A stretch of DNA of 64,000 bases. Source: Neisseria bacilliformis (GTDB taxonomy: Bacteria; Pseudomonadota; Gammaproteobacteria; Burkholderiales; Neisseriaceae). The notes under the pieces are model-generated. The model did no database searches. It worked only from the letters and a program-made list of their open reading frames with translations, and was not told the DNA's origin. Made by a program: the position numbers and the translations under genes. Shown here in pieces: positions 1-64,000 of the stretch. The stretch lies in contig NZ_CP059571.1 in the NCBI RefSeq assembly GCF_014055025.1, positions 186,001 through 250,000 on the forward strand. Reading direction: 5' to 3'. Positions within the stretch are counted from its first letter, which is position 1, and every line of letters begins with the position of its first letter.

Positions 1-1095
<1,095 letters not shown>

Positions 1096-1148
1096 GAGAA
1101 AAGGGCTTGGCACCCACACTTATCGGTAATCGGACAGAGCGTTACAAA

Positions 1149-1225
<77 letters not shown>

Positions 1226-1235
1226 GCGAACATCC

Positions 1236-1311
1236 GGGGGCATAGCTCAGTTGGTAGAGCACCTGCTTTGCAAGCAGGGGGTCATCGGTTCGATCCCGTT
1301 TGCCTCCACCA
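1236..1311 (+). tRNA. tRNA-Ala (UGC anticodon)
   Basis: A 76-base cloverleaf starting GGGGGCATAGCTC, with anticodon loop CTTTGCAA (anticodon TGC), T-loop GGTTCGATCCC and an encoded CCA end. It is separated from tRNA-Ile by only 10 bases, so both come from the rRNA precursor. Confidence 0.97.
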
Positions 1312-1672
1312 AGATTTTCAAATTAAAGCGAATTAAACAGAAAGCAAATTGTTGGAAAGTAAAACATACCGGCAATTTGCAAGAGAAACATTCTAAATAG
1401 TTTATTTTAATTTGCGAATCAAAACGCATCGATCTTTAACAAATTGGAAAGCCGAAATCAACAAACAAAGACACTGAGGTTTTATCAGAACTACCAAACA
1501 GTTCGAAATAAAGCCCAGTAATTTGGGTGATGATTGTATCGACTTAATCCCGAGACACAAAAGGCGGGATTAAGACACAACAAGCAGTAAGCTTTATCAA
1601 AGTAGAGGCCTTAAGGTGCCAAGCTAGTCAACGGCAAAGTACCGAAGTCAGAAAGGTACTTCAAATGATAGA
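1312..1672 (+). other. internal transcribed spacer tRNA-Ala to 23S, with boxA-like site
   Basis: This 361-base spacer has no gene. At about 1431-1445 the sequence GATCTTTAACAAATT resembles the boxA antitermination signal of rRNA operons. At 1667-1680 the sequence GATAGAGTCAAG is complementary to CTTGACTCTATC after the 23S gene, which would form the processing stem around 23S rRNA. Confidence 0.7.
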
Positions 1673-4557
<2,885 letters not shown>

Positions 4558-4687
4558 TCATTTGAAGGACTTTGCTTCTTTGAAGATAATGCTTGCATAG
4601 GACTTGTTCCGATATGTTCATCACAGTTGATACGCCGCAAAAGACGGATGTCTTGCTGCGGCCGGCTTTGCCGATTTGACAGTTTCA

Positions 4688-4801
4688 GTCTGGCGGCCAC
4701 AGCGGTTTGGTCCCACTCCTTCCCATCCCGAACAGGACAGTGAAACGAACCAGCGCCGATGATAGTGTGGATTCCCATGCGAAAGTAGGTCACTGCCAGA
4801 C
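4688..4801 (+). rRNA. rrf: 5S ribosomal RNA
   Basis: About 114 bases beginning GTCTGGCGGCCACAG and ending CACTGCCAGAC, with terminal pairing TCTGGC/GCCAGA and the conserved loop CCCATCCCGAACAGG. It follows 23S by about 130 bases, completing a standard 16S-Ile-Ala-23S-5S operon. Confidence 0.96.
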
Positions 4802-4810
4802 ACCTATTGC

Positions 4811-4840
4811 AAACCCCGCCAAAGTGGCGGGGTTTTTGTT
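4811..4840 (+). terminator. rRNA operon terminator
   Basis: Perfect stem CCCCGCC / GGCGGGG with a 5-base loop followed by TTTTT, ten bases after 5S. This is an intrinsic terminator for the rRNA operon. Confidence 0.92.
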
Positions 4841-4976
4841 TGGCCGGAAAACGGATCTGTATCTCGGATGCCGTTGTACGGTATGTTGCGGCGTAACCGG
4901 CTTGCCTGTTATGTCATTCTTGATTATGATACCTGCTCTTTATATTTAATCCTTTATTTTTAACGGAAGGGACACT

Positions 4977-5303
4977 ATGGATTTGAAGAAATCTTTGTTC
5001 GGCCTTTTGGCTTACGGTGTGGCGGCCTGGGTGGCGGCTGCGGTGAATATCAATACGGCGACGGCCGAAGAGCTCAAAGCGCTGCCGGGTATCGGCCAGG
5101 CGAAGGCGCAGGCGATTGTGGACTACCGTAAGGAGAACGGCGCGTTCAAGTCGGTGGACGATTTGAAGAAGGTCAAGGGTATCGGCGACGGTATCCTGGG
5201 CAAGCTGAAAGACCAGGCGACGGTCGGCGGTGCCGCCAATGCCAAACCGGTCAAACCGGCCGTGCCAACTACAGCCGCGCCCGCAGCAGCAGTGAAAAAG
5301 TAG
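4977..5303 (+). CDS. comEA: ComEA-type DNA-binding competence protein
   Basis: A 108-residue secreted or membrane-tethered DNA-binding protein for transformation. Residues 6-22 form a hydrophobic signal or anchor. Residues 23-79 hold two helix-hairpin-helix motifs (LPGIGQAKA and VKGIGDGIL), the ComEA signature for periplasmic double-stranded DNA. The tail after residue 82 is Ala/Pro/Lys rich. The start is supported by GGAAGG 6 bases upstream. Neisseria species are known to carry comE copies immediately downstream of their rRNA operons, and this copy sits exactly there, under 180 bases after 5S. It fits the many uptake sequences in the window. Confidence 0.93.
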   Translation: MDLKKSLFGLLAYGVAAWVAAAVNINTATAEELKALPGIGQAKAQAIVDYRKENGAFKSVDDLKKVKGIGDGILGKLKDQATVGGAANAKPVKPAVPTTAAPAAAVKK

Positions 5304-5665
5304 GGCGCAAAACGGAGGATGCCCCGTCCGCAGACGGGTGGGGCTGCAAGACAAAGGCCGGCGGTATGCCGGCTTCGCTTTTGCCCGGTGCGGGCTTGTC
5401 CGCCTGCGGGCGGGTCGTGTCCTTCCCAGGCTTGCGGTACAATACAGGCCGTCTAAAACCGTGGAAAGACCGGTAGGTAAAAGGCCGTCTGTTTTGCAGA
5501 CGGCCTTTCAGGTAAGCTGTTTCCAAAAAATACTGTTCGGATGCCGCTTTTATTCCCGTATGCGGACGCAGCACAGCTTTAATCCAGTTTTTTAAAATGG
5601 CGGCGGCGTTCCAGTTCACTCAGGTAGCGTTTGCGCAGGCGGATCGATTGGGGGTTCACTACCTG
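5304..5665. other. intergenic region after comEA with DUS-type hairpin
   Basis: No gene is supported in these 362 bases. A perfect hairpin built from two inverted uptake-sequence cores (AAGGCCGTCT / AGACGGCCTT) lies at 5480-5508 and probably ends comEA transcription. A partial DUS is near 5450, and a GC-rich inverted stretch (GCCGGCGGTATGCCGGC) is near 5357. Confidence 0.6.
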
Positions 5666-6169
5666 TCAATCCCTTACCTTCTTCCCCAGCAGCACAATAT
5701 CCGCCGCCAGCCCGTCCAAATCGCATACTTGCGGTAGCCGCCCCCACTCTTGGAAACCAAAAGTACGGAACAGGCGGATGCTGGCGTGGTTGTGGCCGAA
5801 GACGACGGCGATGATGTTGCGGATGCCCAGCGACGGGGCTTTTTCCAGCATGTAGCGCAACAGGATTTTGCCGACGCCGACGCCGCGCATGTCGTGGCGC
5901 ACGTAGATGCTGGTTTCGGCGGTAATACGGTAGGCTTCGCGCGGGTAATAGTCGGAGAAGCCGCCCCAGGCAAGCAGCGTGTCGGTTTCGTCTTTTAATA
6001 CATAAAGCGGACGGTTGCCGCCGTGGGCATCCAGCCAGCCCTGCCGGCTTTCGGCGGTAACATGGGCGAGGTCGGCGGTGGACTGGCGGCTGTCTATGGT
6101 GCTGTTGTAGATGTCGACGATGGCGGCAAGGTCTTCCTGCCGCGCTTCGGAAATCCGGTAGTTGTGCAT
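5666..6169 (-). CDS. GNAT N-acetyltransferase (phosphinothricin-acetyltransferase-like)
   Basis: A 167-residue acetyltransferase of the GNAT superfamily, of the type often annotated as phosphinothricin or methionine-derivative acetyltransferase. The acetyl-CoA loop RGVGVGKILL lies at about residues 95-104, preceded by the strand ETSIYV and followed by the helix-strand HNHASIRLFRTFGF seen in this subfamily. The ATG at 6169 was chosen because the conserved N-terminal strand IVDIYN follows it closely. The real substrate is unknown. A DUS lies between this gene and the upstream hydrolase gene, 11 bases apart, and the two are probably co-transcribed. Confidence 0.8.
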   Translation of the reverse strand: MHNYRISEARQEDLAAIVDIYNSTIDSRQSTADLAHVTAESRQGWLDAHGGNRPLYVLKDETDTLLAWGGFSDYYPREAYRITAETSIYVRHDMRGVGVGKILLRYMLEKAPSLGIRNIIAVVFGHNHASIRLFRTFGFQEWGRLPQVCDLDGLAADIVLLGKKVRD

Positions 6170-6180
6170 GTTCAGACGGC

Positions 6181-6711
6181 CTATCTGACGAGCTTGGAGA
6201 TGGTTTTGAAGGCGGGGTGTTTCGCATCGCCCAGCAGGGAAAACAGCAGGCTTTCGCTGTTGCCCACGGTTGCGTCGGCGGTGCGCATCTGTTCCAAACC
6301 GTTGGTTTTGTTGGCAGGATTGCGCGAGGTAAGGCATTCGGCAGGCAGATAGACGCCCAAGCCCTGCGCGCGCAGATCAAGCGCGGTCTGCAAGATGCAG
6401 ATGTGGGTTTCCGCACCGATAAGGACGACGTTGCGCGCCTGTTTTTCGCGGATGAAGCCTTCGGCGGCTTGAGCGGCGGAAAAGCGGGTTTTTTCGGCCA
6501 GCGGCGCGTCGGGCAGCAGCAGGCGTACGGCGGGCAGGGTTGCGCCCAAGCCTTTCGGGTATTGTTCGGTGAGCATCATCGGCACGTTTAAAGCCTGTAA
6601 ACCCTGTATCAGCAGGCGGCAGGCGGCGGTGAAGGTTTCGGCTTCGTGCAGCGATGGGGTAAGGCGTTCCTGGATGTCGATAACGAGGCAGACGGTGTTT
6701 TCGGCGTTCAT
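6181..6711 (-). CDS. isochorismatase-family hydrolase
   Basis: A 176-residue cysteine hydrolase of the isochorismatase/nicotinamidase superfamily. The catalytic Asp is in LVIDIQE near residue 12, a Lys in EKTRFSA near residue 74, and the nucleophile Cys in ETHICILQTA near residue 108, in the usual order. The lack of an ACP domain separates it from EntB-like proteins; the single-domain form resembles YcaC-like hydrolases. Substrate unknown. It lies upstream of the GNAT gene on the same strand. Confidence 0.85.
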   Translation of the reverse strand: MNAENTVCLVIDIQERLTPSLHEAETFTAACRLLIQGLQALNVPMMLTEQYPKGLGATLPAVRLLLPDAPLAEKTRFSAAQAAEGFIREKQARNVVLIGAETHICILQTALDLRAQGLGVYLPAECLTSRNPANKTNGLEQMRTADATVGNSESLLFSLLGDAKHPAFKTISKLVR

Positions 6712-6736
6712 ATTGGTTCTCTTCCGGTTTGTTTGT

Positions 6737-6894
6737 TTTCAGACGGCCTCTCCGGTTTTTAGGCCGTCTGAAAACATGGTGCTTGATGTAATCGGTAACG
6801 GCGCGGCCGTTTTCCAGAGGCCGTCTGAAAACGAAGTTCCGGCGCAGCCAAAAGTTTCAACTTCGTTGAAGCTTCGCTTTCAGACGGCCTCAAT
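6737..6894. terminator. two inverted DUS pairs between argJ and the hydrolase gene
   Basis: At 6737-6775 TTTTCAGACGGCCT faces AGGCCGTCTGAAAA across a short loop. At about 6819-6894 a second pair (AGGCCGTCTGAAAACGAAG with CTTCGCTTTCAGACGGCCT) forms a longer, imperfect hairpin. Inverted DUS pairs after genes act as terminators in Neisseria; these follow argJ on the minus strand. Confidence 0.7.
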
Positions 6895-6901
6895 CCCATG
6901 T

Positions 6902-8119
6902 TTACGAACGGTATTCCGCATTGATGCGCACATATTCGTGCGTCAGGTCGCAAGTGTAGACGGTGGCCGATTCGCGGCCGCGCTGCAAGTCGATGCGCAC
7001 GGTGATTTCCGCTTCGTCCATCACGCGCTGCCCCGCTTCTTCGGTGTAGCTTGCGGCGCGGCCGCCGTTTTCGGCCACGAGCACGCCGCCGAGCCACATT
7101 TTCAGCTTGGTTTCGTCAAAGGGCACGCCCGCGTAGCCTGCGGCGGCGAGCAGGCGGCCGAGGTTGGGGTCGGAAGCGGAAAAGGCGGTTTTCACCAGCG
7201 GCGAGCGGGCGACGGCATGGGCCACCTGTTTGGCTTCGTCGCGGCTTTCGGCGTTAACCACTTCTACGGTAACGAATTTTCCCGCGCCTTCGCCGTCGCG
7301 CACAATTGCCTGCGCCAGTTCCAGTGCGAGGCCGCCGAGCAGCTCTTTGAGCTGGCCGTAGCGCGGGTCGGCAATGTTGTCGATTTCGCTTTGGCCGCAT
7401 TTGCCGCTGGCGATGATGACGAAGCTGTCGTTGGTGCTGGTATCGCCGTCCACCGTGATGCAGTTGAACGACATATCGGCGATTTCCTGCGTCAGAAGCT
7501 GCAACACCGGCTGGGCGATGTTCGCATCGGTGGCGATGAAGCCGAGCATGGTGGCCATGTTCGGATGAATCATGCCCGAGCCTTTGGCGATGCCGGTGGC
7601 GCGGACGGTGTGGCTGCCGCCGACCTGCCCCGCGCGGGACGCGGCCTTGGCCACCGTATCGGTGGTCATGATGGCGCGGGCGGCGGCAAGCCAGTCGGCG
7701 GGCTTCACTTTCGGCAGCGCGGCGGTGATTTTGTCGGACGGCAGCGGTTCGAGAATCACGCCGGTGGAAAACGGCAGCACCTCCTCCGTTTTGCAGCCTG
7801 CCTGCTTCGCCGCCGCCGCGCACACCGCCACGGCGCGTTCGTAGCCCTCCTCGCCCGTGCCCGCGTTGGCGTTGCCCGTGTTCACCACCAGCGCGCGGAT
7901 GTGTGCCGCCTGCGCCAAATGCCGCTTGCAGACGCGCACCGGCGCGGCGCAGAAGCGGTTTTGCGTGAACACCGCGCCGATGGTGCAGCCCTCCGAGAGC
8001 GTCAGCAGCGTCAAATCGTCGTGCTGCGGCTTTTTCACGCCCGCCTGACCAACGAAAATTTGAACGCCGCCGATGGGCAGCAGGCTGGCGGCATTCGTTT
8101 CCTGATAATTCACGGCCAT
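6902..8119 (-). CDS. argJ: bifunctional ornithine acetyltransferase / N-acetylglutamate synthase
   Basis: A 405-residue ArgJ that recycles the acetyl group from N-acetylornithine to glutamate in arginine synthesis. The autocleavage motif KGSGMIHPNMATML spans residues 179-192, with the N-terminal nucleophile Thr190 that divides the alpha and beta chains. The length is typical. The ATG at 8119 begins the conserved N-terminus MAVNYQE; the frame stays open further upstream but that part is DUS-repeat sequence. The gene is intact. Confidence 0.97.
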   Translation of the reverse strand: MAVNYQETNAASLLPIGGVQIFVGQAGVKKPQHDDLTLLTLSEGCTIGAVFTQNRFCAAPVRVCKRHLAQAAHIRALVVNTGNANAGTGEEGYERAVAVCAAAAKQAGCKTEEVLPFSTGVILEPLPSDKITAALPKVKPADWLAAARAIMTTDTVAKAASRAGQVGGSHTVRATGIAKGSGMIHPNMATMLGFIATDANIAQPVLQLLTQEIADMSFNCITVDGDTSTNDSFVIIASGKCGQSEIDNIADPRYGQLKELLGGLALELAQAIVRDGEGAGKFVTVEVVNAESRDEAKQVAHAVARSPLVKTAFSASDPNLGRLLAAAGYAGVPFDETKLKMWLGGVLVAENGGRAASYTEEAGQRVMDEAEITVRIDLQRGRESATVYTCDLTHEYVRINAEYRS

Positions 8120-8197
8120 TTTGTTTTCCTTTGTATCGGTTGGAGAAATTCTGCCGGCGATTATGAACGCTTTTGCGGCGCGGCGAAACAGCTTCTG

Positions 8198-8290
8198 AGG
8201 CCGTCTGAAAGCGCAGCTTCGGCGCAGCCAAAACGCGGTTTCGGTGAAAACGGGTTTTGGCTGCGCCGAAGCTGCGCTTTCAGACGGCCT
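8198..8290. repeat. 93-base extended DUS palindrome
   Basis: The left arm begins AGGCCGTCTGAAAGCGCAGC and the right arm is its exact reverse complement for about 37 bases, with a 19-base loop. Each arm is a DUS extended by about 25 bases of GGCTGCGCCGAAGCTGCGC-type sequence, an extension seen beside many DUS in this window. The last codons of gluQRS fall inside the right arm. Confidence 0.9.
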
Positions 8291-9176
8291 CCGTGCATAT
8301 TGCCGCACGCGGCACGCGGCCTATACCCCAATGCGCCGCCGCCCAGTCCAACAAATCGCGCGGCCTGTCCACAGCCGGTGCGGCGGGCAGGTTCAGATAG
8401 GCCATCACCTGCCGCAGCAGCACCTCCCGCCGCGCCAAATCCAGCGCGGGCGCGAGCGTCTGTTTCGACCACTTCTGCCCCTGCGCGTTCACCAGCAGCG
8501 GCAGATGCGCGTATTGCGGCGTCGGCACGCCCAGACAGCGTTGCAGCCAAATCTGGCGCGGCGCGGACACCAGCAAATCCTGCCCGCGCACCACATGCGT
8601 TATCCCCTGCGCCGCGTCATCGGCCACCACCGCCAGCTGGTAGGCCCACAAACCGTCCGAGCGGCGCAGCACAAAATCGCCGATGTCCCGCGCCAGATTC
8701 TGCGCGTAAAACCCGACCACGCGGTCGGCAAAACCGATTTCCCCGTCCGGCACGCGCAGCCGCCAAGCCGGCGTTTTCCCCGCTTTTTCAGACGGCCTCA
8801 GAGCCGCGTCGCGGCAGCGTCCGCCGTAAACAAAGCCGTCCGCCCCCTGCCTCGCCCCCGTCTGCCACGCCTTGCGGCTGCAAAAACACGGATACACCAA
8901 ATCCGCCGCCCGCAGCCGAGCCAAAGCCGCTTCGTAAACATCGTAACGTCGGCTCTGATAGGCCACCGCACCGTCCCACTCGAAGCCGAACGCTTCGAGC
9001 GTGCGCAAAATCGCATCCGCCGCCCCCGCCATCTCGCGCGGCGGATCCAAATCCTCCATCCGCAGCAGCCAAATCCCGCCCGCTGCGCGCGCGTCGGCAT
9101 AAGAAGCCAGCGCGGCCAGCAGCGAACCGATGTGCAGCAGCCCCGTCGGGCTGGGCGCGAAACGTCCGACATAAGC
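8280..9176 (-). CDS. gluQ: glutamyl-Q tRNA(Asp) synthetase
   Basis: A 298-residue class I synthetase-like enzyme that attaches glutamate to the queuosine base of tRNA(Asp). The HIGH-like motif is in [14 protein letters not shown] near residues 7-20 and the KMSKS-like motif is WSKQ near residue 225. The tRNA-anticodon domain of GluRS is absent, which defines this family. The ATG at 9176 ([13 protein letters not shown]) is preferred over the upstream GTG/ATG starts. The last residues, EAV, and the stop are read from a DUS. Confidence 0.93.
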
Positions 9177-9301
9177 CATCAAAACCATCCGTAAACAAAT
9201 AAACGACAAACAAATCCGGCAGGCGGAAAACCATCCTTGTTAACAGGCAAACAAATGAAAGAATGTTACATCCGCGCAACGCAAACCCGCCGCAAACCAT
9301 T

Positions 9302-9347
9302 CATTTCATGCCGGTATGAAATGAGAACGGCTTGCACAGCGTATAAT
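9302..9347 (+). promoter_or_regulatory. promoter with palindromic operator upstream of the TonB receptor
   Basis: A perfect -10 TATAAT is at 9342-9347. A perfect inverted repeat CATTTCAT-6-ATGAAATG (9302-9323) covers where the -35 would be, and no good -35 is visible. This arrangement suggests a regulated promoter. The palindrome is not a recognisable Fur box, so the regulator is unknown. Confidence 0.6.
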
Positions 9348-9402
9348 CCGACCCCGCATTTTAACCCTTCCTTTACAACCGTACACATTCAGGACAAACA
9401 CG

Positions 9403-11661
9403 ATGTCCCGCCCGAATTTCAAACTCAGCACCCTCGCCGCGCTCCTCATTGCGGCAAACGCCGTTTACGCGCAAGAAAATACCGCCCCCCACCGATTCGA
9501 AGCAGATAATGCCGGCACTTCCACCGCCATCCAGTCCGTTACCGTCTCGGGAGCCAGCCGCTCGACGCGCACCGAAAACAAAAACAGCTACACCACCTCC
9601 GCCATGCGCACCACCACCGGTCTGGCGTTAAGCCCGAAAGAAACCCCGCAGTCGGTGAGCGTGATTACCAAAACACAGCTGGACGATCAAAATATCAGCC
9701 GTATTGAAGACGCGCTGAAAACAACCACGGGTGTTAATGTTTTCCGAGACAGCAACCGCTACCGTTTCCAATCGCGCGGTTTCTATATCAACCGCATTGA
9801 AGAAGACGGTATGGCTGTAACCGTTAGTGGTTCTATGCTCAATACCAATGCCGACCCGCACAGCCAAACAGATCTAGCCATTTACGACCATATCGAAGTT
9901 GTGCGCGGTGCTACTGGCCTGACCCAAGGCACGGGCGAGCCAGGCGGAACAATCAATGTGGTACGCAAGCATCCTACCGCCAAAACCCAAGCTAATATTG
10001 ACGTGAGCACTGATCGTTTCGGTACTGTCCGCGGTGTCGGCGATGTTTCCGGTTCGCTTAATGCAGCTCAAACGGTACGCGGGCGCGCAGTCGTTGTCGG
10101 CGAGCGCAGCAATTCGTTTAAAGACGTCGTAGACGGTAAAAAACAGGTTTTCTACGGCATTTTGGAAGCTGATGCGGGCGAAAATACCAAAATTTCGGCA
10201 GGTATGCTGTGGCAGAACGAAAATTCCACCCCCGACCGCTACGGCGTGCCGATGGCCGAAGGCGGCGGCGATGCCGGTTTTTCACGCAAAACCTTTCTTG
10301 GCGCAAGCTGGAACGTAGAAAAAGCCAGAAAACGCAATCTGTTTGCCGAAGTGGAACATTATTTCAACGACGACTGGAAGCTGAGCGGAAAAATCAATTA
10401 CACCAAATCCGACTATATGACCGAATGGGCTGCCTTGGGCAACACCAACCTCAATTACGCCGGTTTGCCTGCCAACGGCCTGATGGCCGTGAGCGGACGT
10501 GCCACACGCATGGACAACTACGGTTCGCAATTCGGTATACAGGCGAATTTGGTTGGAAAATATAATGTTTTCAACCGTAAGCACGATCTGTTCCTGACAC
10601 TGAACCACACCCGTGAAACCCTCCATGCCCATTGGCGGCAGCATGCTGATACCACGGTATACGATGCATATAACTTCAAGCACGATATCGTCCGCCCCGA
10701 TTTTGAAACCGGCCCTTACCGTTTCTTGGAAACCGAAGACTACACCTTGACTTCTCAAGGCGTGGCGGCGGGTACGCGCTTCCATATTCTGGATAACCTC
10801 CACCTGATTGCCGGTACGCGTTGGACGCATTGGAAAAGCGATTACCACGATATTTATTCCGCCAATGGTAATGCGCCGACTTATGACGAAAACCTGAAAA
10901 CCAAAAGCCGTTTCGTGCCGTATGCCGGCCTGACGTTCGACCTGAATAAAACCCACAGCCTGTATGCCAGCTACACCCAGATTTTCAACCCGCATCTGAG
11001 CGCGAAAGATGCCGAAGGTAAACCGCTTACCCCGATGACCGGCACCAACTTTGAGCTTGGCTGGAAAGCCGACTGGTTTAACGATGGCAAACTGAACACC
11101 TCACTTGCGCTGTTTCACATTATCCAGAAAAACCGTTCGGTATCTTCGGCAGACCGCAGCCCGATTACCGGCCGCTATTTCAGCATTCCGCTGGGACGTG
11201 TACAAAGCCACGGTTTTGACGCCGAGATTTCCGGAAGCTTGAATGAAGCCTGGAAAATCTTCGCCGGATACACGTTCAACACCAGCCGATACCGTGCAAC
11301 CGAAGGCTCGCGCGCCTATTATCAGGAAGGTGCGAATTTCAATAGCTGGACACCTAAACACATGCTGCGCCTCTACACCAGCTACCGCCTGTCTTTTGCC
11401 GGTAAAAAATGGACAGTTGGTGGCGGCGTGAGTGCGCAAAGCAAATCGGGCAATCTCTATATGAATACCGAGCAGCGCGGCTATGCCGTCTGGAATGCCA
11501 ACGTCCAATACGACATCAGCAAAAATGCCAAGCTGAGCCTGATCGGCAGTAACTTGACCGACAAACGCTACTTTGAAAACAACCGCACCCGTTCCAGAGG
11601 TATCAACAACTTCTTCGGCGAACCGCGTAATGTTACTTTGAAATTCAACTACAAATTCTAA
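9403..11661 (+). CDS. TonB-dependent siderophore receptor (outer membrane)
   Basis: A 752-residue outer-membrane receptor of the ferric-siderophore class (FpvA/FoxA/FhuE type). A signal peptide ends near VYAQE (residue 24). A TonB-box-like segment (QSVTVSG) is near residue 45. The plug domain begins with KETPQSVSVITKTQL near residue 80 and contains IEVVRGATGL and GGTINVVRKHP. The C-terminus NVTLKFNYKF ends in Phe, as required for barrel assembly. The ligand is not predictable; hydroxamate or catecholate siderophores made by neighbours are possible. No TonB or ABC siderophore genes are adjacent. Confidence 0.92.
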   Translation: MSRPNFKLSTLAALLIAANAVYAQENTAPHRFEADNAGTSTAIQSVTVSGASRSTRTENKNSYTTSAMRTTTGLALSPKETPQSVSVITKTQLDDQNISRIEDALKTTTGVNVFRDSNRYRFQSRGFYINRIEEDGMAVTVSGSMLNTNADPHSQTDLAIYDHIEVVRGATGLTQGTGEPGGTINVVRKHPTAKTQANIDVSTDRFGTVRGVGDVSGSLNAAQTVRGRAVVVGERSNSFKDVVDGKKQVFYGILEADAGENTKISAGMLWQNENSTPDRYGVPMAEGGGDAGFSRKTFLGASWNVEKARKRNLFAEVEHYFNDDWKLSGKINYTKSDYMTEWAALGNTNLNYAGLPANGLMAVSGRATRMDNYGSQFGIQANLVGKYNVFNRKHDLFLTLNHTRETLHAHWRQHADTTVYDAYNFKHDIVRPDFETGPYRFLETEDYTLTSQGVAAGTRFHILDNLHLIAGTRWTHWKSDYHDIYSANGNAPTYDENLKTKSRFVPYAGLTFDLNKTHSLYASYTQIFNPHLSAKDAEGKPLTPMTGTNFELGWKADWFNDGKLNTSLALFHIIQKNRSVSSADRSPITGRYFSIPLGRVQSHGFDAEISGSLNEAWKIFAGYTFNTSRYRATEGSRAYYQEGANFNSWTPKHMLRLYTSYRLSFAGKKWTVGGGVSAQSKSGNLYMNTEQRGYAVWNANVQYDISKNAKLSLIGSNLTDKRYFENNRTRSRGINNFFGEPRNVTLKFNYKF

Positions 11662-11673
11662 CCCGCAGCAAAC

Positions 11674-11708
11674 AGGCCGTCTGAAAACCGATTTTCAGAC
11701 GGCCTTTT
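11674..11708 (+). terminator. inverted-DUS terminator after the TonB receptor
   Basis: AGGCCGTCTGAAAA and TTTTCAGACGGCCT form a 14-bp perfect stem with a 4-base loop, followed by TTT, 13 bases after the receptor stop. Confidence 0.9.
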
Positions 11709-12195
11709 CCCCTTTGCATCCGTTCCGCATCCGCTCTCTCCCCTTTCCCCAATCCGTCTATGAAAACCATCCGCCGTTTCCTCTCCCTCGCCGCGCCGTT
11801 CTGGTGGCGCAACAACTCCTGGTTCAACTGGCTGATTCTCGCCGCCGTAGTCGGCTTTTCGCTCGCCATCGTGCGCGTGGGCGTGCTGATTACCGACTGG
11901 AACAAAACCTTTTACGACGCGCTTGCCGCGTTTGACGGCAAGGCCATGCCCGCGCTGATTGTGGAATTTCTCGTCTATATCGCCCTCGTTACCGGCTTTA
12001 TCGCCTGCGGCAACTGGCTGCGCAAAGTTTTGCTGTTCCGCTGGCGCGAACACCTTACGCGGCAGTTCCAGCAAAACTGGCTCGGCGGCCACAAACACTA
12101 CCGCCTGCAACTCACGGGCGAGCCGGACAACCCCGACCAGCGCATCGCCGAAGACGTCGCCATGCTGTCGGAAAAAAGCATCGACCTCTTCAAAT

Positions 12196-13414
12196 GAGAC
12201 CTTTGCAAAATTCCTTTTTCCCCGACAGCCGAAACCTAAATAAAGATTTTTGGCTGTTTTTGTTTCAAATATCCACTGATTCTACCCCAATACCCCCTTA
12301 ATCCTCCCCGGATACCTGATAATCAGGCATCCGAGCCGCCTTTTAGGCAGCAACAGGCACACTTAGCCTATTAGCCGCTTTCAACAGGTTTAAACACATC
12401 GCCTTCAGATGGCTTTGCGCACTCACTTTAATCAGCCCAAAATAGGCTGCCCGGGCGTAGCGGAATTTACGGTGCAGCGTACCAAAGCTTTGTTCGACCA
12501 CATAACGGGTCTTCGACAAATATCGGTTACGTTTGGTTTGCGCTTCCGTCAGCGGACGGTTGCGGTGGGCTTTGCGCATAATGCCGTCCAGCAACCGATG
12601 CTCTTCCAGATGTTGCCGGTTTTCCGCACTGTCGTAGCCTTTATCGGCATAGACGGTCGTGCCTTCGGCTATCCCTTCCAGCAAAGGCGACAGATGGTTG
12701 CACTCATGGGTATTGGCGGGGGTAATGTGCAGTTTCTCGATATAGCCTTCCTCATCGGTGCGGGTATGTTGTTTGTAACCGAGTTTGTAGAGGCCGTTTT
12801 TCTTTGTCCAACGGGCATCTTTATCTTTACTCGGTGTGGTTTGGCCGCTGACTTGTCCTTCTTCATCGACTTCTATGGCCTGACGCTGTTTGCTGCCGGC
12901 GGTCTGAATAATGGTGGCGTCAATGACGGCGGCGGATGCCTTCTCTACTTTTAGGTTTTTCTCGGCCAGTTGGCGGTTGATCAGTTCCAGCAGTTCGGAC
13001 AGGGTGTCGTCTTGCGCCAGCCAGTTGCGGTAGCGGCATAAGGTGCTGTAATCGGGGATGCTCAGTTCGTCAAAACGGCAAAACAGGTTGAAGTCGATGC
13101 GGGTGATGAGGCTGTGTTCGAGTTCGGGATCGGAGAGGCTGTGCCATTGTCCGAGCAGGACGGCTTTGAACATGGACAGCAGGGGATAGGCGGGACGGCC
13201 GCGGTGGTCTCGGAGGTAACGGGTTCTTTGACGATTCAGGTACTGTTCGATCGGTTGCCAATCAATCACTTGATCCAGCTTTAATAGTGGGAAGCGATCG
13301 ATGTGTTTGGCAATCATGGCTTGTGCGGTTTGCTGAAAGAAGGTGCCCATGAGAAATCCCCTAAATGTCTTGGTGGGAATTTAGGGGATTTGGGGGGGAT
13401 TTTGCAAAGGTCTC
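12196..13414 (-). mobile_element. IS5-family insertion sequence, IS1106-like
   Basis: The 1219-base element is bounded by terminal inverted repeats GAGACCTTTGCAAAAT(T)CC, facing inward at both ends. It is flanked by a perfect 5-base direct repeat CAAAT (12191-12195 and 13415-13419), which is the target duplication. It carries one transposase gene running opposite to the interrupted ABC gene. Intact ends and identical flanks suggest recent insertion. Confidence 0.95.
12343..13350 (-). CDS. IS5-family (IS1106-like) transposase
   Basis: A 335-residue DDE transposase. The catalytic Asp residues are in VIDATIIQ and VYADKGYDS, and the Glu is in RYVVEQSFGTLHRKF, the usual IS5-family spacing. The N-terminal block with QYLNRQRTRYLRD and the C-terminal LKAANRLSVPVAA closely match what I recall of the meningococcal IS1106 transposase. 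The reading frame is intact, so the element may be active. Confidence 0.95.
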   Translation of the reverse strand: MGTFFQQTAQAMIAKHIDRFPLLKLDQVIDWQPIEQYLNRQRTRYLRDHRGRPAYPLLSMFKAVLLGQWHSLSDPELEHSLITRIDFNLFCRFDELSIPDYSTLCRYRNWLAQDDTLSELLELINRQLAEKNLKVEKASAAVIDATIIQTAGSKQRQAIEVDEEGQVSGQTTPSKDKDARWTKKNGLYKLGYKQHTRTDEEGYIEKLHITPANTHECNHLSPLLEGIAEGTTVYADKGYDSAENRQHLEEHRLLDGIMRKAHRNRPLTEAQTKRNRYLSKTRYVVEQSFGTLHRKFRYARAAYFGLIKVSAQSHLKAMCLNLLKAANRLSVPVAA

Positions 13415-14057
13415 CAAATATTTCATCATGAACGCCGCCAAACTCGGCGCGTTTGTCGAAATCCTGTGGCAGCTCTCCGGCGTGCAGACCTTCACCCTGT
13501 TCGGGCAGAGCATCACGGTGAAAGGCTATCTCGTGTGGATCGCGCTGGCCTACTCCGCCGCCTGCACCCTGCTCACCCACCTCATCGGCCGCAAACTCCA
13601 ACCCCTGAATGTGGAACGCCAGCACCGCGAGGCCGACTACCGCGCCACGCTGCTGCGCGTGCGCGAATCTGCCGAACAAATCGCCTTTTATCGCGGCGAA
13701 ACCGCCGAAGAAGGCCGTCTGAACAGCCGTTTTGCCGCCGTCAAAAGCAACTGGCGCGGCTTGATACGGCGCGAGTTTTATCTGGAAAGTTTCTCCGCCG
13801 CCTATTTGCGCCTTTCCATGTTTATCCCCATCATCGCCACCCTGCCGATGTACCTCGCCCACAGCATGAGCTTCGGCGACATGATGAAAGCCCGCAGCGC
13901 GTTTTCCAACGTGCAGGACGGCTTCGGCTGGTTTATGGACTACTACAAACGCATCATCGAATGGGCGGCCGTGGTCGAACGTTTGGTCGGTTTTCAGACG
14001 GCATTGGACGAGGCGGATAAAGCGGCAAGGTCGTCTGAAAACCTTACCGACACCCCC

Positions 14058-14169
14058 GTAGGTCGGATTCTCGAATCCGACAAAATCTCCACCGCACAAG
14101 AAACGCCTGACGTAGGGTGGGTCTCGACCCACCAACCCGGCACAAATGGTGGGTCAAGACCCACCTTAC
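14058..14169. repeat. two palindromic repeats inside the ABC transporter coding sequence
   Basis: First palindrome 14058-14081: GTAGGTCGGATT and its complement around TCG. Second 14112-14169: GTAGGGTGGGTC-TC-GACCCACC, then a short spacer, then GGTGGGTC-AA-GACCCACCTTAC. Both are intergenic-type repeats (the second recurs at 34491 and 49902) yet here they are read in frame between the membrane and ATPase domains. Confidence 0.85.
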
Positions 14170-14801
14170 TCGCCGAAAACCTCAGCATCCACACTGCCGA
14201 AGGCAGCCCGCTGCTGCACAACCTCACCCTTGCCGCCGCCTCGCGCCAATGGCTGCTGCTCGACGGCCGCAGCGGCATCGGCAAAACCACACTCATGCGC
14301 ACGCTCGCCGGATTGTGGCCTTATCATCGCGGCCATTTCCAAGTGAACAGCAAACGCGTGCTGTTCCTGCCGCAACGCCCCTACCTGCCGCAAGACACGC
14401 TGGCCAAACTCGTCTGCTACCCCGCATCCGCGCCGCAAAACGACAACGACATCCGCGCCGCGCTGGAAAAAGTTGGCTTAGGCCGTCTGAACAGCCGCCT
14501 GCACAGCGAAGAAGCATGGCACAAAATCCTCTCCGGCGGCGAACAGCAGCGCGTCAGCCTCGCCCGCGCCCTGATTGCCCGCCCCGAAATCCTGTTTCTC
14601 GACGAAGCCACCAACCAGCTCGACGACGCTTCCGCCACCGAGCTTTTGTCCCTGCTCAAACGCGAACTGCCCGACACCCTGGTCATCGGCATCAGCCACC
14701 AGCCGCCGGTCAAAGCTCTGTTCGACCGCCACGAAGACCTGGGCGCGTTTGCCGCGCAAAACTGAACGCACGCCATCCATTCCGATGGCGCGAATACGCA
14801 G

Positions 14802-14856
14802 AGGCCGTCTGAAAACGCTGTTTCGGCACAGCCAAAAACTGTTTCTCAGACGGCCT
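14802..14856. terminator. inverted DUS pair between the ABC transporter and pilin gene
   Basis: AGGCCGTCTGAAAACGCTGT pairs imperfectly with AACTGTTTCTCAGACGGCCT. It lies between convergent genes and could terminate both directions. Confidence 0.75.
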
Positions 14857-14870
14857 CTGCGCGCAGCAGA

Positions 14871-14909
14871 CGTAAAAACACCGGAAGCCCGCAAAAGCAG
14901 GCTTCCGGC
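14871..14909 (-). terminator. pilin gene terminator
   Basis: Read on the minus strand, the stem GGAAGCC-TGC / GC-GGGCTTCC with a TTTT loop is followed by GGTGTTTTT. It begins about 20 bases after the pilin stop codon. Confidence 0.8.
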
Positions 14910-14930
14910 TGAACTCGCTAGGCTATGCGA

Positions 14931-15473
14931 TTAGCGGCATTGCGAAGGAGCGTATTTTTCCAGAACAGTACCGGCAGTACCAGCTGCGCCGATTTGTTTG
15001 GTAGCAGTAGCGTTGGTAGCGGATTGGCAAGACCAGTCGAGGTTACCGGCAACGCCGTCAGTCAGGGCTTTGGCCAGACGGGTTTTGTTGGTACCGTCGT
15101 TGATCCAAGGAGTCAGAACCAGAGTGTCTTCACCGGTTTTCACACCAACGGCAGCACCGTCGAATGTAACAGTCAGTTCGCCGCGAGTGTCGCCGGTAGT
15201 GTTCATCAGCACGCTTTTCACGTATTTGGAAGTAGCACCAGTACCGTTAGCCTGACGGTTCCAAGCGGCAACAGCGATGTCCAAGTCGTTTACGGAAGTA
15301 GCGTCGGTACCGAGCATGGTTTTGGCGGATTCGGCCAGGTTCAGACCCTCAGTGATACGGCTGCGGACAGTGTAGTCCTGGTAAGCCGGCAGGGCGATGG
15401 CAGCCAAAATACCGATAATGGCGACAACGATCATCAACTCGATCAGGGTGAAACCTTTTTGCATTGCTTTCAT
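14931..15473 (-). CDS. pilE: type IV pilin, class II major-pilin-like
   Basis: A 180-residue prepilin. The short leader MKAMQKG is cut before Phe8 ([22 protein letters not shown]), and Glu5 of the mature protein is present. The hydrophobic N-terminal helix is canonical. Two C-terminal cysteines (DWSCQS and PSQCR) would close the D-region loop. The ATG at 15473 is chosen because GGAG lies 7 bases before it. The short C-terminal loop and lack of visible silent cassettes nearby fit the invariant class II pilins of commensals. A sigma-54 promoter lies upstream. It forms pili for adhesion, twitching and DNA uptake. Confidence 0.93.
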
Positions 15474-15963
15474 GTTCAAACTCCGTTTGGTTTAGTTGTT
15501 CGGCGAAATTGCCGTTTTTAAAAAATCAAGCATTGCCGCCCCATGCGGCGTCGCTTTAAATCAATCTACCCATAATGTGCCTGGCACATCTTGAAACTTT
15601 CTATACGCATCCCGTTTGGCTTGTGCCTCGCAGTGTTGCGGATGAAAAGTGTGAAGCAATGCATGTGCCAGCAGGCATTTTTTGGGTATTTTTTATTTAA
15701 TGCACTGTTTGCAATAGGATTTAATTTTCCTATTTTGCGCATGGGTGAGGATGGCGGCATGGCGGCATACTGTATTTTTGCGTCAGTTTTGGCTTTTTAG
15801 CGAAACGGCATAAGGCCGTGCTGCGGCAATTGACGGTTTTTGTCAGTCGGTTTTTAAGTGCAGGCGTACCAAGGCGGGGGCAAAAGGGTGGTTTCAGACG
15901 GCCTTTGCCCGCAAGCTCTTCCGTGCGGCGTACAATCGCTTTTTTGCTTTATAGAGCCAAACC
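15474..15963. other. AT-rich intergenic region between pilE and tsaC
   Basis: 490 bases without a supported gene. It holds the pilin 5' leader (about 170 bases), the sigma-54 promoter at 15655-15670, and an A/T-rich stretch (about 15676-15730) upstream of it, where IHF or activator sites would be expected. A DUS (TTTCAGACGGCCT) lies near 15893 before tsaC. Confidence 0.6.
15655..15670 (-). promoter_or_regulatory. sigma-54 (RpoN) promoter for pilE
   Basis: On the minus strand the sequence is TGGCAC-ATGCA-TTGCT, an exact match to the -24/-12 consensus TGGCAC-N5-TTGCW with correct spacing. It lies about 180 bases before the pilin ATG. RpoN-dependent pilE transcription is established in commensal Neisseria, while pathogenic species have lost functional rpoN. 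A PilR-type activator site would be expected further upstream. Confidence 0.85.
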
Positions 15964-16527
15964 ATGAAACGCATCCTTTCCGCTGCCGAAACAGGCCGTC
16001 TGAAAAACCGTTTGCGGCGTGGCGGGCTGATTGCCTATCCCACTGAGTCGTGCTACGGCATCGGCTGTCTGCCGCGCCATGCCGGTGCGCTCAAATCCTT
16101 GGTACGGCTGAAACGGCGGCCGCAGCACAAGGGGATGATTGTGGTCGGCGACTCGCTTTCGCGCCTGCGCCCGCTGCTGCGCCCTTTGTTTGCGGCGGAT
16201 GCCGCCGCGCTGGACGGGATTTGGCCGGCGCGGCAGACTTTTCTGCTGCCTGCGGCGCGCAATGTGCCGGTGCTGCTGCGCGGCAGGGGGCGCGGCAAGC
16301 TGGCGGTGCGCGTGCCCGCCCATGCGGCGGCGCGGGATGTGTGCTATCTGCTGGGCACGCCGCTGGTGTCCACGTCGTGCAACCGTGCGGGCAAACGCCC
16401 GTGCCGCAGCGCGCGGGAGGTGCGGCGGCAGTTTGGCCGTGATGTGTATGTGGTCGGGGGGCGTTGCGGGGGGAGTAAGACGCCCAGCCGGATTAGCGAT
16501 TGGGCAACGGGGGAGCGGCTGCGTTAG
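15964..16527 (+). CDS. tsaC: L-threonylcarbamoyladenylate synthase (YrdC family)
   Basis: A 187-residue YrdC/Sua5-domain protein that makes threonylcarbamoyl-AMP, the first step of t6A37 modification of ANN-decoding tRNAs. Visible family motifs are the N-terminal GGLIAYPTESCYGIGC (residues 20-35), a KRRPQHKG segment (about 51-58), and PLVSTSCNRAGK near residue 137. The length fits TsaC rather than the longer Sua5. A DUS is read in frame near the start (ETGRLKNR). The partner gene tsaB is at 35604. Confidence 0.93.
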   Translation: MKRILSAAETGRLKNRLRRGGLIAYPTESCYGIGCLPRHAGALKSLVRLKRRPQHKGMIVVGDSLSRLRPLLRPLFAADAAALDGIWPARQTFLLPAARNVPVLLRGRGRGKLAVRVPAHAAARDVCYLLGTPLVSTSCNRAGKRPCRSAREVRRQFGRDVYVVGGRCGGSKTPSRISDWATGERLR

Positions 16528-16528
16528 C

Positions 16529-16667
16529 GGCCGTCTGAAAATCCGTTTCAGACGGCCTTTTGTTCGCTTTCGATATTCGGCATTGTGGAAAACGTATGCA
16601 CGGCTGCGGTACATGCTCTGCTTTAAACAATAAAGGCCGTCTGAAAAACAGTTTTCAGACGGCCTTT
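16529..16667. terminator. inverted DUS hairpins after tsaC and after the CsbD gene
   Basis: At 16529-16558 GGCCGTCTGAAAATCC faces TTTCAGACGGCC and follows the tsaC stop. At 16632-16667 AAAGGCCGTCTGAAAA faces TTTTCAGACGGCCTTT and follows the minus-strand CsbD gene. Both are strong stem-loops between convergent genes. Confidence 0.85.
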
Positions 16668-16683
16668 GGCGTTTTGGCGGGGT

Positions 16684-16932
16684 TTAGAATTTGTTTTTGA
16701 GGTCGTTGAGGAAGCCTTCGGCTTTTTCTTTGGCTTCGTCGGCGAGGCGTTCGGCTTCGGCTTTGCCTTTTTCGAGGGCTTCGGCGGCTTTGCCTTCGAG
16801 TTCGGCGGCGGCTTCTTTGGCTTTGCCTACGCCTTGTTGCAGCAGGCCTTCGGCTTTGAGTTTGGTGTCGTTGAGGGCGTCGCCGGCGGCTTCTTTCACT
16901 TTGCCGCTGATTTCGTCGAGTTTGCCGTTCAT
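16684..16932 (-). CDS. CsbD-family stress protein
   Basis: An 82-residue, strongly charged, Ala/Lys/Glu-rich helical protein. The N-terminal part (NGKLDEISGKVKEAAGDAL) matches the CsbD family of small general-stress proteins of unknown biochemical role. The repeated EAAA/EKGKAEAERLADEAKEKAE pattern predicts one long amphipathic helix. The ATG at 16932 is preceded by an A/G-rich stretch (GGAAACCCGAC). It is monocistronic. Confidence 0.8.
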   Translation of the reverse strand: MNGKLDEISGKVKEAAGDALNDTKLKAEGLLQQGVGKAKEAAAELEGKAAEALEKGKAEAERLADEAKEKAEGFLNDLKNKF

Positions 16933-17193
16933 GTCGGGTTTCCTTTTCGGTTTGTTGGTGGGAGGGCGCACTATATCTGTGTCTGCTGTTGGGGGCAAGG
17001 GCGGCGACGGGGAAAAGCCGTTTGTCGGCAAAAGCTTCCGTTGTTCGGGGCGCGTGCGGGTCAAATGAGGTATGCGTTCTTTGTTTTGCGGGTTCCGAAT
17101 CCGCGTGTGCCGCTTGGGGCGGCATGCCCTGCTTTATGTTTATTTGTTTCACTATAAGGCAGAGGCCGTCTGAAAGGTGTTTTTCAGACGGGT

Positions 17194-18252
17194 TTACCAG
17201 CCTTTTGTGTCGAGGTTTTCGAGGCTTTGGCGCACTTGGTTTTGCACTTCGCTGTTGAGGCGGCGGCTGATGGCGCGGGCGAGGTCGTCTTCGTCGGGGG
17301 TATAGTCGACGAGGTCGGGGGCTTTGATTTGGTCGCGGGCGACGCTGTATATGTTGCCGAAGCCGTCGATGAGGCCGTTTTTTTGCGCTTCGAGGCCGGT
17401 GTAGATGCGGCCGCTGAATATCTGCGGGTCGTTGGTTTTGAGGCGGCTGCCGCGTCCGGTTTTGACGGCGTTGATGAATTCGCCGTGGATGTCGTCGAGC
17501 ATTTGCTGCCAGATGGCGGTTTGTTCGGGGGTTTCGGGGGAGAAGGGGTCGCCCATGCCTTTGTTGCTGCCGGCGGTGCGCAGGCGGCGTTTGATGCCGA
17601 GTTTGTCCATGATGCCGGTGAAGTCGAAGCTGCCGCCGATGACGCCGATGCTGCCGACGAGGCTGGAGGGGTCGGCGTAGATTTTGTCGGCGGCGGCGGC
17701 GATGTAGTAGCAGCCGGAGGCGCACATGTCTTCGGCGACGAGGTAGAGGGGGATGTCTTTGTGTTGTTCTTTGAGGCGGCGGATTTCGTTGAAGGCGGTG
17801 TTGGAGACGACGGGGGAGCCGCCGGGGGAGTTGGCGCGGATGATGATGCCTTTGACGTTTTTGTCGGCGTAGGCGGCTTCGAGGCCGTCGCGCAGCAGGG
17901 CGACTTGGTCTTGGTAGCCGCCGCCGATGACGCCGTTGAGTTTGATGACGGCGGTGTGTTCTTTGTTTTTCGCGCCGAGGATTTTGTTGAGGCCGCCGCC
18001 GTTGTCGGCTTCAAAGCGGCCGCTGGCGCAGCTGTGGAAGGTGAAGAGGGTGCCGGCGAAGAGCATGGCGCCGACGCCGCGCCAGACGTTGCGCCAGAAG
18101 CGGCCGGCGCGTTGTTCTTTGTGGACGCTCAGGAGGAGTTTGTAGAGGGTGTCGCGCTCCCAGCTTTCGTTTTGCGGGCTGTGTTGCGCCCGGGTTTGCT
18201 GCGGCTGGGTTTGGTCGCGTTGTTCTTCTTCGCGTTGGATTTTGAAGCTCAT
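17194..18252 (-). CDS. sppA: S49-family signal peptide peptidase (SppA-like)
   Basis: A 352-residue membrane protease that degrades cleaved signal peptides in the periplasm. One transmembrane segment lies at about residues 57-75 after a polar Gln-rich N-terminus. The catalytic Ser179 is in CASGCYYIA and Lys231 in GSNKGMG; their 52-residue spacing is the same as in the short-form enzyme of Bacillus subtilis. The NSPGG motif (141-145) and LVGSIGVIGG (198-207) are also typical. Short form, one peptidase domain. Followed by a DUS hairpin at 17161-17190. Confidence 0.92.
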   Translation of the reverse strand: MSFKIQREEEQRDQTQPQQTRAQHSPQNESWERDTLYKLLLSVHKEQRAGRFWRNVWRGVGAMLFAGTLFTFHSCASGRFEADNGGGLNKILGAKNKEHTAVIKLNGVIGGGYQDQVALLRDGLEAAYADKNVKGIIIRANSPGGSPVVSNTAFNEIRRLKEQHKDIPLYLVAEDMCASGCYYIAAAADKIYADPSSLVGSIGVIGGSFDFTGIMDKLGIKRRLRTAGSNKGMGDPFSPETPEQTAIWQQMLDDIHGEFINAVKTGRGSRLKTNDPQIFSGRIYTGLEAQKNGLIDGFGNIYSVARDQIKAPDLVDYTPDEDDLARAISRRLNSEVQNQVRQSLENLDTKGW

Positions 18253-18395
18253 GGTGTTTTCCGGTGGGTTGGGGTTTCAGACGGCCTCTGCGGGAGGCGG
18301 GTGCGGGGTGGGCAAGATACCGATGTCGGGGGTGTTGTGCAAGGGTTTGGCGGGGGAGGCGGTTTTTGGCTGTGCTTTCAGACGGCCTTTCCGGT

Positions 18396-19127
18396 TTACA
18401 GGCCGAGTTCCCAGTCGGTTTTGGGGTTGACGCAGAAGCCGTCGGTGCAGTTTTCGTAGTGGCGGAAGACGCGTTCGGTAACGGCGTCGGCGTCGTCGAT
18501 GATTTCAAAGAGTTGTGTGTCGGACGGGGCGATGAAGCCGCGTGCGAGGAGCTGGCTGTGTATCCAGTCGGCCAGGCCCTGCCAGAAGCTGCGGCCGACG
18601 AGGATGACGGGGCGGTGGGGGGTTTTGCCGGTTTGCACGAGGGTGAGGCTTTCAAACAGTTCGTCAAGTGTGCCGAAGCCGCCGGGCATGACGATGTAGG
18701 CGACAGCGTGTTTGACGAACATGACTTTGCGCGGGAAAAAATGCTGGAATTTGACCGACAAATCCTGATAGGGGTTGGCGTGCTGCTCGTGCGGCAGGAC
18801 GATGTTGAGGCCGACGGCGGGGCTGTGGCCGGCAAACGCGCCTTTGTTGGCGGCTTCCATGATGCCGGGGCCGCCGCCGGAGATGACGGCGAAGCCGGCG
18901 TCGGAGAGTTTGCGGGCGATGGTTTCGGCCAGCAGGCAGTCGGGGTGGTTTTGCGGGGTGCGCGCACTGCCGTAGATGCTGACGGCGGGCTGCACGGCGC
19001 GCAGCTCTTCGCCGGCTTCGAGAAATTCGGACATGATTTTCAGGAGGTGGTAGCTTTCGCGGGCGTACACGTCGCGGCGCACGGCTTCGGGCAGGATGGG
19101 GTCGGGCAGTTTGTTGCGCAGGGGCAT
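18396..19127 (-). CDS. LOG-family phosphoribohydrolase
   Basis: A 243-residue Rossmann-fold protein of the LOG (lysine decarboxylase-like) family, which hydrolyses nucleoside monophosphates to base and ribose 5-phosphate. The two signatures are present: SGGGPGIMEAANKG and MPGGFGTLDELFE. The ATG at 19127 has a GGAG site 8 bases upstream; the frame is open further upstream but that part is DUS sequence. The bacterial role is uncertain, with cytokinin-like or nucleotide salvage activity inferred from the family. The protein is of the longer type with about 50 residues before the core. Confidence 0.88.
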   Translation of the reverse strand: MPLRNKLPDPILPEAVRRDVYARESYHLLKIMSEFLEAGEELRAVQPAVSIYGSARTPQNHPDCLLAETIARKLSDAGFAVISGGGPGIMEAANKGAFAGHSPAVGLNIVLPHEQHANPYQDLSVKFQHFFPRKVMFVKHAVAYIVMPGGFGTLDELFESLTLVQTGKTPHRPVILVGRSFWQGLADWIHSQLLARGFIAPSDTQLFEIIDDADAVTERVFRHYENCTDGFCVNPKTDWELGL

Positions 19128-19239
19128 GGCGGGGTCTCCTAAAACAGGGATAGGGGTTATAAACCGTTTCGCCGCGTTCGGCAAATATGCAGGCCGTTTG
19201 AAAAGCCTTGCCGCAGCGGCGGCGGGCGGGAAAAAACGC

Positions 19240-19284
19240 AAAGCCGTCTGAAAACCTGTTTTCCGGTTTTCAGACGGCCTTTTT
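19240..19284 (-). terminator. actP terminator (inverted DUS)
   Basis: AAGCCGTCTGAAAACC faces GGTTTTCAGACGGCCTTTTT across a short loop, just after the actP stop on the minus strand. Confidence 0.8.
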
Positions 19285-19296
19285 GTCCGGCATTGT

Positions 19297-20979
19297 TTAG
19301 TGGTCGGAAGCCCCGGCCGCACCGATGCCGGTCATGGAGCGGACGTATTGGGCGTCGAAGCCGGCTTTGTCCTGTGCCGCCTGTTCGGATTTGTCGAGCA
19401 GCGACACGATCCACGATACGGCGAAGGCCAGCGGGATGGTGAACAGGGCGGGGTTGCCGTAGGGGAAAATGGGGCTGTCGTTGTGCAGCACGCTCACCCA
19501 CACGGTCGGGCCGAGCACGATGAGCACCAGCGCGCCAATGAGTCCGGCGAAGCCGCCGGCAACGGCGCCGCGCGTGGTCAGCCCTTTCCAGAACATGCTC
19601 AACATCAGCACGGGGAAGTTGGCAGACGCGGCAACGGCAAAGGCCAAGCCCACCATAAAAGCGACGTTTTGGTTTTCAAAGGCTACGCCGAAGATGATGG
19701 CCAGCACGCCCAAGCCCAAAGTGGCGGCGCGGGAGACGCGCATTTCTTCTTTCGGCTGCGCCCGTCCTTTGCGGATCACCGACGAATAAATGTCGTGGCT
19801 CACCGCCGATGCGCCCGACAGGGTCAGCCCGGCCACCACCGCCAAAATGGTGGCAAAGGCCACGGCGGAGATAAAGCCCAACAGCAGGTTGCCGCCGACG
19901 GCTGCCGACAGGTGAACCGCCGCCATGTTGGTGCCGCCGATCATTTCGTACACGGTTTTGCCGTCTTTGACTACGGCTTTGAAAAACTCGGGATTATTGG
20001 TCAGGAAAATAATCGCTCCAAAACCGATGATAAAGGTGAGCAGGTAGAAATAGCCGATAAAGCCGGTGGCGACGACCACCGATTTGCGCGCTTCGCGGGC
20101 GTCGGGCACGGTGAAGAAACGCATCAGGATATGCGGCAGGCCGGCGGTACCGAACATCAGCGCCAGGCCGAGCGAGAGCGCGTCCACCGGATTTTTCACC
20201 AGGCCGCCGGGCGCCAAAATCGCCTCGCCGAGCGTATGGGTATCGACGGCTTTTTGGAACATCGTTTCCATGCTGAAACCGCTGGCATACAGCACCATAA
20301 ACGACATAAACGTTGCCCCGCCCAGCAGCAAAACCGCTTTAATCATCTGCACCCAAGTGGTCGCCAGCATGCCGCCGAACAGCACGTAGGCCACCATCAG
20401 CACGCCGACGATCAGCACCGCCCAAATATAGTCCATGCCGAACAAAAGCTGGATCAGTTTGCCCGCGCCCACCACCTGCGCGATGAGATACAGCATCACC
20501 ACCAACAGCGAACCCGAAGCGGCAAACAGCCGCACCGGCGTTTGTTTCAGGCGGTAGGCCGCCACGTCGGCAAAGGTGAACTGCCCGAGGTTGCGCAGCC
20601 GCTCGGCAACGAGAAACAGCACCAGCGGCCAGCCCACCAGAAAGCCGGTGGAATAAATCAGGCCGTCGTAGCCGGAGGTGAACACCATTGCCGAGATGCC
20701 GAGAAACGACGCGGCCGACATAAAGTCGCCCGCAATCGCCAGCCCGTTCTGAAAGCCGGTGATGCCGCCGCCGGCGGTGTAGAAGTCTTTGGACGAGCGG
20801 TTTTTCTTCGCCGCCCACTTGGTAATCCACAGCGTTGCACCCACGAAAATAAAAAACATGACGACGGCTGTCCAGTTGGTCGCCTGCTTCTCCACCTCGC
20901 CGGTAAACGCATCCGCCCACAGGCAGCCTGAAAAGCCCGCCGCCCAGGCGGCAAACAAAAACTTATGTTTTCCCATCAT
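19297..20979 (-). CDS. actP: cation/acetate symporter
   Basis: A 560-residue sodium:solute symporter of the ActP type, importing acetate and short monocarboxylates. A signal-like N-terminus is followed by about 13 hydrophobic segments. The block [29 protein letters not shown] is the usual ActP signature region. It overlaps the upstream DUF485 gene by 4 bases (ATGA), the standard yjcH-actP arrangement. One isolated Kingella-type uptake sequence (AGGCAGCCTGAA, 20921-20932) lies in the signal-peptide coding part. Confidence 0.94.
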
Positions 20980-21326
20980 TTTTCTCCTTCTTGCGTTTCG
21001 CGTACCGCTTTTTGCGTCATCTCTTCAAATTTGCCGTTGGCCAGCCATACATAAACCAGCGTAATCACAAACGAAAACACAATCACAAACATCCCCACCC
21101 AGATGCCCCAAGTGGTGATGCCGTCTGAAGACACTTTCGCCGCCAGCGTTTGCGGCGACGTACCGATTACCCAGATATAGGCCACATACACCGCGAACAC
21201 AATCGCGGAAAAACTCCAGCCCAGCCAGGCTTTCTGCCGCGCCATCGAACGGAAGGCCGGATGCGCCAGCACCCGCGCCGCACGCGCCTTTTCCGCTTCA
21301 CGGCTGTGGGTTTCGTTTTGTTTCAT
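20976..21326 (-). CDS. DUF485 membrane protein (YjcH-like), actP partner
   Basis: A 116-residue inner-membrane protein with two transmembrane segments (about residues 35-54 and 72-95), matching the DUF485 family found next to actP. The core motif [16 protein letters not shown] precedes the first segment. GAGGAG lies 8 bases before the ATG at 21326. Its function with ActP is not well defined. Translationally coupled to actP. Confidence 0.9.
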
Positions 21327-21694
21327 AATTTGCTCCTCTTCAAAATATTATTCGGATGGTGAAGCCGGGGTGGTCTGCGCGGCCTGTTTCCGTTTCCAGG
21401 CAGCCTTTCGTCGAGCCGTCTGAAAAAATGTTCGGCAAACGGCGCAGCCCCGCTCCGTTGCGGTTTATAAACAAGCCCGAAGGGTGCGGGCTAATATTAT
21501 TTTTTGATGCCCTGTATCCGCGTCGCAAATAACACGCGTCCCACCCCCTGATTCCAAAGGGTTTTGTGTGCAAACCGCTTTACCGACCGCCCTGCTCCGT
21601 GTTAAAAAACGAAAAGCAAGACCGCATAAAGGCCGTCTGAAAGCCTTTCAGACAGACCATGACAACAACAAACCAAGCTGCAAAGGAAACCACC
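21327..21694. other. intergenic region between the actP operon and the LysR gene
   Basis: 368 bases between divergent genes, so both promoters must lie here. An A/T-rich patch CTAATATTATTTTTTGATG is near 21491. A DUS is near 21416 and an imperfect DUS pair is at about 21630-21656. No clear LysR box (T-N11-A palindrome) could be fixed by eye. Confidence 0.5.
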
Positions 21695-22588
21695 ATGGAC
21701 ATCAACCAGCTGCGCGCCTTCATCACCGTCGCCCACACCCGGAACCTCACCCGCGCCGCCGAGAAACTGTTTCTCTCCCAGCCCGCCGTGTCCGCACATA
21801 TCAAAGCCCTCGAAGCCGACGTCGGCACCACGCTGTTCACCCGCACCAATAGCGGCATGAGCCTCACCCGCGCCGGCGAAGTGCTGCTGCCCGAAGCCGA
21901 AGCGCTGATGCAGCACAAACACCGTCTCGAAGCCTTCGCGCAAACCCTGCGCGAAGACTACGTCCGCCACGCGCTCCTCGGCCTCATCCACCCCATCGCC
22001 TCCGGCAAAGTCAGCCGCCTCACCCGCAGCATCATCCGCCGCGAACCCGCAGTCCAGCTCCACATCCAATACGGCATGAGCGGCGAAATCCTCAGCCGCC
22101 TCCTCGCCAAACGCCTGCACGGCGGCTTCTTTCTCGGCAAAATCGAGCAACGCACCCTGCAAAGCATCCCGCTGCAAAACATCGCCTACTCGCTTGTCTG
22201 CCACACCGACGACGAAAAAAAACTGCGCGCCGGCCTGCCGCGCAGCCTCAACGGCTACACCTGGATCGAAATGTCCGGCGTTTCCGGCAGCCACAAAAAC
22301 CTGCAACAGTTCTGGCACCGCCACAAGCTCACCCCGAAAAAACAGATTATCTGCGACTACCCGCAGGCCATCATCGGCCTGGCCGCCGACGGCATCGGGC
22401 TGGCGATGGTGCCCAAGCACAGCGCGGAAGCCGCGCAGCGGCAGGGCAGCCCCATCGCCCTGATCGGCGAATTCGAGCAGCAGCTGCCCTTACACTTCGT
22501 CTATCTCGACGAATACGGCCAAGACCCTGCCCTGCAACTCATACGCGACGCGGTGCTGGAAGTGTGGGAAACCGCAGAGGCCGTCTGA
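21695..22588 (+). CDS. LysR-type transcriptional regulator
   Basis: A 297-residue regulator. The N-terminal winged helix is canonical: MDINQLRAFITVAHTRNLTRAAEKLFLSQPAVSAHIKALE (described here by position, residues 1-40). The rest is a two-lobed effector domain. The ATG at 21695 is preceded by AAAGGAAACC; an earlier in-frame ATG is less likely. Divergent from actP, so it may control acetate uptake, but this is inference. The final EAV and stop come from a DUS. Confidence 0.9.
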   Translation: MDINQLRAFITVAHTRNLTRAAEKLFLSQPAVSAHIKALEADVGTTLFTRTNSGMSLTRAGEVLLPEAEALMQHKHRLEAFAQTLREDYVRHALLGLIHPIASGKVSRLTRSIIRREPAVQLHIQYGMSGEILSRLLAKRLHGGFFLGKIEQRTLQSIPLQNIAYSLVCHTDDEKKLRAGLPRSLNGYTWIEMSGVSGSHKNLQQFWHRHKLTPKKQIICDYPQAIIGLAADGIGLAMVPKHSAEAAQRQGSPIALIGEFEQQLPLHFVYLDEYGQDPALQLIRDAVLEVWETAEAV

Positions 22589-22765
22589 AAACCTGTGTTT
22601 CGGTTTTCAGACGGCCTGCCGTTTTTCCAACGCCCAAACAACCGCCGCAAACCCAAAACCGCGTGCGTGCAGAGCGACACCCTGCCACAGAGGCCGAATT
22701 CCACTGTGTCGAATCTGCCGCAGGATGTGTCGCCCCAAGGCGACGCACGCGTTCTTTGCCGTTAA

Positions 22766-22816
22766 ACAAGAGGCCGTCTGAAAATCCTGGTTAGGGTTTT
22801 CAGACGGCCTCTTGTT
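22766..22816 (-). terminator. metE terminator (long inverted DUS hairpin)
   Basis: AACAAGAGGCCGTCTGAAAA and TTTTCAGACGGCCTCTTGTT are perfectly complementary for 20 bases with a short loop, 31 bases after the metE stop. Confidence 0.88.
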
Positions 22817-22846
22817 CAAACCTTAATCGGTTTGTTCAAACAGCGT

Positions 22847-25129
22847 TTAACGTTTGTTGTCCAGTTCGCCGCGCAGTTTTTTGGTAACGGCCATCATCAC
22901 TTCGAGCTGTTCGAGCGTTTCTTTCCAGCCGCGGGTTTTCAGGCCGCAGTCGGGGTTGACCCACAGGCGCTCGACGGGGACGACTTCCATCGCTTTGCGC
23001 AGCAGGTGTTCCACTTCGACTTCGGCCGGCACGCGCGGGCTGTGGATGTCGTACACGCCCGGGCCGATGTCGTTGGGGTATTTGAAGTCGCCGAACGCGG
23101 TTAAGAGTTCCATGTCGGAGCGCGAAGTTTCGATGGTGATGACGTCGGCGTCCATGCTGGCGATGGCGGGCAGGATGTCGTTGAACTCGGAGTAGCACAT
23201 GTGGGTGTGGATTTGGGTGCTGTCTTCGGCGCCGGTGGAGGAGAGGCGGAAGGCTTCGCACGCCCAGGCCAGGTACTCGTCCCACTGGGCTTTTTTCAGC
23301 GGCATGGCTTCGCGGATGGCGGGCTCGTCGATCTGGATGACTTTGATGCCGGCCTTTTCCAAATCCAGCACTTCGTCGTTGAGGGCGAGGGCGATTTGTT
23401 TGGCCACGGTGCTAAGCGGCACGTCGTCGCGCACGAACGACCATTTGAACATGGTAACGGGGCCGGTGAGCATGCCTTTCATCGGGCGTTTGGTGAGGCT
23501 TTGGGCGTAGGACGACCAATACACGGTCATCGGCTCGGGGCGGGAGACGTCGCCGAAAATCACGGGCGGTTTGACGCAGCGGCTGCCGTAGCTCTGCACC
23601 CAGCCGAACTGGGTGAAGCAGTAGCCGGCCAGCTGTTCGCCGAAGTATTCGACCATGTCGTTGCGCTCGGCTTCGCCGTGGACGGGCACGTCGATTTCCA
23701 GTTTTTCCTGCACTTCGACGCAGTAGGCGATTTCTTTTTTCATCGCGGCATCGTAGTCGGCGGCGGAGAGTTCGCCTTTTTTGAAGGCGGCGCGGGCCTG
23801 GCGGATTTCGGTGGTCTGCGGGAAAGAGCCGATGGTGGTGGTGGGCAGCAGCGGCAGTTTCATCCATGCCTGTTGGGCTTGGATGCGCACGGGGAAGGGC
23901 GATTTGCGCTGGTCTTCGCCGGCTTTCAGGCTGCCTACGCGTTCCTGCACGGCGGGATTGTGGATTTTTTTGTTGGTGGCGCGGTCGGCGGCGGCGGCAT
24001 CGGAGGCGGCCAGCTCAGCTTTCACGCTGTCTTTGCCGTGTTCGAGGGCGCGTTTGACGATGCCCAGCTCGACCAGTTTCTGCGCGGCAAAGGCCATCCA
24101 GGATTTGATTTCGGCGTCGAGTTTTTCTTCAACGGCCAAGTCCTGCGGGCTGTGCAAGAGCGAGCAGCTGGGGGCGATCCACAGGTTGCTGCCGAATTTG
24201 GCGTTCAGCGGGGCGAGGGTGTCGATGACTTTGCTCAGGTTGGCGCGCCACACGTTGCGGCCGTCGATCAGGCCGACGGACAGAACGCGCTCCTGCGGCC
24301 AGCCTTCGGCAAACACGGCCAGCTGCTCGGGGGCGCGCACGCAGTCGATGTGCACGCCGTGCACGGGCAGGGATTTGAGCAGGTTCAGATGCTCGGCCAC
24401 GGTGGCGAAATAGGTGCCGATGATGATGCGCACGCCGGTGGCGGCCAGCTCTTTATAGACGTTCGGGAAGGCGTCGAGATAGGGCTGCGGGGCGTCTGCG
24501 GCCAGAATCGGCTCGTCGATCTGAATCCAGTCCGCGCCTGCGGCAGCCAGTTCGCGCAACAGTTGCGCATAGGCGGGCAAGAGTTTGGGCAGCAGGGTTT
24601 TGACGCGGCAGCCGAATTCTTCTTTTTTCTTGCCCAGCCACAGCAAAGTCAGCGGGCCGACCAGCGTGGGCTTGATGTCGCAGCCCTGCGCTTTGGCTTC
24701 TTTAATCTGCGCGATAAGGTTGGCGGCGTTGACCGAAAATTCGGTATCGGCATGCCATTCGGGCACGATGTAGTGGTAGTTGGTGTCGAACCATTTGGTC
24801 ATTTCCATGGCAAACTGGGTGGCGTTGCCGCGTGCCAGCTGGAAATATTCCGGCAGGGTGAGTTTGGATGCGTCGAAGCCGAAGCGTTTGGGAAGCGCAC
24901 CCAGGGTGCACAGGGTGTCGAGCACGTGGTCGTAGAAGGAAAAATCGCCGACGGGCACGAGGTCTGCGCCGGCGGCTTTCTGCGCCGCCCAGTTCAGACG
25001 GCGGATTTCTGCGGCGGTTTCGCGCAGCTCGGCTTCGGATTTCGCGCCTTTCCAAAAGGCTTCGACGGCAAATTTCAGCTCGCGCTTCGCGCCGATGCGC
25101 GGGTAGCCGGAGAGGTGGAATGTGGTCAT
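22847..25129 (-). CDS. metE: cobalamin-independent methionine synthase
   Basis: A 760-residue MetE that moves a methyl group from 5-methyltetrahydrofolate-triglutamate to homocysteine without B12. The N-terminal start [19 protein letters not shown] is typical, with AGGAGA 5 bases upstream of the ATG. Zinc ligands are seen in [11 protein letters not shown] (His and Cys) and [11 protein letters not shown] (Cys). The frame is open upstream through the leader, but the conserved start fixes it. A leader with an intrinsic terminator precedes the gene. One isolated Kingella-type DUS lies in the coding sequence at 23925-23936. Confidence 0.97.
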
Positions 25130-25291
25130 GGTTGTCTCCTGATTGGTTTTGAGAATGTGAAAAAACGTAATGATGCCATCTTGCCTTGTTTGGCGGCAAT
25201 AGGCAAACGAGTTATTTTGGCCTTGCGCATGAACGGATTTAATAGGCCGTCTGAAAACAGGGGAGGCACGTCTGGAACCGTGCCCGCGGGC

Positions 25292-25465
25292 AAAAAAAAC
25301 GCCCTCGGGAAGGAGGGCGCAAATACAGAGAGAATACACAAAAACAAAAGGTTTCCCGCAGCGGGAAAGACGGCTTGCACCAAGGGATTAAGGGCTTAAA
25401 AGCCTGCTGCGGGTTTTGCTGTCGGTATGGGCGCGGATTATGCACGGGAAAACGGATTTTGGCAA
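25292..25465 (-). promoter_or_regulatory. metE promoter and structured leader with intrinsic terminator
   Basis: On the minus strand, TTGCCA (25465-25460), 17 bases, CATAAT (25442-25437) make a good promoter. The leader holds CCCGCAGC (25413-25406) complementary to GCTGCGGG (25362-25355), which can instead form a local TTTCCCGC-TGC-GGGAAA hairpin. Small hairpins GGCTTTTAAGCC and CTTG-GTG-CAAG lie between. Then CGCCCTC/GAGGGCG followed by eight T forms a strong terminator (25319-25292), still about 160 bases before the metE ATG. This looks like an attenuator or riboswitch. I could not match it to a known SAM or cobalamin aptamer. Confidence 0.65.
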
Positions 25466-25532
25466 ACCTTGTTTGTCAAATTTTTTTATCGGGCGTTGCG
25501 TTTGCGCGATAAACGGTATTCCGAAAACATAA

Positions 25533-25600
25533 AGAGGCCGTCTGAAAAACCGTAAAACGGGTTTCGGCTGCGCCGAAGTTGCGCTTTCAGACGGCCTCTT
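25533..25600. repeat. extended DUS hairpin
   Basis: AGGCCGTCTGAAAAACCGT faces a DUS extended by GGCTGCGCCGAAGTTGCGC. The extension is the same sequence family as in the 8198-8290 palindrome. Confidence 0.7.
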
Positions 25601-25694
25601 ATTCTTTCCTCCGCTCCCAAACCGCGTGCGTGGCTGCGCCACACACCCTACATCGGCTTTGTGCCACCCCGAATCTCTCTGAACGAACATCGTC

Positions 25695-25791
25695 ATTCCC
25701 ACGCAGGCGGGAATCTTATCGGGATTCAAGCAATAGTTTGTTTGTTCAAAAACTGCTGAATACCAACCAAGATTCCTGCCTGCGCGGGAAT
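25695..25791. repeat. dRS3 pair (NIME-like element)
   Basis: Two 20-base dRS3 units of form ATTCC-N10-GGAAT: ATTCCCACGCAGGCGGGAAT (25695-25714) and ATTCCTGCCTGCGCGGGAAT (25772-25791, one arm base changed). They flank a 57-base spacer. This is the layout of Neisseria intergenic mosaic elements. Confidence 0.85.
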
Positions 25792-25809
25792 GACGCCGTT
25801 TGGAAACAG

Positions 25810-25882
25810 AGCAGGTCGGGCATTCATGCCCGACAAACACCGGCGAATTTGGAAAATGTCGGGCATAAATGCTCGACCTGCT
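25810..25882. repeat. 73-base palindromic GCAGGTCGGGCAT repeat
   Basis: AGCAGGTCGGGCATTCATG at the left and its near reverse complement at the right enclose two smaller hairpins. A homologous copy with the same inner spacer (CACC-GC-AATT-G-AAAA) occurs at 43664-43735, and a half copy at 57668-57697. Confidence 0.8.
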
Positions 25883-25961
25883 GCTAAAAGGCCGTCTGAA
25901 AGCGAAGCTTCAACGAAGTTAAAACCCCGTTTTCCTGTTTTTCAGACGGCCTTAGGGTCAA

Positions 25962-27638
25962 TCAGAACAGGCCGGTGATGTTGCCTTCGGCGTCCACGTC
26001 GATTTTCTCGGCGGAAGGCACTTTGGGCAGGCCGGGCATTTTCATGATGCTGCCGCAGACGGCGACGATGAAGCCTGCGCCGGCGGAGAGGGTGAGGCTG
26101 CGCACGGTGATGGTGAAGCCTTCGGGGCAGCCGAGCAGTTTGGGGTTGTCGCTGAACGAGTATTGGGTTTTGGCGACGCACACGGGCAGTTTGTCGAGGC
26201 CGAGTTTTTCCAGCGAGGCGGCTTCAGCTTGGGCTTCCGCGCTGAATTCGACGCCGGATGCGCCGTAGATGCGGGTGGCGATGGTGCGGAGTTTGTCGCG
26301 GATGCTGTCGTTTGCGTCGTAGGCGTAGGCGAAGTTGTTGGGCCGGGTGTCGATGGCGGCAACGACTTTGCGGGCGAGGTCTTCGCCGCCTGCGCCGCCG
26401 TGCGCCCACACTTCGGTAAGCGACACTTCCGCGCCGTGTTCGGCGCAGGCCGTCTGAATCAGGGCGAGTTCGGCGTCGGTGTCGGACACGAAGCGGTTGA
26501 CGGCGACGACGACGGGCAGGCCGAAGACGGTTTTGAGGTTGGCGATGTGTTTGAGCAGGTTGGGCAGGCCGCGTTTGAGGGCTTCGAGGTTTTCGCTTCC
26601 GAGGTCTTCTTTGGCGGCGCCGCCGTTGTATTTGAGGGCGCGGACGGTGGCGACGACGACGGCGGCGTCGGGTTGGAGGCCGGAGAGGCGGCATTTGATG
26701 TCGCAGAATTTTTCCGCGCCCAGATCCGCGCCGAAGCCGGCTTCGGTTACGGCGTAGTCGGCCAGGTGCAGGGCGAGGCGGGTGGCGGTTACGGAGTTGC
26801 AGCCGTGGGCGATGTTGGCGAAGGGGCCGCCGTGGACGAAGGCGGGGGTGCCGCCGATGGTTTGCACGAGGTTGGGTTTGAGGGCGTCTTTCAGGAGAGC
26901 GGCCATTGCGCCGTGGGCGTTGAGGTCGCGGGCGAAGACGGGGCTGCCGTCTTTGGCGTAGGCGATCAGCATGTTGCCGAGGCGTTGTTTCAGGTCGGCC
27001 AGGTCGCGGGCGAGGCAGAACACGGCCATGACTTCGCTGGCGACGGTGATGTCGAAGCCGTCGGGGCGCAGTACGCCGTCGGTGGGTTTGCCGTTGCCGC
27101 TGATGATGTGGCGCAGCTGGCGGTCGTTCATGTCGACGGCGCGCCGCCACAGGATGCGTTTGGGGTCGATGTTGAGGGCGTTGCCCTGGTAGATGTGGTT
27201 GTCGAGCATGGCGGCCAGGAGGTTGTTGGCCGCACCGATGGCGTGGAAGTCGCCGGTGAAGTGCAGGTTGATGTCTTCCATGGGCAGCACTTGGGCGTAG
27301 CCGCCGCCGGCCGCACCGCCTTTGATGCCGAACACGGGGCCGAGCGAGGGTTCGCGCAGGGCGACGGCGGCGTTTTTGCCGATGCGGTTGAGCGCGTCCG
27401 CAAGGCCGATGGTTACGGTGGTTTTGCCTTCGCCGGCGGGGGTGGGGTTGATGGCGGTTACGAGAATGAGGCGGCCTTTTTTATCGGGCAGGCCGAATGC
27501 GTCGGCGGGGTTGATTTTGGCTTTGTAGCGGCCGTAGGGTTCGAGTTGGTCGGCGGTGATGCCGAGCTTGGCGGCGATTTCAGCGATGGGGCGGATGTTT
27601 GCCTCGCGGGCGATCTGGGCGTCGGTTTTGTGGGTCAT
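25962..27638 (-). CDS. fhs: formate-tetrahydrofolate ligase
   Basis: A 558-residue enzyme that joins formate to tetrahydrofolate with ATP, giving 10-formyl-THF for purine and one-carbon metabolism. The ATP-binding loop [18 protein letters not shown] is near residue 66. Other conserved blocks are [23 protein letters not shown] (about 94-116) and PNNFAYAYD in the C-terminal part. Length is normal. It lies beside metE; both use folate one-carbon units, but separate terminators argue against one operon. Confidence 0.96.
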
Positions 27639-27811
27639 GGGGTTTTCTTTTTCAACTGATACAAGGGATTGCGGGATGGCAGATTATAAGGGAGGCCGTC
27701 TGAAAAGGGCGCGGCGCGTGTGTGAAAAATATTGCTGCGGCAGGGGAACGGGATTCATGCAAAGGCCGTCTGAACGCGCAACTTTCAGACGGCCTTTGCG
27801 CCTGTTTCGGC

Positions 27812-28552
27812 TTATTTGATGGCAAATCTGATGCTTCTGCGGGCGGCGGCCCACACCGGCCTGCCGCGAAAGCGGGCGGGGGTGAAGCGCGCGCCGTCCA
27901 TGGCTTTGACGGCGGCACGGTCGAGGCTGGGTGAACCCGAGGATTGGACGGGTTGCGCGGCGTATGCGCGCCCGTCCGCGCCGACGACGAGCCGCAGGAT
28001 TACGGTGCCTTCTTCGCCGTTTTCCAGTGCGGCGGCGGGATAGTCGGGCTGCGGCGCGGCGGTTTCTACGGCTTGGACAAACTGCGCGTCGTCTTCGGCG
28101 GGGAATTTTTCCGGCACGAAATAGACTTCCTGCACGGCGGTGTAGGGCACTGCGCGGCAGACTTGTCCGGACGCGCCGCGCGGTGTGCCTTCGGTGCAGG
28201 ATGTGTGCGGCGGGACGCGGCCGGGCAGGACGGCGGCGGCCGGTTTGGCAAGGGCGGCATCGGCGTTCTGCTGGCGGCGGCGCAGGACTTTGCCTTTTTT
28301 GTCGGCATCGAGCAGGAACACGGCGCGGCCGGTTTGCGGGAAGCCCGCCGCGTCTGTGTCGGCGGGGCGGATCAGGGGCGGCAGTTTTACTGTTTCGGAC
28401 GCGGCTTGCGGCGCGGCTTGGGCGGCGGCGCAGAGCAGGACGGGCAGGAGGATTGGGAGGGTCGGGCGCGCATGGCGGGCTTTCGTTTGACGGCGGGCGG
28501 AGACGGTATGACGTTTTGAACAAGCGGTTTCGCGTTTTGGCTGCGCAGGCAT
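27812..28552 (-). CDS. TonB C-terminal-domain protein, secreted or periplasmic
   Basis: About 246 residues. The C-terminal part (PDYPAAALENGEEGTVILRLVVGADGRAYAAQPVQSSG in several segments) has the TonB C-terminal fold signature YP..A...G.EG.V.L...V...G. The N-terminal part contains a hydrophobic signal or anchor (LPILLPVLLCAAAQA, about residues 31-45). No proline-rich spanning region is present, so it is not a classical TonB. The start is uncertain: the frame extends upstream into a palindromic repeat that would encode WRKPRTRF, so the ATG at 28552 is preferred. Role unknown. Confidence 0.65.
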   Translation of the reverse strand: MPAQPKRETACSKRHTVSARRQTKARHARPTLPILLPVLLCAAAQAAPQAASETVKLPPLIRPADTDAAGFPQTGRAVFLLDADKKGKVLRRRQQNADAALAKPAAAVLPGRVPPHTSCTEGTPRGASGQVCRAVPYTAVQEVYFVPEKFPAEDDAQFVQAVETAAPQPDYPAAALENGEEGTVILRLVVGADGRAYAAQPVQSSGSPSLDRAAVKAMDGARFTPARFRGRPVWAAARRSIRFAIK

Positions 28553-28556
28553 CCGA

Positions 28557-28705
28557 AACCGCGTGCGTGGCTTGCGCCACACACCCTACCTTATAGGCCG
28601 CATCTGCGTGGTTGGCGCAGAGTCTGTTTTTCGCGGTGCTTATGAATTTAGAGGCCGTCTGAAAACCGTTTTGGTTGCGCCGAAACGGTTTTCAGACGGC
28701 CTCTG
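28557..28705. repeat. palindromic repeat plus inverted DUS hairpin before lysA end
   Basis: 28557-28590 is a copy of the CCGCGTGCGTGGC-TTGCGCCACACACCCTAC palindrome family. 28651-28705 is an inverted DUS pair (AGGCCGTCTGAAAACCGTTT with AAACGGTTTTCAGACGGCCT), a probable lysA terminator. Confidence 0.75.
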
Positions 28706-28711
28706 CGCTGT

Positions 28712-29932
28712 TTACAAACAGGCTTGCTCGTTGGCCAGCATTTCTTCCACGGTTTCGCGGCGGCGCACGAGGCGGGCTTGGCTGCCGCTGACCAGCACTT
28801 CGGCGGCGCGGCGGCGGGCGTTGTAGTTGCCGGCCATGCTGGCGGCGTATGCGCCCGCACCGCGCACGACCAGGAGGTCGCCCGCCTGTGCGGCGATGCG
28901 GCGGTCTTTGGCGAGGAAGTCGCCGGTTTCGCAGACGGGGCCGACGATGTCGGCGGTGAAGGGCGCGGCGGCGGGGGGTTCGGCCGGTTCGATGCGGTGG
29001 TAGGCCTGGTAGAGGGCGGGGCGCATCAGGTCGTTCATGGCGGCATCGACGATGACGAAGTTTTTGTCTTCGTTGCGTTTGACGTATTCGACGCGGGTGA
29101 GCAGGTCGCCCGCGTTGCCGACGAGGCTGCGGCCGGGTTCGAGGATGAGGCCGAGGGGGCGGCTGCCGATGAGTTTCTGCACGGCGGCGGCGTAGGCGGA
29201 GAGGTCGGGGGTATCTTCGTCGCGGTACACGATGCCGACGCCGCCGCCGAGGTCGATGTGTTGCAGCTCTATGCCCTGCGCGGCGAGGCGGTCGGCCAGG
29301 GCGAGGATGCGTTCGCAGGCTTCGATGAGCGGGTCGAGGCGGATGAGCTGCGAGCCGATGTGGCAGTCGATGCCGACGATGCGCAGGTGCGGCAGCTCGG
29401 CGGCGCGCGCGTAGGCGGCTTCGGCGTCGCGCATGGCGATGCCGAATTTGTTGGCTTTCAGGCCGGTGGAGATGTAGGGGTGGGTTTGCGCGTCCACATC
29501 GGGGTTGATGCGCAGGGAAACGGGGGCGCGGGTGTTCAGACGGCCTGCAATGCCGTTGAGGCGTTCGAGTTCGGGCAGGCTTTCCACGTTGAAGCATTTG
29601 ATGCCGGCTTTGAGGGCGTATTCCATTTCCGCCGCGCTTTTGCCCACGCCGGAGAAGATGGTTTTGGCCGCGCTGCCGCCGGCGGCCAGCACGCGGGCGA
29701 GTTCGCCGCCGGAGACGATGTCGAAGCCGCTGCCCAGTTCGGCGAAGCGGCGGATGAGGGAGAGGTTGCCGTTGGCTTTGACGGCGTAGCAGATGAGGGG
29801 GTTGAGGGCGGCAAAGGCGGTTTGGTAGGCGGCAAAGGCTTCGTCGAGGGCGGATTGGCTGTACACGTACAGCGGCGTGCCGTAGCGTTCGGCCAGCTCG
29901 GTGTAGCTGAGGTTTTCGCAGCGTAGGGTCAT
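28712..29932 (-). CDS. lysA: diaminopimelate decarboxylase
   Basis: A 406-residue PLP enzyme, the last step of lysine synthesis (meso-diaminopimelate to lysine). The PLP lysine is Lys52 in YAVKAN. The phosphate-binding glycine loop is HIDLGGGVGI, and EPGRSLVG and GPVCETGDF supply substrate and catalytic residues. The ATG at 29932 overlaps the lptM stop by 4 bases. The lptM-lysA pair, divergent from cyaY, is a conserved arrangement in beta- and gamma-proteobacteria. Confidence 0.96.
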   Translation of the reverse strand: MTLRCENLSYTELAERYGTPLYVYSQSALDEAFAAYQTAFAALNPLICYAVKANGNLSLIRRFAELGSGFDIVSGGELARVLAAGGSAAKTIFSGVGKSAAEMEYALKAGIKCFNVESLPELERLNGIAGRLNTRAPVSLRINPDVDAQTHPYISTGLKANKFGIAMRDAEAAYARAAELPHLRIVGIDCHIGSQLIRLDPLIEACERILALADRLAAQGIELQHIDLGGGVGIVYRDEDTPDLSAYAAAVQKLIGSRPLGLILEPGRSLVGNAGDLLTRVEYVKRNEDKNFVIVDAAMNDLMRPALYQAYHRIEPAEPPAAAPFTADIVGPVCETGDFLAKDRRIAAQAGDLLVVRGAGAYAASMAGNYNARRRAAEVLVSGSQARLVRRRETVEEMLANEQACL

Positions 29933-30129
29933 GGGCGGGTTTCCGTGGGCGGGGCGTCGGGTTGGGGGGCTTGGGCGGCGGGGGCGTTTTTGCGGACGGG
30001 TTTTTTCAGGCCGGTCTGCACCGCGCCGAAGCCTGCCTTGTCTTGTTCTTTGGGCAGATAGAGGTCGCCCTTGTAGCCGCAGGCGGCCAGCGCGAGGGCG
30101 GCGGCGAGGGCGCAAACGGGTGTTTTCAT
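29929..30129 (-). CDS. lptM: LptM-like small outer-membrane lipoprotein
   Basis: A 66-residue lipoprotein. The lipobox LAAC is at residues 14-17, followed by GYKGDLYLP, the LptM (YifL) signature. LptM helps the LptD-LptE lipopolysaccharide translocon to mature in E. coli. The C-terminus is Pro/Lys/Ala rich. Overlaps lysA by 4 bases and is divergent from cyaY with a 58-base gap. Confidence 0.88.
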   Translation of the reverse strand: MKTPVCALAAALALAACGYKGDLYLPKEQDKAGFGAVQTGLKKPVRKNAPAAQAPQPDAPPTETRP

Positions 30130-30187
30130 GGTTTTTCGCCGGAGGTTGTGGCAAGATGCGCGGCATTTTAACGCAATCTGACAAACC

Positions 30188-30526
30188 ATGATGACCGAAA
30201 GCGAATTTTTGCAGCATTCAGACGGCCTCTTCGCCCATATAGAAGACGCTTTGGACGACCAAGACGCGGATTTCGACTGCCAAACAGCGGGCAACGTGCT
30301 GACGATAGACGCAGAAGACGGCACGCAGGTTGTCGTCAACCGCCACACGCCCAACCGCGAACTGTGGATTGCCGCCAAAAGCGGCGGCTACCATTTCGCC
30401 GAACAGGGCGGGCAGTGGCTCGCCACGCGCGACGGGCGCGAGTTTTTCGCCGTGCTCTCGCAGGTGCTCTCCGAAGCGGCGGGGCAGAGCGTGCGCATCG
30501 CGCCCTTCATCCGGCAGGCCGTCTGA
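30188..30526 (+). CDS. cyaY: frataxin-like iron-sulfur assembly protein
   Basis: A 112-residue CyaY that binds iron and modulates IscS-dependent cluster assembly. The acidic helix [14 protein letters not shown] (about residues 19-32) is the iron-binding ridge. The sheet motif [13 protein letters not shown] is typical. The C-terminal QAV and stop come from a DUS. ATG at 30188 or 30191 (two adjacent Met codons). Confidence 0.93.
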
Positions 30527-30583
30527 AAAACACCAAGACCCGTTCCACCGGTTTCCCCACAACCGAAACGAAAGGACTTCCCC

Positions 30584-30988
30584 ATGATGTTTACCTTGTT
30601 CCCCCTGCTTTTCGGCCTTGCCATCGCCTTTTTCGTGCTGTGGTACGGCTCGAAAACCGCCGCCGACAAATACCCCGTTTTACGCATCACCGTGCCCGAC
30701 AACGCCGAAAGCAGCCCCGAATGGCAGCGTTGGGCGCAGGACAACGGCTACAAGGCGCAGGGCGGCGGCCTGTGGCAGAAGGGCACCGGCATGCTCACCA
30801 GTGCCACCGAAATCCGCTTTGAAGGCAATGAGATGCAGGTGCGCGAATGCGTCAACTACATCTTCGGCATCAACCGCTTCGCCATCAACGCCCCCTCGTG
30901 GATGGGACGCCCTGTGCGCGCCGTCAAAATCAAAGCCCTCAACGCCCTGTTCGCGCAGTGGCAGATTGCGCCCGTGTCCTTCGGATAA
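30584..30988 (+). CDS. hypothetical membrane-anchored protein
   Basis: 134 residues. Residues 2-21 form a hydrophobic anchor (MFTLFPLLFGLAIAFFVLWYG). The soluble part has many aromatic and Gly residues (NGYKAQGGGLWQKGTGMLTSATEIRF) and may be a small beta-sheet domain. I do not recognise a characterised family. It sits between cyaY and the YggX gene on the same strand, with AAAGGA upstream of the ATG, so it looks like a real gene. Confidence 0.75.
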   Translation: MMFTLFPLLFGLAIAFFVLWYGSKTAADKYPVLRITVPDNAESSPEWQRWAQDNGYKAQGGGLWQKGTGMLTSATEIRFEGNEMQVRECVNYIFGINRFAINAPSWMGRPVRAVKIKALNALFAQWQIAPVSFG

Positions 30989-30999
30989 GCCCCGCCGCC

Positions 31000-31055
31000 G
31001 CAGGCCGGGAGGCCGTCTGAAAAGCCGTTTCCGGCTGTGTTTTCAGACGGCCTCT
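31000..31055 (+). terminator. inverted DUS hairpin
   Basis: AGGCCGTCTGAAAAGCCG faces a TTTTCAGACGGCCT about 20 bases on, between the membrane-anchored protein gene and the YggX gene. Confidence 0.75.
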
Positions 31056-31122
31056 TTCTGTACAAAGCCCGCCCCGTCGGCTAGAATCCGCGCGTCTCAA
31101 ACCCGCACAAAAAGGAAACGCC

Positions 31123-31398
31123 ATGACCCGCATGGTTCACTGCGTCAAGCTCGGCAAAGAAGCCGAGGGCCTGAAATTCCCGCCGCTGCCCAACGAGTTG
31201 GGCAAACGCATTTTTGAAAACGTCTCCCAAGAAGCATGGAACGCTTGGACGCGCCACCAAACCATGCTCATCAACGAAAACCGCCTCAGCCTCGCCGACC
31301 CCCGCGCCCGCGAATACCTCGCGCAGCAGATGGAAAACTACTTCTTCGGCGACGGCGCGGACGCCGTCCAGGGCTATGTGCCGCAAGAGCCCAAATAG
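31123..31398 (+). CDS. YggX-family Fe(2+)-trafficking / oxidative damage protection protein
   Basis: A 91-residue member of the Iron_traffic (YggX) family, linked to protection of iron-sulfur clusters from oxidants. The start [17 protein letters not shown] contains the conserved Cys7. [17 protein letters not shown] and [12 protein letters not shown] are family signatures. Near cyaY, so two iron-handling genes lie close together. Followed by inverted DUS repeats at 31412-31462. Confidence 0.93.
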
Positions 31399-31490
31399 GC
31401 CGTCTGAAAAACATAAAAGGCCGTCTGAAAAACCGTTTCACGGGTTTTCAGACGGCCTCTTTCATTGTGTTTGCGCCTTTGTCAGACGGC

Positions 31491-31871
31491 CTACCGCCCG
31501 AGTTCTTCCTCCCATTCGGGCGGCAGGCGACAGTTGTCGGGCGCGTCTTTGAACAGCGGGGCGATGTCCGCCGCGTGGTATTCGCCCAGCGCGGTGCCCA
31601 GCGGGGTAACGAAAAAGCGTTTGTCGAAATTGCTTTTGGCAAAATCGAGGAAAATCTGCACATAGCCGGCGATTTCCTCCAAGGGCAGCAGTTTGAGGGC
31701 TTCGTCTTTCACCGGCACGGCAAACGAGTTGCCCGAGAGGCCGTAGCCCTGCCCCATCTGCGCGCCGTATTTCATCCGCGCCATCAGCGCGGTGCCCAGC
31801 CCGTGTTTGCCGGCTTTGTTCGAGCCGAAGACAAAAATCTCGTTATCCCGTATTTCGTGTTTGACGCTCAT
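31491..31871 (-). CDS. A1S_2505-like (phage-type, macro-like) protein
   Basis: 126 residues. The N-terminal motif EIFVFGSNKAGKHGLGTAL and the later segments SFAVPVKD and FFVTPLGTALGEYHAADIAPLF match a family of small proteins seen in phages and bacteria (A1S_2505 type), with a glycine-rich loop resembling macro-domain nucleotide-binding folds. The biochemical role is unknown; ADP-ribose-type binding is inference. Single gene, followed by a DUS. Family match from memory. Confidence 0.6.
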   Translation of the reverse strand: MSVKHEIRDNEIFVFGSNKAGKHGLGTALMARMKYGAQMGQGYGLSGNSFAVPVKDEALKLLPLEEIAGYVQIFLDFAKSNFDKRFFVTPLGTALGEYHAADIAPLFKDAPDNCRLPPEWEEELGR

Positions 31872-32274
31872 GGTTATCCTTGTATTGTTTGGTTAAATTT
31901 GCGCCGCTTTTTGTGCGGATGCCGTTATTCTAAATGGTGCGGGGAAAAGGAATGTTTGACCTGCGTCAGAACTTCCCCCTTTGCCGCAAAGGCTTTCAGA
32001 CGGCCTCTGCGGTTGGCAAAACGGATAGGCGGAATTATACTTGCTTGCAAATTTTCACAATCGCCGCGATTGCCGCCCGCGCGAATATTCAAACATTATA
32101 GGGTCTGTTGACATTCAGCTTGCGAAGCGGTTTTTTGAGGAAAAATCCGCGTATGCAAGGAAAAAAGCACAGCAAGGTTGGACACCTTGTGAGCATTTTT
32201 GACGCGGCAGACGTGGATTTTTACCAAAAATACCGCCGCAAGACTGATTGTCAACAAACCCTAAGGAGAACCGT
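31872..32274. other. intergenic region upstream of ppk1
   Basis: 403 bases. A DUS lies near 31997 (TTTCAGACGGCCT). A candidate miniature transposable element fills 32101-32261. The ppk1 ribosome site AAGGAGAA directly follows it. No gene is supported. Confidence 0.7.
32101..32261. mobile_element. candidate MITE with 13-base terminal inverted repeats
   Basis: The element starts GGGTCTGTTGACA and ends TGTCAACAAACCC (allowing one central mismatch), and is flanked by TA on both sides. It is 161 bases, non-coding, and abuts the ribosome-binding site of ppk1. Similar ends (GGGCGTGTTGAC) bound a shorter element at 38915-38970. Confidence 0.6.
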
Positions 32275-34329
32275 ATGCCCCAGTCCCCCCGCCTTCTGTG
32301 CCGCGAACTCAGCCTGCTGGCCTTTAACCGCCGCGTGCTGGCGCAGGCGCAGGATGTGCGCGTGCCGCTGTTGGAGCGGCTGCGCTTTTTGTGCATCGTG
32401 TCATCGAACATCGACGAGTTTTTCGAGGTGCGCATGGCCTGGCTGCGGCGCGAACACAAGCGCAACCCCGCCCGCATCCTCGACAGCGGCATGACCCCCG
32501 CCGAAACCTTCGCCGCCGCTTCGGCCGAGGCACACCGGCTGATACACGACCAGTACGCGCTGTTCAACAACGAGCTGCAACCAGCGCTGGGACAGGCGGG
32601 CATCCATTTCTACCGCCGCCACACCTGGAACGACGCGCAGCGCGAGTGGATCAAAAGCTATTTCGACCGCGAACTGTGGCCCATCCTCACCCCCGTCGGC
32701 CTCGATCCCGCCCACCCCTTCCCGCGCCCGCTGAACAAATCGCTCAATTTCGCGGTGGAACTCGACGGCAAAGACGCCTTCGGCCGCTCCTCCGGCATGG
32801 CCATTGTCCAAGCCCCGCGCATCCTGCCGCGCGTGGTGAAACTGCCGTCCGAACTGTGCGGCGGAGAAGACGGCTTCGTGTTTTTGTCGTCCATCCTGCA
32901 CGAATACGTCCACCTGCTCTTTCCCGGCATGGACGTGAAAGGCTGCCACCAGTTCCGCCTCACCCGCGACAGCGACCTCACCGTGGACGAAGAAGACCTC
33001 ACCAACCTGCGCGCCGCCATCCAAAACGAACTGCACGACCGCGAATACGGCGACGGCGTGCGCCTCGAAGTGGCCGACACCTGCCCGCCGCACATCTACG
33101 GCTTTCTGCTCGGCCACTTCAAGCTGCGCCCCTCCGACCTTTACCAGGTCAAAGGCCCGGTCAACCTCGTGCGCCTGATGGCCGTGCCCGACATGCTCGA
33201 CCGGCCCGACCTCAAATACGCCCCGCGCAGCGGCAGCCTGCCCCCCTTCCTCAAAAAAGACGAATCCGTGCTCGACGCCGCCGCGCGCGGCGACATCCTG
33301 CTGCACCACCCCTACCAGTCTTTCGAGCCGGTCGTCCGCTTCATCCGCGAAGCCGCCGCCGACCCGGACGTAGTCGCCGTCAAAATGACGATTTACCGCA
33401 CCGGCACCGCCTCCGAGCTGGCCAGTGCCCTGATGAACGCCGCGCTCTCGGGCAAACAGGTAACCGTCGTCGTCGAACTGATGGCGCGTTTCGACGAAGC
33501 CAACAACGTCAACTGGGCGCAGCGGCTCGAAGATGCCGGCGCGCACGTCGTGTACGGCGTGTTCGGCTACAAAGTCCACGCCAAAATGGCACTCGTCATC
33601 CGCCGCGAAGAAGGCCGTCTGAAACGCTACGCCCACCTGGGCACCGGCAATTATCATCAAGGCACCTCCCGCATCTACACCGACTTCGGCCTCATCACCG
33701 CCGACGAACAAACCACCGCCGACGTCAACACCATCTTCATGGAAATCACCGGCCTGGGCAAACCCGGCCGTCTCAACAAACTCTACCAAAGCCCCTTCAC
33801 CCTGCACAAAATGCTGCTCGAAAGCATCCGGCGCGAAACCGGACACGCCAAAGCCGGCCGCCCCGCCCGCATCATCGCCAAACTCAACTCCCTCATCGAG
33901 CCGCACATCATCGAAGCCCTCTACGAAGCCAGCGCGGCCGGCGTGCAAACCGACCTCATCGTGCGCGGCATGTGCGCCCTGCGCCCGCAGGTTGAAGGCC
34001 TGTCGGACAACATCCGCGTGCGCTCCATCATCGGCCGCCAGCTCGAACACGCCCGCGTCTACTACTTCTACAACGGCGGCGCGGAAGACACCTACATATC
34101 CAGTGCCGACTGGATGGGGCGCAACTTCTTCCGCCGCATCGAAACCTGCACCCCGATAGAACACCCCGCCCTTAAAGCGCGCGTCATCCGCGAGGGTCTC
34201 ACCCTCGCCCTTGAAGACAACCGCCAGGCCTGGCTGATGCAGCCCGACGGCGGCTACATCCGCGCCGAAAGCGGCGGCGGCGAAGCCCGCAGCTTGCAGG
34301 AAACCCTGTGGCAGGAATACGGCGCGTAA
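32275..34329 (+). CDS. ppk: polyphosphate kinase 1
   Basis: A 684-residue PPK1 that makes polyphosphate from ATP. The two active-site histidines fall at His435 (YKVHAKMAL) and His592 (QLEHARVYYF), the same numbers as in the E. coli enzyme. The N-terminus (RELSLLAFNRRVL, SSNIDEFFEVRMA) is typical. The ATG at 32275 has AAGGAG 6 bases upstream, chosen over an in-frame upstream start that falls in the candidate MITE. One DUS is read in frame (EEGRLKR). Confidence 0.96.
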   Translation: MPQSPRLLCRELSLLAFNRRVLAQAQDVRVPLLERLRFLCIVSSNIDEFFEVRMAWLRREHKRNPARILDSGMTPAETFAAASAEAHRLIHDQYALFNNELQPALGQAGIHFYRRHTWNDAQREWIKSYFDRELWPILTPVGLDPAHPFPRPLNKSLNFAVELDGKDAFGRSSGMAIVQAPRILPRVVKLPSELCGGEDGFVFLSSILHEYVHLLFPGMDVKGCHQFRLTRDSDLTVDEEDLTNLRAAIQNELHDREYGDGVRLEVADTCPPHIYGFLLGHFKLRPSDLYQVKGPVNLVRLMAVPDMLDRPDLKYAPRSGSLPPFLKKDESVLDAAARGDILLHHPYQSFEPVVRFIREAAADPDVVAVKMTIYRTGTASELASALMNAALSGKQVTVVVELMARFDEANNVNWAQRLEDAGAHVVYGVFGYKVHAKMALVIRREEGRLKRYAHLGTGNYHQGTSRIYTDFGLITADEQTTADVNTIFMEITGLGKPGRLNKLYQSPFTLHKMLLESIRRETGHAKAGRPARIIAKLNSLIEPHIIEALYEASAAGVQTDLIVRGMCALRPQVEGLSDNIRVRSIIGRQLEHARVYYFYNGGAEDTYISSADWMGRNFFRRIETCTPIEHPALKARVIREGLTLALEDNRQAWLMQPDGGYIRAESGGGEARSLQETLWQEYGA

Positions 34330-34359
34330 ACCGCCCCGCGCAGGCGCGCAAAAGGCAAG

Positions 34360-34516
34360 AGGCCGTCTGAAAACCGTTTTTCAGACGGCCTCAAGCATCA
34401 ATACGGCGAAACAACGCAAATGCGGTGCGTAAGGTAGGGTGTGTGGCGCAAGCCGCGCACGCGGTCTGTGCCGTCGGACAAAATCAAGCCGTAGGGCGGG
34501 TCTTAACCCACCCTAC
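34360..34516. repeat. inverted DUS terminator and two palindromic repeats after ppk1
   Basis: 34361-34393 is an inverted DUS pair. 34433-34465 is the GGTAGGGTGTGTGGCGCAAG-type palindrome. 34491-34516 is GTAGGGCGGGTC-TTA-ACCCACCCTAC, related to the repeats at 14112 and 49902. Confidence 0.8.
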
Positions 34517-34611
34517 CTAACGCATCCCCGCCCCGAACACGCCTTGCCCCCACCCCGCCCCGCGTTTATCCTGCGCCCCGCATTCAAACGTCAACCATGA
34601 AAGGAACAACC

Positions 34612-35262
34612 ATGACCGCCGTCTCCCTCGAAGGCCGCCCCGTGCGCGCCAACAACATCTTCTGCATCGGCCGCAACTACGCCGCCCACGCCGCCGAGCT
34701 GGGCAACGCCGCGCCCGCCGCCCCGCTGGTGTTTTTAAAACCCAATTGTGCCCTGAACACCGCCCCCGTCGTGCGCCTGCCCCCGGGCGCGGACAACGTG
34801 CATTACGAAACCGAGCTGGTGCTGCTCATCGGCCGCGACACCGACGCCCTCACCCCCGAAAACGCCGCGGACGCCGTGGCCGGATACGCCGTGGGGCTGG
34901 ATCTCACCGAACGAAGCTGGCAGAAACAGGCGCAGGCGGCGGGTCTGCCGTGGACGAAGGGCAAAGGCTTCCGCCAAGCCGCCTGCGTGTCCGATTTCGT
35001 CGGCGCACACGCGCTGGACACCATCCGTGCACACGGCTTTACCCTGACCCTGAACGGGCAGATACGCCAGCGCGGGGAGCTGCGCAACATGATTTTCCCC
35101 GTCGAAACCCTGCTGTGCACCCTCGCGGCCGACTACGGCCTGCAAGCGGGCGACCTGGTGTTCACCGGCACCCCCGAAGGCGTGGGCGCGCTCTCGGCAG
35201 GCGACGTGCTGGAACTCGATCTGGCCGGACTGGTGTCGGCGCGTTTCGAGATTGCGCGGTAA
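34612..35262 (+). CDS. fumarylacetoacetate-hydrolase-family protein
   Basis: A 216-residue FAH-superfamily enzyme (acylpyruvase/oxaloacetate decarboxylase type). The metal-binding HYETELVLLIG with paired Glu residues is near residue 67, and the C-terminal FTGTPEGVGALSAGD loop is conserved. The start segment NNIFCIGRNYAAHA is typical of the YcgM/FAHD1-like subgroup. The ATG at 34612 has AAAGGA at good spacing; an ATG 15 bases earlier is possible. Substrate unknown. Confidence 0.88.
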   Translation: MTAVSLEGRPVRANNIFCIGRNYAAHAAELGNAAPAAPLVFLKPNCALNTAPVVRLPPGADNVHYETELVLLIGRDTDALTPENAADAVAGYAVGLDLTERSWQKQAQAAGLPWTKGKGFRQAACVSDFVGAHALDTIRAHGFTLTLNGQIRQRGELRNMIFPVETLLCTLAADYGLQAGDLVFTGTPEGVGALSAGDVLELDLAGLVSARFEIAR

Positions 35263-35603
35263 ACGGGCAGCAGTGCGGGCCGGGCTTCGGCCCGGCTAAG
35301 CCGCCATCCGGCAAAACAACACAAAACAGGCATTGCACCGACAACGCCGATGCGGCGCGTAAGGTAGGGTGTGTGGCGCAAGCCGCGCACGCGGTTTCGG
35401 GCTTGCGGGGCGCAGGCATCTGTTGCGGGCGGAGAACGCGTGCGTCGCGGGGCGACACGCCCTACGGATGGGCAGGCATGGAAAGGCCGTCTGAAAACCG
35501 GATTTGGGGCTTTGGTTTTTTCAGAAACATCATCCCCGCACAAGCGGGCTCCGCCCCAAATGCTATAATCCGCGCCCTTTCACCAGCCGCCGAACCCGCC
35601 GTC
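35263..35603. repeat. 341-base repeat-rich spacer before tsaB
   Basis: Holds a GGTAGGGTGTGTGGCGCAAG-type palindrome (35363-35397), whose flanks resemble the copy at 34433, a second inverted one (about 35440-35466, ACGCGTGCGTCGCGGGGCGA), a DUS at about 35483, and a TATAAT at 35564-35569 likely serving tsaB. No gene supported. Confidence 0.75.
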
Positions 35604-36281
35604 ATGCAGCCCGATTTTTCCCGCCCCGTCCTCGCCATCGACACCGCCACCGCCCATCTCTCGCTCGCCCTGCGCGCCGGCGGCGGCCTGTTTGCGCGGC
35701 ACACCGAGGCGGGCAGCCGCCAAAGCGCGCTGATACTGCCGCAGATTGCCGAACTGTTCGCCGAAGCGGGCGTGTCGGCGGCAGACCTGGCCGCCGTCGT
35801 GTACGCGCAGGGGCCGGGCGCGTTCACCGGCCTGCGCATCGGCCTGGGCGTGGCGCAGGGGCTGGCCGCGCCGTTTGCCACGCCGCTTATCGGCGTGCCC
35901 TGCCTCGACGCGGCGGCCTTTCTCGTGCGCGGGCGCGGCGTGCTCGCGGCGGCCGACGCGCGCATGGGCGAAGTGTTTTACGCCTGGTTCGACACCGAAA
36001 ACTGCCGCCGCCTCTCGCCCTACTGCGTCGGCAAAGCGGCCGCCATCGCCCCGCCCGAGGGCGTAGAATTCACCCACGGCAGCGGCAACGCCTTCGCCCT
36101 GAACGAGCCGCCGCCCTTTCCCGGCTCACCCGCCATGCCCACGGCGGCGGACTATCTGGCCTTGGCGCAAACGGGCGGCTACCCCGCCTGCGACGCCGCC
36201 GACGCGTCTTTATTGTATGTGCGCGACAAAATCGCCCTCACCGCCGCCGAGCAGGCCGCGCACAAAGCGGGGGCGGCATGA
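35604..36281 (+). CDS. tsaB: tRNA threonylcarbamoyladenosine biosynthesis protein TsaB
   Basis: A 225-residue ASKHA-fold partner of TsaD in t6A synthesis. The start VLAIDTATAHLSLAL gives the ATPase-like N-terminal motif, and YAQGPGAFTGLRIGLGVAQGLA (about residues 70-91) is the family signature. It overlaps rimI by 4 bases (ATGA). With tsaC at 15964, two of the t6A genes are in this window. Confidence 0.95.
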   Translation: MQPDFSRPVLAIDTATAHLSLALRAGGGLFARHTEAGSRQSALILPQIAELFAEAGVSAADLAAVVYAQGPGAFTGLRIGLGVAQGLAAPFATPLIGVPCLDAAAFLVRGRGVLAAADARMGEVFYAWFDTENCRRLSPYCVGKAAAIAPPEGVEFTHGSGNAFALNEPPPFPGSPAMPTAADYLALAQTGGYPACDAADASLLYVRDKIALTAAEQAAHKAGAA

Positions 36282-36727
36282 ACATCCGCCCCGCCCTCGC
36301 TGCCGACTGCCCCGCCCTCGCCGCCCTCGATGCCGCGTGCAATCCCTCGCCCTGGTCGGCCAAACAGTTTCAGACGGCCTTAACCGCCCGCTTTTGCACC
36401 GTGCTTTTGGCGGAACACGAAACGGAACACGCCCCCGCCGCCTTCATCGTCTGGCAGACTGTGGCCGGCGAATCCGAGCTGCACCTCGTCGCCACCGCCC
36501 CCGCCGCCCGCCGGCGCGGTTTCGCCGACACCCTGCTGCGCCGCTGGTTCGCCGACTGTGCCGCGCAAAACGCCGGCCGCCTGTTTTTGGAAGTGCGTGC
36601 GGGCAACACCGCCGCGCAAAGCCTCTACCGCAAACACGGCTTCACCGAAACCGCGCGGCGGCACGCCTACTACCCCCTGCCCGAAGGCGGGCGCGAAGAC
36701 GCCCTTGTCATGGAGAAAACATGTTAA
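36278..36727 (+). CDS. rimI: ribosomal-protein S18 alanine N-acetyltransferase (RimI)
   Basis: A 149-residue GNAT. The acetyl-CoA loop is in ATAPAARRRGFADTLLRR (about residues 72-89), followed by LEVRAGNTAAQSLYRKHGF, the RimI signature. NPSPWSAKQF near residue 22 matches the substrate-loop region. A DUS is read in reverse in frame (QFQTALTA). Placed between tsaB and the UDG-like gene, overlapping both. Confidence 0.92.
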   Translation: MNIRPALAADCPALAALDAACNPSPWSAKQFQTALTARFCTVLLAEHETEHAPAAFIVWQTVAGESELHLVATAPAARRRGFADTLLRRWFADCAAQNAGRLFLEVRAGNTAAQSLYRKHGFTETARRHAYYPLPEGGREDALVMEKTC

Positions 36728-37656
36728 GCAGCCGCTACCTGCACCTGCACCAAGCCCTCGGCCTCGGCCCGATGTGGCTCAAACGCGGCGCGAAAATCCT
36801 GCCCGCCGCCACACCAAACCCGCCCGCCGACGGCCTGCCCGCCAACGCCGCCCCTGCCCCCGAAAGGCCGTCTGAAAACGAGCGCAGCGGGTTCGGGCGC
36901 GACCCAAACGAGCGCGGCAACGAACACGGCGCGTCTGCACACAGCCAAAACGGACACGGCGGGTTTTCAGACGGCCTCAACCAAGCCGCACAGGCAAACG
37001 CCGCCCCGCCCGCCCAAACCGCCCCGCGCGGCCAAGCCCGCCACAGCTCCGCCGCCGAAAACGCCCGCGCTGCCACCATGGCCGCCGTCGGCAGCAGCAT
37101 CGGCGGCTACTACAAAAGCCGCGAACGCGACGCGCTGCGCCACACCCCGCCGCCCAAAACCCCCGCCCCCCCCGCCGAAGCCGACACCCCCCTATCCGCC
37201 GCCGAACACAAAGCCGCCCTCGCCGGCCGCGTCGCCCCCGCCCGCGTGCTGGCCGTCAGCATCTGCCCCGCGCCCGAAGACCTCGCCGCCGGACACGTGT
37301 TCAGCGGCGAAGATGGCGCGCTGCTCGGCAAAATGTTCGCCGCCGCCGGCCTCGCCGAAAACGAAGTGCGCCGCACCAGCTGGCTGCACAGCGTGGAATT
37401 CACCCCCGCCGCCGCCCGGCTCGAAGCCGCCGCCGCGCGGATGCAGGCCGAGCGCGAACTGTGCGGCGCACAGGCCGTCGTCCTGCTCGGCCGCTTCGCC
37501 CAAGAGCCGCAATACGCCGCCGCCATCGAACGCGCCTTCGCGGGCACCCCCCTGTTCACCCTCCCCCACCCCGCCCGCATCTTGCGCCTGCCCAAACTCA
37601 AAACCGAAGCCTGGGAAGAACTCAAATGCCTGCGCGACATGTTGCAGGCCGTCTGA
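36721..37656 (+). CDS. uracil-DNA-glycosylase-superfamily protein with low-complexity linker
   Basis: 311 residues. The C-terminal 120 residues (AQAVVLLGRFAQEPQYAAAIERAF, FTLPHPARILRLPKLK) resemble the C-terminal half of family 4 type uracil-DNA glycosylases, with the HP.. motif. The N-terminal CxxC iron-sulfur cysteines and the GEAPG motif of active enzymes are absent, so activity is doubtful. Residues about 45-165 are a Pro/Ala/Asn-rich linker encoding two DUS in opposite orientation (ERPSENE and GFSDGLN). It overlaps rimI by 7 bases. C-terminal QAV and stop are from a DUS. Confidence 0.75.
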   Translation: MLSSRYLHLHQALGLGPMWLKRGAKILPAATPNPPADGLPANAAPAPERPSENERSGFGRDPNERGNEHGASAHSQNGHGGFSDGLNQAAQANAAPPAQTAPRGQARHSSAAENARAATMAAVGSSIGGYYKSRERDALRHTPPPKTPAPPAEADTPLSAAEHKAALAGRVAPARVLAVSICPAPEDLAAGHVFSGEDGALLGKMFAAAGLAENEVRRTSWLHSVEFTPAAARLEAAAARMQAERELCGAQAVVLLGRFAQEPQYAAAIERAFAGTPLFTLPHPARILRLPKLKTEAWEELKCLRDMLQAV

Positions 37657-37757
37657 AAATTGCGTTTTCAGACGGCTTGTGCCGCCAATAAATATTGGTC
37701 AAACAGAACACCACCCAAAACGGCGTGTGCTTTCTGCGTGGCGGAAAACAATAGGAA

Positions 37758-37793
37758 AGGCCGTCTGAAAAATGTTTTCAGACGGCCTCTTGT
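37758..37793 (-). terminator. GAPDH gene terminator (inverted DUS)
   Basis: AAGGCCGTCTGAAAA faces TTTTCAGACGGCCTCTT across a short loop, between the convergent UDG-like and GAPDH genes. Confidence 0.85.
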
Positions 37794-37806
37794 TTTACGG
37801 CGATGG

Positions 37807-38838
37807 TCAGGCGAAGGGGCGGACTTCCCGGCCAAACATGCGCAGGGCGGTGCGCAGCATTTGGCAGGTGAAGCCCCATTCGTTGTCGTACCAGGCGAAC
37901 ACTTTGACCATGTTGCCGTCCACGACTTTGGCAATCGTGCCGTCGAAGGTGCCGGCGACGGTGGTGTGGTTGAAATCGGTGGAGACCAAGGGCAGGGCGT
38001 TGTAGCCGAGCACGCCTTTCAGACGGCCTGTTTCGGCGGCGGCCTGCATCAGGCCGTTGATTTCGTCGGCACTGGTGGCGCGCGCGGCTTCAAAGGTCAG
38101 GTCGACGAGGGAGACGTTGACGGTGGGCACGCGGATGGCGAGGCCGTCGAGCTTGCCTTTGAGTTCGGGCAGCACGAGGCCGACGGCTTTGGCCGCGCCG
38201 GTTTTGGTGGGAATCATGTTTTCCACGCCGCTGCGGGCGCGGCGCAGGTCTTTATGGCGCACGTCGGTTACGGTTTGGTCGTTGGTGAGGGCGTGGATGG
38301 TGGTCATCGCACCTTTGACGATGCCGATGTTTTCGCTGAGGATTTTGGCAACGGGGGCGAGGCAGTTGGTGGTGCAGGAGGCGTTGGAAACGACGGTCAT
38401 GGCGGGGGTGAGCACTTCGTCGTTCACGCCGTAAACGACGGTGGCGTCAACGTCGTCGCCGCCGGGGGCGGAAACCAGCACTTTTTTCGCGCCGCTGTCG
38501 AGGTGGACTTGGGCTTTGGCTTTGCTGGTAAATGCGCCGGTGCATTCGAGCACTAAATCGACGCCCAATTCGCGCCAGGGCAGCTCGGCGGGGTTGCGGG
38601 TGGAGAAGAAGGGGATTTTTTTGCCGTTGATAATCAGGTGTTTGTCGTCGTGGGAGACTTCGGCGGCGAAGCGGCCGTGGATGGTGTCGAATTTGGTGAG
38701 GTGGGCGTTGGTTTCGATGCCGCCGCTGGCGTTGACGGCGACGATTTCGAGTTGGTCATGCAGGTTGTAGTCGTAGATGGCGCGCAATGCCTGGCGGCCG
38801 ATGCGGCCGTAGCCGTTGATGGCAACTTTGATGCCCAT
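37807..38838 (-). CDS. glyceraldehyde-3-phosphate dehydrogenase, GapB-like
   Basis: A 343-residue tetrameric GAPDH. The nucleophile is Cys155 in NASCTTNC. The nucleotide fold begins [12 protein letters not shown]. After the second strand it reads [20 protein letters not shown], with no Asp at the position that sets NAD preference; this resembles the NADP(H)-using gluconeogenic GapB of Bacillus, so an anabolic role is inferred. A DUS is read in frame (ETGRLKG). TATAAT at 38890-38885 is its likely -10, just downstream of a small inverted-repeat element. Confidence 0.92.
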
Positions 38839-38914
38839 GTCGGTGTCCTTTGTGTGTTCGGGTTGCGGGAATTCAAAGGTGCGAATTATAGCAAAGTGTA
38901 GTCGGGGGTAGTTA

Positions 38915-38970
38915 GGGCGTGTTGACGTTCAACGTTTTGGCGGCTGCAAAAGTCGTATGTCAACACGCCC
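38915..38970. repeat. short element with GGGCGTGTTGAC inverted ends
   Basis: GGGCGTGTTGACG at the left and TGTCAACACGCCC at the right form 12-13 base inverted ends round a 56-base element. Ends resemble those of the candidate MITE at 32101. Confidence 0.6.
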
Positions 38971-39004
38971 CGGAAGGCCGTCTGAAAAGAGGGAGTGCGC
39001 GGGC

Positions 39005-39128
39005 AAAAAAAATGCCGCCTGACAAGCAGGCGGCCAAACACATTACGGGGAAAACGTCTTACTCACTTACTTGCTAGGAAAAGCAAATATATCAGACGGG
39101 GTGCATGATAGCGGGCTGGCGGGCGGCT
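39005..39128 (-). ncRNA. candidate small RNA or attenuated leader between aspA and GAPDH gene
   Basis: On the minus strand, TATTAT (39140-39135) is a -10-like site preceded by two direct repeats GCCGTTTATC (39172-39163 and 39152-39143) 20 bases apart, as for a dimeric activator or repressor. About 125 bases downstream is a strong terminator: GCCGCCTG/CAGGCGGC (39034-39014), then eight T. No open frame fits between. The terminator is followed by TGCCCGCG and a DUS, as is the metE leader terminator. Confidence 0.5.
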
Positions 39129-39294
39129 GTTGGCATAATACAGATAAACGGCTTTTTTTCATGATAAACGGCAAAATTAGAAGCAACAGGCGGCTACACG
39201 CTGCCGCCGTATGCGCAAAAGGCCGTCTGAAAACGGGTTTTCACTTTATTAAAGCTGCGTTTTCAGACGGCCTTTTGCCGGTGCGGCATCGCGC

Positions 39295-40710
39295 TTAGGC
39301 GATTTTCGCCGCTTTGTATTGCGGGTTCATCAGGTTTTCCGGCGAGAGGATGTCGTCGAGCTGTTTGGCGTCGAGCAGGCCGAGTTCCAAAACCACTTCG
39401 CGCACGCTTTTGCCGGTTTGGGCGCAGATTCTGCCGACTTTGTCGCCGTTGTGGTGGCCGATGAAGGGGTTGAGGTAGGTTACGATGCCGATGGAGTTGA
39501 GGACGTAGCCGGCGCAGGTTTCGCGGTTGGCGGTGATGCCGTCTATGCATTTGTCGGCAAGGTTGGTGCAGGCGTTGCCGAGGATGGCGATGCTCTCGAA
39601 CAGGGCCTGGCCGATGACGGGTTCCATCACGTTGAGCTGCAATTGTCCGGCTTCGGCGGCAAAGGTAACGGCGGTGTCGTTGCCGATGACTTTGAAGCAG
39701 ACCTGGTTGACCACTTCGGGTATCACGGGGTTGACTTTGGCGGGCATGATGGACGAGCCGGCCTGCATTTCGGGCAGGTTGATTTCGTTCAGGCCGGCGC
39801 GGGGGCCGGAGGAGAGCAGGCGCAGGTCGTTGCAGATTTTGGAGAGTTTGACGGCAAGGCGTTTGAGGGCGGCGTGCATGCTGATGTATGCGCCGCAGTC
39901 GGAGGTGGCTTCGATGAGGTTGGCCGAGGGCGTGCAGGGCAGGCCGCTGATTTCGGCCAGTTTTTTCACCGCCAGCGGGGCGTAGCCGGCCGGGGTGTTC
40001 ACGCCGGTGCCGATGGCGGTGGCGCCGAGGTTGACTTCCAAAAGCAGGGCGGCGTTGCGTTGCAGGTTGGCGTTTTCTTCTTCCAGCAGCACGGCAAAGG
40101 CGGCGAATTCCTGGCCGAGCGACATGGGTACGGCGTCCTGCAACTGGGTGCGTCCCATTTTGAGCACGTCTTTGAATTCTGCGGCTTTGCGCTCGAAGGC
40201 GTTTTTCAGACGGCCTGTTTTTTCCAGCAGGACGGCGATGCTGTTGTACACGGCCAGACGGAAGCCGGTGGGGTAGGCGTCGTTGGTGGACTGGCTGGCG
40301 TTGACGTGGTCCATCGGGTCGATGACGCCGTAGCTGCCTTTGGGGTGGCCGAGAATTTCGAGGGCGAGGTTGGCGATGACTTCGTTGGTGTTCATGTTGA
40401 CGGAAGTGCCCGCGCCTCCCTGGTATACGTCGGAGGGAAACTGGTCGAGGCAGCGGCCTTTGCGCAGCACTTCTTCGCAGGCCTGGTCGATGGCCTGCGC
40501 CACTTCGGCGGAGAGTACGCCCAGCTCGCGGTTGGCGCGGGCGGCGGCCTGTTTCACCATTACCATGCCGCGCACGAATTCGGGGATGTCGGAAATGGTT
40601 TGATTGGAAATGTTGAAGTTTTCTACGGCGCGCAGGGTGTGGATGCCCCAGTAGGCGTCGGCGGGGATTTGACGTTCGCCGAGAAGGTCGGATTCGGTGC
40701 GGGTGGACAT
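39295..40710 (-). CDS. aspA: aspartate ammonia-lyase
   Basis: A 471-residue fumarase/aspartase-family enzyme converting aspartate to fumarate and ammonia. The superfamily signature [11 protein letters not shown] is present, together with [16 protein letters not shown] and the TxxS region [11 protein letters not shown]. The ATG at 40710 has GGAGAAAC upstream. A DUS is read in frame (KTGRLKNAF). Distinguished from fumarase by overall similarity to AspA; confidence in aspartase is high, not absolute. Confidence 0.93.
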
Positions 40711-40922
40711 GTTTGTTTCTCCAAAGTGGTTGCAAAAAATAAGCATAACCGCCGTGCGGTGCGGCGGTTATTTTGCCCGATTCGCAAGGCGATTCCAACT
40801 GTTTCGGCGGCTTTGCCTCAGGGCGGGAGGCCGTTTGAAAACACGGTTTCGGCACAGGCGGGAAGCGGATTTGGTTTTTTCAGACGGCCTTTAAGCAATG
40901 TTCGGCAGGTCGTCTGAAACCT

Positions 40923-41207
40923 TTACTGCGCCTGTGCGCCGCCATCAGCAGCCTGAACTTTCAACACCGCCTGCACCACATCATCTACGGTGCGCACGTT
41001 GCGGAAGTCTTCGGCGTTGAGTTTGCGCCCCGTTTCGCGTTTGATGCGGTCAATCAAATCAATCGCGTCGATGCTGTCAATTTCCAAGTCTTCGTAAAGA
41101 TTGGTTTCGGGCTGGATACGCTCGGGCTCAATCTCAAACAAATGAACCAGCGTGTTGGCGAGCAGGGCGCGGATTTCGGCTTCGCTCAGGATTTTGTGTT
41201 CGCTCAT
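40923..41207 (-). CDS. acyl carrier protein of the aryl-polyene-type cluster (ACP 1)
   Basis: A 94-residue ACP. The phosphopantetheine serine is Ser45 in EIDSIDAIDL. Longer than housekeeping ACP, with a C-terminal Gln/Ala tail. It is the last gene of a tightly packed minus-strand operon (KS-like, acyltransferase, ACP 2, ACP 1), 9 bases after ACP 2. Two tandem ACPs are a hallmark of aryl polyene clusters. The last gene before the aspA border; a mucosa-type DUS AGGTCGTCTGAA (40907-40918) abuts the 3' end. Confidence 0.88.
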   Translation of the reverse strand: MSEHKILSEAEIRALLANTLVHLFEIEPERIQPETNLYEDLEIDSIDAIDLIDRIKRETGRKLNAEDFRNVRTVDDVVQAVLKVQAADGGAQAQ

Positions 41208-41216
41208 CGCTGCTCC

Positions 41217-41483
41217 TTATGCCTGTGCCTGACGGCTTTTGACAAATTCCGCCAGCGTTTTGACGTTGGCGAAGTTGTCGCGCAGGTTGTCTTTTTCGCC
41301 GTCAAGCTGGAAGCCGAAGGCTTTTTGCACCGCCAAACCGAGTTCCAGCGCGTCCACGGAATCCAGCCCCAAGCCGTCGTCGCCGAACAGCGCGTCTTCG
41401 CTGCCGATGTCGGCGGGGGTAATGTCTTCCAGCGCGAGGCTGTCGATGATGAGTTGTTTGATTTGGTGTTCTAAGTCGTTCAT
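41217..41483 (-). CDS. acyl carrier protein of the aryl-polyene-type cluster (ACP 2)
   Basis: An 88-residue ACP with attachment Ser42 in GLDSVDALEL. The ATG at 41483 overlaps the stop of the acyltransferase gene by 4 bases (ATGA), so it is translationally coupled. Distinct in sequence from ACP 1, suggesting that starter loading and elongation may use separate carriers. Confidence 0.9.
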   Translation of the reverse strand: MNDLEHQIKQLIIDSLALEDITPADIGSEDALFGDDGLGLDSVDALELGLAVQKAFGFQLDGEKDNLRDNFANVKTLAEFVKSRQAQA

Positions 41484-42238
41484 GTGGTTTTCCTTGTGAA
41501 ATAGTCTTGCAGGTATTCGTTGAGCCGTCTGGCGGCGATGGGTAAGGGTTTTTCGGCGAGCCAGTCTTGCGGGTTGATGTCGTCGCCGACGGTGATTTCG
41601 TAATGGATTTTGCGCGGCGGGATTTTGTACCACGGCTGCCCTTTTTTGAAGTTGGGCGGGTTCATTTTGATGACCACGGGCGTAATCACTTTGGCGCTGC
41701 GCAAGCCGATGGATACCGCGCCACGGTGCATTTTGACCTGCCCGTCCCAGCCCGTGCGCGTGCCTTCGGGGAAAATCAGCAGGCTTTGTCCGCTTTGGAA
41801 CACGGCTTCGATTTCTTCCAGCATTTCCATGCTTTCGTCGTTGGGGATATAGCCTGCGGCGCGGATTTGGCTGCTCATGCTGGGGTTGCGCACCAAGTCT
41901 TTTTTCACCAGCACGTTTGGGTCAGGCGCGTGGCTCACCAGCAGCACCACATCTAATAAAGACGGGTGATTGGCAAGAATCAACTGCCCGCCGCGCCCGA
42001 GTTTTTCTGCGCCGTGGAAGGTTACCGACAACACGCCCGACCATTGCAGATAGCCGACAAAAAACCGCCACACGCGCCCAATCATGCGGCGGGCGGCAAG
42101 CTGGCGCGGCACGTCGCCACGGGTGGATTTGAGCGTGTAGGGCAACAGGGCGATTTTGAACAGCACGCCCGCCACGCCGAACAGGATGAAGCCCAGCATG
42201 GTGGCGAAAAAACGGCGGCAGTAATCCAAACGGCTCAT
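41480..42238 (-). CDS. 1-acyl-glycerol-3-phosphate-acyltransferase-like protein (LPLAT)
   Basis: A 252-residue membrane acyltransferase. Residues 12-33 form a transmembrane helix. The catalytic HX4D is His91-Asp96 (NHPSLLD) and the phosphate-binding motif is FPEGTRTG. In aryl polyene clusters such a protein is thought to pass the polyene to a lipid anchor. It overlaps the genes on both sides by 4 bases. Confidence 0.87.
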   Translation of the reverse strand: MSRLDYCRRFFATMLGFILFGVAGVLFKIALLPYTLKSTRGDVPRQLAARRMIGRVWRFFVGYLQWSGVLSVTFHGAEKLGRGGQLILANHPSLLDVVLLVSHAPDPNVLVKKDLVRNPSMSSQIRAAGYIPNDESMEMLEEIEAVFQSGQSLLIFPEGTRTGWDGQVKMHRGAVSIGLRSAKVITPVVIKMNPPNFKKGQPWYKIPPRKIHYEITVGDDINPQDWLAEKPLPIAARRLNEYLQDYFTRKTT

Positions 42239-42975
42239 GCGCGTTTTTCCCACAGCCAGCGGCGGTTTGGATATTGCCGCGTGTGTTTCAGGCTGCCTGA
42301 AAGCAGAAAGCGTATCCAGTCCAGCGCGCCGAAGTAACTTTCAGGCTGCCTTGCGCTGTCGTCCGTTTCCAACGTCAGGCTGAAAGCGTCGCCGCGTTCG
42401 ATGACCATCGCCAGCGCGTAGGCAAACGGCGCGCGCTCGGCGGCAACGGCGTATTCAGTTTTCAACGGATCGTCCGCCACCACCAGCAACACGCGCTCGA
42501 TGCCGTCTGAAAACAGCGACACGGCTTCCGCCAAGGCCGTTTCCAAGCCGTCCGCGCCCGTTGCCAGCGCGGTATTTTCCTGCATTTCGCCGCGCTGGAT
42601 TGCCCACTGCCCCGCCAGCGCGTTGTGCACCGACAAACCGAACGAAGTGGGCGACACGGTGTGCGTTTTCAACAGCTCGGGCCACAATTCAAAGCTGCGG
42701 TTAATCTCGCCGTCGTGCGAAGCGTAAACCAAAGGGCAGCCTGAAAACCGCTCCGCCAAATCCCAAGCCGCTTCGCACACCAACCGCGCCGCCGCGCCCA
42801 AACGCCGCCGCTGCATGGCAGGCAGAAACGAGAGCGCGGGCTTGTGTTCGGGCAGGCTGTCGGCGTTCAGACGACCTTGCGCCCACTCGCGCCATTGTTC
42901 TGTGCTGGCAAGGCGGTTGGAAGCGGCGTGCCATGCGGCGATGTTGAATGAAAAAGTGCAGGCGGTGGTTGTCAT
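42235..42975 (-). CDS. ketosynthase-like (chain-length-factor-type) protein of the aryl-polyene-type cluster
   Basis: A 246-residue protein of the beta-ketoacyl-synthase-like N-terminal family (ketoacyl-synt_2 type). It keeps the thiolase-fold segments (CPLVYASHDGEINRSFEL, SPTSFGLSVHNALAGQWAI) but has no active-site Cys in a TACSSG context, so it should act as a non-catalytic partner of the real ketosynthase at 45338. First gene of the minus-strand operon, divergent from the dehydratase gene. Its coding sequence holds Kingella-type uptake sequences at 42287-42301 and 42340-42351. Confidence 0.83.
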   Translation of the reverse strand: MTTTACTFSFNIAAWHAASNRLASTEQWREWAQGRLNADSLPEHKPALSFLPAMQRRRLGAAARLVCEAAWDLAERFSGCPLVYASHDGEINRSFELWPELLKTHTVSPTSFGLSVHNALAGQWAIQRGEMQENTALATGADGLETALAEAVSLFSDGIERVLLVVADDPLKTEYAVAAERAPFAYALAMVIERGDAFSLTLETDDSARQPESYFGALDWIRFLLSGSLKHTRQYPNRRWLWEKRA

Positions 42976-43026
42976 GGTGTGGCTCTGCGGCGGGAAAAGG
43001 CGTGCATTTTAACTGAAATTAACACC

Positions 43027-43055
43027 TTATGAAACCGCGGGCGCATTGGTATAAT
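43027..43055 (+). promoter_or_regulatory. promoter for the plus-strand aryl-polyene-type operon
   Basis: Perfect -10 TATAAT (43050-43055) with TTATGA 17 bases upstream as a weak -35, 30 bases before the dehydratase ATG. The 109-base gap must also hold the divergent minus-strand promoter. Confidence 0.65.
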
Positions 43056-43084
43056 CCCATTTTTTCAAACCACATCAAGCCGCT

Positions 43085-43570
43085 ATGCACCGCCTTATCT
43101 GCCCCATTGAACATCCCGCTTTTCTGCTGCCGCACAGCGGACACATGGTTTTGATTGACCGCGTAACCGAACACCGCGCCGATTTTGTGCGCGTAGAAGC
43201 CTATGTCGGCAGCAAGCATATTCTGTTGCAAAACGGCGTATTGCCGACCACCATGGGCATGGAAATCATGGCGCAGGCAATCGGCGCGTTTGCCGGCATA
43301 CAGACCATCAGCGCAGGTGAAGAAGTGAAACTCGGCTTTTTGCTGGGCACGCGCAAACTGAATCTGTTTGCCGATGCTATCCCCGTCGGCACCACGCTTG
43401 CCGCCACCGCCCACCTATCCACCCAAGACCCCAGCGGCATGGGCGTGTTTGACTGCGAACTGCGCTGGCTCGACGCGCCCGATGGTGTGCGCGACACGCT
43501 GCCGCAAGACGGACTGCTGGCTCAGGCGGCGTTGAATGTTTATAGCCCGAAAGAAGCGCGCACGGTTTGA
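43085..43570 (+). CDS. 3-hydroxyacyl-ACP dehydratase (hotdog) of the aryl-polyene-type cluster
   Basis: A 161-residue single hotdog-fold protein like ApeP dehydratases. FLLPHSGHMVLIDRV at residues 13-27 gives the catalytic His region, and TTMGMEIMAQAIGAFAG (about 55-71) the central helix with the Glu. It would remove water after each ketoreduction to leave a trans double bond. First gene of the plus operon; a Kingella-type DUS follows it at 43580-43591. Confidence 0.87.
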   Translation: MHRLICPIEHPAFLLPHSGHMVLIDRVTEHRADFVRVEAYVGSKHILLQNGVLPTTMGMEIMAQAIGAFAGIQTISAGEEVKLGFLLGTRKLNLFADAIPVGTTLAATAHLSTQDPSGMGVFDCELRWLDAPDGVRDTLPQDGLLAQAALNVYSPKEARTV

Positions 43571-43579
43571 TTTTTCGGT

Positions 43580-43735
43580 TTCAGGCTGCCTCTTTATGGA
43601 TGTTCAGACGGCATCAGAGGCAGCCTGAAAACAGGATATTGAAACATGGATGCCGTCTGAAAAGTAGGTCGGGCATTGATGCCCGACAAGCACCCGCAAA
43701 TTGAAAAAACGTCGGGCTTGAATGCCCGACCTACT
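43580..43735. repeat. mixed-dialect DUS block and 72-base palindromic repeat
   Basis: Kingella-type AGGCAGCCTGAA at 43580-43591 (reverse) and 43618-43629, meningococcal-type ATGCCGTCTGAA at 43602-43613 (reverse) and 43650-43661, then the GTAGGTCGGGCAT palindrome at 43664-43735, homologous to 25810-25882. All sit just before the DUF4145 gene. Confidence 0.85.
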
Positions 43736-43753
43736 GTAATTAGGAATAATTAG

Positions 43754-44509
43754 ATGAAAAAAGAATGGTTTGAGCGAGAGTTAAAAACACAGATTCAAAA
43801 TCCTATTAAAGTTCATTGTAAACAGTGCAATAGGAAAACTTTGCATACCATACACGCAAGCTACGAGGAAGATTATCATCAGATAGATACACCATTCTTT
43901 TCATTTGATGGACACACTAACTATCAAATTATCCAATGTAATGGCTGTGAATTTATTAGTTTTAGAGAAGAATCTTGGAATAGTGAAGATTATGAGCATT
44001 ACACAGAAGAAGATGGTTCTACAAATGTGCGATGTAGCGTAACGGAGAAATTTTTTCCTAACTATATTAGCGGTAGCCGTTTTCAAGATGGCGAGTTGTT
44101 CCATTTACCAGATACGTGCCGACATCTTTATCTTGAAATAGAATCTGCCCTTGCTAATCAACATGTATTATTAGTTGCTATTGGGTTAAGAGCTTTAATG
44201 GAGGCTATCTGCGAATATGAACAGCAATGCGGAAATATAATTTTTGGGAAAAGAGATCATTTATTTCAAAAAATTGGGAAAATACTTGAACAAGGACTGC
44301 TACCGAAAGGGTCAAAAGATATTCTTCATAGTATAAAAGACATGGGAAACAGTTCTGCTCATGAAGCTAAGAGACAAAATATTGAACACTTAAAATTGGC
44401 TTTTGGTGTCTTAGAGTCTCTGCTACGAACACTATATATTCATACAAAGCAATTTAATGAAATTAAGCAAGATTCCGATGATGCTAAGCAAGGTAAACAC
44501 AAAAGGTAA
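43754..44509 (+). CDS. DUF4145 protein with zinc ribbon and HEPN-like region
   Basis: 251 residues, much more AT-rich than its neighbours. The N-terminal zinc ribbon is Cys22-Cys25 and Cys62-Cys65. The C-terminal helical half carries IKDMGNSSAHEAKRQNIEHL, the GN..AH motif of DUF4145, and an R-x4-H pattern as in HEPN ribonucleases. DUF4145 proteins are often near restriction or defence genes; no such partner is seen here. It splits the dehydratase and ketoreductase genes of the pigment operon and is flanked by repeats, so it is probably an inserted gene. A 13-base repeat ATTAAGCAAGATT occurs in its 3' end and again at 44558. Confidence 0.75.
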   Translation: MKKEWFERELKTQIQNPIKVHCKQCNRKTLHTIHASYEEDYHQIDTPFFSFDGHTNYQIIQCNGCEFISFREESWNSEDYEHYTEEDGSTNVRCSVTEKFFPNYISGSRFQDGELFHLPDTCRHLYLEIESALANQHVLLVAIGLRALMEAICEYEQQCGNIIFGKRDHLFQKIGKILEQGLLPKGSKDILHSIKDMGNSSAHEAKRQNIEHLKLAFGVLESLLRTLYIHTKQFNEIKQDSDDAKQGKHKR

Positions 44510-44609
44510 TGTCGTCATTTAAAAAGATATTTTATTGATAAGCAAGATTTGCAACCCATTAAGCAAGATTTCAGGCAGCCTGAAACCCCAAAAAACCACA
44601 GGAACCCCC

Positions 44610-45338
44610 ATGAACAAAACCATCCTAATCACAGGCTCAAACCGAGGCATCGGCAAAGCCGTCGCGCTTGCCCTTGCCGCCGACGGCTACGACATCGCCG
44701 TGCACTGTCGCAGCCGCCGCGACGAAGCCGAAGCGGTTGCCGCGCAAATCCGTGCGCTGAGCAGGCAGGCGCGGGTGTTACAGTTTGACGTGTCCGACCG
44801 CGCCGCCTGCCGCGACATATTAACCGCCGATGTGGAAGCAAACGGCGCGTATTACGGCGTGGTGTTAAACGCAGGTTTGACGCGCGATGCCGCTTTTCCC
44901 GCGTTTTCAGACGACGATTGGGACAGCGTGTTGCGCACCAATCTCGACGGTTTTTACAACGTGCTGCACCCCGTTATCATGCCGATGATACGCCGCCGCC
45001 AAGACGGGCGGATTGTGTGCATGGCTTCGGTGTCGGGCATCACGGGCAACCGCGGGCAGGTGAATTACAGCGCGTCCAAAGCGGGTATCATCGGTGCGGC
45101 AAAGGCGTTGGCGGTGGAATTGGCAAAGCGCAAAATCACGGTGAACTGCGTTGCCCCCGGCTTGATTGACACGGAAATCGTCGATGAAAACGTGCCTGTG
45201 GACGAGATTTTGAAAGCCGTGCCCGCCGCGCGCATGGGCACACCCGAAGAAGTCGCCCACGCGGTGCGTTTTCTGATGGACGAAAAAGCGGCGTATATCA
45301 CGCGCCAAGTGATTGCGGTGAACGGGGGATTGTGTTAA
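44610..45338 (+). CDS. 3-oxoacyl-ACP reductase (SDR, FabG-like) of the aryl-polyene-type cluster
   Basis: A 242-residue short-chain dehydrogenase. The cofactor loop is TGSNRGIGKA (residues 9-18). The catalytic triad is Ser138, Tyr151 and Lys155 (YSASK). It would reduce the keto group in each elongation cycle. The ATG at 44610 follows AGGAACCCCC; a Kingella-type DUS lies 26 bases upstream (44573-44584). Its stop overlaps the start of the ketosynthase gene by one base (TAATG). Confidence 0.92.
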   Translation: MNKTILITGSNRGIGKAVALALAADGYDIAVHCRSRRDEAEAVAAQIRALSRQARVLQFDVSDRAACRDILTADVEANGAYYGVVLNAGLTRDAAFPAFSDDDWDSVLRTNLDGFYNVLHPVIMPMIRRRQDGRIVCMASVSGITGNRGQVNYSASKAGIIGAAKALAVELAKRKITVNCVAPGLIDTEIVDENVPVDEILKAVPAARMGTPEEVAHAVRFLMDEKAAYITRQVIAVNGGLC

Positions 45339-46573
45339 TGGAAACCAAGCGCGTTGTGATTACCGGCATCGGCGGCATTACCGCGTTCGGGCGCGACTGG
45401 CAGAGTATTCAGGCTGCCTTTCGCGCCGAAAAAAACGCCGTGCGGTATATGGACTGGCGCGAGCGTTTCCCCGAATTGGAAGCGCAGCTCGGCGCACCGC
45501 TGCCCGACTACACCCCGCCCGCGCATTGGACGCGCAAGCAGCTTCGCAGCATGGGGCGCGTATCGCAGCTTTGTGTGGACGCGGCGGAACAAGCCCTGCA
45601 AAACGCGGGTTTACTCGGCGACGAAACGATTAAAAACGGCAAAATGGGCGTGGCGTGCGGCTCGTCAACGGGCAGCACCAAAGACATCGGCGACTTGGGC
45701 GAACTGCTGCTCACCGGCACGTCGCGCAATTTCAACGCCAACACCTATGTGCGCATGATGCCGCACACCACCGCCGCCAATGTCGGCATCTTTTTCGGGC
45801 TGACGGGGCGGATTATCCCTACGTCCAGCGCGTGTTCATCGGGCAGCCAAGCCATCGGCTACGCCTACGAAGCCATCAAATACGGGCTGATTGACACCAT
45901 GCTCGCGGGCGGCGGCGAAGAGTTCTGCCCCTCGGAAGTGTATGTGTTTGACTCGCTCTACGCCGCCAGCCGCCGCAACGGCGAACCCGAGCGCACCCCG
46001 CGCCCCTATGACGCAGGGCGCGACGGCTTAGTGATTGGCGAAGGCGCAGGCATGATGGTATTGGAATCACTGGAACACGCGAGGGCGCGCAGTGCCAAAA
46101 TCTACGCCGAAATCATCGGCTACGGCGCAAACAGCGACGGCAGCCACGTTACCCAGCCGCAAAAAGACACCATGCAAAAATGCATGGAACTCGCCCTCAA
46201 AGACGCAGGCATCCGCGCCGAACAGGTCGGCTATGTGAGCGGGCACGGCACGGCCACCGAAAAAGGCGACATCGCCGAAACGCTTGCCACCGAAGCCGTG
46301 TTCGGCTTTGTGCCCATGAGTTCGCAAAAAAGCTATTTGGGACACACGCTGGGCGCGTGCGGCGCGCTGGAAGCCTGGTTCGCCGTTGAAATGATGAATG
46401 GCGGCTGGTTCGCGCCAACCGTGAATCTGGACAACATCGACCCGCGCTGCGGCAGGGTGGACTACATCAAAAGCGGCGGGCGCGAGATTGAAACGAATTA
46501 TGTGGTCAGCAATAATTTCGCGTTTGGCGGGGTGAATACTTCGCTGGTGTTGAAAAGATGGCGGGGGGCGTAG
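45338..46573 (+). CDS. beta-ketoacyl-ACP synthase (KAS II type) of the aryl-polyene-type cluster
   Basis: A 411-residue elongating ketosynthase. The nucleophile is Cys166 (TSSACSSGSQ), with histidines in SGHGTATEKGD and SYLGHTLGACG, so the Cys-His-His triad is complete. It should pair with the Cys-less KS-like protein at 42235. A Kingella-type DUS is in its coding sequence (45408-45419). It ends the plus operon; host-type DUS resume 20 bases after its stop. Confidence 0.93.
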   Translation: METKRVVITGIGGITAFGRDWQSIQAAFRAEKNAVRYMDWRERFPELEAQLGAPLPDYTPPAHWTRKQLRSMGRVSQLCVDAAEQALQNAGLLGDETIKNGKMGVACGSSTGSTKDIGDLGELLLTGTSRNFNANTYVRMMPHTTAANVGIFFGLTGRIIPTSSACSSGSQAIGYAYEAIKYGLIDTMLAGGGEEFCPSEVYVFDSLYAASRRNGEPERTPRPYDAGRDGLVIGEGAGMMVLESLEHARARSAKIYAEIIGYGANSDGSHVTQPQKDTMQKCMELALKDAGIRAEQVGYVSGHGTATEKGDIAETLATEAVFGFVPMSSQKSYLGHTLGACGALEAWFAVEMMNGGWFAPTVNLDNIDPRCGRVDYIKSGGREIETNYVVSNNFAFGGVNTSLVLKRWRGA

Positions 46574-46589
46574 TTTGGCAGACAAAGGT

Positions 46590-46650
46590 CTCAGGCCGTC
46601 TGAAAACCGTTTTTGGCTGCGCCGAAGCCGCGCTTTCAGACGGCCTCGAT
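46590..46650. terminator. inverted host-type DUS pair between convergent genes
   Basis: AGGCCGTCTGAAAACCG faces an extended DUS (GGCTGCGCCGAAGCCGCGC then TTTCAGACGGCCT). It ends the ketosynthase gene and supplies the stop of the minus-strand phosphopantetheinyl transferase gene. Confidence 0.8.
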
Positions 46651-47259
46651 ATGTTCCAAAACCGCCTTGCCCCAGCTGCCGTAAAACGACGTTTCAAGCG
46701 ATATGCCGCCGCCGAACCACACGCATGAGAGCGCGTATCCCTGCGGCAGCAGTGCGCTGATGCCGTGCCAGCCGCGTTGTCCGACGGCGTGCAAACCTGT
46801 CGGCAAACCGCCGTCAAAACAATAGCCTACCGATGCCATGTCGGCCGGAAACGACAAATCCGCCGCTTTGAGCAAAGCCTCTTTGACGCACCACAGGCGG
46901 TAGAAATCTGCCGCGCTCCAACTGCGGCGGCGTAAAAACGCCCGCTCTTCTCCGGTGCACACCCATTGCGCCAAAGCCTGAAAATCGCGCGGCCGCAGCC
47001 GCTCCAAATCCACGCCCGATTGCACGGGCGTGTCGGCGCACAAAAGCGCGGCAAAACCGCCGCTGTGCGACAGCGACAAAACGGGCGCGTCTGCCTGCCG
47101 CTTCAAGGCGCGGCTGACCCGCCAGTCGGCGCGCTTTTCCAAAACGGGGGCGCGGCGCACGCGGCAGAGGTCGTCTGCATCCAAACCGGCTCTGCGGTAG
47201 GCGGCGGACAAATCCGGTGCGCCGAGCAGGCAGTGTAAAACGGTGGGGGCGGGGGTCAT
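46636..47259 (-). CDS. 4'-phosphopantetheinyl transferase (Sfp/AcpT type)
   Basis: A 207-residue transferase that would load phosphopantetheine on the cluster ACPs. The magnesium motifs are present: SGVDLERLRPRDF (GVDLE) and FYRLWCVKEALLKA (W..KEA), and the upstream SLSHSGGFAALL is the CoA-binding histidine motif. The ATG at 47259 begins MTPAPTVLH. The gene is opposite to its neighbours. C-terminal EAV and stop come from a DUS. Confidence 0.88.
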   Translation of the reverse strand: MTPAPTVLHCLLGAPDLSAAYRRAGLDADDLCRVRRAPVLEKRADWRVSRALKRQADAPVLSLSHSGGFAALLCADTPVQSGVDLERLRPRDFQALAQWVCTGEERAFLRRRSWSAADFYRLWCVKEALLKAADLSFPADMASVGYCFDGGLPTGLHAVGQRGWHGISALLPQGYALSCVWFGGGISLETSFYGSWGKAVLEHIEAV

Positions 47260-47277
47260 GCGCTTTCCGAAATGCGA

Positions 47278-47305
47278 TAAAAAACCGCCGCGATACGGCG
47301 GTTTA
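47278..47305 (-). terminator. intrinsic terminator between lipoprotein and PPTase genes
   Basis: On the minus strand AAACCGCCG-TATCG-CGGCGGTTT is a perfect stem followed by TTT, which should end transcription from the lipoprotein gene. A DUS pair at about 47349-47401 lies upstream of it. Confidence 0.75.
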
Positions 47306-47444
47306 GGTTGGCGCAATACAAGGGCGCAAACCGTCGGATTATCAGGAGAGGCCGTCTGAAAACGGTTTCGATACGGCCGGAACGTTTTTTCAGACGGCCT
47401 CTTTACGCTTTGCGCCGTTGCAAACAGGCAGTCGGGCGCGGGTT

Positions 47445-47966
47445 TCAGTGATAGCTGCCTTTGAGCACCACGCGGCTGTTCCAGGTGCCGATGTGGCATT
47501 CGTATTCGCTGCCGCCGATGGTTTTTTTGTCGAAATAGCTCACCAGCCGCACGGCGTTTTTGTTTTTGCGGTGCGCGGTGGACTGGAAGCGTTTCACCGC
47601 GTTCAAAAAGGCGCGTTGGCAGGTTTCGTCGGGGGATTTGCCGGTGGCGTTGGCGGTTTGGCGCGACACGTCGGTGTTGCCGCCCGCGCTGCCGTAGGAG
47701 ACGCGGACGGCGGGGTCGAGCACTTCGCGCGCTTCGGCGGAATTGAGCGCGGCGGAGGCTTTGCACATATAGGCGTCGTTTTTGCCCCTGCCTGCTACCG
47801 GGCCGGTGCTGCGGCAGGTGGCTCCCGCAGCGGGTTTGGCCGGGGCGGCGCGGTGTTCGGGGGCGGGGCGGGCGGCGGTGTCGGGCGCGCTGCCGCCGTT
47901 GTTGGCGCAGGCGGCCAAAAGCAGCGGGGCGCAGAAGAGGAAAAGGCGGGCGGTTTTTTTGGGCAT
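47445..47966 (-). CDS. hypothetical lipoprotein
   Basis: 173 residues. Lipobox LAAC at residues 17-20 after MPKKTARLFLFCAPLLL. A Pro/Ala-rich linker follows, then a compact domain with four Cys (ATCRSTG, AYMCKAS, ETCQRAF, YECHIGT) likely forming two disulfides. Function not recognised. GGAGAA lies 4 bases before the ATG at 47966. Position in the middle of the pigment cluster may be accidental; it could also be the cluster-specific lipoprotein, but it does not resemble the DUF3261 type as far as I can see. Confidence 0.75.
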   Translation of the reverse strand: MPKKTARLFLFCAPLLLAACANNGGSAPDTAARPAPEHRAAPAKPAAGATCRSTGPVAGRGKNDAYMCKASAALNSAEAREVLDPAVRVSYGSAGGNTDVSRQTANATGKSPDETCQRAFLNAVKRFQSTAHRKNKNAVRLVSYFDKKTIGGSEYECHIGTWNSRVVLKGSYH

Positions 47967-48064
47967 TTCGTTCTCCACAGGTGTTTGAAAGCGGCGATTC
48001 TACCCCGCCCCCGCGCCGCTGTGAACAAAGGTGCAAGGCGTTCCAACTGCCGTGGGAAAAATAT

Positions 48065-48170
48065 TCTAGTGAAATAAAAGAAGAAATCTACGGCGTTGCT
48101 GCGCCTTGCCGTATTACGCATACTGTCTGCGGCTTGCTGCCTTGTATCTTTCTTCTTTTATTTCACTATA
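48065..48170. repeat. Correia repeat enclosed element (CREE-like)
   Basis: About 106 bases bounded by inverted repeats: TCTAGTGAAATAAAAGAAG at the left and TCTTTTATTTCACTATA at the right, with TA at the right end. The inside (CTACGGCGTTGCTGCGCCTT, TACTGTCTGCGGC) matches the Correia core in reverse. Size fits the short CREE class. TATAAA at its right edge with TTGTAT 19 bases upstream may form an outward promoter for the ligase gene 33 bases on. Confidence 0.85.
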
Positions 48171-48202
48171 AAATCGCCGTTTTCCAAGAATAAGAAAACG
48201 CC

Positions 48203-49897
48203 ATGTACCCGCTCACCGAAATCCTCTCCCCAACCCTGCCGCAAACCGACCTGACCGCCGCCGCGCCGAATCTGACCCGCGCGGATTTTAACGGCGCGGT
48301 ATTCGCGCTTTCAGGCCGTCTGAAAACAGCGGGCATCCGCTCGGCCGCGCTGTGGTTTGACGATGCCGCGCTGTTTGCCTGCGCGGTGCTGGCGGTGTGG
48401 CATTCGGGGGCGCGGGCGTTGCTGCTGCCGAACACGGCGCGGGAGAATCTCGAATGGGGCGGCACGGCGGATGTTTTGCTGACTGACGCGCAAGAGTCGT
48501 TTTCAGACGACACCGGCAAACCGCTTCACATATGGCATCTGCCCGAGATCATGAGGTCGTCTGAAAGCCGTCAGGCAAACCCTTGCAAAGACTGGCGCAT
48601 TGCCGACACCGCCGAGGCGCATTTGAAAACCTCCGGCTCGAGCGGCAACGCGCAAATCATCGTCAAAACCGCCGCGCAGATGCAGGCCGAAGCCTTAACG
48701 CTGGCCGCCGCGCTGCCTTTTGACGGCCAAACCGTGGTCGGCAGCGTGTCGCCGCAGCATATGTACGGCTTCACTTTCCGCTTCGCGCTGGCTCTGACAA
48801 CGGGTTGGACGATGGCGCGGACGCAGGCGGTGTATCCCGAAAACCTGCTCGCGGCCACAGCGGCGCACAACCAAGCCGTGTGGATTGCCAGCCCCGCCGT
48901 GCTCAACCGCATGGGAGAAAACCGCGACCGGCGCGTGTTGCAGCGGGTGGCGGGCATCGTGTCGGCGGGCGGCGCACTGCCCGAAGCGACGGCGGCGGCG
49001 TTGGCAGAATGCGCCGTGCGGCCTTTTGAAATTTACGGCAGCACCGAAACGGGCGTGATTGCCTCGCGGCGCGGCGGCGAAGTGTGGCAGGCGTTTGACG
49101 GCGTGTCGTTCGGGCAGGATGCGGATGGCGCGTTGTGGGCAGATTCGCCGTGGGCAACGCGCGTGCAAACGGCGGATTTGGTCGAACCGCGCGACAAAGG
49201 CTTTGTGCTATTGGGGCGCAAAGACCGCATCATCAAGCTGGAAGACAAGCGCGTTTCGCTCACGCAGATCGAACACAGCCTGCTGCGCCACGAATGGATT
49301 GCCGACGCGCATTGCGCCCTGCATCCGCAGCACGGCCGCATCGCCGTGTGGGCGGCCTTAAACGATACGGGCATCGCCGCGCTGCGCGATAAGGGGCGGG
49401 CGGCTGTGGCCGACGCGCTCAAACGCCATCTGGCCGCCTCGCTCGACAAAACCGCCCTGCCGCGCTACTGGCGTTTTGCCGACACGCTGCCGCGCAACGC
49501 CCAAGCTAAAATTGCCACTGCCGATTTTCAGACGGCCTTTACCGTGCCGCAAACCGCGCCGCTGTGGGCGGATGCCGAAACGCTTTCAGACGGCCATGCC
49601 GCGTTTGCCGGCCGCGTGCCGCTCGATTTGGCGTATTTCGGCGGGCATTTCGCCTCGTTCCCGCTGGTGCCGGGCGTGGTCGAGCTGCAATGGGTGCGCG
49701 ATTTGGCGGCGCGTTATCCGTGGGGAAATCAGCGCGTCGTGCGCGTGGAAAACCTGAAATACCAGCAGTTTGTCCGCCCGCACGACGAAATCCGCATCGG
49801 GCTGCAATACGATGCGGAAAAAAACAAGCTCGCGTTTAAAATCGCCGCCGAAGACCAACCCTGCGCCTCGGGGCGGATTGTGTTTGAGGCCGTCTGA
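48203..49897 (+). CDS. fused acyl/aryl-ACP ligase and hotdog dehydratase (ApeH-ApeI type)
   Basis: 564 residues in two domains. Residues 1 to about 440 are an adenylate-forming ligase: phosphate loop TSGSSGNAQIIVK (143-155), YGSTETGVIASR, and the hinge GRKDRIIKLEDKRVSL. Residues about 461-564 are a hotdog dehydratase with His482 in YFGGHFASFPLVPGVVELQW, the FabA/FabZ-type active site. In many aryl polyene clusters these are separate genes. The ligase would activate the aromatic starter for the ACP. Lies directly downstream of a CREE. The last EAV and stop come from a DUS. Confidence 0.88.
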   Translation: MYPLTEILSPTLPQTDLTAAAPNLTRADFNGAVFALSGRLKTAGIRSAALWFDDAALFACAVLAVWHSGARALLLPNTARENLEWGGTADVLLTDAQESFSDDTGKPLHIWHLPEIMRSSESRQANPCKDWRIADTAEAHLKTSGSSGNAQIIVKTAAQMQAEALTLAAALPFDGQTVVGSVSPQHMYGFTFRFALALTTGWTMARTQAVYPENLLAATAAHNQAVWIASPAVLNRMGENRDRRVLQRVAGIVSAGGALPEATAAALAECAVRPFEIYGSTETGVIASRRGGEVWQAFDGVSFGQDADGALWADSPWATRVQTADLVEPRDKGFVLLGRKDRIIKLEDKRVSLTQIEHSLLRHEWIADAHCALHPQHGRIAVWAALNDTGIAALRDKGRAAVADALKRHLAASLDKTALPRYWRFADTLPRNAQAKIATADFQTAFTVPQTAPLWADAETLSDGHAAFAGRVPLDLAYFGGHFASFPLVPGVVELQWVRDLAARYPWGNQRVVRVENLKYQQFVRPHDEIRIGLQYDAEKNKLAFKIAAEDQPCASGRIVFEAV

Positions 49898-49901
49898 AAA
49901 A

Positions 49902-49992
49902 GCAGGGTGGGTCTCGACCTGCCATTTTCAGACGGCCTTATTGGCTGCATTTGAAGAAAAAACCTTAATCGGTGGGTCAAGACCCACCCTAC
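49902..49992. repeat. GCAGGGTGGGTC...GACCCACCCTAC repeat with DUS inside
   Basis: Outer arms GCAGGGTGGGTCTCGACC and GGTGGGTCAAGACCCACC match the repeat at 14112-14169; here a DUS (TTTTCAGACGGCCT) and other sequence fill the middle. Confidence 0.75.
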
Positions 49993-50086
49993 ATGAACAC
50001 GGCGCAAAGGGCGTAACCATTTTGGGCTTGTAGCCGCAAAGGCCGTCTGAAACCACACCAGCATTGAAAACAAAGGAGAAAATCCG

Positions 50087-51175
50087 ATGAAACTTTTTCC
50101 CGCATTGGAACAACGCTATTCGCAGGAGCATCAAACCGCAGGCGAGGCGCAGCGGCTGGCGCAGGAAATCGCCTTCGCGCCGGTGGTGTTTCAGGTATCG
50201 CGCCTGATGGTGAAACACGGCGTGTTCGCGCTGTTGAACGACCATCCAGACGGCCTCACGCAGGATGAAATCGTCGAAAAAACAGGGTTGGGCGCATACG
50301 CCGCGCAGGTACTGCTCGAAGCCTCGCTCTCCATCGGCACGGTTCACACCCGCGACCACCGCTTTTTCCTCAGCAAAGCGGGCTGGTTTCTGCTCAAAGA
50401 CAAAATGACCCGCGTCAACATGGATTTTGTGCAGGAAATCTGCTATCGGGGCTTGTTTGATTTGGAAAAAACGCTGCAAACGGGCAAACCCGAGGGGCTC
50501 AAAGTGTTCGGCGGCTGGCCGACCATTTACGAGGGTTTGTCCTCGCTGCCGCATGAGGCGCAAACCGCGTGGTTCGGCTTTGACCATTATTATTCCGACA
50601 ACGCCTTTGCCGAAGCCCTGCAAACCGTGTTCGCCCGCCCCGTAAAAAAACTGCTTGATGTCGGCGGCAACACCGGCCGCTGGGCCTTGCAGTGTGTCAC
50701 GTTCAATCCCGAAGTCGAAGTAACCATTATGGACTTGCCCCAGCAAATCGGCCTGATGCGCGAAGCCGTGCGCGGCCAAACGGGCGCACAGCGCATCCAC
50801 GGCCACCCCGCCGACCTGCTCGACCCGAACGTGCCGTTTCCCACCGGCTTTGACGCGATTTGGATGAGCCAGTTTCTCGACTGCTTCTCCGAAGCCGAGG
50901 CAACCGGCATCCTTGCGCGCGCCGCCCGCTCGATGAGCGGGCACACCCGCCTTTACATCATGGAGCCGTTTTGGGACAGACAACGCTACGAAACCGCCGC
51001 CTATTGCCTCACCATGACCAGCCTCTACTTCACCGCGATGGCCAACGGCAACAGCAAAATCTACCACTCCGAAGACATGATGCGCTGCGCCCGCAACGCC
51101 GGTTTGCAAATCGAGCAGATTTCAGACGGCCTCGGCTTGGGACACAGCATCCTGCACTGCGTGAAAGCCGCTTGA
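50087..51175 (+). CDS. SAM-dependent methyltransferase (O-methyltransferase type)
   Basis: A 362-residue methyltransferase with an N-terminal winged-helix dimerisation domain (residues 1 to about 100; FALLNDHPDGLTQDEIVEKTGL) and a C-terminal Rossmann domain. SAM motif I is LDVGGNTGRW (about residues 189-198) and MEPFWDRQRYE lies later, as in plant-type O-methyltransferases. In aryl polyene pathways a methyltransferase modifies the aromatic head group. AAAGGAGA lies 8 bases before the ATG. A DUS is read in reverse in frame near the C-terminus (QISDGLGLG). Confidence 0.87.
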   Translation: MKLFPALEQRYSQEHQTAGEAQRLAQEIAFAPVVFQVSRLMVKHGVFALLNDHPDGLTQDEIVEKTGLGAYAAQVLLEASLSIGTVHTRDHRFFLSKAGWFLLKDKMTRVNMDFVQEICYRGLFDLEKTLQTGKPEGLKVFGGWPTIYEGLSSLPHEAQTAWFGFDHYYSDNAFAEALQTVFARPVKKLLDVGGNTGRWALQCVTFNPEVEVTIMDLPQQIGLMREAVRGQTGAQRIHGHPADLLDPNVPFPTGFDAIWMSQFLDCFSEAEATGILARAARSMSGHTRLYIMEPFWDRQRYETAAYCLTMTSLYFTAMANGNSKIYHSEDMMRCARNAGLQIEQISDGLGLGHSILHCVKAA

Positions 51176-51192
51176 AAAAGGCCGTCTGAAAC

Positions 51193-51903
51193 ATGAAAAC
51201 CCTCGCCCTGATTCCCCACTACAACCACCCCGACACCGTCGGGCGCGTCGCCCATGCCCTGCGCGGTTTTGATTTGGACGTGCTGATTGTGGACGACGGC
51301 TCGAGCCCCGACAGCCGCGCCGTGCTGCAAGATTTGGTTTCAGACGGCATCCGCGTCATATTCCGCCCCGCCAACGGCGGCAAAGGCGCGGCGGTGAAAA
51401 CCGGTTTGAAATACGCCGAAGAACACGGCTACACCCACGTTTTGCAGGTCGATGCAGACGGCCAGCACAACCTCGCCGACACGCCCAAGCTGCTCGAAGC
51501 CGCCGCCGGGCATCCCGAAGCCGTAATCTGCGGCTGGCCGCAATACGGCAGCGATGCGCCCAAAGCGCGGCTTTACGGGCGCAAAATCACTGATTTTTGG
51601 AACATGCTGCACACCGGCTCGCGCGACATCAAAGACGGCATGTGCGGCTTCCGCCTCTACCCGCTTCCCGCCGCGCTGGCCGTAGTGCGCGAAGAAACCG
51701 TGGGCGACCGTATGGACTTCGACACCGAAATCCTCATCCGCCTCTACTGGCGCGGCGTGAAACCCGTGTGGATACCCACCCCCGTCCGATACGGCGCGTG
51801 CGGCGTTTCCCATTTCCACCGCTGGCACGACAACATCCGCATCGCCAAAATGCACTGCCGCCTGTGCGTCGAACAAATACGGCGCAGGCTGCTTGGCCGC
51901 TAA
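51193..51903 (+). CDS. family 2 glycosyltransferase of the aryl-polyene-type cluster
   Basis: 236 residues, GT-A fold. VLIVDDGSSPDS (about residues 34-45) and the DxD motif in LQVDADGQHN (about 91-100) are present, with NGGKGAAVKTGL between. No transmembrane anchor. The gene begins 17 bases after the methyltransferase gene, with a DUS in the gap. Target may be the polyene-lipid or its glycolipid anchor. Confidence 0.87.
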   Translation: MKTLALIPHYNHPDTVGRVAHALRGFDLDVLIVDDGSSPDSRAVLQDLVSDGIRVIFRPANGGKGAAVKTGLKYAEEHGYTHVLQVDADGQHNLADTPKLLEAAAGHPEAVICGWPQYGSDAPKARLYGRKITDFWNMLHTGSRDIKDGMCGFRLYPLPAALAVVREETVGDRMDFDTEILIRLYWRGVKPVWIPTPVRYGACGVSHFHRWHDNIRIAKMHCRLCVEQIRRRLLGR

Positions 51904-52151
51904 ACCCTGTTTCAGACGGCCTCCATTGCGTCATTTGCCCCGCGCAGGGTGTGTGGCGCAGCCACGCACGCGGTTTCAGAATCCGTCGGCAGAAAACATG
52001 GCAAGGCTTGAAATTCGGCGCGTATAAAAATTTCAGACGGCCTTTTATTCCGCCCAAACCGCCAAACACGCTTTTTTTGCTATTATTCCCCGCCAAGACG
52101 GCGCAGCCGGACAAGAGGCCGTCTGAAAAGGCTTCCGAGAATCCCCGCCCC
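51904..52151. repeat. repeat-filled spacer
   Basis: DUS at about 51911 and 52033, a CAGGGTGTGTGGCGCAG palindrome (51945-51978), and a DUS at about 52118. TATTAT (52080-52085) may be a -10 for the next gene. No gene supported. Confidence 0.65.
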
Positions 52152-53090
52152 ATGACCGCCAACCACCCCGCCCACTGGACGCGCGACAAAGAGCGCGGCA
52201 CCCCCTTCGTCCTCACCATCGCCACCCTGATGGTGCGCCACCTGCCGCCCCTGCTGATGGCCTTCTGCACCCGCGCCATCGTCTTCTACTTCTACCTCAC
52301 CGCCCCCAAACAGCGGCGCAACATCGCCCGCTACCAAGGCCGTCTGAAAACCGCCTGCCCCGACGCCCCTCTGCCCGCGCGCTTCCCCGTTTTGCGCCAG
52401 TTTGTCGGCTTCGGCGAACTCGTCTGCGACCGCCTCGCCGTGTGGCAGGGCAAAATCCGCTACGAAGACCTAATTGTCGACGACCCCGACGACATCTCCG
52501 GCCAAATCGACACCCCCGGCCGGCGCGGCCAGATACTCGTCTGCTCCCACATCGGCAACGCCGAAATCTGCCGTGCCCTCGCCCCGCACCACCCCCGCTT
52601 CAAACTCAACGTCCTCATCCACAGCCGCCACGCCGCCGTCCTCAACGGCGCGCTGCGCAAACTCGGCGCGGACGAAATCAGCCTCATCCAAGTAACCGAA
52701 CTCGACGCCGGCACCATGCTCCTGCTGCACCAAAAACTCGAAGCCGGCGAATGGATCGCCGTCGCCGCCGACCGCGAACCCCTGCGCGGCGGCAAAACCG
52801 TCCCCGTCCGCTTCCTCGGCGCGGATGCCGACCTGCCCCAGGGCGCGTGGCTTTTGGCCGCCCTGCTCAAAGCCCAAACCAACACCCTCTTCTGCCTGCG
52901 CGAAAACGGCCGCTACCGCCTGCGCGTGCGCCGCTTCGCCGACGCCGCCCGCTGGACGCGCGCCGGACGCGCCCAAGCCGTGCGCGAAGCCGCCCAACGC
53001 TACGCCCGCGAAATGGAAACCGTCTGCGCCGCCCACCCGCTGCAATGGTTCAACTTCTTCGATTTTTGGAAAGACGGGGACACACCGTGA
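52152..53090 (+). CDS. LpxL/HtrB-like acyltransferase of the aryl-polyene-type cluster
   Basis: 312 residues, lipid A lauroyl-acyltransferase family (LPLAT type 2). The catalytic-region HX4E is in CSHIGNAEICRAL (about residues 131-143), and VAADREPLRGGK follows near residue 197. Two hydrophobic stretches at about 20-50 anchor it to the inner membrane. A DUS is in frame near residue 63 (QGRLKTA). It overlaps the thioesterase gene (GTGA). Confidence 0.85.
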   Translation: MTANHPAHWTRDKERGTPFVLTIATLMVRHLPPLLMAFCTRAIVFYFYLTAPKQRRNIARYQGRLKTACPDAPLPARFPVLRQFVGFGELVCDRLAVWQGKIRYEDLIVDDPDDISGQIDTPGRRGQILVCSHIGNAEICRALAPHHPRFKLNVLIHSRHAAVLNGALRKLGADEISLIQVTELDAGTMLLLHQKLEAGEWIAVAADREPLRGGKTVPVRFLGADADLPQGAWLLAALLKAQTNTLFCLRENGRYRLRVRRFADAARWTRAGRAQAVREAAQRYAREMETVCAAHPLQWFNFFDFWKDGDTP

Positions 53091-53527
53091 ACAAACACAT
53101 CTACTGCCGCCACAGCCACGAGCTCGAAATCCCCTTTTTCGACGTCGACCCCATGAACATCGTCTGGCACGGCAACTACGTCAAATACCTCGAAACCGCC
53201 CGCTGCGCGTTTTTAAGCAGCATCGGCTACGACTACACCGAAATGGCGCGGCAGGGCTGCGGCTGGCCCATCGTCAAAATCGACCTCAAATACATCCGCC
53301 CCGCCCGCTTCGGCCAGAAAATCCGCATCGACATGGAAATCGTCGAAATCGAAAGCTGCCTGCGCATCGCCTACACCATCCGCGATGCAGCCAGCGGCGA
53401 AAAACTCACCCGCGCCACCACCACCCAGGCCGCCGTGTCCGTCGCCACGGGCGAAATGCAGTTCCAAACCCCTGCAAGCTGGCTCGAAGCCGTCAAACGC
53501 CATCCGACATTCAAAGAGGCCGTCTGA
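53087..53527 (+). CDS. acyl-CoA/ACP thioesterase (4HBT, hotdog) of the aryl-polyene-type cluster
   Basis: 146 residues. EIPFFDVDPMNIVWHGNYVKYLETAR (about residues 12-37) carries the Asp of the 4-hydroxybenzoyl-CoA thioesterase family. The start is GTG at 53087, overlapping the acyltransferase stop by 4 bases. Likely releases or edits ACP-bound chains. Final EAV and stop from a DUS. Confidence 0.88.
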   Translation: MNKHIYCRHSHELEIPFFDVDPMNIVWHGNYVKYLETARCAFLSSIGYDYTEMARQGCGWPIVKIDLKYIRPARFGQKIRIDMEIVEIESCLRIAYTIRDAASGEKLTRATTTQAAVSVATGEMQFQTPASWLEAVKRHPTFKEAV

Positions 53528-53588
53528 AAAACACAAAACCCGTTTTTGGCTGCACCGAAGCTGCGCTTTCAGACGGCCTCTGCCGCTA

Positions 53589-53622
53589 AGGTAGGGTGTG
53601 TCGCCCCAGCGACGCACGCGTT
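53589..53622. repeat. GGTAGGGTGTGTCGCC palindrome between thioesterase and LolA-like genes
   Basis: GGTAGGGTGTGTCGCCCC and GCGACGCACGCGTTCC form one copy of the dispersed palindrome; an inverted DUS pair (about 53517-53580) precedes it and a DUS at about 53640 follows. Confidence 0.75.
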
Positions 53623-53679
53623 CCCCGCCCGCCGGCACAAAGGCCGTCTGAAAAAAAAACCAACCCGAAAGGAAACCCC

Positions 53680-54273
53680 ATGAAAAAAAACCTCGCCGCC
53701 GCCATTCTCGCCCTTGCCGCCGCCCCCGCCGCGTGGGCGTTTTCCACCGCCGAGCTGGCGCAAACCCTGCAAAAACCCGCCAACGTGCAGGGCGCGTTTA
53801 CCCAGCAGCGTTACCTCAAATCCCTCACCAAACCCATGACCACCGGCGGCAGATTCACCCTCGTGCCGAAAAAAGGGCTGCTCTGGCAGATGCAGAAGCC
53901 GTTTGAAACCACCCTGCGCGTGCGCGCCGACGGCATCATGCAGTGGAACGGCAAAACATGGAGCAACCCCAACGCCGGCAAAATCGGCCAAACCCGCCAA
54001 ATCAAACTGTTTTTGGACCTGCTCGGCGGCGACACGCAGGGCTTGGAAAAACAGTTCGAGCTCTCACTCGCCGGCACGGAAAAACAATGGACGCTGCATC
54101 TCACCCCCAAAACCGCCGTTACCCGCCAGATTTTCAACCGCATCGACATCAGCGGCGACAGCGTGGTGCGCAAAATCGAACTCGACGAAAAACAGGGCGA
54201 CCGCACCGTCATGCGCTTCGAGCAGGTGCAAACCGGCAAACCCCTGGACACCTTCGCCAAACAAGCCCTCTGA
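53680..54273 (+). CDS. LolA-like periplasmic carrier of the aryl-polyene-type cluster
   Basis: 197 residues. Signal peptide MKKNLAAAILALAAAPAAWA (cut after about residue 20). QGAFTQQRYLKSLTKPMTTGGRF and KGLLWQMQKPFETTLRV match the LolA-like family of lipoprotein or lipid carriers. In aryl polyene clusters such a protein is thought to carry the lipid-linked polyene to the outer membrane, usually with an MMPL exporter encoded next; here the following gene is ribF. AAAGGA precedes the ATG. Confidence 0.88.
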   Translation: MKKNLAAAILALAAAPAAWAFSTAELAQTLQKPANVQGAFTQQRYLKSLTKPMTTGGRFTLVPKKGLLWQMQKPFETTLRVRADGIMQWNGKTWSNPNAGKIGQTRQIKLFLDLLGGDTQGLEKQFELSLAGTEKQWTLHLTPKTAVTRQIFNRIDISGDSVVRKIELDEKQGDRTVMRFEQVQTGKPLDTFAKQAL

Positions 54274-54428
54274 ACCGGCGCAAAGCCAAGAGGCCGTCCC
54301 CGCCTACGCGGGGATGACGTTTCTGAACGCGCGGCATCGGCGCGGCCGCAACCCGTTTTGCAGGTTTTCACAAAGCCCCGCGCCAATCCGTTTACAATAA
54401 ACGTTTTCCCACGCATGAGCCGTTTGTT

Positions 54429-55352
54429 ATGAAGATTTTTCCCGGAGACACGCCGCCGCCCGCCACGCCCGCCGCCGTTACCATCGGCAATTTCGACGGC
54501 GTGCATTTGGGGCATCTGCACATTCTGCAACGGCTCAGGGCCGAGGCGGACGCGCGGGGCTTGGCCGCCGCCGCCGTGGTGTTCGAGCCGCAGCCGGCGG
54601 AATTTTTCGCCCGCGTCTCGGGGCGCGAGCCGCCGCCGCGCCTCACGCCGCTGCGCGACAAGCTGCGGCTGCTGCGCGAGAGCGGCTGCGTCGATGCGGT
54701 GCGCGTTTTGCGCTTCAACCGCGCCTTTTCGCAGATGTCCGCCGAAGGTTTTATCGATACGGTTTTGCGCCGCGATTTGCACACGCGCTATCTTTTGGTG
54801 GGCGACGATTTCCGTTTCGGGCAGGGGCGCGCCGGCGATTTCGGCCTGCTGGCGGCGCAGGCGGATTTCGTTACCGAGCAGACGCCGAGCATCCTGATTG
54901 CGGGCGAACGCGCCAGCAGCACCGCCGTGCGCGGCCTGTTGCAGGCGGGGCGGCTGGACGAGGCGCGGCGCGTGTCGGGGCACGATTACACGCTGTCCGG
55001 CCGCGTTGTCCACGGTAAAAAACTCGGCCGCACGCTGGGCTGCCCCACGGCCAACATCCATCTGCCGCCGCACCGCTACGCGCTCTCGGGGGTGTTTGCG
55101 GTTGAAGCCGAAGGCCGCTTCGGCACGCGGCGCGGCGCGGCAAGCTTCGGCTTCAATCCGACGGTGGACGGCGGCGCGGTGCAAAAGCTGGAAGTGCACC
55201 TGATCGGTTTTTCCGGCAATTTGTACGGCGAACGGCTCACCGTGCGCTTTCTGCACAAGCTGCGCGACGAGGAGAAATTCTCGGGTTTGGACGAGCTGCG
55301 CGCGCGGATACACGAGGACATCGCGGCGGCGCGCAACTGGCAGGCCGTCTGA
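54429..55352 (+). CDS. ribF: bifunctional riboflavin kinase / FAD synthetase
   Basis: 307 residues. The N-terminal nucleotidyltransferase domain starts at TIGNFDGVHLGHLHIL (about residues 18-33); VGDDFRFGQGRAGD lies later. The C-terminal riboflavin kinase domain holds GRTLGCPTANIHLP (about residues 200-213) and SGVFAV. Makes FMN and FAD. Chromosomal housekeeping gene marking the right border of the pigment cluster. Final QAV and stop from a DUS. A truncated dRS3-like repeat (CCCCGCCTACGCGGGGATGA) lies at about 54299. Confidence 0.96.
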   Translation: MKIFPGDTPPPATPAAVTIGNFDGVHLGHLHILQRLRAEADARGLAAAAVVFEPQPAEFFARVSGREPPPRLTPLRDKLRLLRESGCVDAVRVLRFNRAFSQMSAEGFIDTVLRRDLHTRYLLVGDDFRFGQGRAGDFGLLAAQADFVTEQTPSILIAGERASSTAVRGLLQAGRLDEARRVSGHDYTLSGRVVHGKKLGRTLGCPTANIHLPPHRYALSGVFAVEAEGRFGTRRGAASFGFNPTVDGGAVQKLEVHLIGFSGNLYGERLTVRFLHKLRDEEKFSGLDELRARIHEDIAAARNWQAV

Positions 55353-55692
55353 AAAGGAGGCTGGCGGCAATCGGTGTGTTGGCGGCCGACGCAGATGCGG
55401 GGTGCGGCGTAGCCACGCATGCGGTTTCAGATGGTCTGAAACCTTCCAATCCTTCTCAACTATCATCATTCCCGCACAGGCGGGAATCTTGTTTGATATT
55501 AAAAAATTTATTTATAAACAAAATATTACTTAAATTTCACCAAGATTCCCGCCTGCGCGGGAATGACGTCGTTTAGCGGTATCTGGGGTTTTGCAAAGGT
55601 TTCTGCCTGCATTTGGATACTTGAACGGCAAAAGGCCGTCTGAAAACCGTTTGGTGCGGTTTTCAGACGGCCTGTTTGTTTGCGCGAAGTGT
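55353..55692. repeat. dRS3 pair (NIME) and inverted DUS between ribF and rpiA
   Basis: A CGGCGTAGCCACGCATGCGG palindrome is at about 55400-55430. ATTCCCGCACAGGCGGGAAT (55468-55487) and ATTCCCGCCTGCGCGGGAAT (55545-55564) are dRS3 units around a 57-base AT-rich spacer. An inverted DUS pair at 55632-55672 terminates rpiA. No gene in these 340 bases. Confidence 0.85.
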
Positions 55693-56361
55693 TTACACGC
55701 CGATTTTGATCACTTCCGCGCCGCCGGGGCGGGCGAGGATGAGGATGTCGGCGGTGTAGCGGGCGAAGAGGCCGTTTTCCACCACGCCGGGGATTTGGTT
55801 GATTTCGTCTTCCAGCGTGAGCGGGCGGGAAATGTCCAGGCCGGATACGTCGAGGATTTCGTTGCCGCTGTCGGTGGTGAAGCCGACGCGCAGCTGCGGC
55901 TCGCCGCCGAGTTTGAGCAGCTGGCGGGCGACGAGGGAGCGGGCGTGGGGGATGACTTCGACGGGCAGGGGGAATTTGCCGAGGCGGGCGACGTATTTGC
56001 TTTCGTCGGCGATGCAGACGAACAGGTCGGCCGTGCTGGCGACGATTTTTTCGCGCAGGAGCGCGCCGCCGCCGCCTTTGATCATTTGCAGCGAGTGGTT
56101 GACTTCGTCTGCGCCGTCGAAATAGGCGGCGACGCGCACGACGTCGGAGAGGGTTACTTCGGGGATGCCGTATTTTTCGAGCATGGCGGAGGTGGCGTTC
56201 GAGCTGCTCACCGCGCCTTTGACGGTTTTGCCGGAGGCGGCCAGTGCCTGAATGAAGTAGTTGACGGTGGAGCCGGTGCCGATGCCGATGTATTCGTCTT
56301 CGGGAACGAATTCGACGGCTTTCGCGCCGGCCATGCGTTTGAGATCGTCTTGCGCTGTCAT
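55693..56361 (-). CDS. rpiA: ribose-5-phosphate isomerase A
   Basis: 222 residues, interconverting ribose 5-phosphate and ribulose 5-phosphate. The phosphate loop [12 protein letters not shown] is near residue 27 and the active-site segments DGADEVN (about 78-84) and [11 protein letters not shown] (about 91-101) are intact. GGAG lies 6 bases before the ATG at 56361. Length is normal. Confidence 0.96.
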
Positions 56362-56741
56362 GTCTGCTCCTTGTTTGCCTGTTGTGTTTGGAAAAAATCT
56401 GCGGGCGAATCATAAACCGAAACGGGCGGTTTGGACAAAGCGGTGGCGGGAAAACGGCGCGGGTGTTTGACGGGGCGCAAAGGTGCGGGCAGAGGCCGTC
56501 TGAAAAACCGTTTTGCAGTTTTCAGACGGCCTCCGATAATTAGCCCGCATCCCGACCGAATATATGGGATAGGTAGGGTGTGCCGTCCCAAGACGGCGCA
56601 CATGGTCTTTGCCGTGCGGGGATTCCGCAACCGCGTGCGCGGCTGCGCCACACGCCTACACGGAGGCCGTCTGAAAAACGTGAAAACACTTTTTGGCTTC
56701 GCCGAAACTGCGTTTTCAGACGGCCTCTGTGTCTGCGGGGC
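56362..56741. repeat. repeat-rich 380-base spacer between rpiA and the CNP1-like gene
   Basis: Inverted DUS pair (about 56491-56532), GGTAGGGTGTGCCGTCCC-type palindrome (56571-56606), an inverted partner (56629-56665, ACCGCGTGCGCGGCTGCGCC), then an extended DUS hairpin (about 56661-56727) ending the CNP1-like gene. No gene supported. Confidence 0.75.
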
Positions 56742-57347
56742 TTAAATTTCGCTGTCGCGGCTGCTTTGTTTGCCGGAGGCGTCGCGCAGGCCGCCGCGTT
56801 CGTTCAGGCGTTGGACGAGGGCGGGGGCGGTGTCGGGGGTGCCGTCGATGCACCAGATGCGGTAGAGCGCGCCGCGCAGTGCCGCGCCGCCGGTGGGGCT
56901 GCCGCCCAAGTCCTGCCAGAGGGCGTTGCGGGCGGGTATCCAGCGGCGGTTGACGGGGTCGCCGTAGGCGTAGGTTTTGTAGGCGGTTTTCTTGCTTTTG
57001 CTGTTGGGGAAGGAGCCGGGGGCGCAGTAGAGGGCTTCCGCGCTGATGTTGTCGAAGCCTTGCGCTGAGCGGACGTTGGCGATGTAGCGCACGGTGCCGT
57101 CGGCGGCGGGGCGGACGCTGGACGGGGCGATGAGGAGTTTGGTTTTTTCGGTGGGGCCGAGGTAGATGTCGAACCATTTTTCGCTTGCGGCGGGGTAGGG
57201 CGGTAGGGCTTCTTCGCTTTCGGTGAAGGTGGCGCGGGCGCGGTCGGCGGCGGTTTCTTTGTAGTTGTTGAAGGGTTTTTCGTCGTCGAAGGCGTGGGCT
57301 GCTGCGGCGGCGAGGATGAGGGCGGCGGCGAGGGCGCGGGTGTTCAT
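56742..57347 (-). CDS. CNP1-like family protein
   Basis: 201 residues. Signal peptide (MNTRALAAALILAAAAAHA, cut near residue 19). LLIAPSSVRPAADGTVRYIANVRSAQGFDNISAEALYC and RWIPARNALWQDLGG are the CNP1-like family motifs. Function of the family is unknown; an exported protein. The ATG at 57347 was chosen for the signal peptide. The gene is divergent from the TusA-like gene. Confidence 0.85.
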   Translation of the reverse strand: MNTRALAAALILAAAAAHAFDDEKPFNNYKETAADRARATFTESEEALPPYPAASEKWFDIYLGPTEKTKLLIAPSSVRPAADGTVRYIANVRSAQGFDNISAEALYCAPGSFPNSKSKKTAYKTYAYGDPVNRRWIPARNALWQDLGGSPTGGAALRGALYRIWCIDGTPDTAPALVQRLNERGGLRDASGKQSSRDSEI

Positions 57348-57428
57348 GCGGGTTCCTGTCGGGGTGGAAAATGCGGCGGATTGTAGCATTGGAGCGTATA
57401 ATCCGCCGCTTTTTCAGGAGGGTATGGC

Positions 57429-57653
57429 ATGGCTCTGCATGTGTTGGACGTGAAGGGGCTCAAATGCCCGCTGCCGATTTTGCGGGCGAAGAAGGCTTTG
57501 GCGGCTTTGGAAGGCGGGGAGGAGTTGGAGGTGCTGGCGACGGACGCGGGCGCGCCTGACGATTTCGCGGCCTTCTGCCGCCAGACGGGGCATGTGCTTG
57601 TGTTGTCGGAGGAGGCGGACGGGGTGTTCCGGCTGGTGTTGCGGCACAAGTGA
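57429..57653 (+). CDS. TusA-family sulfurtransferase
   Basis: 74 residues. The active Cys13 is in LKCPLPILRAKKAL, the TusA signature; the small alpha/beta fold continues to residue 74. It may pass sulfur in tRNA thiolation or sulfur metabolism; not certain to be TusA itself because paralogues are common. TATAAT (57399-57404) with a nearby AGGAGG before the ATG. Confidence 0.9.
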   Translation: MALHVLDVKGLKCPLPILRAKKALAALEGGEELEVLATDAGAPDDFAAFCRQTGHVLVLSEEADGVFRLVLRHK

Positions 57654-57778
57654 GGCCGTCTGTGGCGTGCAGGTCGGGCATAAATGCCCGGCCTGCGATT
57701 CTGCTCCGGCCGGCGGATAGATAATTGGTGAGGCCGTCTGAAACGCTGTTTTCAGACGGCCTCATCATTCGCGGCGCA

Positions 57779-58267
57779 TCAGGCGTGATGCCATTCGTAA
57801 ACCATTTTCACGTTTTTGCCTACGCGTTTGAACGTAATCACAAAATTCTCCACTTCCACGCAGTTGTCCACCTCCTGCGCCAGAATGCGCACTTGGTCGG
57901 GGCGGCGTGTAATATTCAGTTCCATTTTCGGGTCGGCGACGTCGTCCACCCATTTTCCGTCTACTTTCGTTTTGCTGCCGCAATCCCGTGTTCCACCCGA
58001 GGGCACCAGCAGTTTGGTGCTTTTCGCAGGCAGTTTGGCGGGCAGTTTCAGGTCGTGCAGATAGCTTTTTATGTGTTTGTTTTTTGTGTGGTACAGCGCG
58101 CGGTAGGCTTCGTCCAGACTTGCGCCTTTCACTTCGCAAACAGTGGTGTTCACCATGCCGCCCACGCCGGTTTGTTCGGGCGTGCAGGACACTTTGCCCG
58201 CCGCAGGCGCGGCAAAGGCGGCGGGGGCGCACAAGGCCAGCGCGCTTGTCAGCATCAGTTTTTTCAT
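57779..58267 (-). CDS. hypothetical secreted protein
   Basis: 162 residues. Signal peptide MKKLMLTSALALCAPAAFAA, cut near residue 19. The mature part has four cysteines (VSCTPEQ, TTVCEVK, RDCGSK, DNCVEV), probably disulfides, and is rich in Lys/Val with predicted beta strands. I do not recognise a family. An inverted DUS pair (57729-57765) follows it. The start could be three codons earlier. Confidence 0.75.
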   Translation of the reverse strand: MKKLMLTSALALCAPAAFAAPAAGKVSCTPEQTGVGGMVNTTVCEVKGASLDEAYRALYHTKNKHIKSYLHDLKLPAKLPAKSTKLLVPSGGTRDCGSKTKVDGKWVDDVADPKMELNITRRPDQVRILAQEVDNCVEVENFVITFKRVGKNVKMVYEWHHA

Positions 58268-58534
58268 GTTTGTCATTCCGGTCAAAACGGCAAAATTGCC
58301 GCGCCTGTTATTATCTGTCTGCCTGCGCTCGCCAATCAAGTGTCATCCCGCAGACGGGTTTGTGTGTCGCCCAAGGCGACGCACGCGTTCCCTGCCGCAC
58401 AACAAATCCGGTTTTCCCCAAAGCCCAAACTGCGTGCGCGGCTGCGCCACACACCCTACCTGAACGGCAGAGGCCGTCTGAAAATCTGTAAAACAGGTTT
58501 TCAGACGGCCTCTCTGATTTTGCGCGGGCGCGGG
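58268..58534. repeat. palindromic repeats and inverted DUS after fis
   Basis: TGTGTCGCCCAAGGCGACGC (58361-58393) and CTGCGTGCGCGGCTGCGCC (58426-58462) are two copies of the dispersed palindrome. An inverted DUS pair (58471-58513) ends the fis transcript. Confidence 0.8.
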
Positions 58535-58774
58535 TTACAGCAGCCCGTGTTCGGTGAGTTTTTTGCGCAGGGTGTTGCGGTTGATGCCGAGCATGTCGGC
58601 GGCTTTGGACTGGTTGCCGCCGCATTGCGCCATCACCACTTCGAGCATGGGTTTTTCCACCTGGCGCAGCACCATGCCGTACACGTTGGCGGCGGGCTGG
58701 CCGTCGAGGGTGCGGAAGTAGAGGACGAGGTTTTGTTCGATGCAGTAGGCGATGTCGTAGGTTCGGTTCGGCAT
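58535..58774 (-). CDS. fis: Fis-family DNA-binding protein
   Basis: 79 residues, a short Fis. The C-terminal helix-turn-helix NQSKAADMLGINRNTLRKKL (residues 54-73) is canonical. The N-terminal beta-hairpin arm is altered compared with E. coli, as in other beta-proteobacteria. Downstream of dusB on the same strand with a 94-base gap; the dusB-fis order is conserved in proteobacteria. Confidence 0.9.
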   Translation of the reverse strand: MPNRTYDIAYCIEQNLVLYFRTLDGQPAANVYGMVLRQVEKPMLEVVMAQCGGNQSKAADMLGINRNTLRKKLTEHGLL

Positions 58775-58868
58775 GGTGCGGGTACTCGCGTGGGGTTTCG
58801 GGCGCGGACGGGGCAGCCGTCATGCAGGGCGCATTGTAAGCAAAAACGGCGCGCTTTGTAAGCGTCGT

Positions 58869-59867
58869 TTAATTTTCGTTAGGCCAGTACGGCGTTTCGC
58901 AGGCGAGGTTTTCGAGGAAGGCGGCGGCCGCGTCGTACTGCGCCGCCGCGCTATCGAGGGTGTTGGCATGTTTGCGGAAGGCTTCGCCGCCTGCGAGCGG
59001 GGCGACATACCAGCCGATGTGTTTGCGGGCGATGCGCGCGCCGGCGGCTTCGCCGTAGAAGGCGTACATCGCTTCGAGGTGGCGCAGCATGGTGTCGGCG
59101 GCGGTTTGGAAGGGCAGGGGCGCGGGCGGCGTGCCGTGGCGCAAAAAGTGGCGGATTTGCGCGAACAGCCACGGCCGACCCTGCGCGGCGCGGCCGACCA
59201 TCACGCCGTCCGCGCCAGTTTGGCGCAGCACCTCGGCGGCCTTCTGCGGACTCGTGATGTCGCCGTTTGCCCACACAGGGATGGCAACGCTTTGTTTTAC
59301 CTCTGCAATCAGGTCGTAAGACGCGCTGCCTTTGTACATCTGCTCGCGGGTGCGGCCGTGCACGGCGATGGCGGCGATGCCCGCCTGCTCGGCGGTTTTG
59401 GCGATGGCGAGGATGTTTTTGCTGCCTTCGCAGTAGCCGAGGCGGGTTTTCAGGGTAACCGGCACGCCGGCTGCCGCCACCACGGCGCGCAGGATGTCGC
59501 CCACCAGTTTTTCGTTTTGCAACAAGGCACTGCCCGCCAGCACATTGCACACCTTCTTCACGGGGCAGCCCATATTGATGTCGATGATTTGCGCGCCCTG
59601 TTCCACGTTGTAACGCGCCGCTTCGGCCATTTTCTGCGGGTCGCTGCCCGCAATCTGCACCGCGCGTATGCCCGCTTCGCCGGCAAAATCGCTGCGGTGC
59701 AGGCTTTTTTTCGTCTGCCGCAGCGCGGGGTCGCTGTTGAGCATCTCGCTGACCGCATAGCCCGCGCCAAACTGCCGCGCCAGGGCGCGGAAGGGCTTGT
59801 CGGTAATCCCCGCCATCGGCGCGAGGGCGACGGGGGTGTCGATAATATGGTCTGCAATGGCGAACAT
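58869..59867 (-). CDS. dusB: tRNA-dihydrouridine synthase B
   Basis: 332 residues, flavin enzyme reducing uridine in the tRNA D-loop. VALAPMAGITDKPFR opens the TIM barrel; the catalytic Cys is in NMGCPVKKVCN; GNGD-like VWANGDITSP and MVGRAAQGRPWLF give FMN contacts. Subclass B is suggested by the dusB-fis linkage and full length. Confidence 0.93.
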   Translation of the reverse strand: MFAIADHIIDTPVALAPMAGITDKPFRALARQFGAGYAVSEMLNSDPALRQTKKSLHRSDFAGEAGIRAVQIAGSDPQKMAEAARYNVEQGAQIIDINMGCPVKKVCNVLAGSALLQNEKLVGDILRAVVAAAGVPVTLKTRLGYCEGSKNILAIAKTAEQAGIAAIAVHGRTREQMYKGSASYDLIAEVKQSVAIPVWANGDITSPQKAAEVLRQTGADGVMVGRAAQGRPWLFAQIRHFLRHGTPPAPLPFQTAADTMLRHLEAMYAFYGEAAGARIARKHIGWYVAPLAGGEAFRKHANTLDSAAAQYDAAAAFLENLACETPYWPNEN

Positions 59868-60011
59868 GGCGGCGCGGCGGTAAAAAACGGGGCGCGATTA
59901 TAGCGCAGAGGCCGTCTGAAAACGCGGCCGACATCTTTTCAGACGGCCTCTTGTCTTGACACCGCCGCGCCGCGCGTTATCCTTGCGCGTTTTTACAAAC
60001 GGAGGCGCAAC

Positions 60012-60608
60012 ATGGAAACGCTTTTGTGCGCGGGCGTGGACGAAGCGGGGCGCGGCCCGCTGGCCGGCAGCGTGTTCGCCGCCGCCGTCATCCTGCCCGA
60101 GCATTACGATCTGCCCGGCCTGGCCGACTCGAAAAAACTCAGCGAGAAAAAACGCGACGCGCTGGCTGCGCAAATCAAAGCGCAGGCCGTGGCGTGGAGC
60201 GTGGCCGAAGCCGGCGTGGACGAAATCGCCCGCCTCAACATCCTGCACGCCGCCATGCTGGCCATGCGCCGCGCCGTCGAAAATCTGGCCGTGCCGCCGC
60301 AGCGCATCCTCATCGACGGCAACCGCATCCCCGACGGCCTGCCCGCCCCCGCCGAAGCCATCGTCAAAGGCGACGCCAAAATCCCCGCAATTTCCGCCGC
60401 CTCCATCCTGGCCAAAACCGCCCGCGACGCGCAAATGTACGCCCTGGCCGCGCGCCACCCGCAATACGGCTTCGAACGGCACAAAGGCTACGGCACGCCC
60501 GAACACCTCGCCGCCCTGCGCCGCCACGGCGCGCTGCCCGAACACCGGCGCGGCTTCGCCCCCGTGCGCGAAATACTGGCGCAGGGGCGGCTGTTCGGGG
60601 AGCTTTGA
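60012..60608 (+). CDS. rnhB: ribonuclease HII
   Basis: 198 residues. The catalytic start [13 protein letters not shown] (about residues 8-20) gives the Asp-Glu pair; [11 protein letters not shown] and [13 protein letters not shown] continue the active site. Degrades RNA in RNA-DNA hybrids and removes single ribonucleotides. GGAGG is 7 bases before the ATG. Length is typical. Confidence 0.96.
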
Positions 60609-60936
60609 GGCCGTCCCCGCCTACGCGGGGATGACGTTTCTGAAAGCGCAGCTTCGGCGCAGCCCAAACACGCAGAACAGGTTTTTCAGACGGCCTCAAA
60701 GGCAGGGTGTGCCGCCCCGTTGCTGTTTTGCAGAGATGAAGCAACAGGCCGTCTGAAAGCGTGTTTTACGTTTTTCAGACGGCCTCCGACATAAGGTAGG
60801 GTGTGTCGCCCCAGCGGCGCACGCGTTCCCTGCTGCCCAACGAATCCCGAGTTTCTGCCAAGCCGCAAACGTGCGTTCGGAACGCCATCTCTGTGCGGGC
60901 GGCCGCGCTCTCCAACCCGTCCCGAAAGGAACACCC
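60609..60936. repeat. repeat-rich spacer between rnhB and rlmH
   Basis: A truncated dRS3-like repeat (CCCCGCCTACGCGGGGATGA, about 60614), DUS units (about 60686, 60747, 60776), a partial GGCAGGGTGTGCCGCCCC palindrome (60702-60722), and a full GGTAGGGTGTGTCGCCCC copy (60795-60832). No gene in these 328 bases. Confidence 0.75.
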
Positions 60937-61407
60937 GTGAACATCACCGTCCTCGCCGTCGGCACGAAAATGCCGCGCTGGGTGGACGAAGCGGTGGGCG
61001 AATACGCCAAACGCTTCGGCCGCGACATCCGCTACGTCCTCAAAGAAATCAAACCCGAAAAACGCGGCGCGGGCGTGAACGCGGCGCAGGGCATGGCCGC
61101 CGAAGAAAAACGCATCCTCGAAGCCCTGCCCGACGATGTCTTCCTCATCGCCTTAGACGAGCGCGGCACGTCGCCCACCTCGCAGCAGCTCGCGCAGCAT
61201 CTGGAACAATGGCAGCGCGACGGCCGCCACGTCTGCTTCCTCATCGGCGGCGCGGACGGCATGACCGACGCGCTCAAACGCCGCGCCAATCTGCTGATGC
61301 GCCTGTCCAGCCTCACCCTGCCGCACGGCATGGTGCGCGTGCTGCTCACCGAACAGCTCTACCGCGCCGCCGCCATCCTCAGCGGCCACCCCTACCACCG
61401 CGAATAG
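60937..61407 (+). CDS. rlmH: 23S rRNA pseudouridine(1915) N3-methyltransferase
   Basis: 156 residues, SPOUT methyltransferase. The SAM-binding knot is CFLIGGADGMTD (about residues 101-112), and LPHGMVRVLLTEQLYRA and GHPYHRE close the protein as in RlmH. The start is GTG at 60937 with GAAAGGA 5 bases upstream; no ATG fits the conserved N-terminus NITVLAVG. Confidence 0.95.
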   Translation: MNITVLAVGTKMPRWVDEAVGEYAKRFGRDIRYVLKEIKPEKRGAGVNAAQGMAAEEKRILEALPDDVFLIALDERGTSPTSQQLAQHLEQWQRDGRHVCFLIGGADGMTDALKRRANLLMRLSSLTLPHGMVRVLLTEQLYRAAAILSGHPYHRE

Positions 61408-61725
61408 GCAAGAGGCCGTTTCCGCCAGTACTCCTGCGGAGCATAAACGCGGGGATGACGTTTCTGAAAGCGTGGCTTCGGCGTAGCCAAAACCCGTTTT
61501 CAGACGGCCTGTTTTCTATCTCTCGCAATACCGAACCGAAGGTAGGGTGTGTCGCCCCGAGGCGACGCACGCGTTTTATGGCCTGCAACCAATTCTGCGT
61601 TGCCCGTAAAACCGAAACCGTGTGCGTGGCTTGCGCCACACACCCTAACTTAACGGCGGAGGCCGTCTGAAAAAACAAAATCCGATTTTCAGACGGCCTT
61701 TTGCCCTACGGTGCGCGGGTTTTGT
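61408..61725. repeat. repeat-rich spacer after rlmH
   Basis: A partial dRS3-like end (CGCGGGGATGACGTTTCTGA, about 61449), an extended DUS, two palindrome copies (61541-61577, GGTAGGGTGTGTCGCCCCGA; 61617-61650, in the opposite direction) and an inverted DUS pair (about 61662-61700). No gene supported in 318 bases. Confidence 0.75.
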
Positions 61726-62241
61726 TTATGGCGGGGTTTGGCGGCCGTTTGTAAGGGTGTGCAGGCAGGCGCGGATTTGGCGGGCGAGGGGGCTGCGGGG
61801 CGGTTCGCGTTCGAGGCGGGTGTGCAGGGCGGCGGTGAGGGCGGGGCCGGCGGGGTAGCGGCGGCGCAGGGAGATGAGGGCGCGGGCGGCGTTGGCGCGC
61901 TTGTCTTGGGCGAGGGTGGCGAGCAGGTGGCGTTCGATGTGGGGGCGCGGGGGGAGGTGGGCGGCGGCTTGGGTGAGGGCGGCGGTAACGCGGGGGCGGG
62001 TGTCGAAGAGGCAGGGGGCGAGGCGGGCTTCGAGGGCGGCGAAGTCTGTTTCGTTCAGTGTGCCGTTTGCGAACAGTTGTCCGAGGGCGGTGAGGGCGGC
62101 GGCAAGGACGGTGGCTTGTTCGTTGCGCCGCAAGAGGGGGGTGAGGTGTGCGGCGGCGCGGGCGGCTTCGGGGCTGCCGGGGGCGGCGCGGGTTTGTCCG
62201 GCGGCGGCGGCTTGGGCGGCGCGGTCTTTGGTTTTTCCCAT
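61726..62241 (-). CDS. hypothetical helical protein
   Basis: 171 residues, very rich in Ala, Leu and Arg, predicted all-helical, with HEAT-like alternation (AALTALGQLFANGTLNETDFAALEARLAP). No recognised domain. ATG at 62241 (MGKTKDRA) follows a poor ribosome site. Open frame without stops in a very GC-rich stretch is weak evidence alone; the position in a same-strand run with two other repeat-type proteins supports it. Confidence 0.6.
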   Translation of the reverse strand: MGKTKDRAAQAAAAGQTRAAPGSPEAARAAAHLTPLLRRNEQATVLAAALTALGQLFANGTLNETDFAALEARLAPCLFDTRPRVTAALTQAAAHLPPRPHIERHLLATLAQDKRANAARALISLRRRYPAGPALTAALHTRLEREPPRSPLARQIRACLHTLTNGRQTPP

Positions 62242-62331
62242 TGTGTTCCTTGTTGTTGTGGCCGGGCGGGGGCTGCCGGTGTTTTGGGGTTCGGTTTTTT
62301 GTTGTGTTTCGGCCGTGCCGAAGTTTTGTTT

Positions 62332-62898
62332 TCAGACGGCCTTTAATGCTAATGCGCGCAGTGTTTGTGCGAGTTCGGAGGGGAAGGGGAGGTCGGTTTT
62401 CCGGCTGCGTGCGATGTTGGCGAGGTGGCGGTTGAGGTGTTTTTCGAGGCGGCGGGTTTTGCCTAGGCGGATGCGGCAGCAGATTTTGATTTGTTCGAGG
62501 TTGAGGTCGCGCCAGTGTTGGTTTTGTGCGGCAAATTGTCCGTATGGGAGGGTTTTTGCGGTTTGGAGGCTGAGGCGGTATTTGCCCGCTTCAAAGGCGG
62601 CATAGGTGAGATGGGCGGCGGCGTAGGGGTCGGTCGGGTGCAGGGCGTGGGCTTTTTTGAAACGGCGCAGGGCTTTTTTGAGGTGTTTGTGTTTGCGGGT
62701 TTGGCCGTAGAGGAGGTAGTGGGCATAACCGGCAAGGTAGTGTGCGCGGCGGCAGTCGGGCAGGGTGAGGGCGCGGCGCAGGAGTTTGCGCTGTGTTTTG
62801 CCGGTGGTGAGTTCGGCAACTTCGAGTATCAGGGCAGGATTGCGGGTGTTGAGGACGCGGCAGGGGCGGTCGAGGTAGTCGAGGGGATTTTTTTCCAT
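62332..62898 (-). CDS. hypothetical TPR-like protein
   Basis: 188 residues. Helical repeats of about 34 residues (ALTLPDCRRAHYLAGYAHYLLYGQ; KKALRRFKKAHALHPTDPYAAAHLTYAAFEAG) resemble TPR units with the usual small-Ala and Pro positions. No signal peptide. Start MEKNPLDYLDRP at 62898. Function unknown. Its final KAV and stop come from a DUS. Confidence 0.7.
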   Translation of the reverse strand: MEKNPLDYLDRPCRVLNTRNPALILEVAELTTGKTQRKLLRRALTLPDCRRAHYLAGYAHYLLYGQTRKHKHLKKALRRFKKAHALHPTDPYAAAHLTYAAFEAGKYRLSLQTAKTLPYGQFAAQNQHWRDLNLEQIKICCRIRLGKTRRLEKHLNRHLANIARSRKTDLPFPSELAQTLRALALKAV

Positions 62899-63048
62899 GT
62901 TGGCGCCGTTTGCGGATTGGGTTGTTCAGGCGGGTATGGGTTGGCTGCGTCGGTGGCTGCGCTGGGGCGGTGTTTTGGCTGCGCGGAAGCTGGGTTTTCA
63001 GACGGCCTGTTGTGCGGTGCGGGCGGGAGGCCGTCTGAAAAAGGGGCG

Positions 63049-64000
63049 TCAGTTGGTTTGCGCCTGCCATTGTTCGAGCATTTTGCGCAATTCTTCGGGG
63101 TGGTCGTGGCCGTTGTCGATGGCGGTTTGCAGCCATTTGCAGGCGACTTGGGTGTCTTGGGGGACGCCGGTGCCGGTGTAGCTGAGGCAGGCGAGGTTGT
63201 ATTGGGCGGTGGTGTCGCCCTGCATGGCGGCCTGGGTGAACCAGCGGGCGGCTTGTTTGGGGTCGGCTTCGACGCCTTCGCCGTTGTAGTACATCATGCC
63301 GAGGTTGGTTTGGGCTTTGGGGTGGCCGTTGCGGGCAGCCATGGAGTAGTAGGCGAACGCGCTTTCAAAGTCTTGGGCGACGCCGATGCCGTAGTGCAGG
63401 GCGAAGCCGGATTGGTAGTTGCGTTCGAGGCTTTGTTGGAATTCGAGGGTTTCGCGGTTGTAGGCGGGGTTGTCGGCGTGGCTGCGGGAGTCGAGCATCA
63501 GCAGCCGCTGCATGGCGACGAGGCTGCCGTATTTGACGGCGTGTTCGTAGTATTGGCGGGCTTTTTCGATGTCGGCCTGGATGCCGAGGCCGTATTGGCG
63601 GATGTCGCCCAAAAGGCAGAGGGCTTCGGGGTGGTTGTGGCGGGCGGCTTTGGCGGCGAAGAGGGCGGCTTTTTTGTAGTCGCGCACGAGGTGCTCGCCG
63701 GTGAGGTATTGTTTGGCGAGGAAGGCGCAGGCGTTGTCGTCTTCTTGGCGGACGGCTTTGTTGAGCCATTTGATGCCTTCGGCGGGGTCGGCGGGGAGGT
63801 GTTTGCCTTCGAGCAGGAGTTTGCCGAGCTCGGCTTGGGCGGCGGGGATGTCGGCTTGGGCGGCGATGCGCAGGTGGTAGAGTGCCTGGGTGTGGTTTTT
63901 GGGCACGCCCTGGCCGTAGAGGAATTGGTTGGCGAGCTGCCAGTGGGCGGAGACGATGCCTTGGGCGGCGGCCTGCTGGTAGAGGGCGTGGGCGGCGGGG
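63049..64000 (-). CDS. Sel1-repeat protein, 5' end outside the window
   Basis: At least 317 residues of tandem Sel1-like repeats (36-residue units with A.YW/LG.MY..G.GV..D...A..W...AA..G). Clear units include AQTNLGMMYYNGEGVEADPKQAARWFTQAA and AQYNLACLSYTGTGVPQDTQVACKWLQTAI. The frame continues to the window edge (LANQFLYGQGVPKNH), so the start is missing. Such proteins act as protein-interaction scaffolds; partners unknown. A DUS (63027-63039) lies just downstream of the stop. Confidence 0.88.
   Translation of the reverse strand, partial: PAAHALYQQAAAQGIVSAHWQLANQFLYGQGVPKNHTQALYHLRIAAQADIPAAQAELGKLLLEGKHLPADPAEGIKWLNKAVRQEDDNACAFLAKQYLTGEHLVRDYKKAALFAAKAARHNHPEALCLLGDIRQYGLGIQADIEKARQYYEHAVKYGSLVAMQRLLMLDSRSHADNPAYNRETLEFQQSLERNYQSGFALHYGIGVAQDFESAFAYYSMAARNGHPKAQTNLGMMYYNGEGVEADPKQAARWFTQAAMQGDTTAQYNLACLSYTGTGVPQDTQVACKWLQTAIDNGHDHPEELRKMLEQWQAQTN

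Follow-up and report, generated by a model that had tools for sequence, protein, structure and literature searches.

The AG-kingDUS and AG-simDUS dialects of uptake sequence (DUS) were described by Frye et al. (2013, PMC3630211), in the part of that work drawn on here, as exact 12-mers that also occur as overlapping sim/king dyads and as inverted pairs, and the same part reports minority 'peregrine' dialects in a host for mucDUS. Islands of king/simDUS dyads, up to 36 kb in length, associated with conjugative elements and possibly derived from Kingella, have been described in pathogenic Neisseria in the corresponding portion of Hughes-Games et al. (2020, PMC7371117). The block analysed here, which lies between positions 42287 and 45419 of a 64-kb stretch of a Neisseria chromosome (the window), shares the 12-mers, dyads and inverted pairs of the former and, like the latter, is depleted of host DUS and enriched in king/sim DUS. 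However, compared with those portions of the two reports, the minority dialect here is the distant king type, is clustered, lies at DUS sites common to relatives and is closely paired with canonical DUS in hybrids, while the block itself spans 3.1 kb, carries pigment genes and has genes that look Neisseria-type.

An exact search for AG-kingDUS (AGGCAGCCTGAA; king) found eight copies in the window (20921+, 23925-, 42287-, 42340-, 43580-, 43618+, 44573+ and 45408-), six of them inside the block, as against none in 100 shuffles of the window; genome-wide, 272 copies were found and none of the reversed-pattern control. The six block copies listed in an earlier note on this DNA were all recovered, and so were the only two others it had noticed, which are isolated within the ORFs at 19297-20979 (20921..20932, plus strand) and 22847-25339 (23925..23936, minus strand). 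AG-simDUS (AGGCTGCCTGAA; sim) was mapped at 42290+, where the note had placed it, and again at 44570-, which it had overlooked, and with this second copy overlapping king/sim dyads are formed at both 42287/42290 and 44570/44573. The host-type AG-DUS occurs 103 times in the window, including the ligase-to-LolA half of the pigment cluster, as had been stated, with none between 40879 and 46593; the king block is therefore held in a stretch bounded by AG-DUS and free of them inside (40879..46604). Three of the six AT-DUS in the window, at 42500+, 43603- and 43650+, fall in the block, for which the same note had mentioned meningococcal-type DUS.

At the left of the block, a KS-like gene (KSn; 42235..42975, minus strand; Pfam Ketoacyl-synt_2), nearest to that of genome G029, contains the first dyad (king-/sim+, 42287..42301) in its C-terminal part at codons SGSLK, a king site at codons RQPES (42340..42351, minus) and an AT-DUS (42500..42511, plus). 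An ApeP-like dehydratase (DH; 43085..43570, plus), for which the nearest relative was a Neisseria MAG (73%), is followed 3' of its stop by an inverted king pair with 15-nt arms (43580- and 43618+, 43580..43629). The second member of this pair also forms a hybrid pair with the AT-DUS at 43603-, 15 bp start to start (43603..43629), and that AT-DUS has an inverted partner at 43650..43661 (plus). A small palindromic element, seen as an inverted repeat, lies at 43663..43735, with more copies near 25812 and 57670. Between DH and KR stands a DUF4145 gene (43754..44509, plus; 34% GC) with no match in 82 other genomes of the family at E 1e-5 and with 21 matching plasmid records, every one below 60% identity. 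The second dyad (sim-/king+, 44570..44584) is located upstream of the ketoreductase gene (KR; 44610..45338, plus; 91% to N. viridiae and N. sicca), and the gene for a β-ketoacyl-ACP synthase of the PRK09116 type (KS, or KS2; 45332..46573, plus; 87% to the nearest Neisseria) carries a king site at codons IQAAF (45408..45419, minus). No integrase or conjugation gene was found among these block genes (KS-like, DH, DUF4145, KR and KS).

ApeP-like, ApeI-like, PP-binding, Ketoacyl-synt_2 and KR Pfam families occur together in the pigment cluster, which is accordingly a predicted APE cluster; like the APE biosynthetic gene cluster it has ACPs, ApeP-like and ApeI-like dehydratases, KS, KR and an acyltransferase by family search. 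NCBIfam matches were to PRK09116 and a FlxJ-family MTase, and further genes are taken by us to be thioesterase-like, LolA-like and MMPL-exporter-like, the last having no Pfam match. Unlike in the APE cluster, the pathway genes stand in two places, at 41-54 kb of the window and at 69-89 kb of the genome, both partly within king islands.

Given the king tags, the earlier note had proposed that this half of the cluster was acquired from a Kingella/Simonsiella/Alysiella-like donor. Exact king DUS and sim/king dyads in the arrangement of king-dialect loci favour such a donor, as do the odd composition of the DUF4145 gene and the Type III Res gene of another king island, which is nearest to king-rich G082 (62%) and then to a same-genus genome (57%; 8 of 83 genomes matched). 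The pigment proteins of both halves, however, are most similar to those of Neisseria. For KS, the best same-genus genomes reached 87% (other same-genus matches going down to 63%), compared with 67-74% in king-rich genomes. In trees, KR+KS, KS-like and DH from the left half and the ligase from the right half were all nearest Neisseria rows, the ligase tree having one king-dialect row and long branches and the GT tree no king-dialect row; ACP, methyltransferase and LolA were compared by best hits alone. KR+KS2 fell inside Neisseria beside N. sicca, N. polysaccharea and G029 (95/91), and KSn grouped with G029, G039 and G015 (94). A first AU test gave p 8e-5, which mainly rejects a clade of three king rows that do not form a clade in the free tree. 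With the fairer design, in which the window is joined to an existing group containing king rows, KR+KS could be placed with an Eikenella-Alysiella-Conchiformibius-N. elongata group without rejection (p-AU 0.14), and so could DH with a group of Alysiella, Conchiformibius and N. elongata (p-AU 0.134), a result on the side of the proposed donor. A Neisseria affinity of the block genes is well supported by these comparisons; the AU test does not make the position of KR+KS and DH in Neisseria secure. Import of KR, KS2, KSn and DH from king-dialect genera is disfavoured by the trees, the DUF4145 gene is unmatched in the other family genomes compared, and the king tags sit at AG sites of relatives (below), making such a donor for this half very improbable. 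Of the mosaic that had been suggested, the foreign dialect and the clustered tracts stand, and the donor assignment is not borne out.

The king sites were compared with the same sites in relatives, counts being of loci, some of which share a genome. Each of the three king sites that lie in coding sequence within the block is a position at which some Neisseria relatives have a DUS of their own dialect (AG, AT, muc or wad). The KS2 site at 45408 holds AG-DUS in 17 and AT-DUS in 1 of 101 non-king loci, the AG form being read as codons IQTAF, and S- and K- once each in six king-dialect loci. The KSn dyad site at 42287 has AG in 5, muc in 5 and wad in 7 of 45 non-king loci; at 42340, AG-DUS was present in 2 of 41, with one more off by a base, and G029 carries its AG-DUS there in codons RPSEN. 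The three king-set loci aligning at the two KSn sites had no DUS at either. Across four genes, all nine king sites lay within 3 bases of a relative's DUS, compared with 27 of 1195 control positions, which suggests that the dialect was exchanged in place; five matched a canonical Neisseria DUS position (14 of 1195 controls) and four coincided solely with eik, king, sim or king3 DUS.

One way to such an exchange would be the import, from a king-dialect genome, of pieces so short as to bring little beyond the DUS into an otherwise native gene. The presence of king or sim at the KS2 site in two king-dialect loci is consistent with this, but the empty KSn sites of the three aligning king-set loci are not, and flanking sequence that is about 70% identical recombines poorly. 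Furthermore, no local gain in identity to king loci was seen around king sites in 40-codon windows: where a king site and both kinds of relative were present, the best non-king locus exceeded the best king locus in 7 of 7. The larger size of the non-king set favours this outcome; L261 of king-rich G001 was left in that set by mistake (top in one king-site-free window, Mfd 81-120), G002 (46 king sites) was classed as king, two of the windows with a king site fell in the linker of Mfd, which is poorly conserved, and an eighth king-site window had no king locus. Such imports are considered highly improbable. Alternatively, the lineage may once have been king and have been overwritten by AG-DUS DNA, the king islands being the remainder. 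At some of the sites (KS2 and mfd), king-dialect loci indeed also carry a king or sim DUS, and the branching order in the portion of PMC3630211 used here has the king/king3 groups before canonical Neisseria. As KR+KS2 and KSn are nested in Neisseria, however, AG would be the older state at these genes, the AU values leaving some room, and relics of this kind are considered very unlikely.

The 2.49-Mb genome contains 272 king sites and 3951 AG-DUS, while the other 45 same-genus genomes have 2-54 king sites each. It is taken to be that of N. bacilliformis, which PMC10715097 places near Kingella potus, its putative nearest relative. Only 56 single-step intermediates were counted against the 272 king sites, which argues against drift, and together with the empty shuffles this rules out a chance or drift origin. 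Clustering was assessed on both strands up to position 1,700,337, where the 193 king sites count as 148 when those within 200 bp of each other are merged; at 20 kb, the variance/mean was 3.04 compared with 0.96 for random placement, with none of 2000 simulations as high. The merged sites lie largely (82 of 148) in 11 islands totalling 110 kb, as defined after the positions were seen. The block is one of these, so the clustering that had been noticed there is borne out and king sites are not spread evenly over this part of the genome, although the block is not the sole cluster. AG and king sites were anti-associated (Fisher 2e-13 for the first 134 kb of the forward strand, with islands chosen post hoc; runs test 0/5000), yet AG density is near-normal in some islands (25 AG and 18 king at 1362-1382 kb), and mfd keeps an AG-DUS 116 bp from a king dyad. 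In 255 kb examined for overlapping sim/king dyads, 15 (11 S-K+ and 4 K-S+) were counted, the king sites there numbering 128. Over 2.9-3.75 kb of the 69-89 kb island, three other species (G014, G026 and G032) reach 98.6-99.1% identity and carry an identical king/AT 27-mer, in contrast to mfd, for which G014 and G026 are only 76-85% identical to this genome. King-bearing DNA therefore moves between species. For the block, none of the loci compared comes close to identity, the highest values being 74% (KSn and DH) and 82% (KR-KS), and its import is proposed by analogy. A Mu-like prophage stretch had no match in phage records, nor an efflux stretch in plasmids.

It was also considered that king tags were driven onto existing sites within the host lineage itself, through a bilingual ComP that accepts, or once accepted, king DUS. 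This would agree with king sites matching relatives' DUS in gene bodies that remain Neisseria-like, with the survival of AG-DUS near king sites, and with 17 tight hybrid king/canonical pairs in this genome compared with 5 in 82 others. The host ComP, at 164 aa (script-read), also falls in the king-dialect range (150-169) rather than that of the other Neisseria ComPs compared (127-145). In the ComP tree, however, it stands with Neisseria rows apart from four king ComPs, at a weak fork (87/72), and neither the islands, the AG depletion in some of them nor the small number of intermediates would be predicted. Rewriting within the host is accordingly regarded as unlikely. PF16732 matched three times in the genome; the two matches listed are adjacent genes, one ComP-like and the other a paralogue with an NSTTW motif common to most relatives compared, and neither of the two is a second, king-type ComP.

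The explanation preferred here, with moderate confidence, is that the king tags are genuine foreign-dialect DUS in Neisseria-type pigment genes, exchanged in place and brought in on recombined tracts. The sites are clustered and coincide in position with relatives' DUS sites; old DUS sites would have switched dialect in place, from AG to king by two base changes each. The exchange may have been set in an unsampled lineage with Neisseria-type genes and a king-dialect ComP, in which transformation would favour the king form wherever a DUS already stood; no such combination was found among the genomes compared, the 45 others of the genus all having at most 54 king sites. Transformation followed by homologous recombination could then have carried tracts of that lineage's DNA into this genome, with the AT-, AG- or muc-DUS that they bore perhaps allowing uptake by the host ComP, and the DUF4145 gene may have arrived on one such tract. 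In the hybrid pairs, kingDUS and AG-, AT- or muc-DUS stand back to back, 3 bases apart. That they act as bilingual tags, each readable by the ComP of two dialect groups and passing DNA over the barrier, is a doubtful proposal; on that reading, pairs would be tolerated solely as hybrids, since two copies of one dialect in this arrangement would make a perfect 12-bp hairpin. No report of hybrid pairs or of in-place dialect change was found in the literature, searched by title and abstract opening.

DUS dialects are considered to isolate the groups of Neisseriaceae genetically. This one genome has many clustered king sites, those tested being at sites common to relatives, and a foreign dialect alone does not name the donor of the surrounding genes. 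As the same DUS sites occur in several dialects across species, dialect change can be traced site by site, and rewritten tags in apparently native genes may offer a route to study how mating-like barriers change.

The foreign uptake tags of the block are real. The exact king 12-mer (AG-kingDUS, AGGCAGCCTGAA) occurs eight times in the window, with six copies within 42287-45419, and was absent from 100 shuffles of the window sequence, which confirms the clustering of Kingella-dialect tags described in the earlier note. Two of the block's six king sites are each contained in an overlapping king/sim dyad, at 42287/42290 and 44570/44573; the AG-simDUS at 42290 noticed earlier is real, and a second one, in the 44570/44573 dyad, had been overlooked. 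AT-DUS are also present in the block, at 42500, 43603, and 43650. The host dialect, AG-DUS, is represented by 103 copies across the window, none of which lies between 40879 and 46593.

The host genome, a single contig of 2,492,712 bases of which the window forms bases 186001-250000, contains 272 king sites and 3951 AG-DUS. As the degenerate pattern AGGCMGYCTGAA gave 4279 matches (vs. 3951 AG plus 272 king), 56 one-step king/AG intermediates were counted. Another 45 genomes of the genus carry 2 to 54 king sites each, and the highest count in any of 83 family genomes was 3449. Clustering was assessed on both strands up to 1,700,337 (193 king sites, 148 after merging) and gave a variance/mean ratio of 3.04 vs. 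0.96, with 82 of the 148 merged sites falling in 11 islands that were delimited post hoc, after the positions were known. Within the first 134 kb of the forward strand, 13 king sites lay inside two islands and 2 outside, vs. 2 AG-DUS inside and 98 outside (Fisher 2e-13), and a runs test of king and AG sites requiring no island definition found 0 of 5000 shuffles as extreme. The pigment block is among the smaller king islands.

The block is a portion of an aryl-polyene-type (APE) cluster. A family search identified two ACPs, an acyltransferase (AT), a KS-like gene (KSn, 42235..42975, minus strand), an ApeP-like dehydratase (DH, 43085..43570, plus), a KR (44610..45338, plus), and a KS (KS2, 45332..46573, plus), then a phosphopantetheinyl transferase, a ligase with an ApeI-like end, and a FlxJ-type methyltransferase; further genes are taken by us to encode a glycosyltransferase (GT), acyltransferase, thioesterase, and LolA. 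In a best-match comparison limited to loci recovered by a KS search, the block had its best matches (KR 91%, KS 87%, ACP1 91%, AT 87%) in N. sicca, N. viridiae, and their kin, and Neisseria of the same kind gave the best matches for the other half of the cluster (ligase 70%, methyltransferase 81%, GT 78%). KSn and DH diverge more (best 61% and 72%). Genome G029, in which KSn reaches 70%, showed the same pattern for both halves. APE-type KS proteins at 67-74% were found in 7 of the 12 king-rich genomes (at least 200 king sites), and merely distant paralogues (34-38%) in 5. Window positions 1-4807, presumably an rRNA operon, are without a complete ORF of at least 250 aa and have a 91.7% match to the G029 stretch adjoining its DH-KR-KS genes.

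Between DH and KR lies a DUF4145 gene (43754-44509, 34% GC), for which no match was found among 82 other family genomes and whose distant relatives, all below 60%, are on 21 plasmid records. It is bordered by king, AT, and sim DUS and a 25-nt inverted repeat.

In the KR+KS2 tree (34 rows), the window protein fell within a nine-row Neisseria clade (95/91), apart from Alysiella and Conchiformibius; in the DH tree it joined an eight-row Neisseria set (SH-aLRT 95), and in the KSn tree it grouped with G029, G039, and G015 (94). The ligase grouped with N. sicca and kin (95) in a tree of 13 rows with long branches and one king-dialect row, and the 13-row GT tree, containing no king-dialect rows, gave no starred small set. 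Formal topology tests were weaker than the tree placement. Constraining the window's KR+KS2 with three king-dialect rows, themselves not a clade, cost 165 log units (p-AU 7.9e-5); joining it to the group of Eikenella, Alysiella, Conchiformibius, and N. elongata already present in the tree cost 17 (p-AU 0.14), and a similar constraint on DH, joining it to Alysiella, Conchiformibius, and N. elongata, cost 14 (p-AU 0.134). The Kingella/Simonsiella/Alysiella-like donor proposed earlier is thus disfavored by the best trees (KR+KS2, KSn, DH, and ligase) and similarities, which put both halves of the cluster with Neisseria, the pattern that the earlier note itself had named as contrary to such a donor, but its refutation is unproven because of the latter two p-AU values.

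At shared DUS sites, the dialect appears to have changed in place (counts are of loci, some genomes being counted twice). The KS king site, with codons IQAAF, is occupied at exactly the same bases by AG-DUS (IQTAF) in 17 of 101 non-king loci and by AT-DUS in 1, with no DUS in 83; among six king loci, one carries king there and one sim. The KSn dyad site holds AG in 5, muc in 5, wad in 7, and no DUS in 28 of 45 non-king loci, and no DUS in three king loci. The KSn site at 42340 is AG in 2 of 41 loci, including G029, the window's neighbor in the KSn tree, with one more AG displaced by a base. In the DH-KR gap, many Neisseria relatives carry a DUS in the dialect native to their locus, and others carry none. 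At one site in Mfd, located in a different king island, the 32 non-king loci include 21 with AG and 4 with muc, and the nine king loci include three with sim or king. Across the four king-site genes with relatives at hand (KSn, KS2, an exporter-like gene, and Mfd), 9/9 king sites were within 3 bases of a relative's DUS of some dialect (controls 27/1195); 5/9 matched a relative's canonical Neisseria DUS (controls 14/1195), and 4/9 coincided solely with eik, king, sim, or king3 DUS. Non-king relatives were closer than king ones in 7/7 comparable king-site windows, with the king side ahead by 0.01 in three further windows (two Mfd, one KR). The evidence is that the block's king tags mark Neisseria-type genes with the dialect changed at old sites, not Kingella genes.

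Outward DUS pairs within 60 bp were surveyed in 255 kb, comprising 13 stretches picked for king sites plus the window. King sites paired with AG, AT, or muc were exactly 15 bp apart start-to-start in 14 of 19 cases, vs. 1 of 23 same-dialect pairs; the count excludes sim/king dyads as well as two mixed pairs of canonical DUS, neither pair being spaced at 15. Such tight hybrid pairs number 17 genome-wide (window 43603-43629 and 16 other places), and five in total were found elsewhere, in 4 of 82 other genomes, three of the five being a mobile king/AT 27-mer. Folding of hybrid pairs gave -2.6 and -3.3 kcal/mol vs. -13.7 and -13.8 kcal/mol for invented homotypic pairs. Speculatively, hybrid pairs might serve as bilingual uptake tags. 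The AG-DUS remaining close to king sites favor the main rival explanation, in-situ rewriting of tags within the host genome; the preferred explanation is recombinational import of king tracts from an as yet unsampled relative of king dialect, since it would best account for the clustering and the gene bodies.

The host ComP-like protein groups with Neisseria rows, and four king-dialect ComPs form a separate clade (95/92), although support for the split separating them is weak (87/72), and the Neisseria side also includes a long ComP row from G081, a genome with 289 king sites. The host protein is 164 aa vs. 127-145 aa in other Neisseria ComPs; the PF16732 match adjoining its gene is an NSTTW paralogue.

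Other king islands have varied contents. Mu-like prophage genes (Mu portal, Mu F, baseplate J, minor tail) at genome 1678001-1712000 (stretches L160 and L161) carry king/sim DUS within coding genes, and megablast of L161:1300-16645 against phage records gave no match. A type III restriction-modification pair (genome 1157624-1162184; L156 1624-6184) bears several king DUS, its Res being closest to that of king-rich G082 (62%). Stretch L154 (genome 624001-637000) looks like a nuo operon with king DUS; the corresponding stretch of G026 (L276) likewise has several. The island at genome 69001-89000 (L150) holds a second pigment-pathway locus, with genes for a FAD-dependent halogenase-like protein, an exporter-like protein that has relatives in 53 of 80 pigment loci and no Pfam match, a further KS, and a small membrane protein. 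The same island contains an efflux-type operon (OEP, MFS, HlyD/EmrA-like) and a low-GC TOTE-type conflict pair (PADLOC PDC-M16). From the end of the OEP gene through MFS and EmrA-like (genome 72397-76143; L150 3397-7143), a stretch of 2.9-3.75 kb is 98.6-99.1% identical to three other Neisseria species (over its entire length in G026 and over 2.9 kb in G014 and G032), all carrying the identical king/AT hybrid 27-mer; identity drops to 92% within the halogenase-like gene. This stretch appears to be a recent interspecies exchange. For comparison, mfd identity, taken for G014 and G026, is 76-85%; king-bearing tracts thus do move from one Neisseria species to another.
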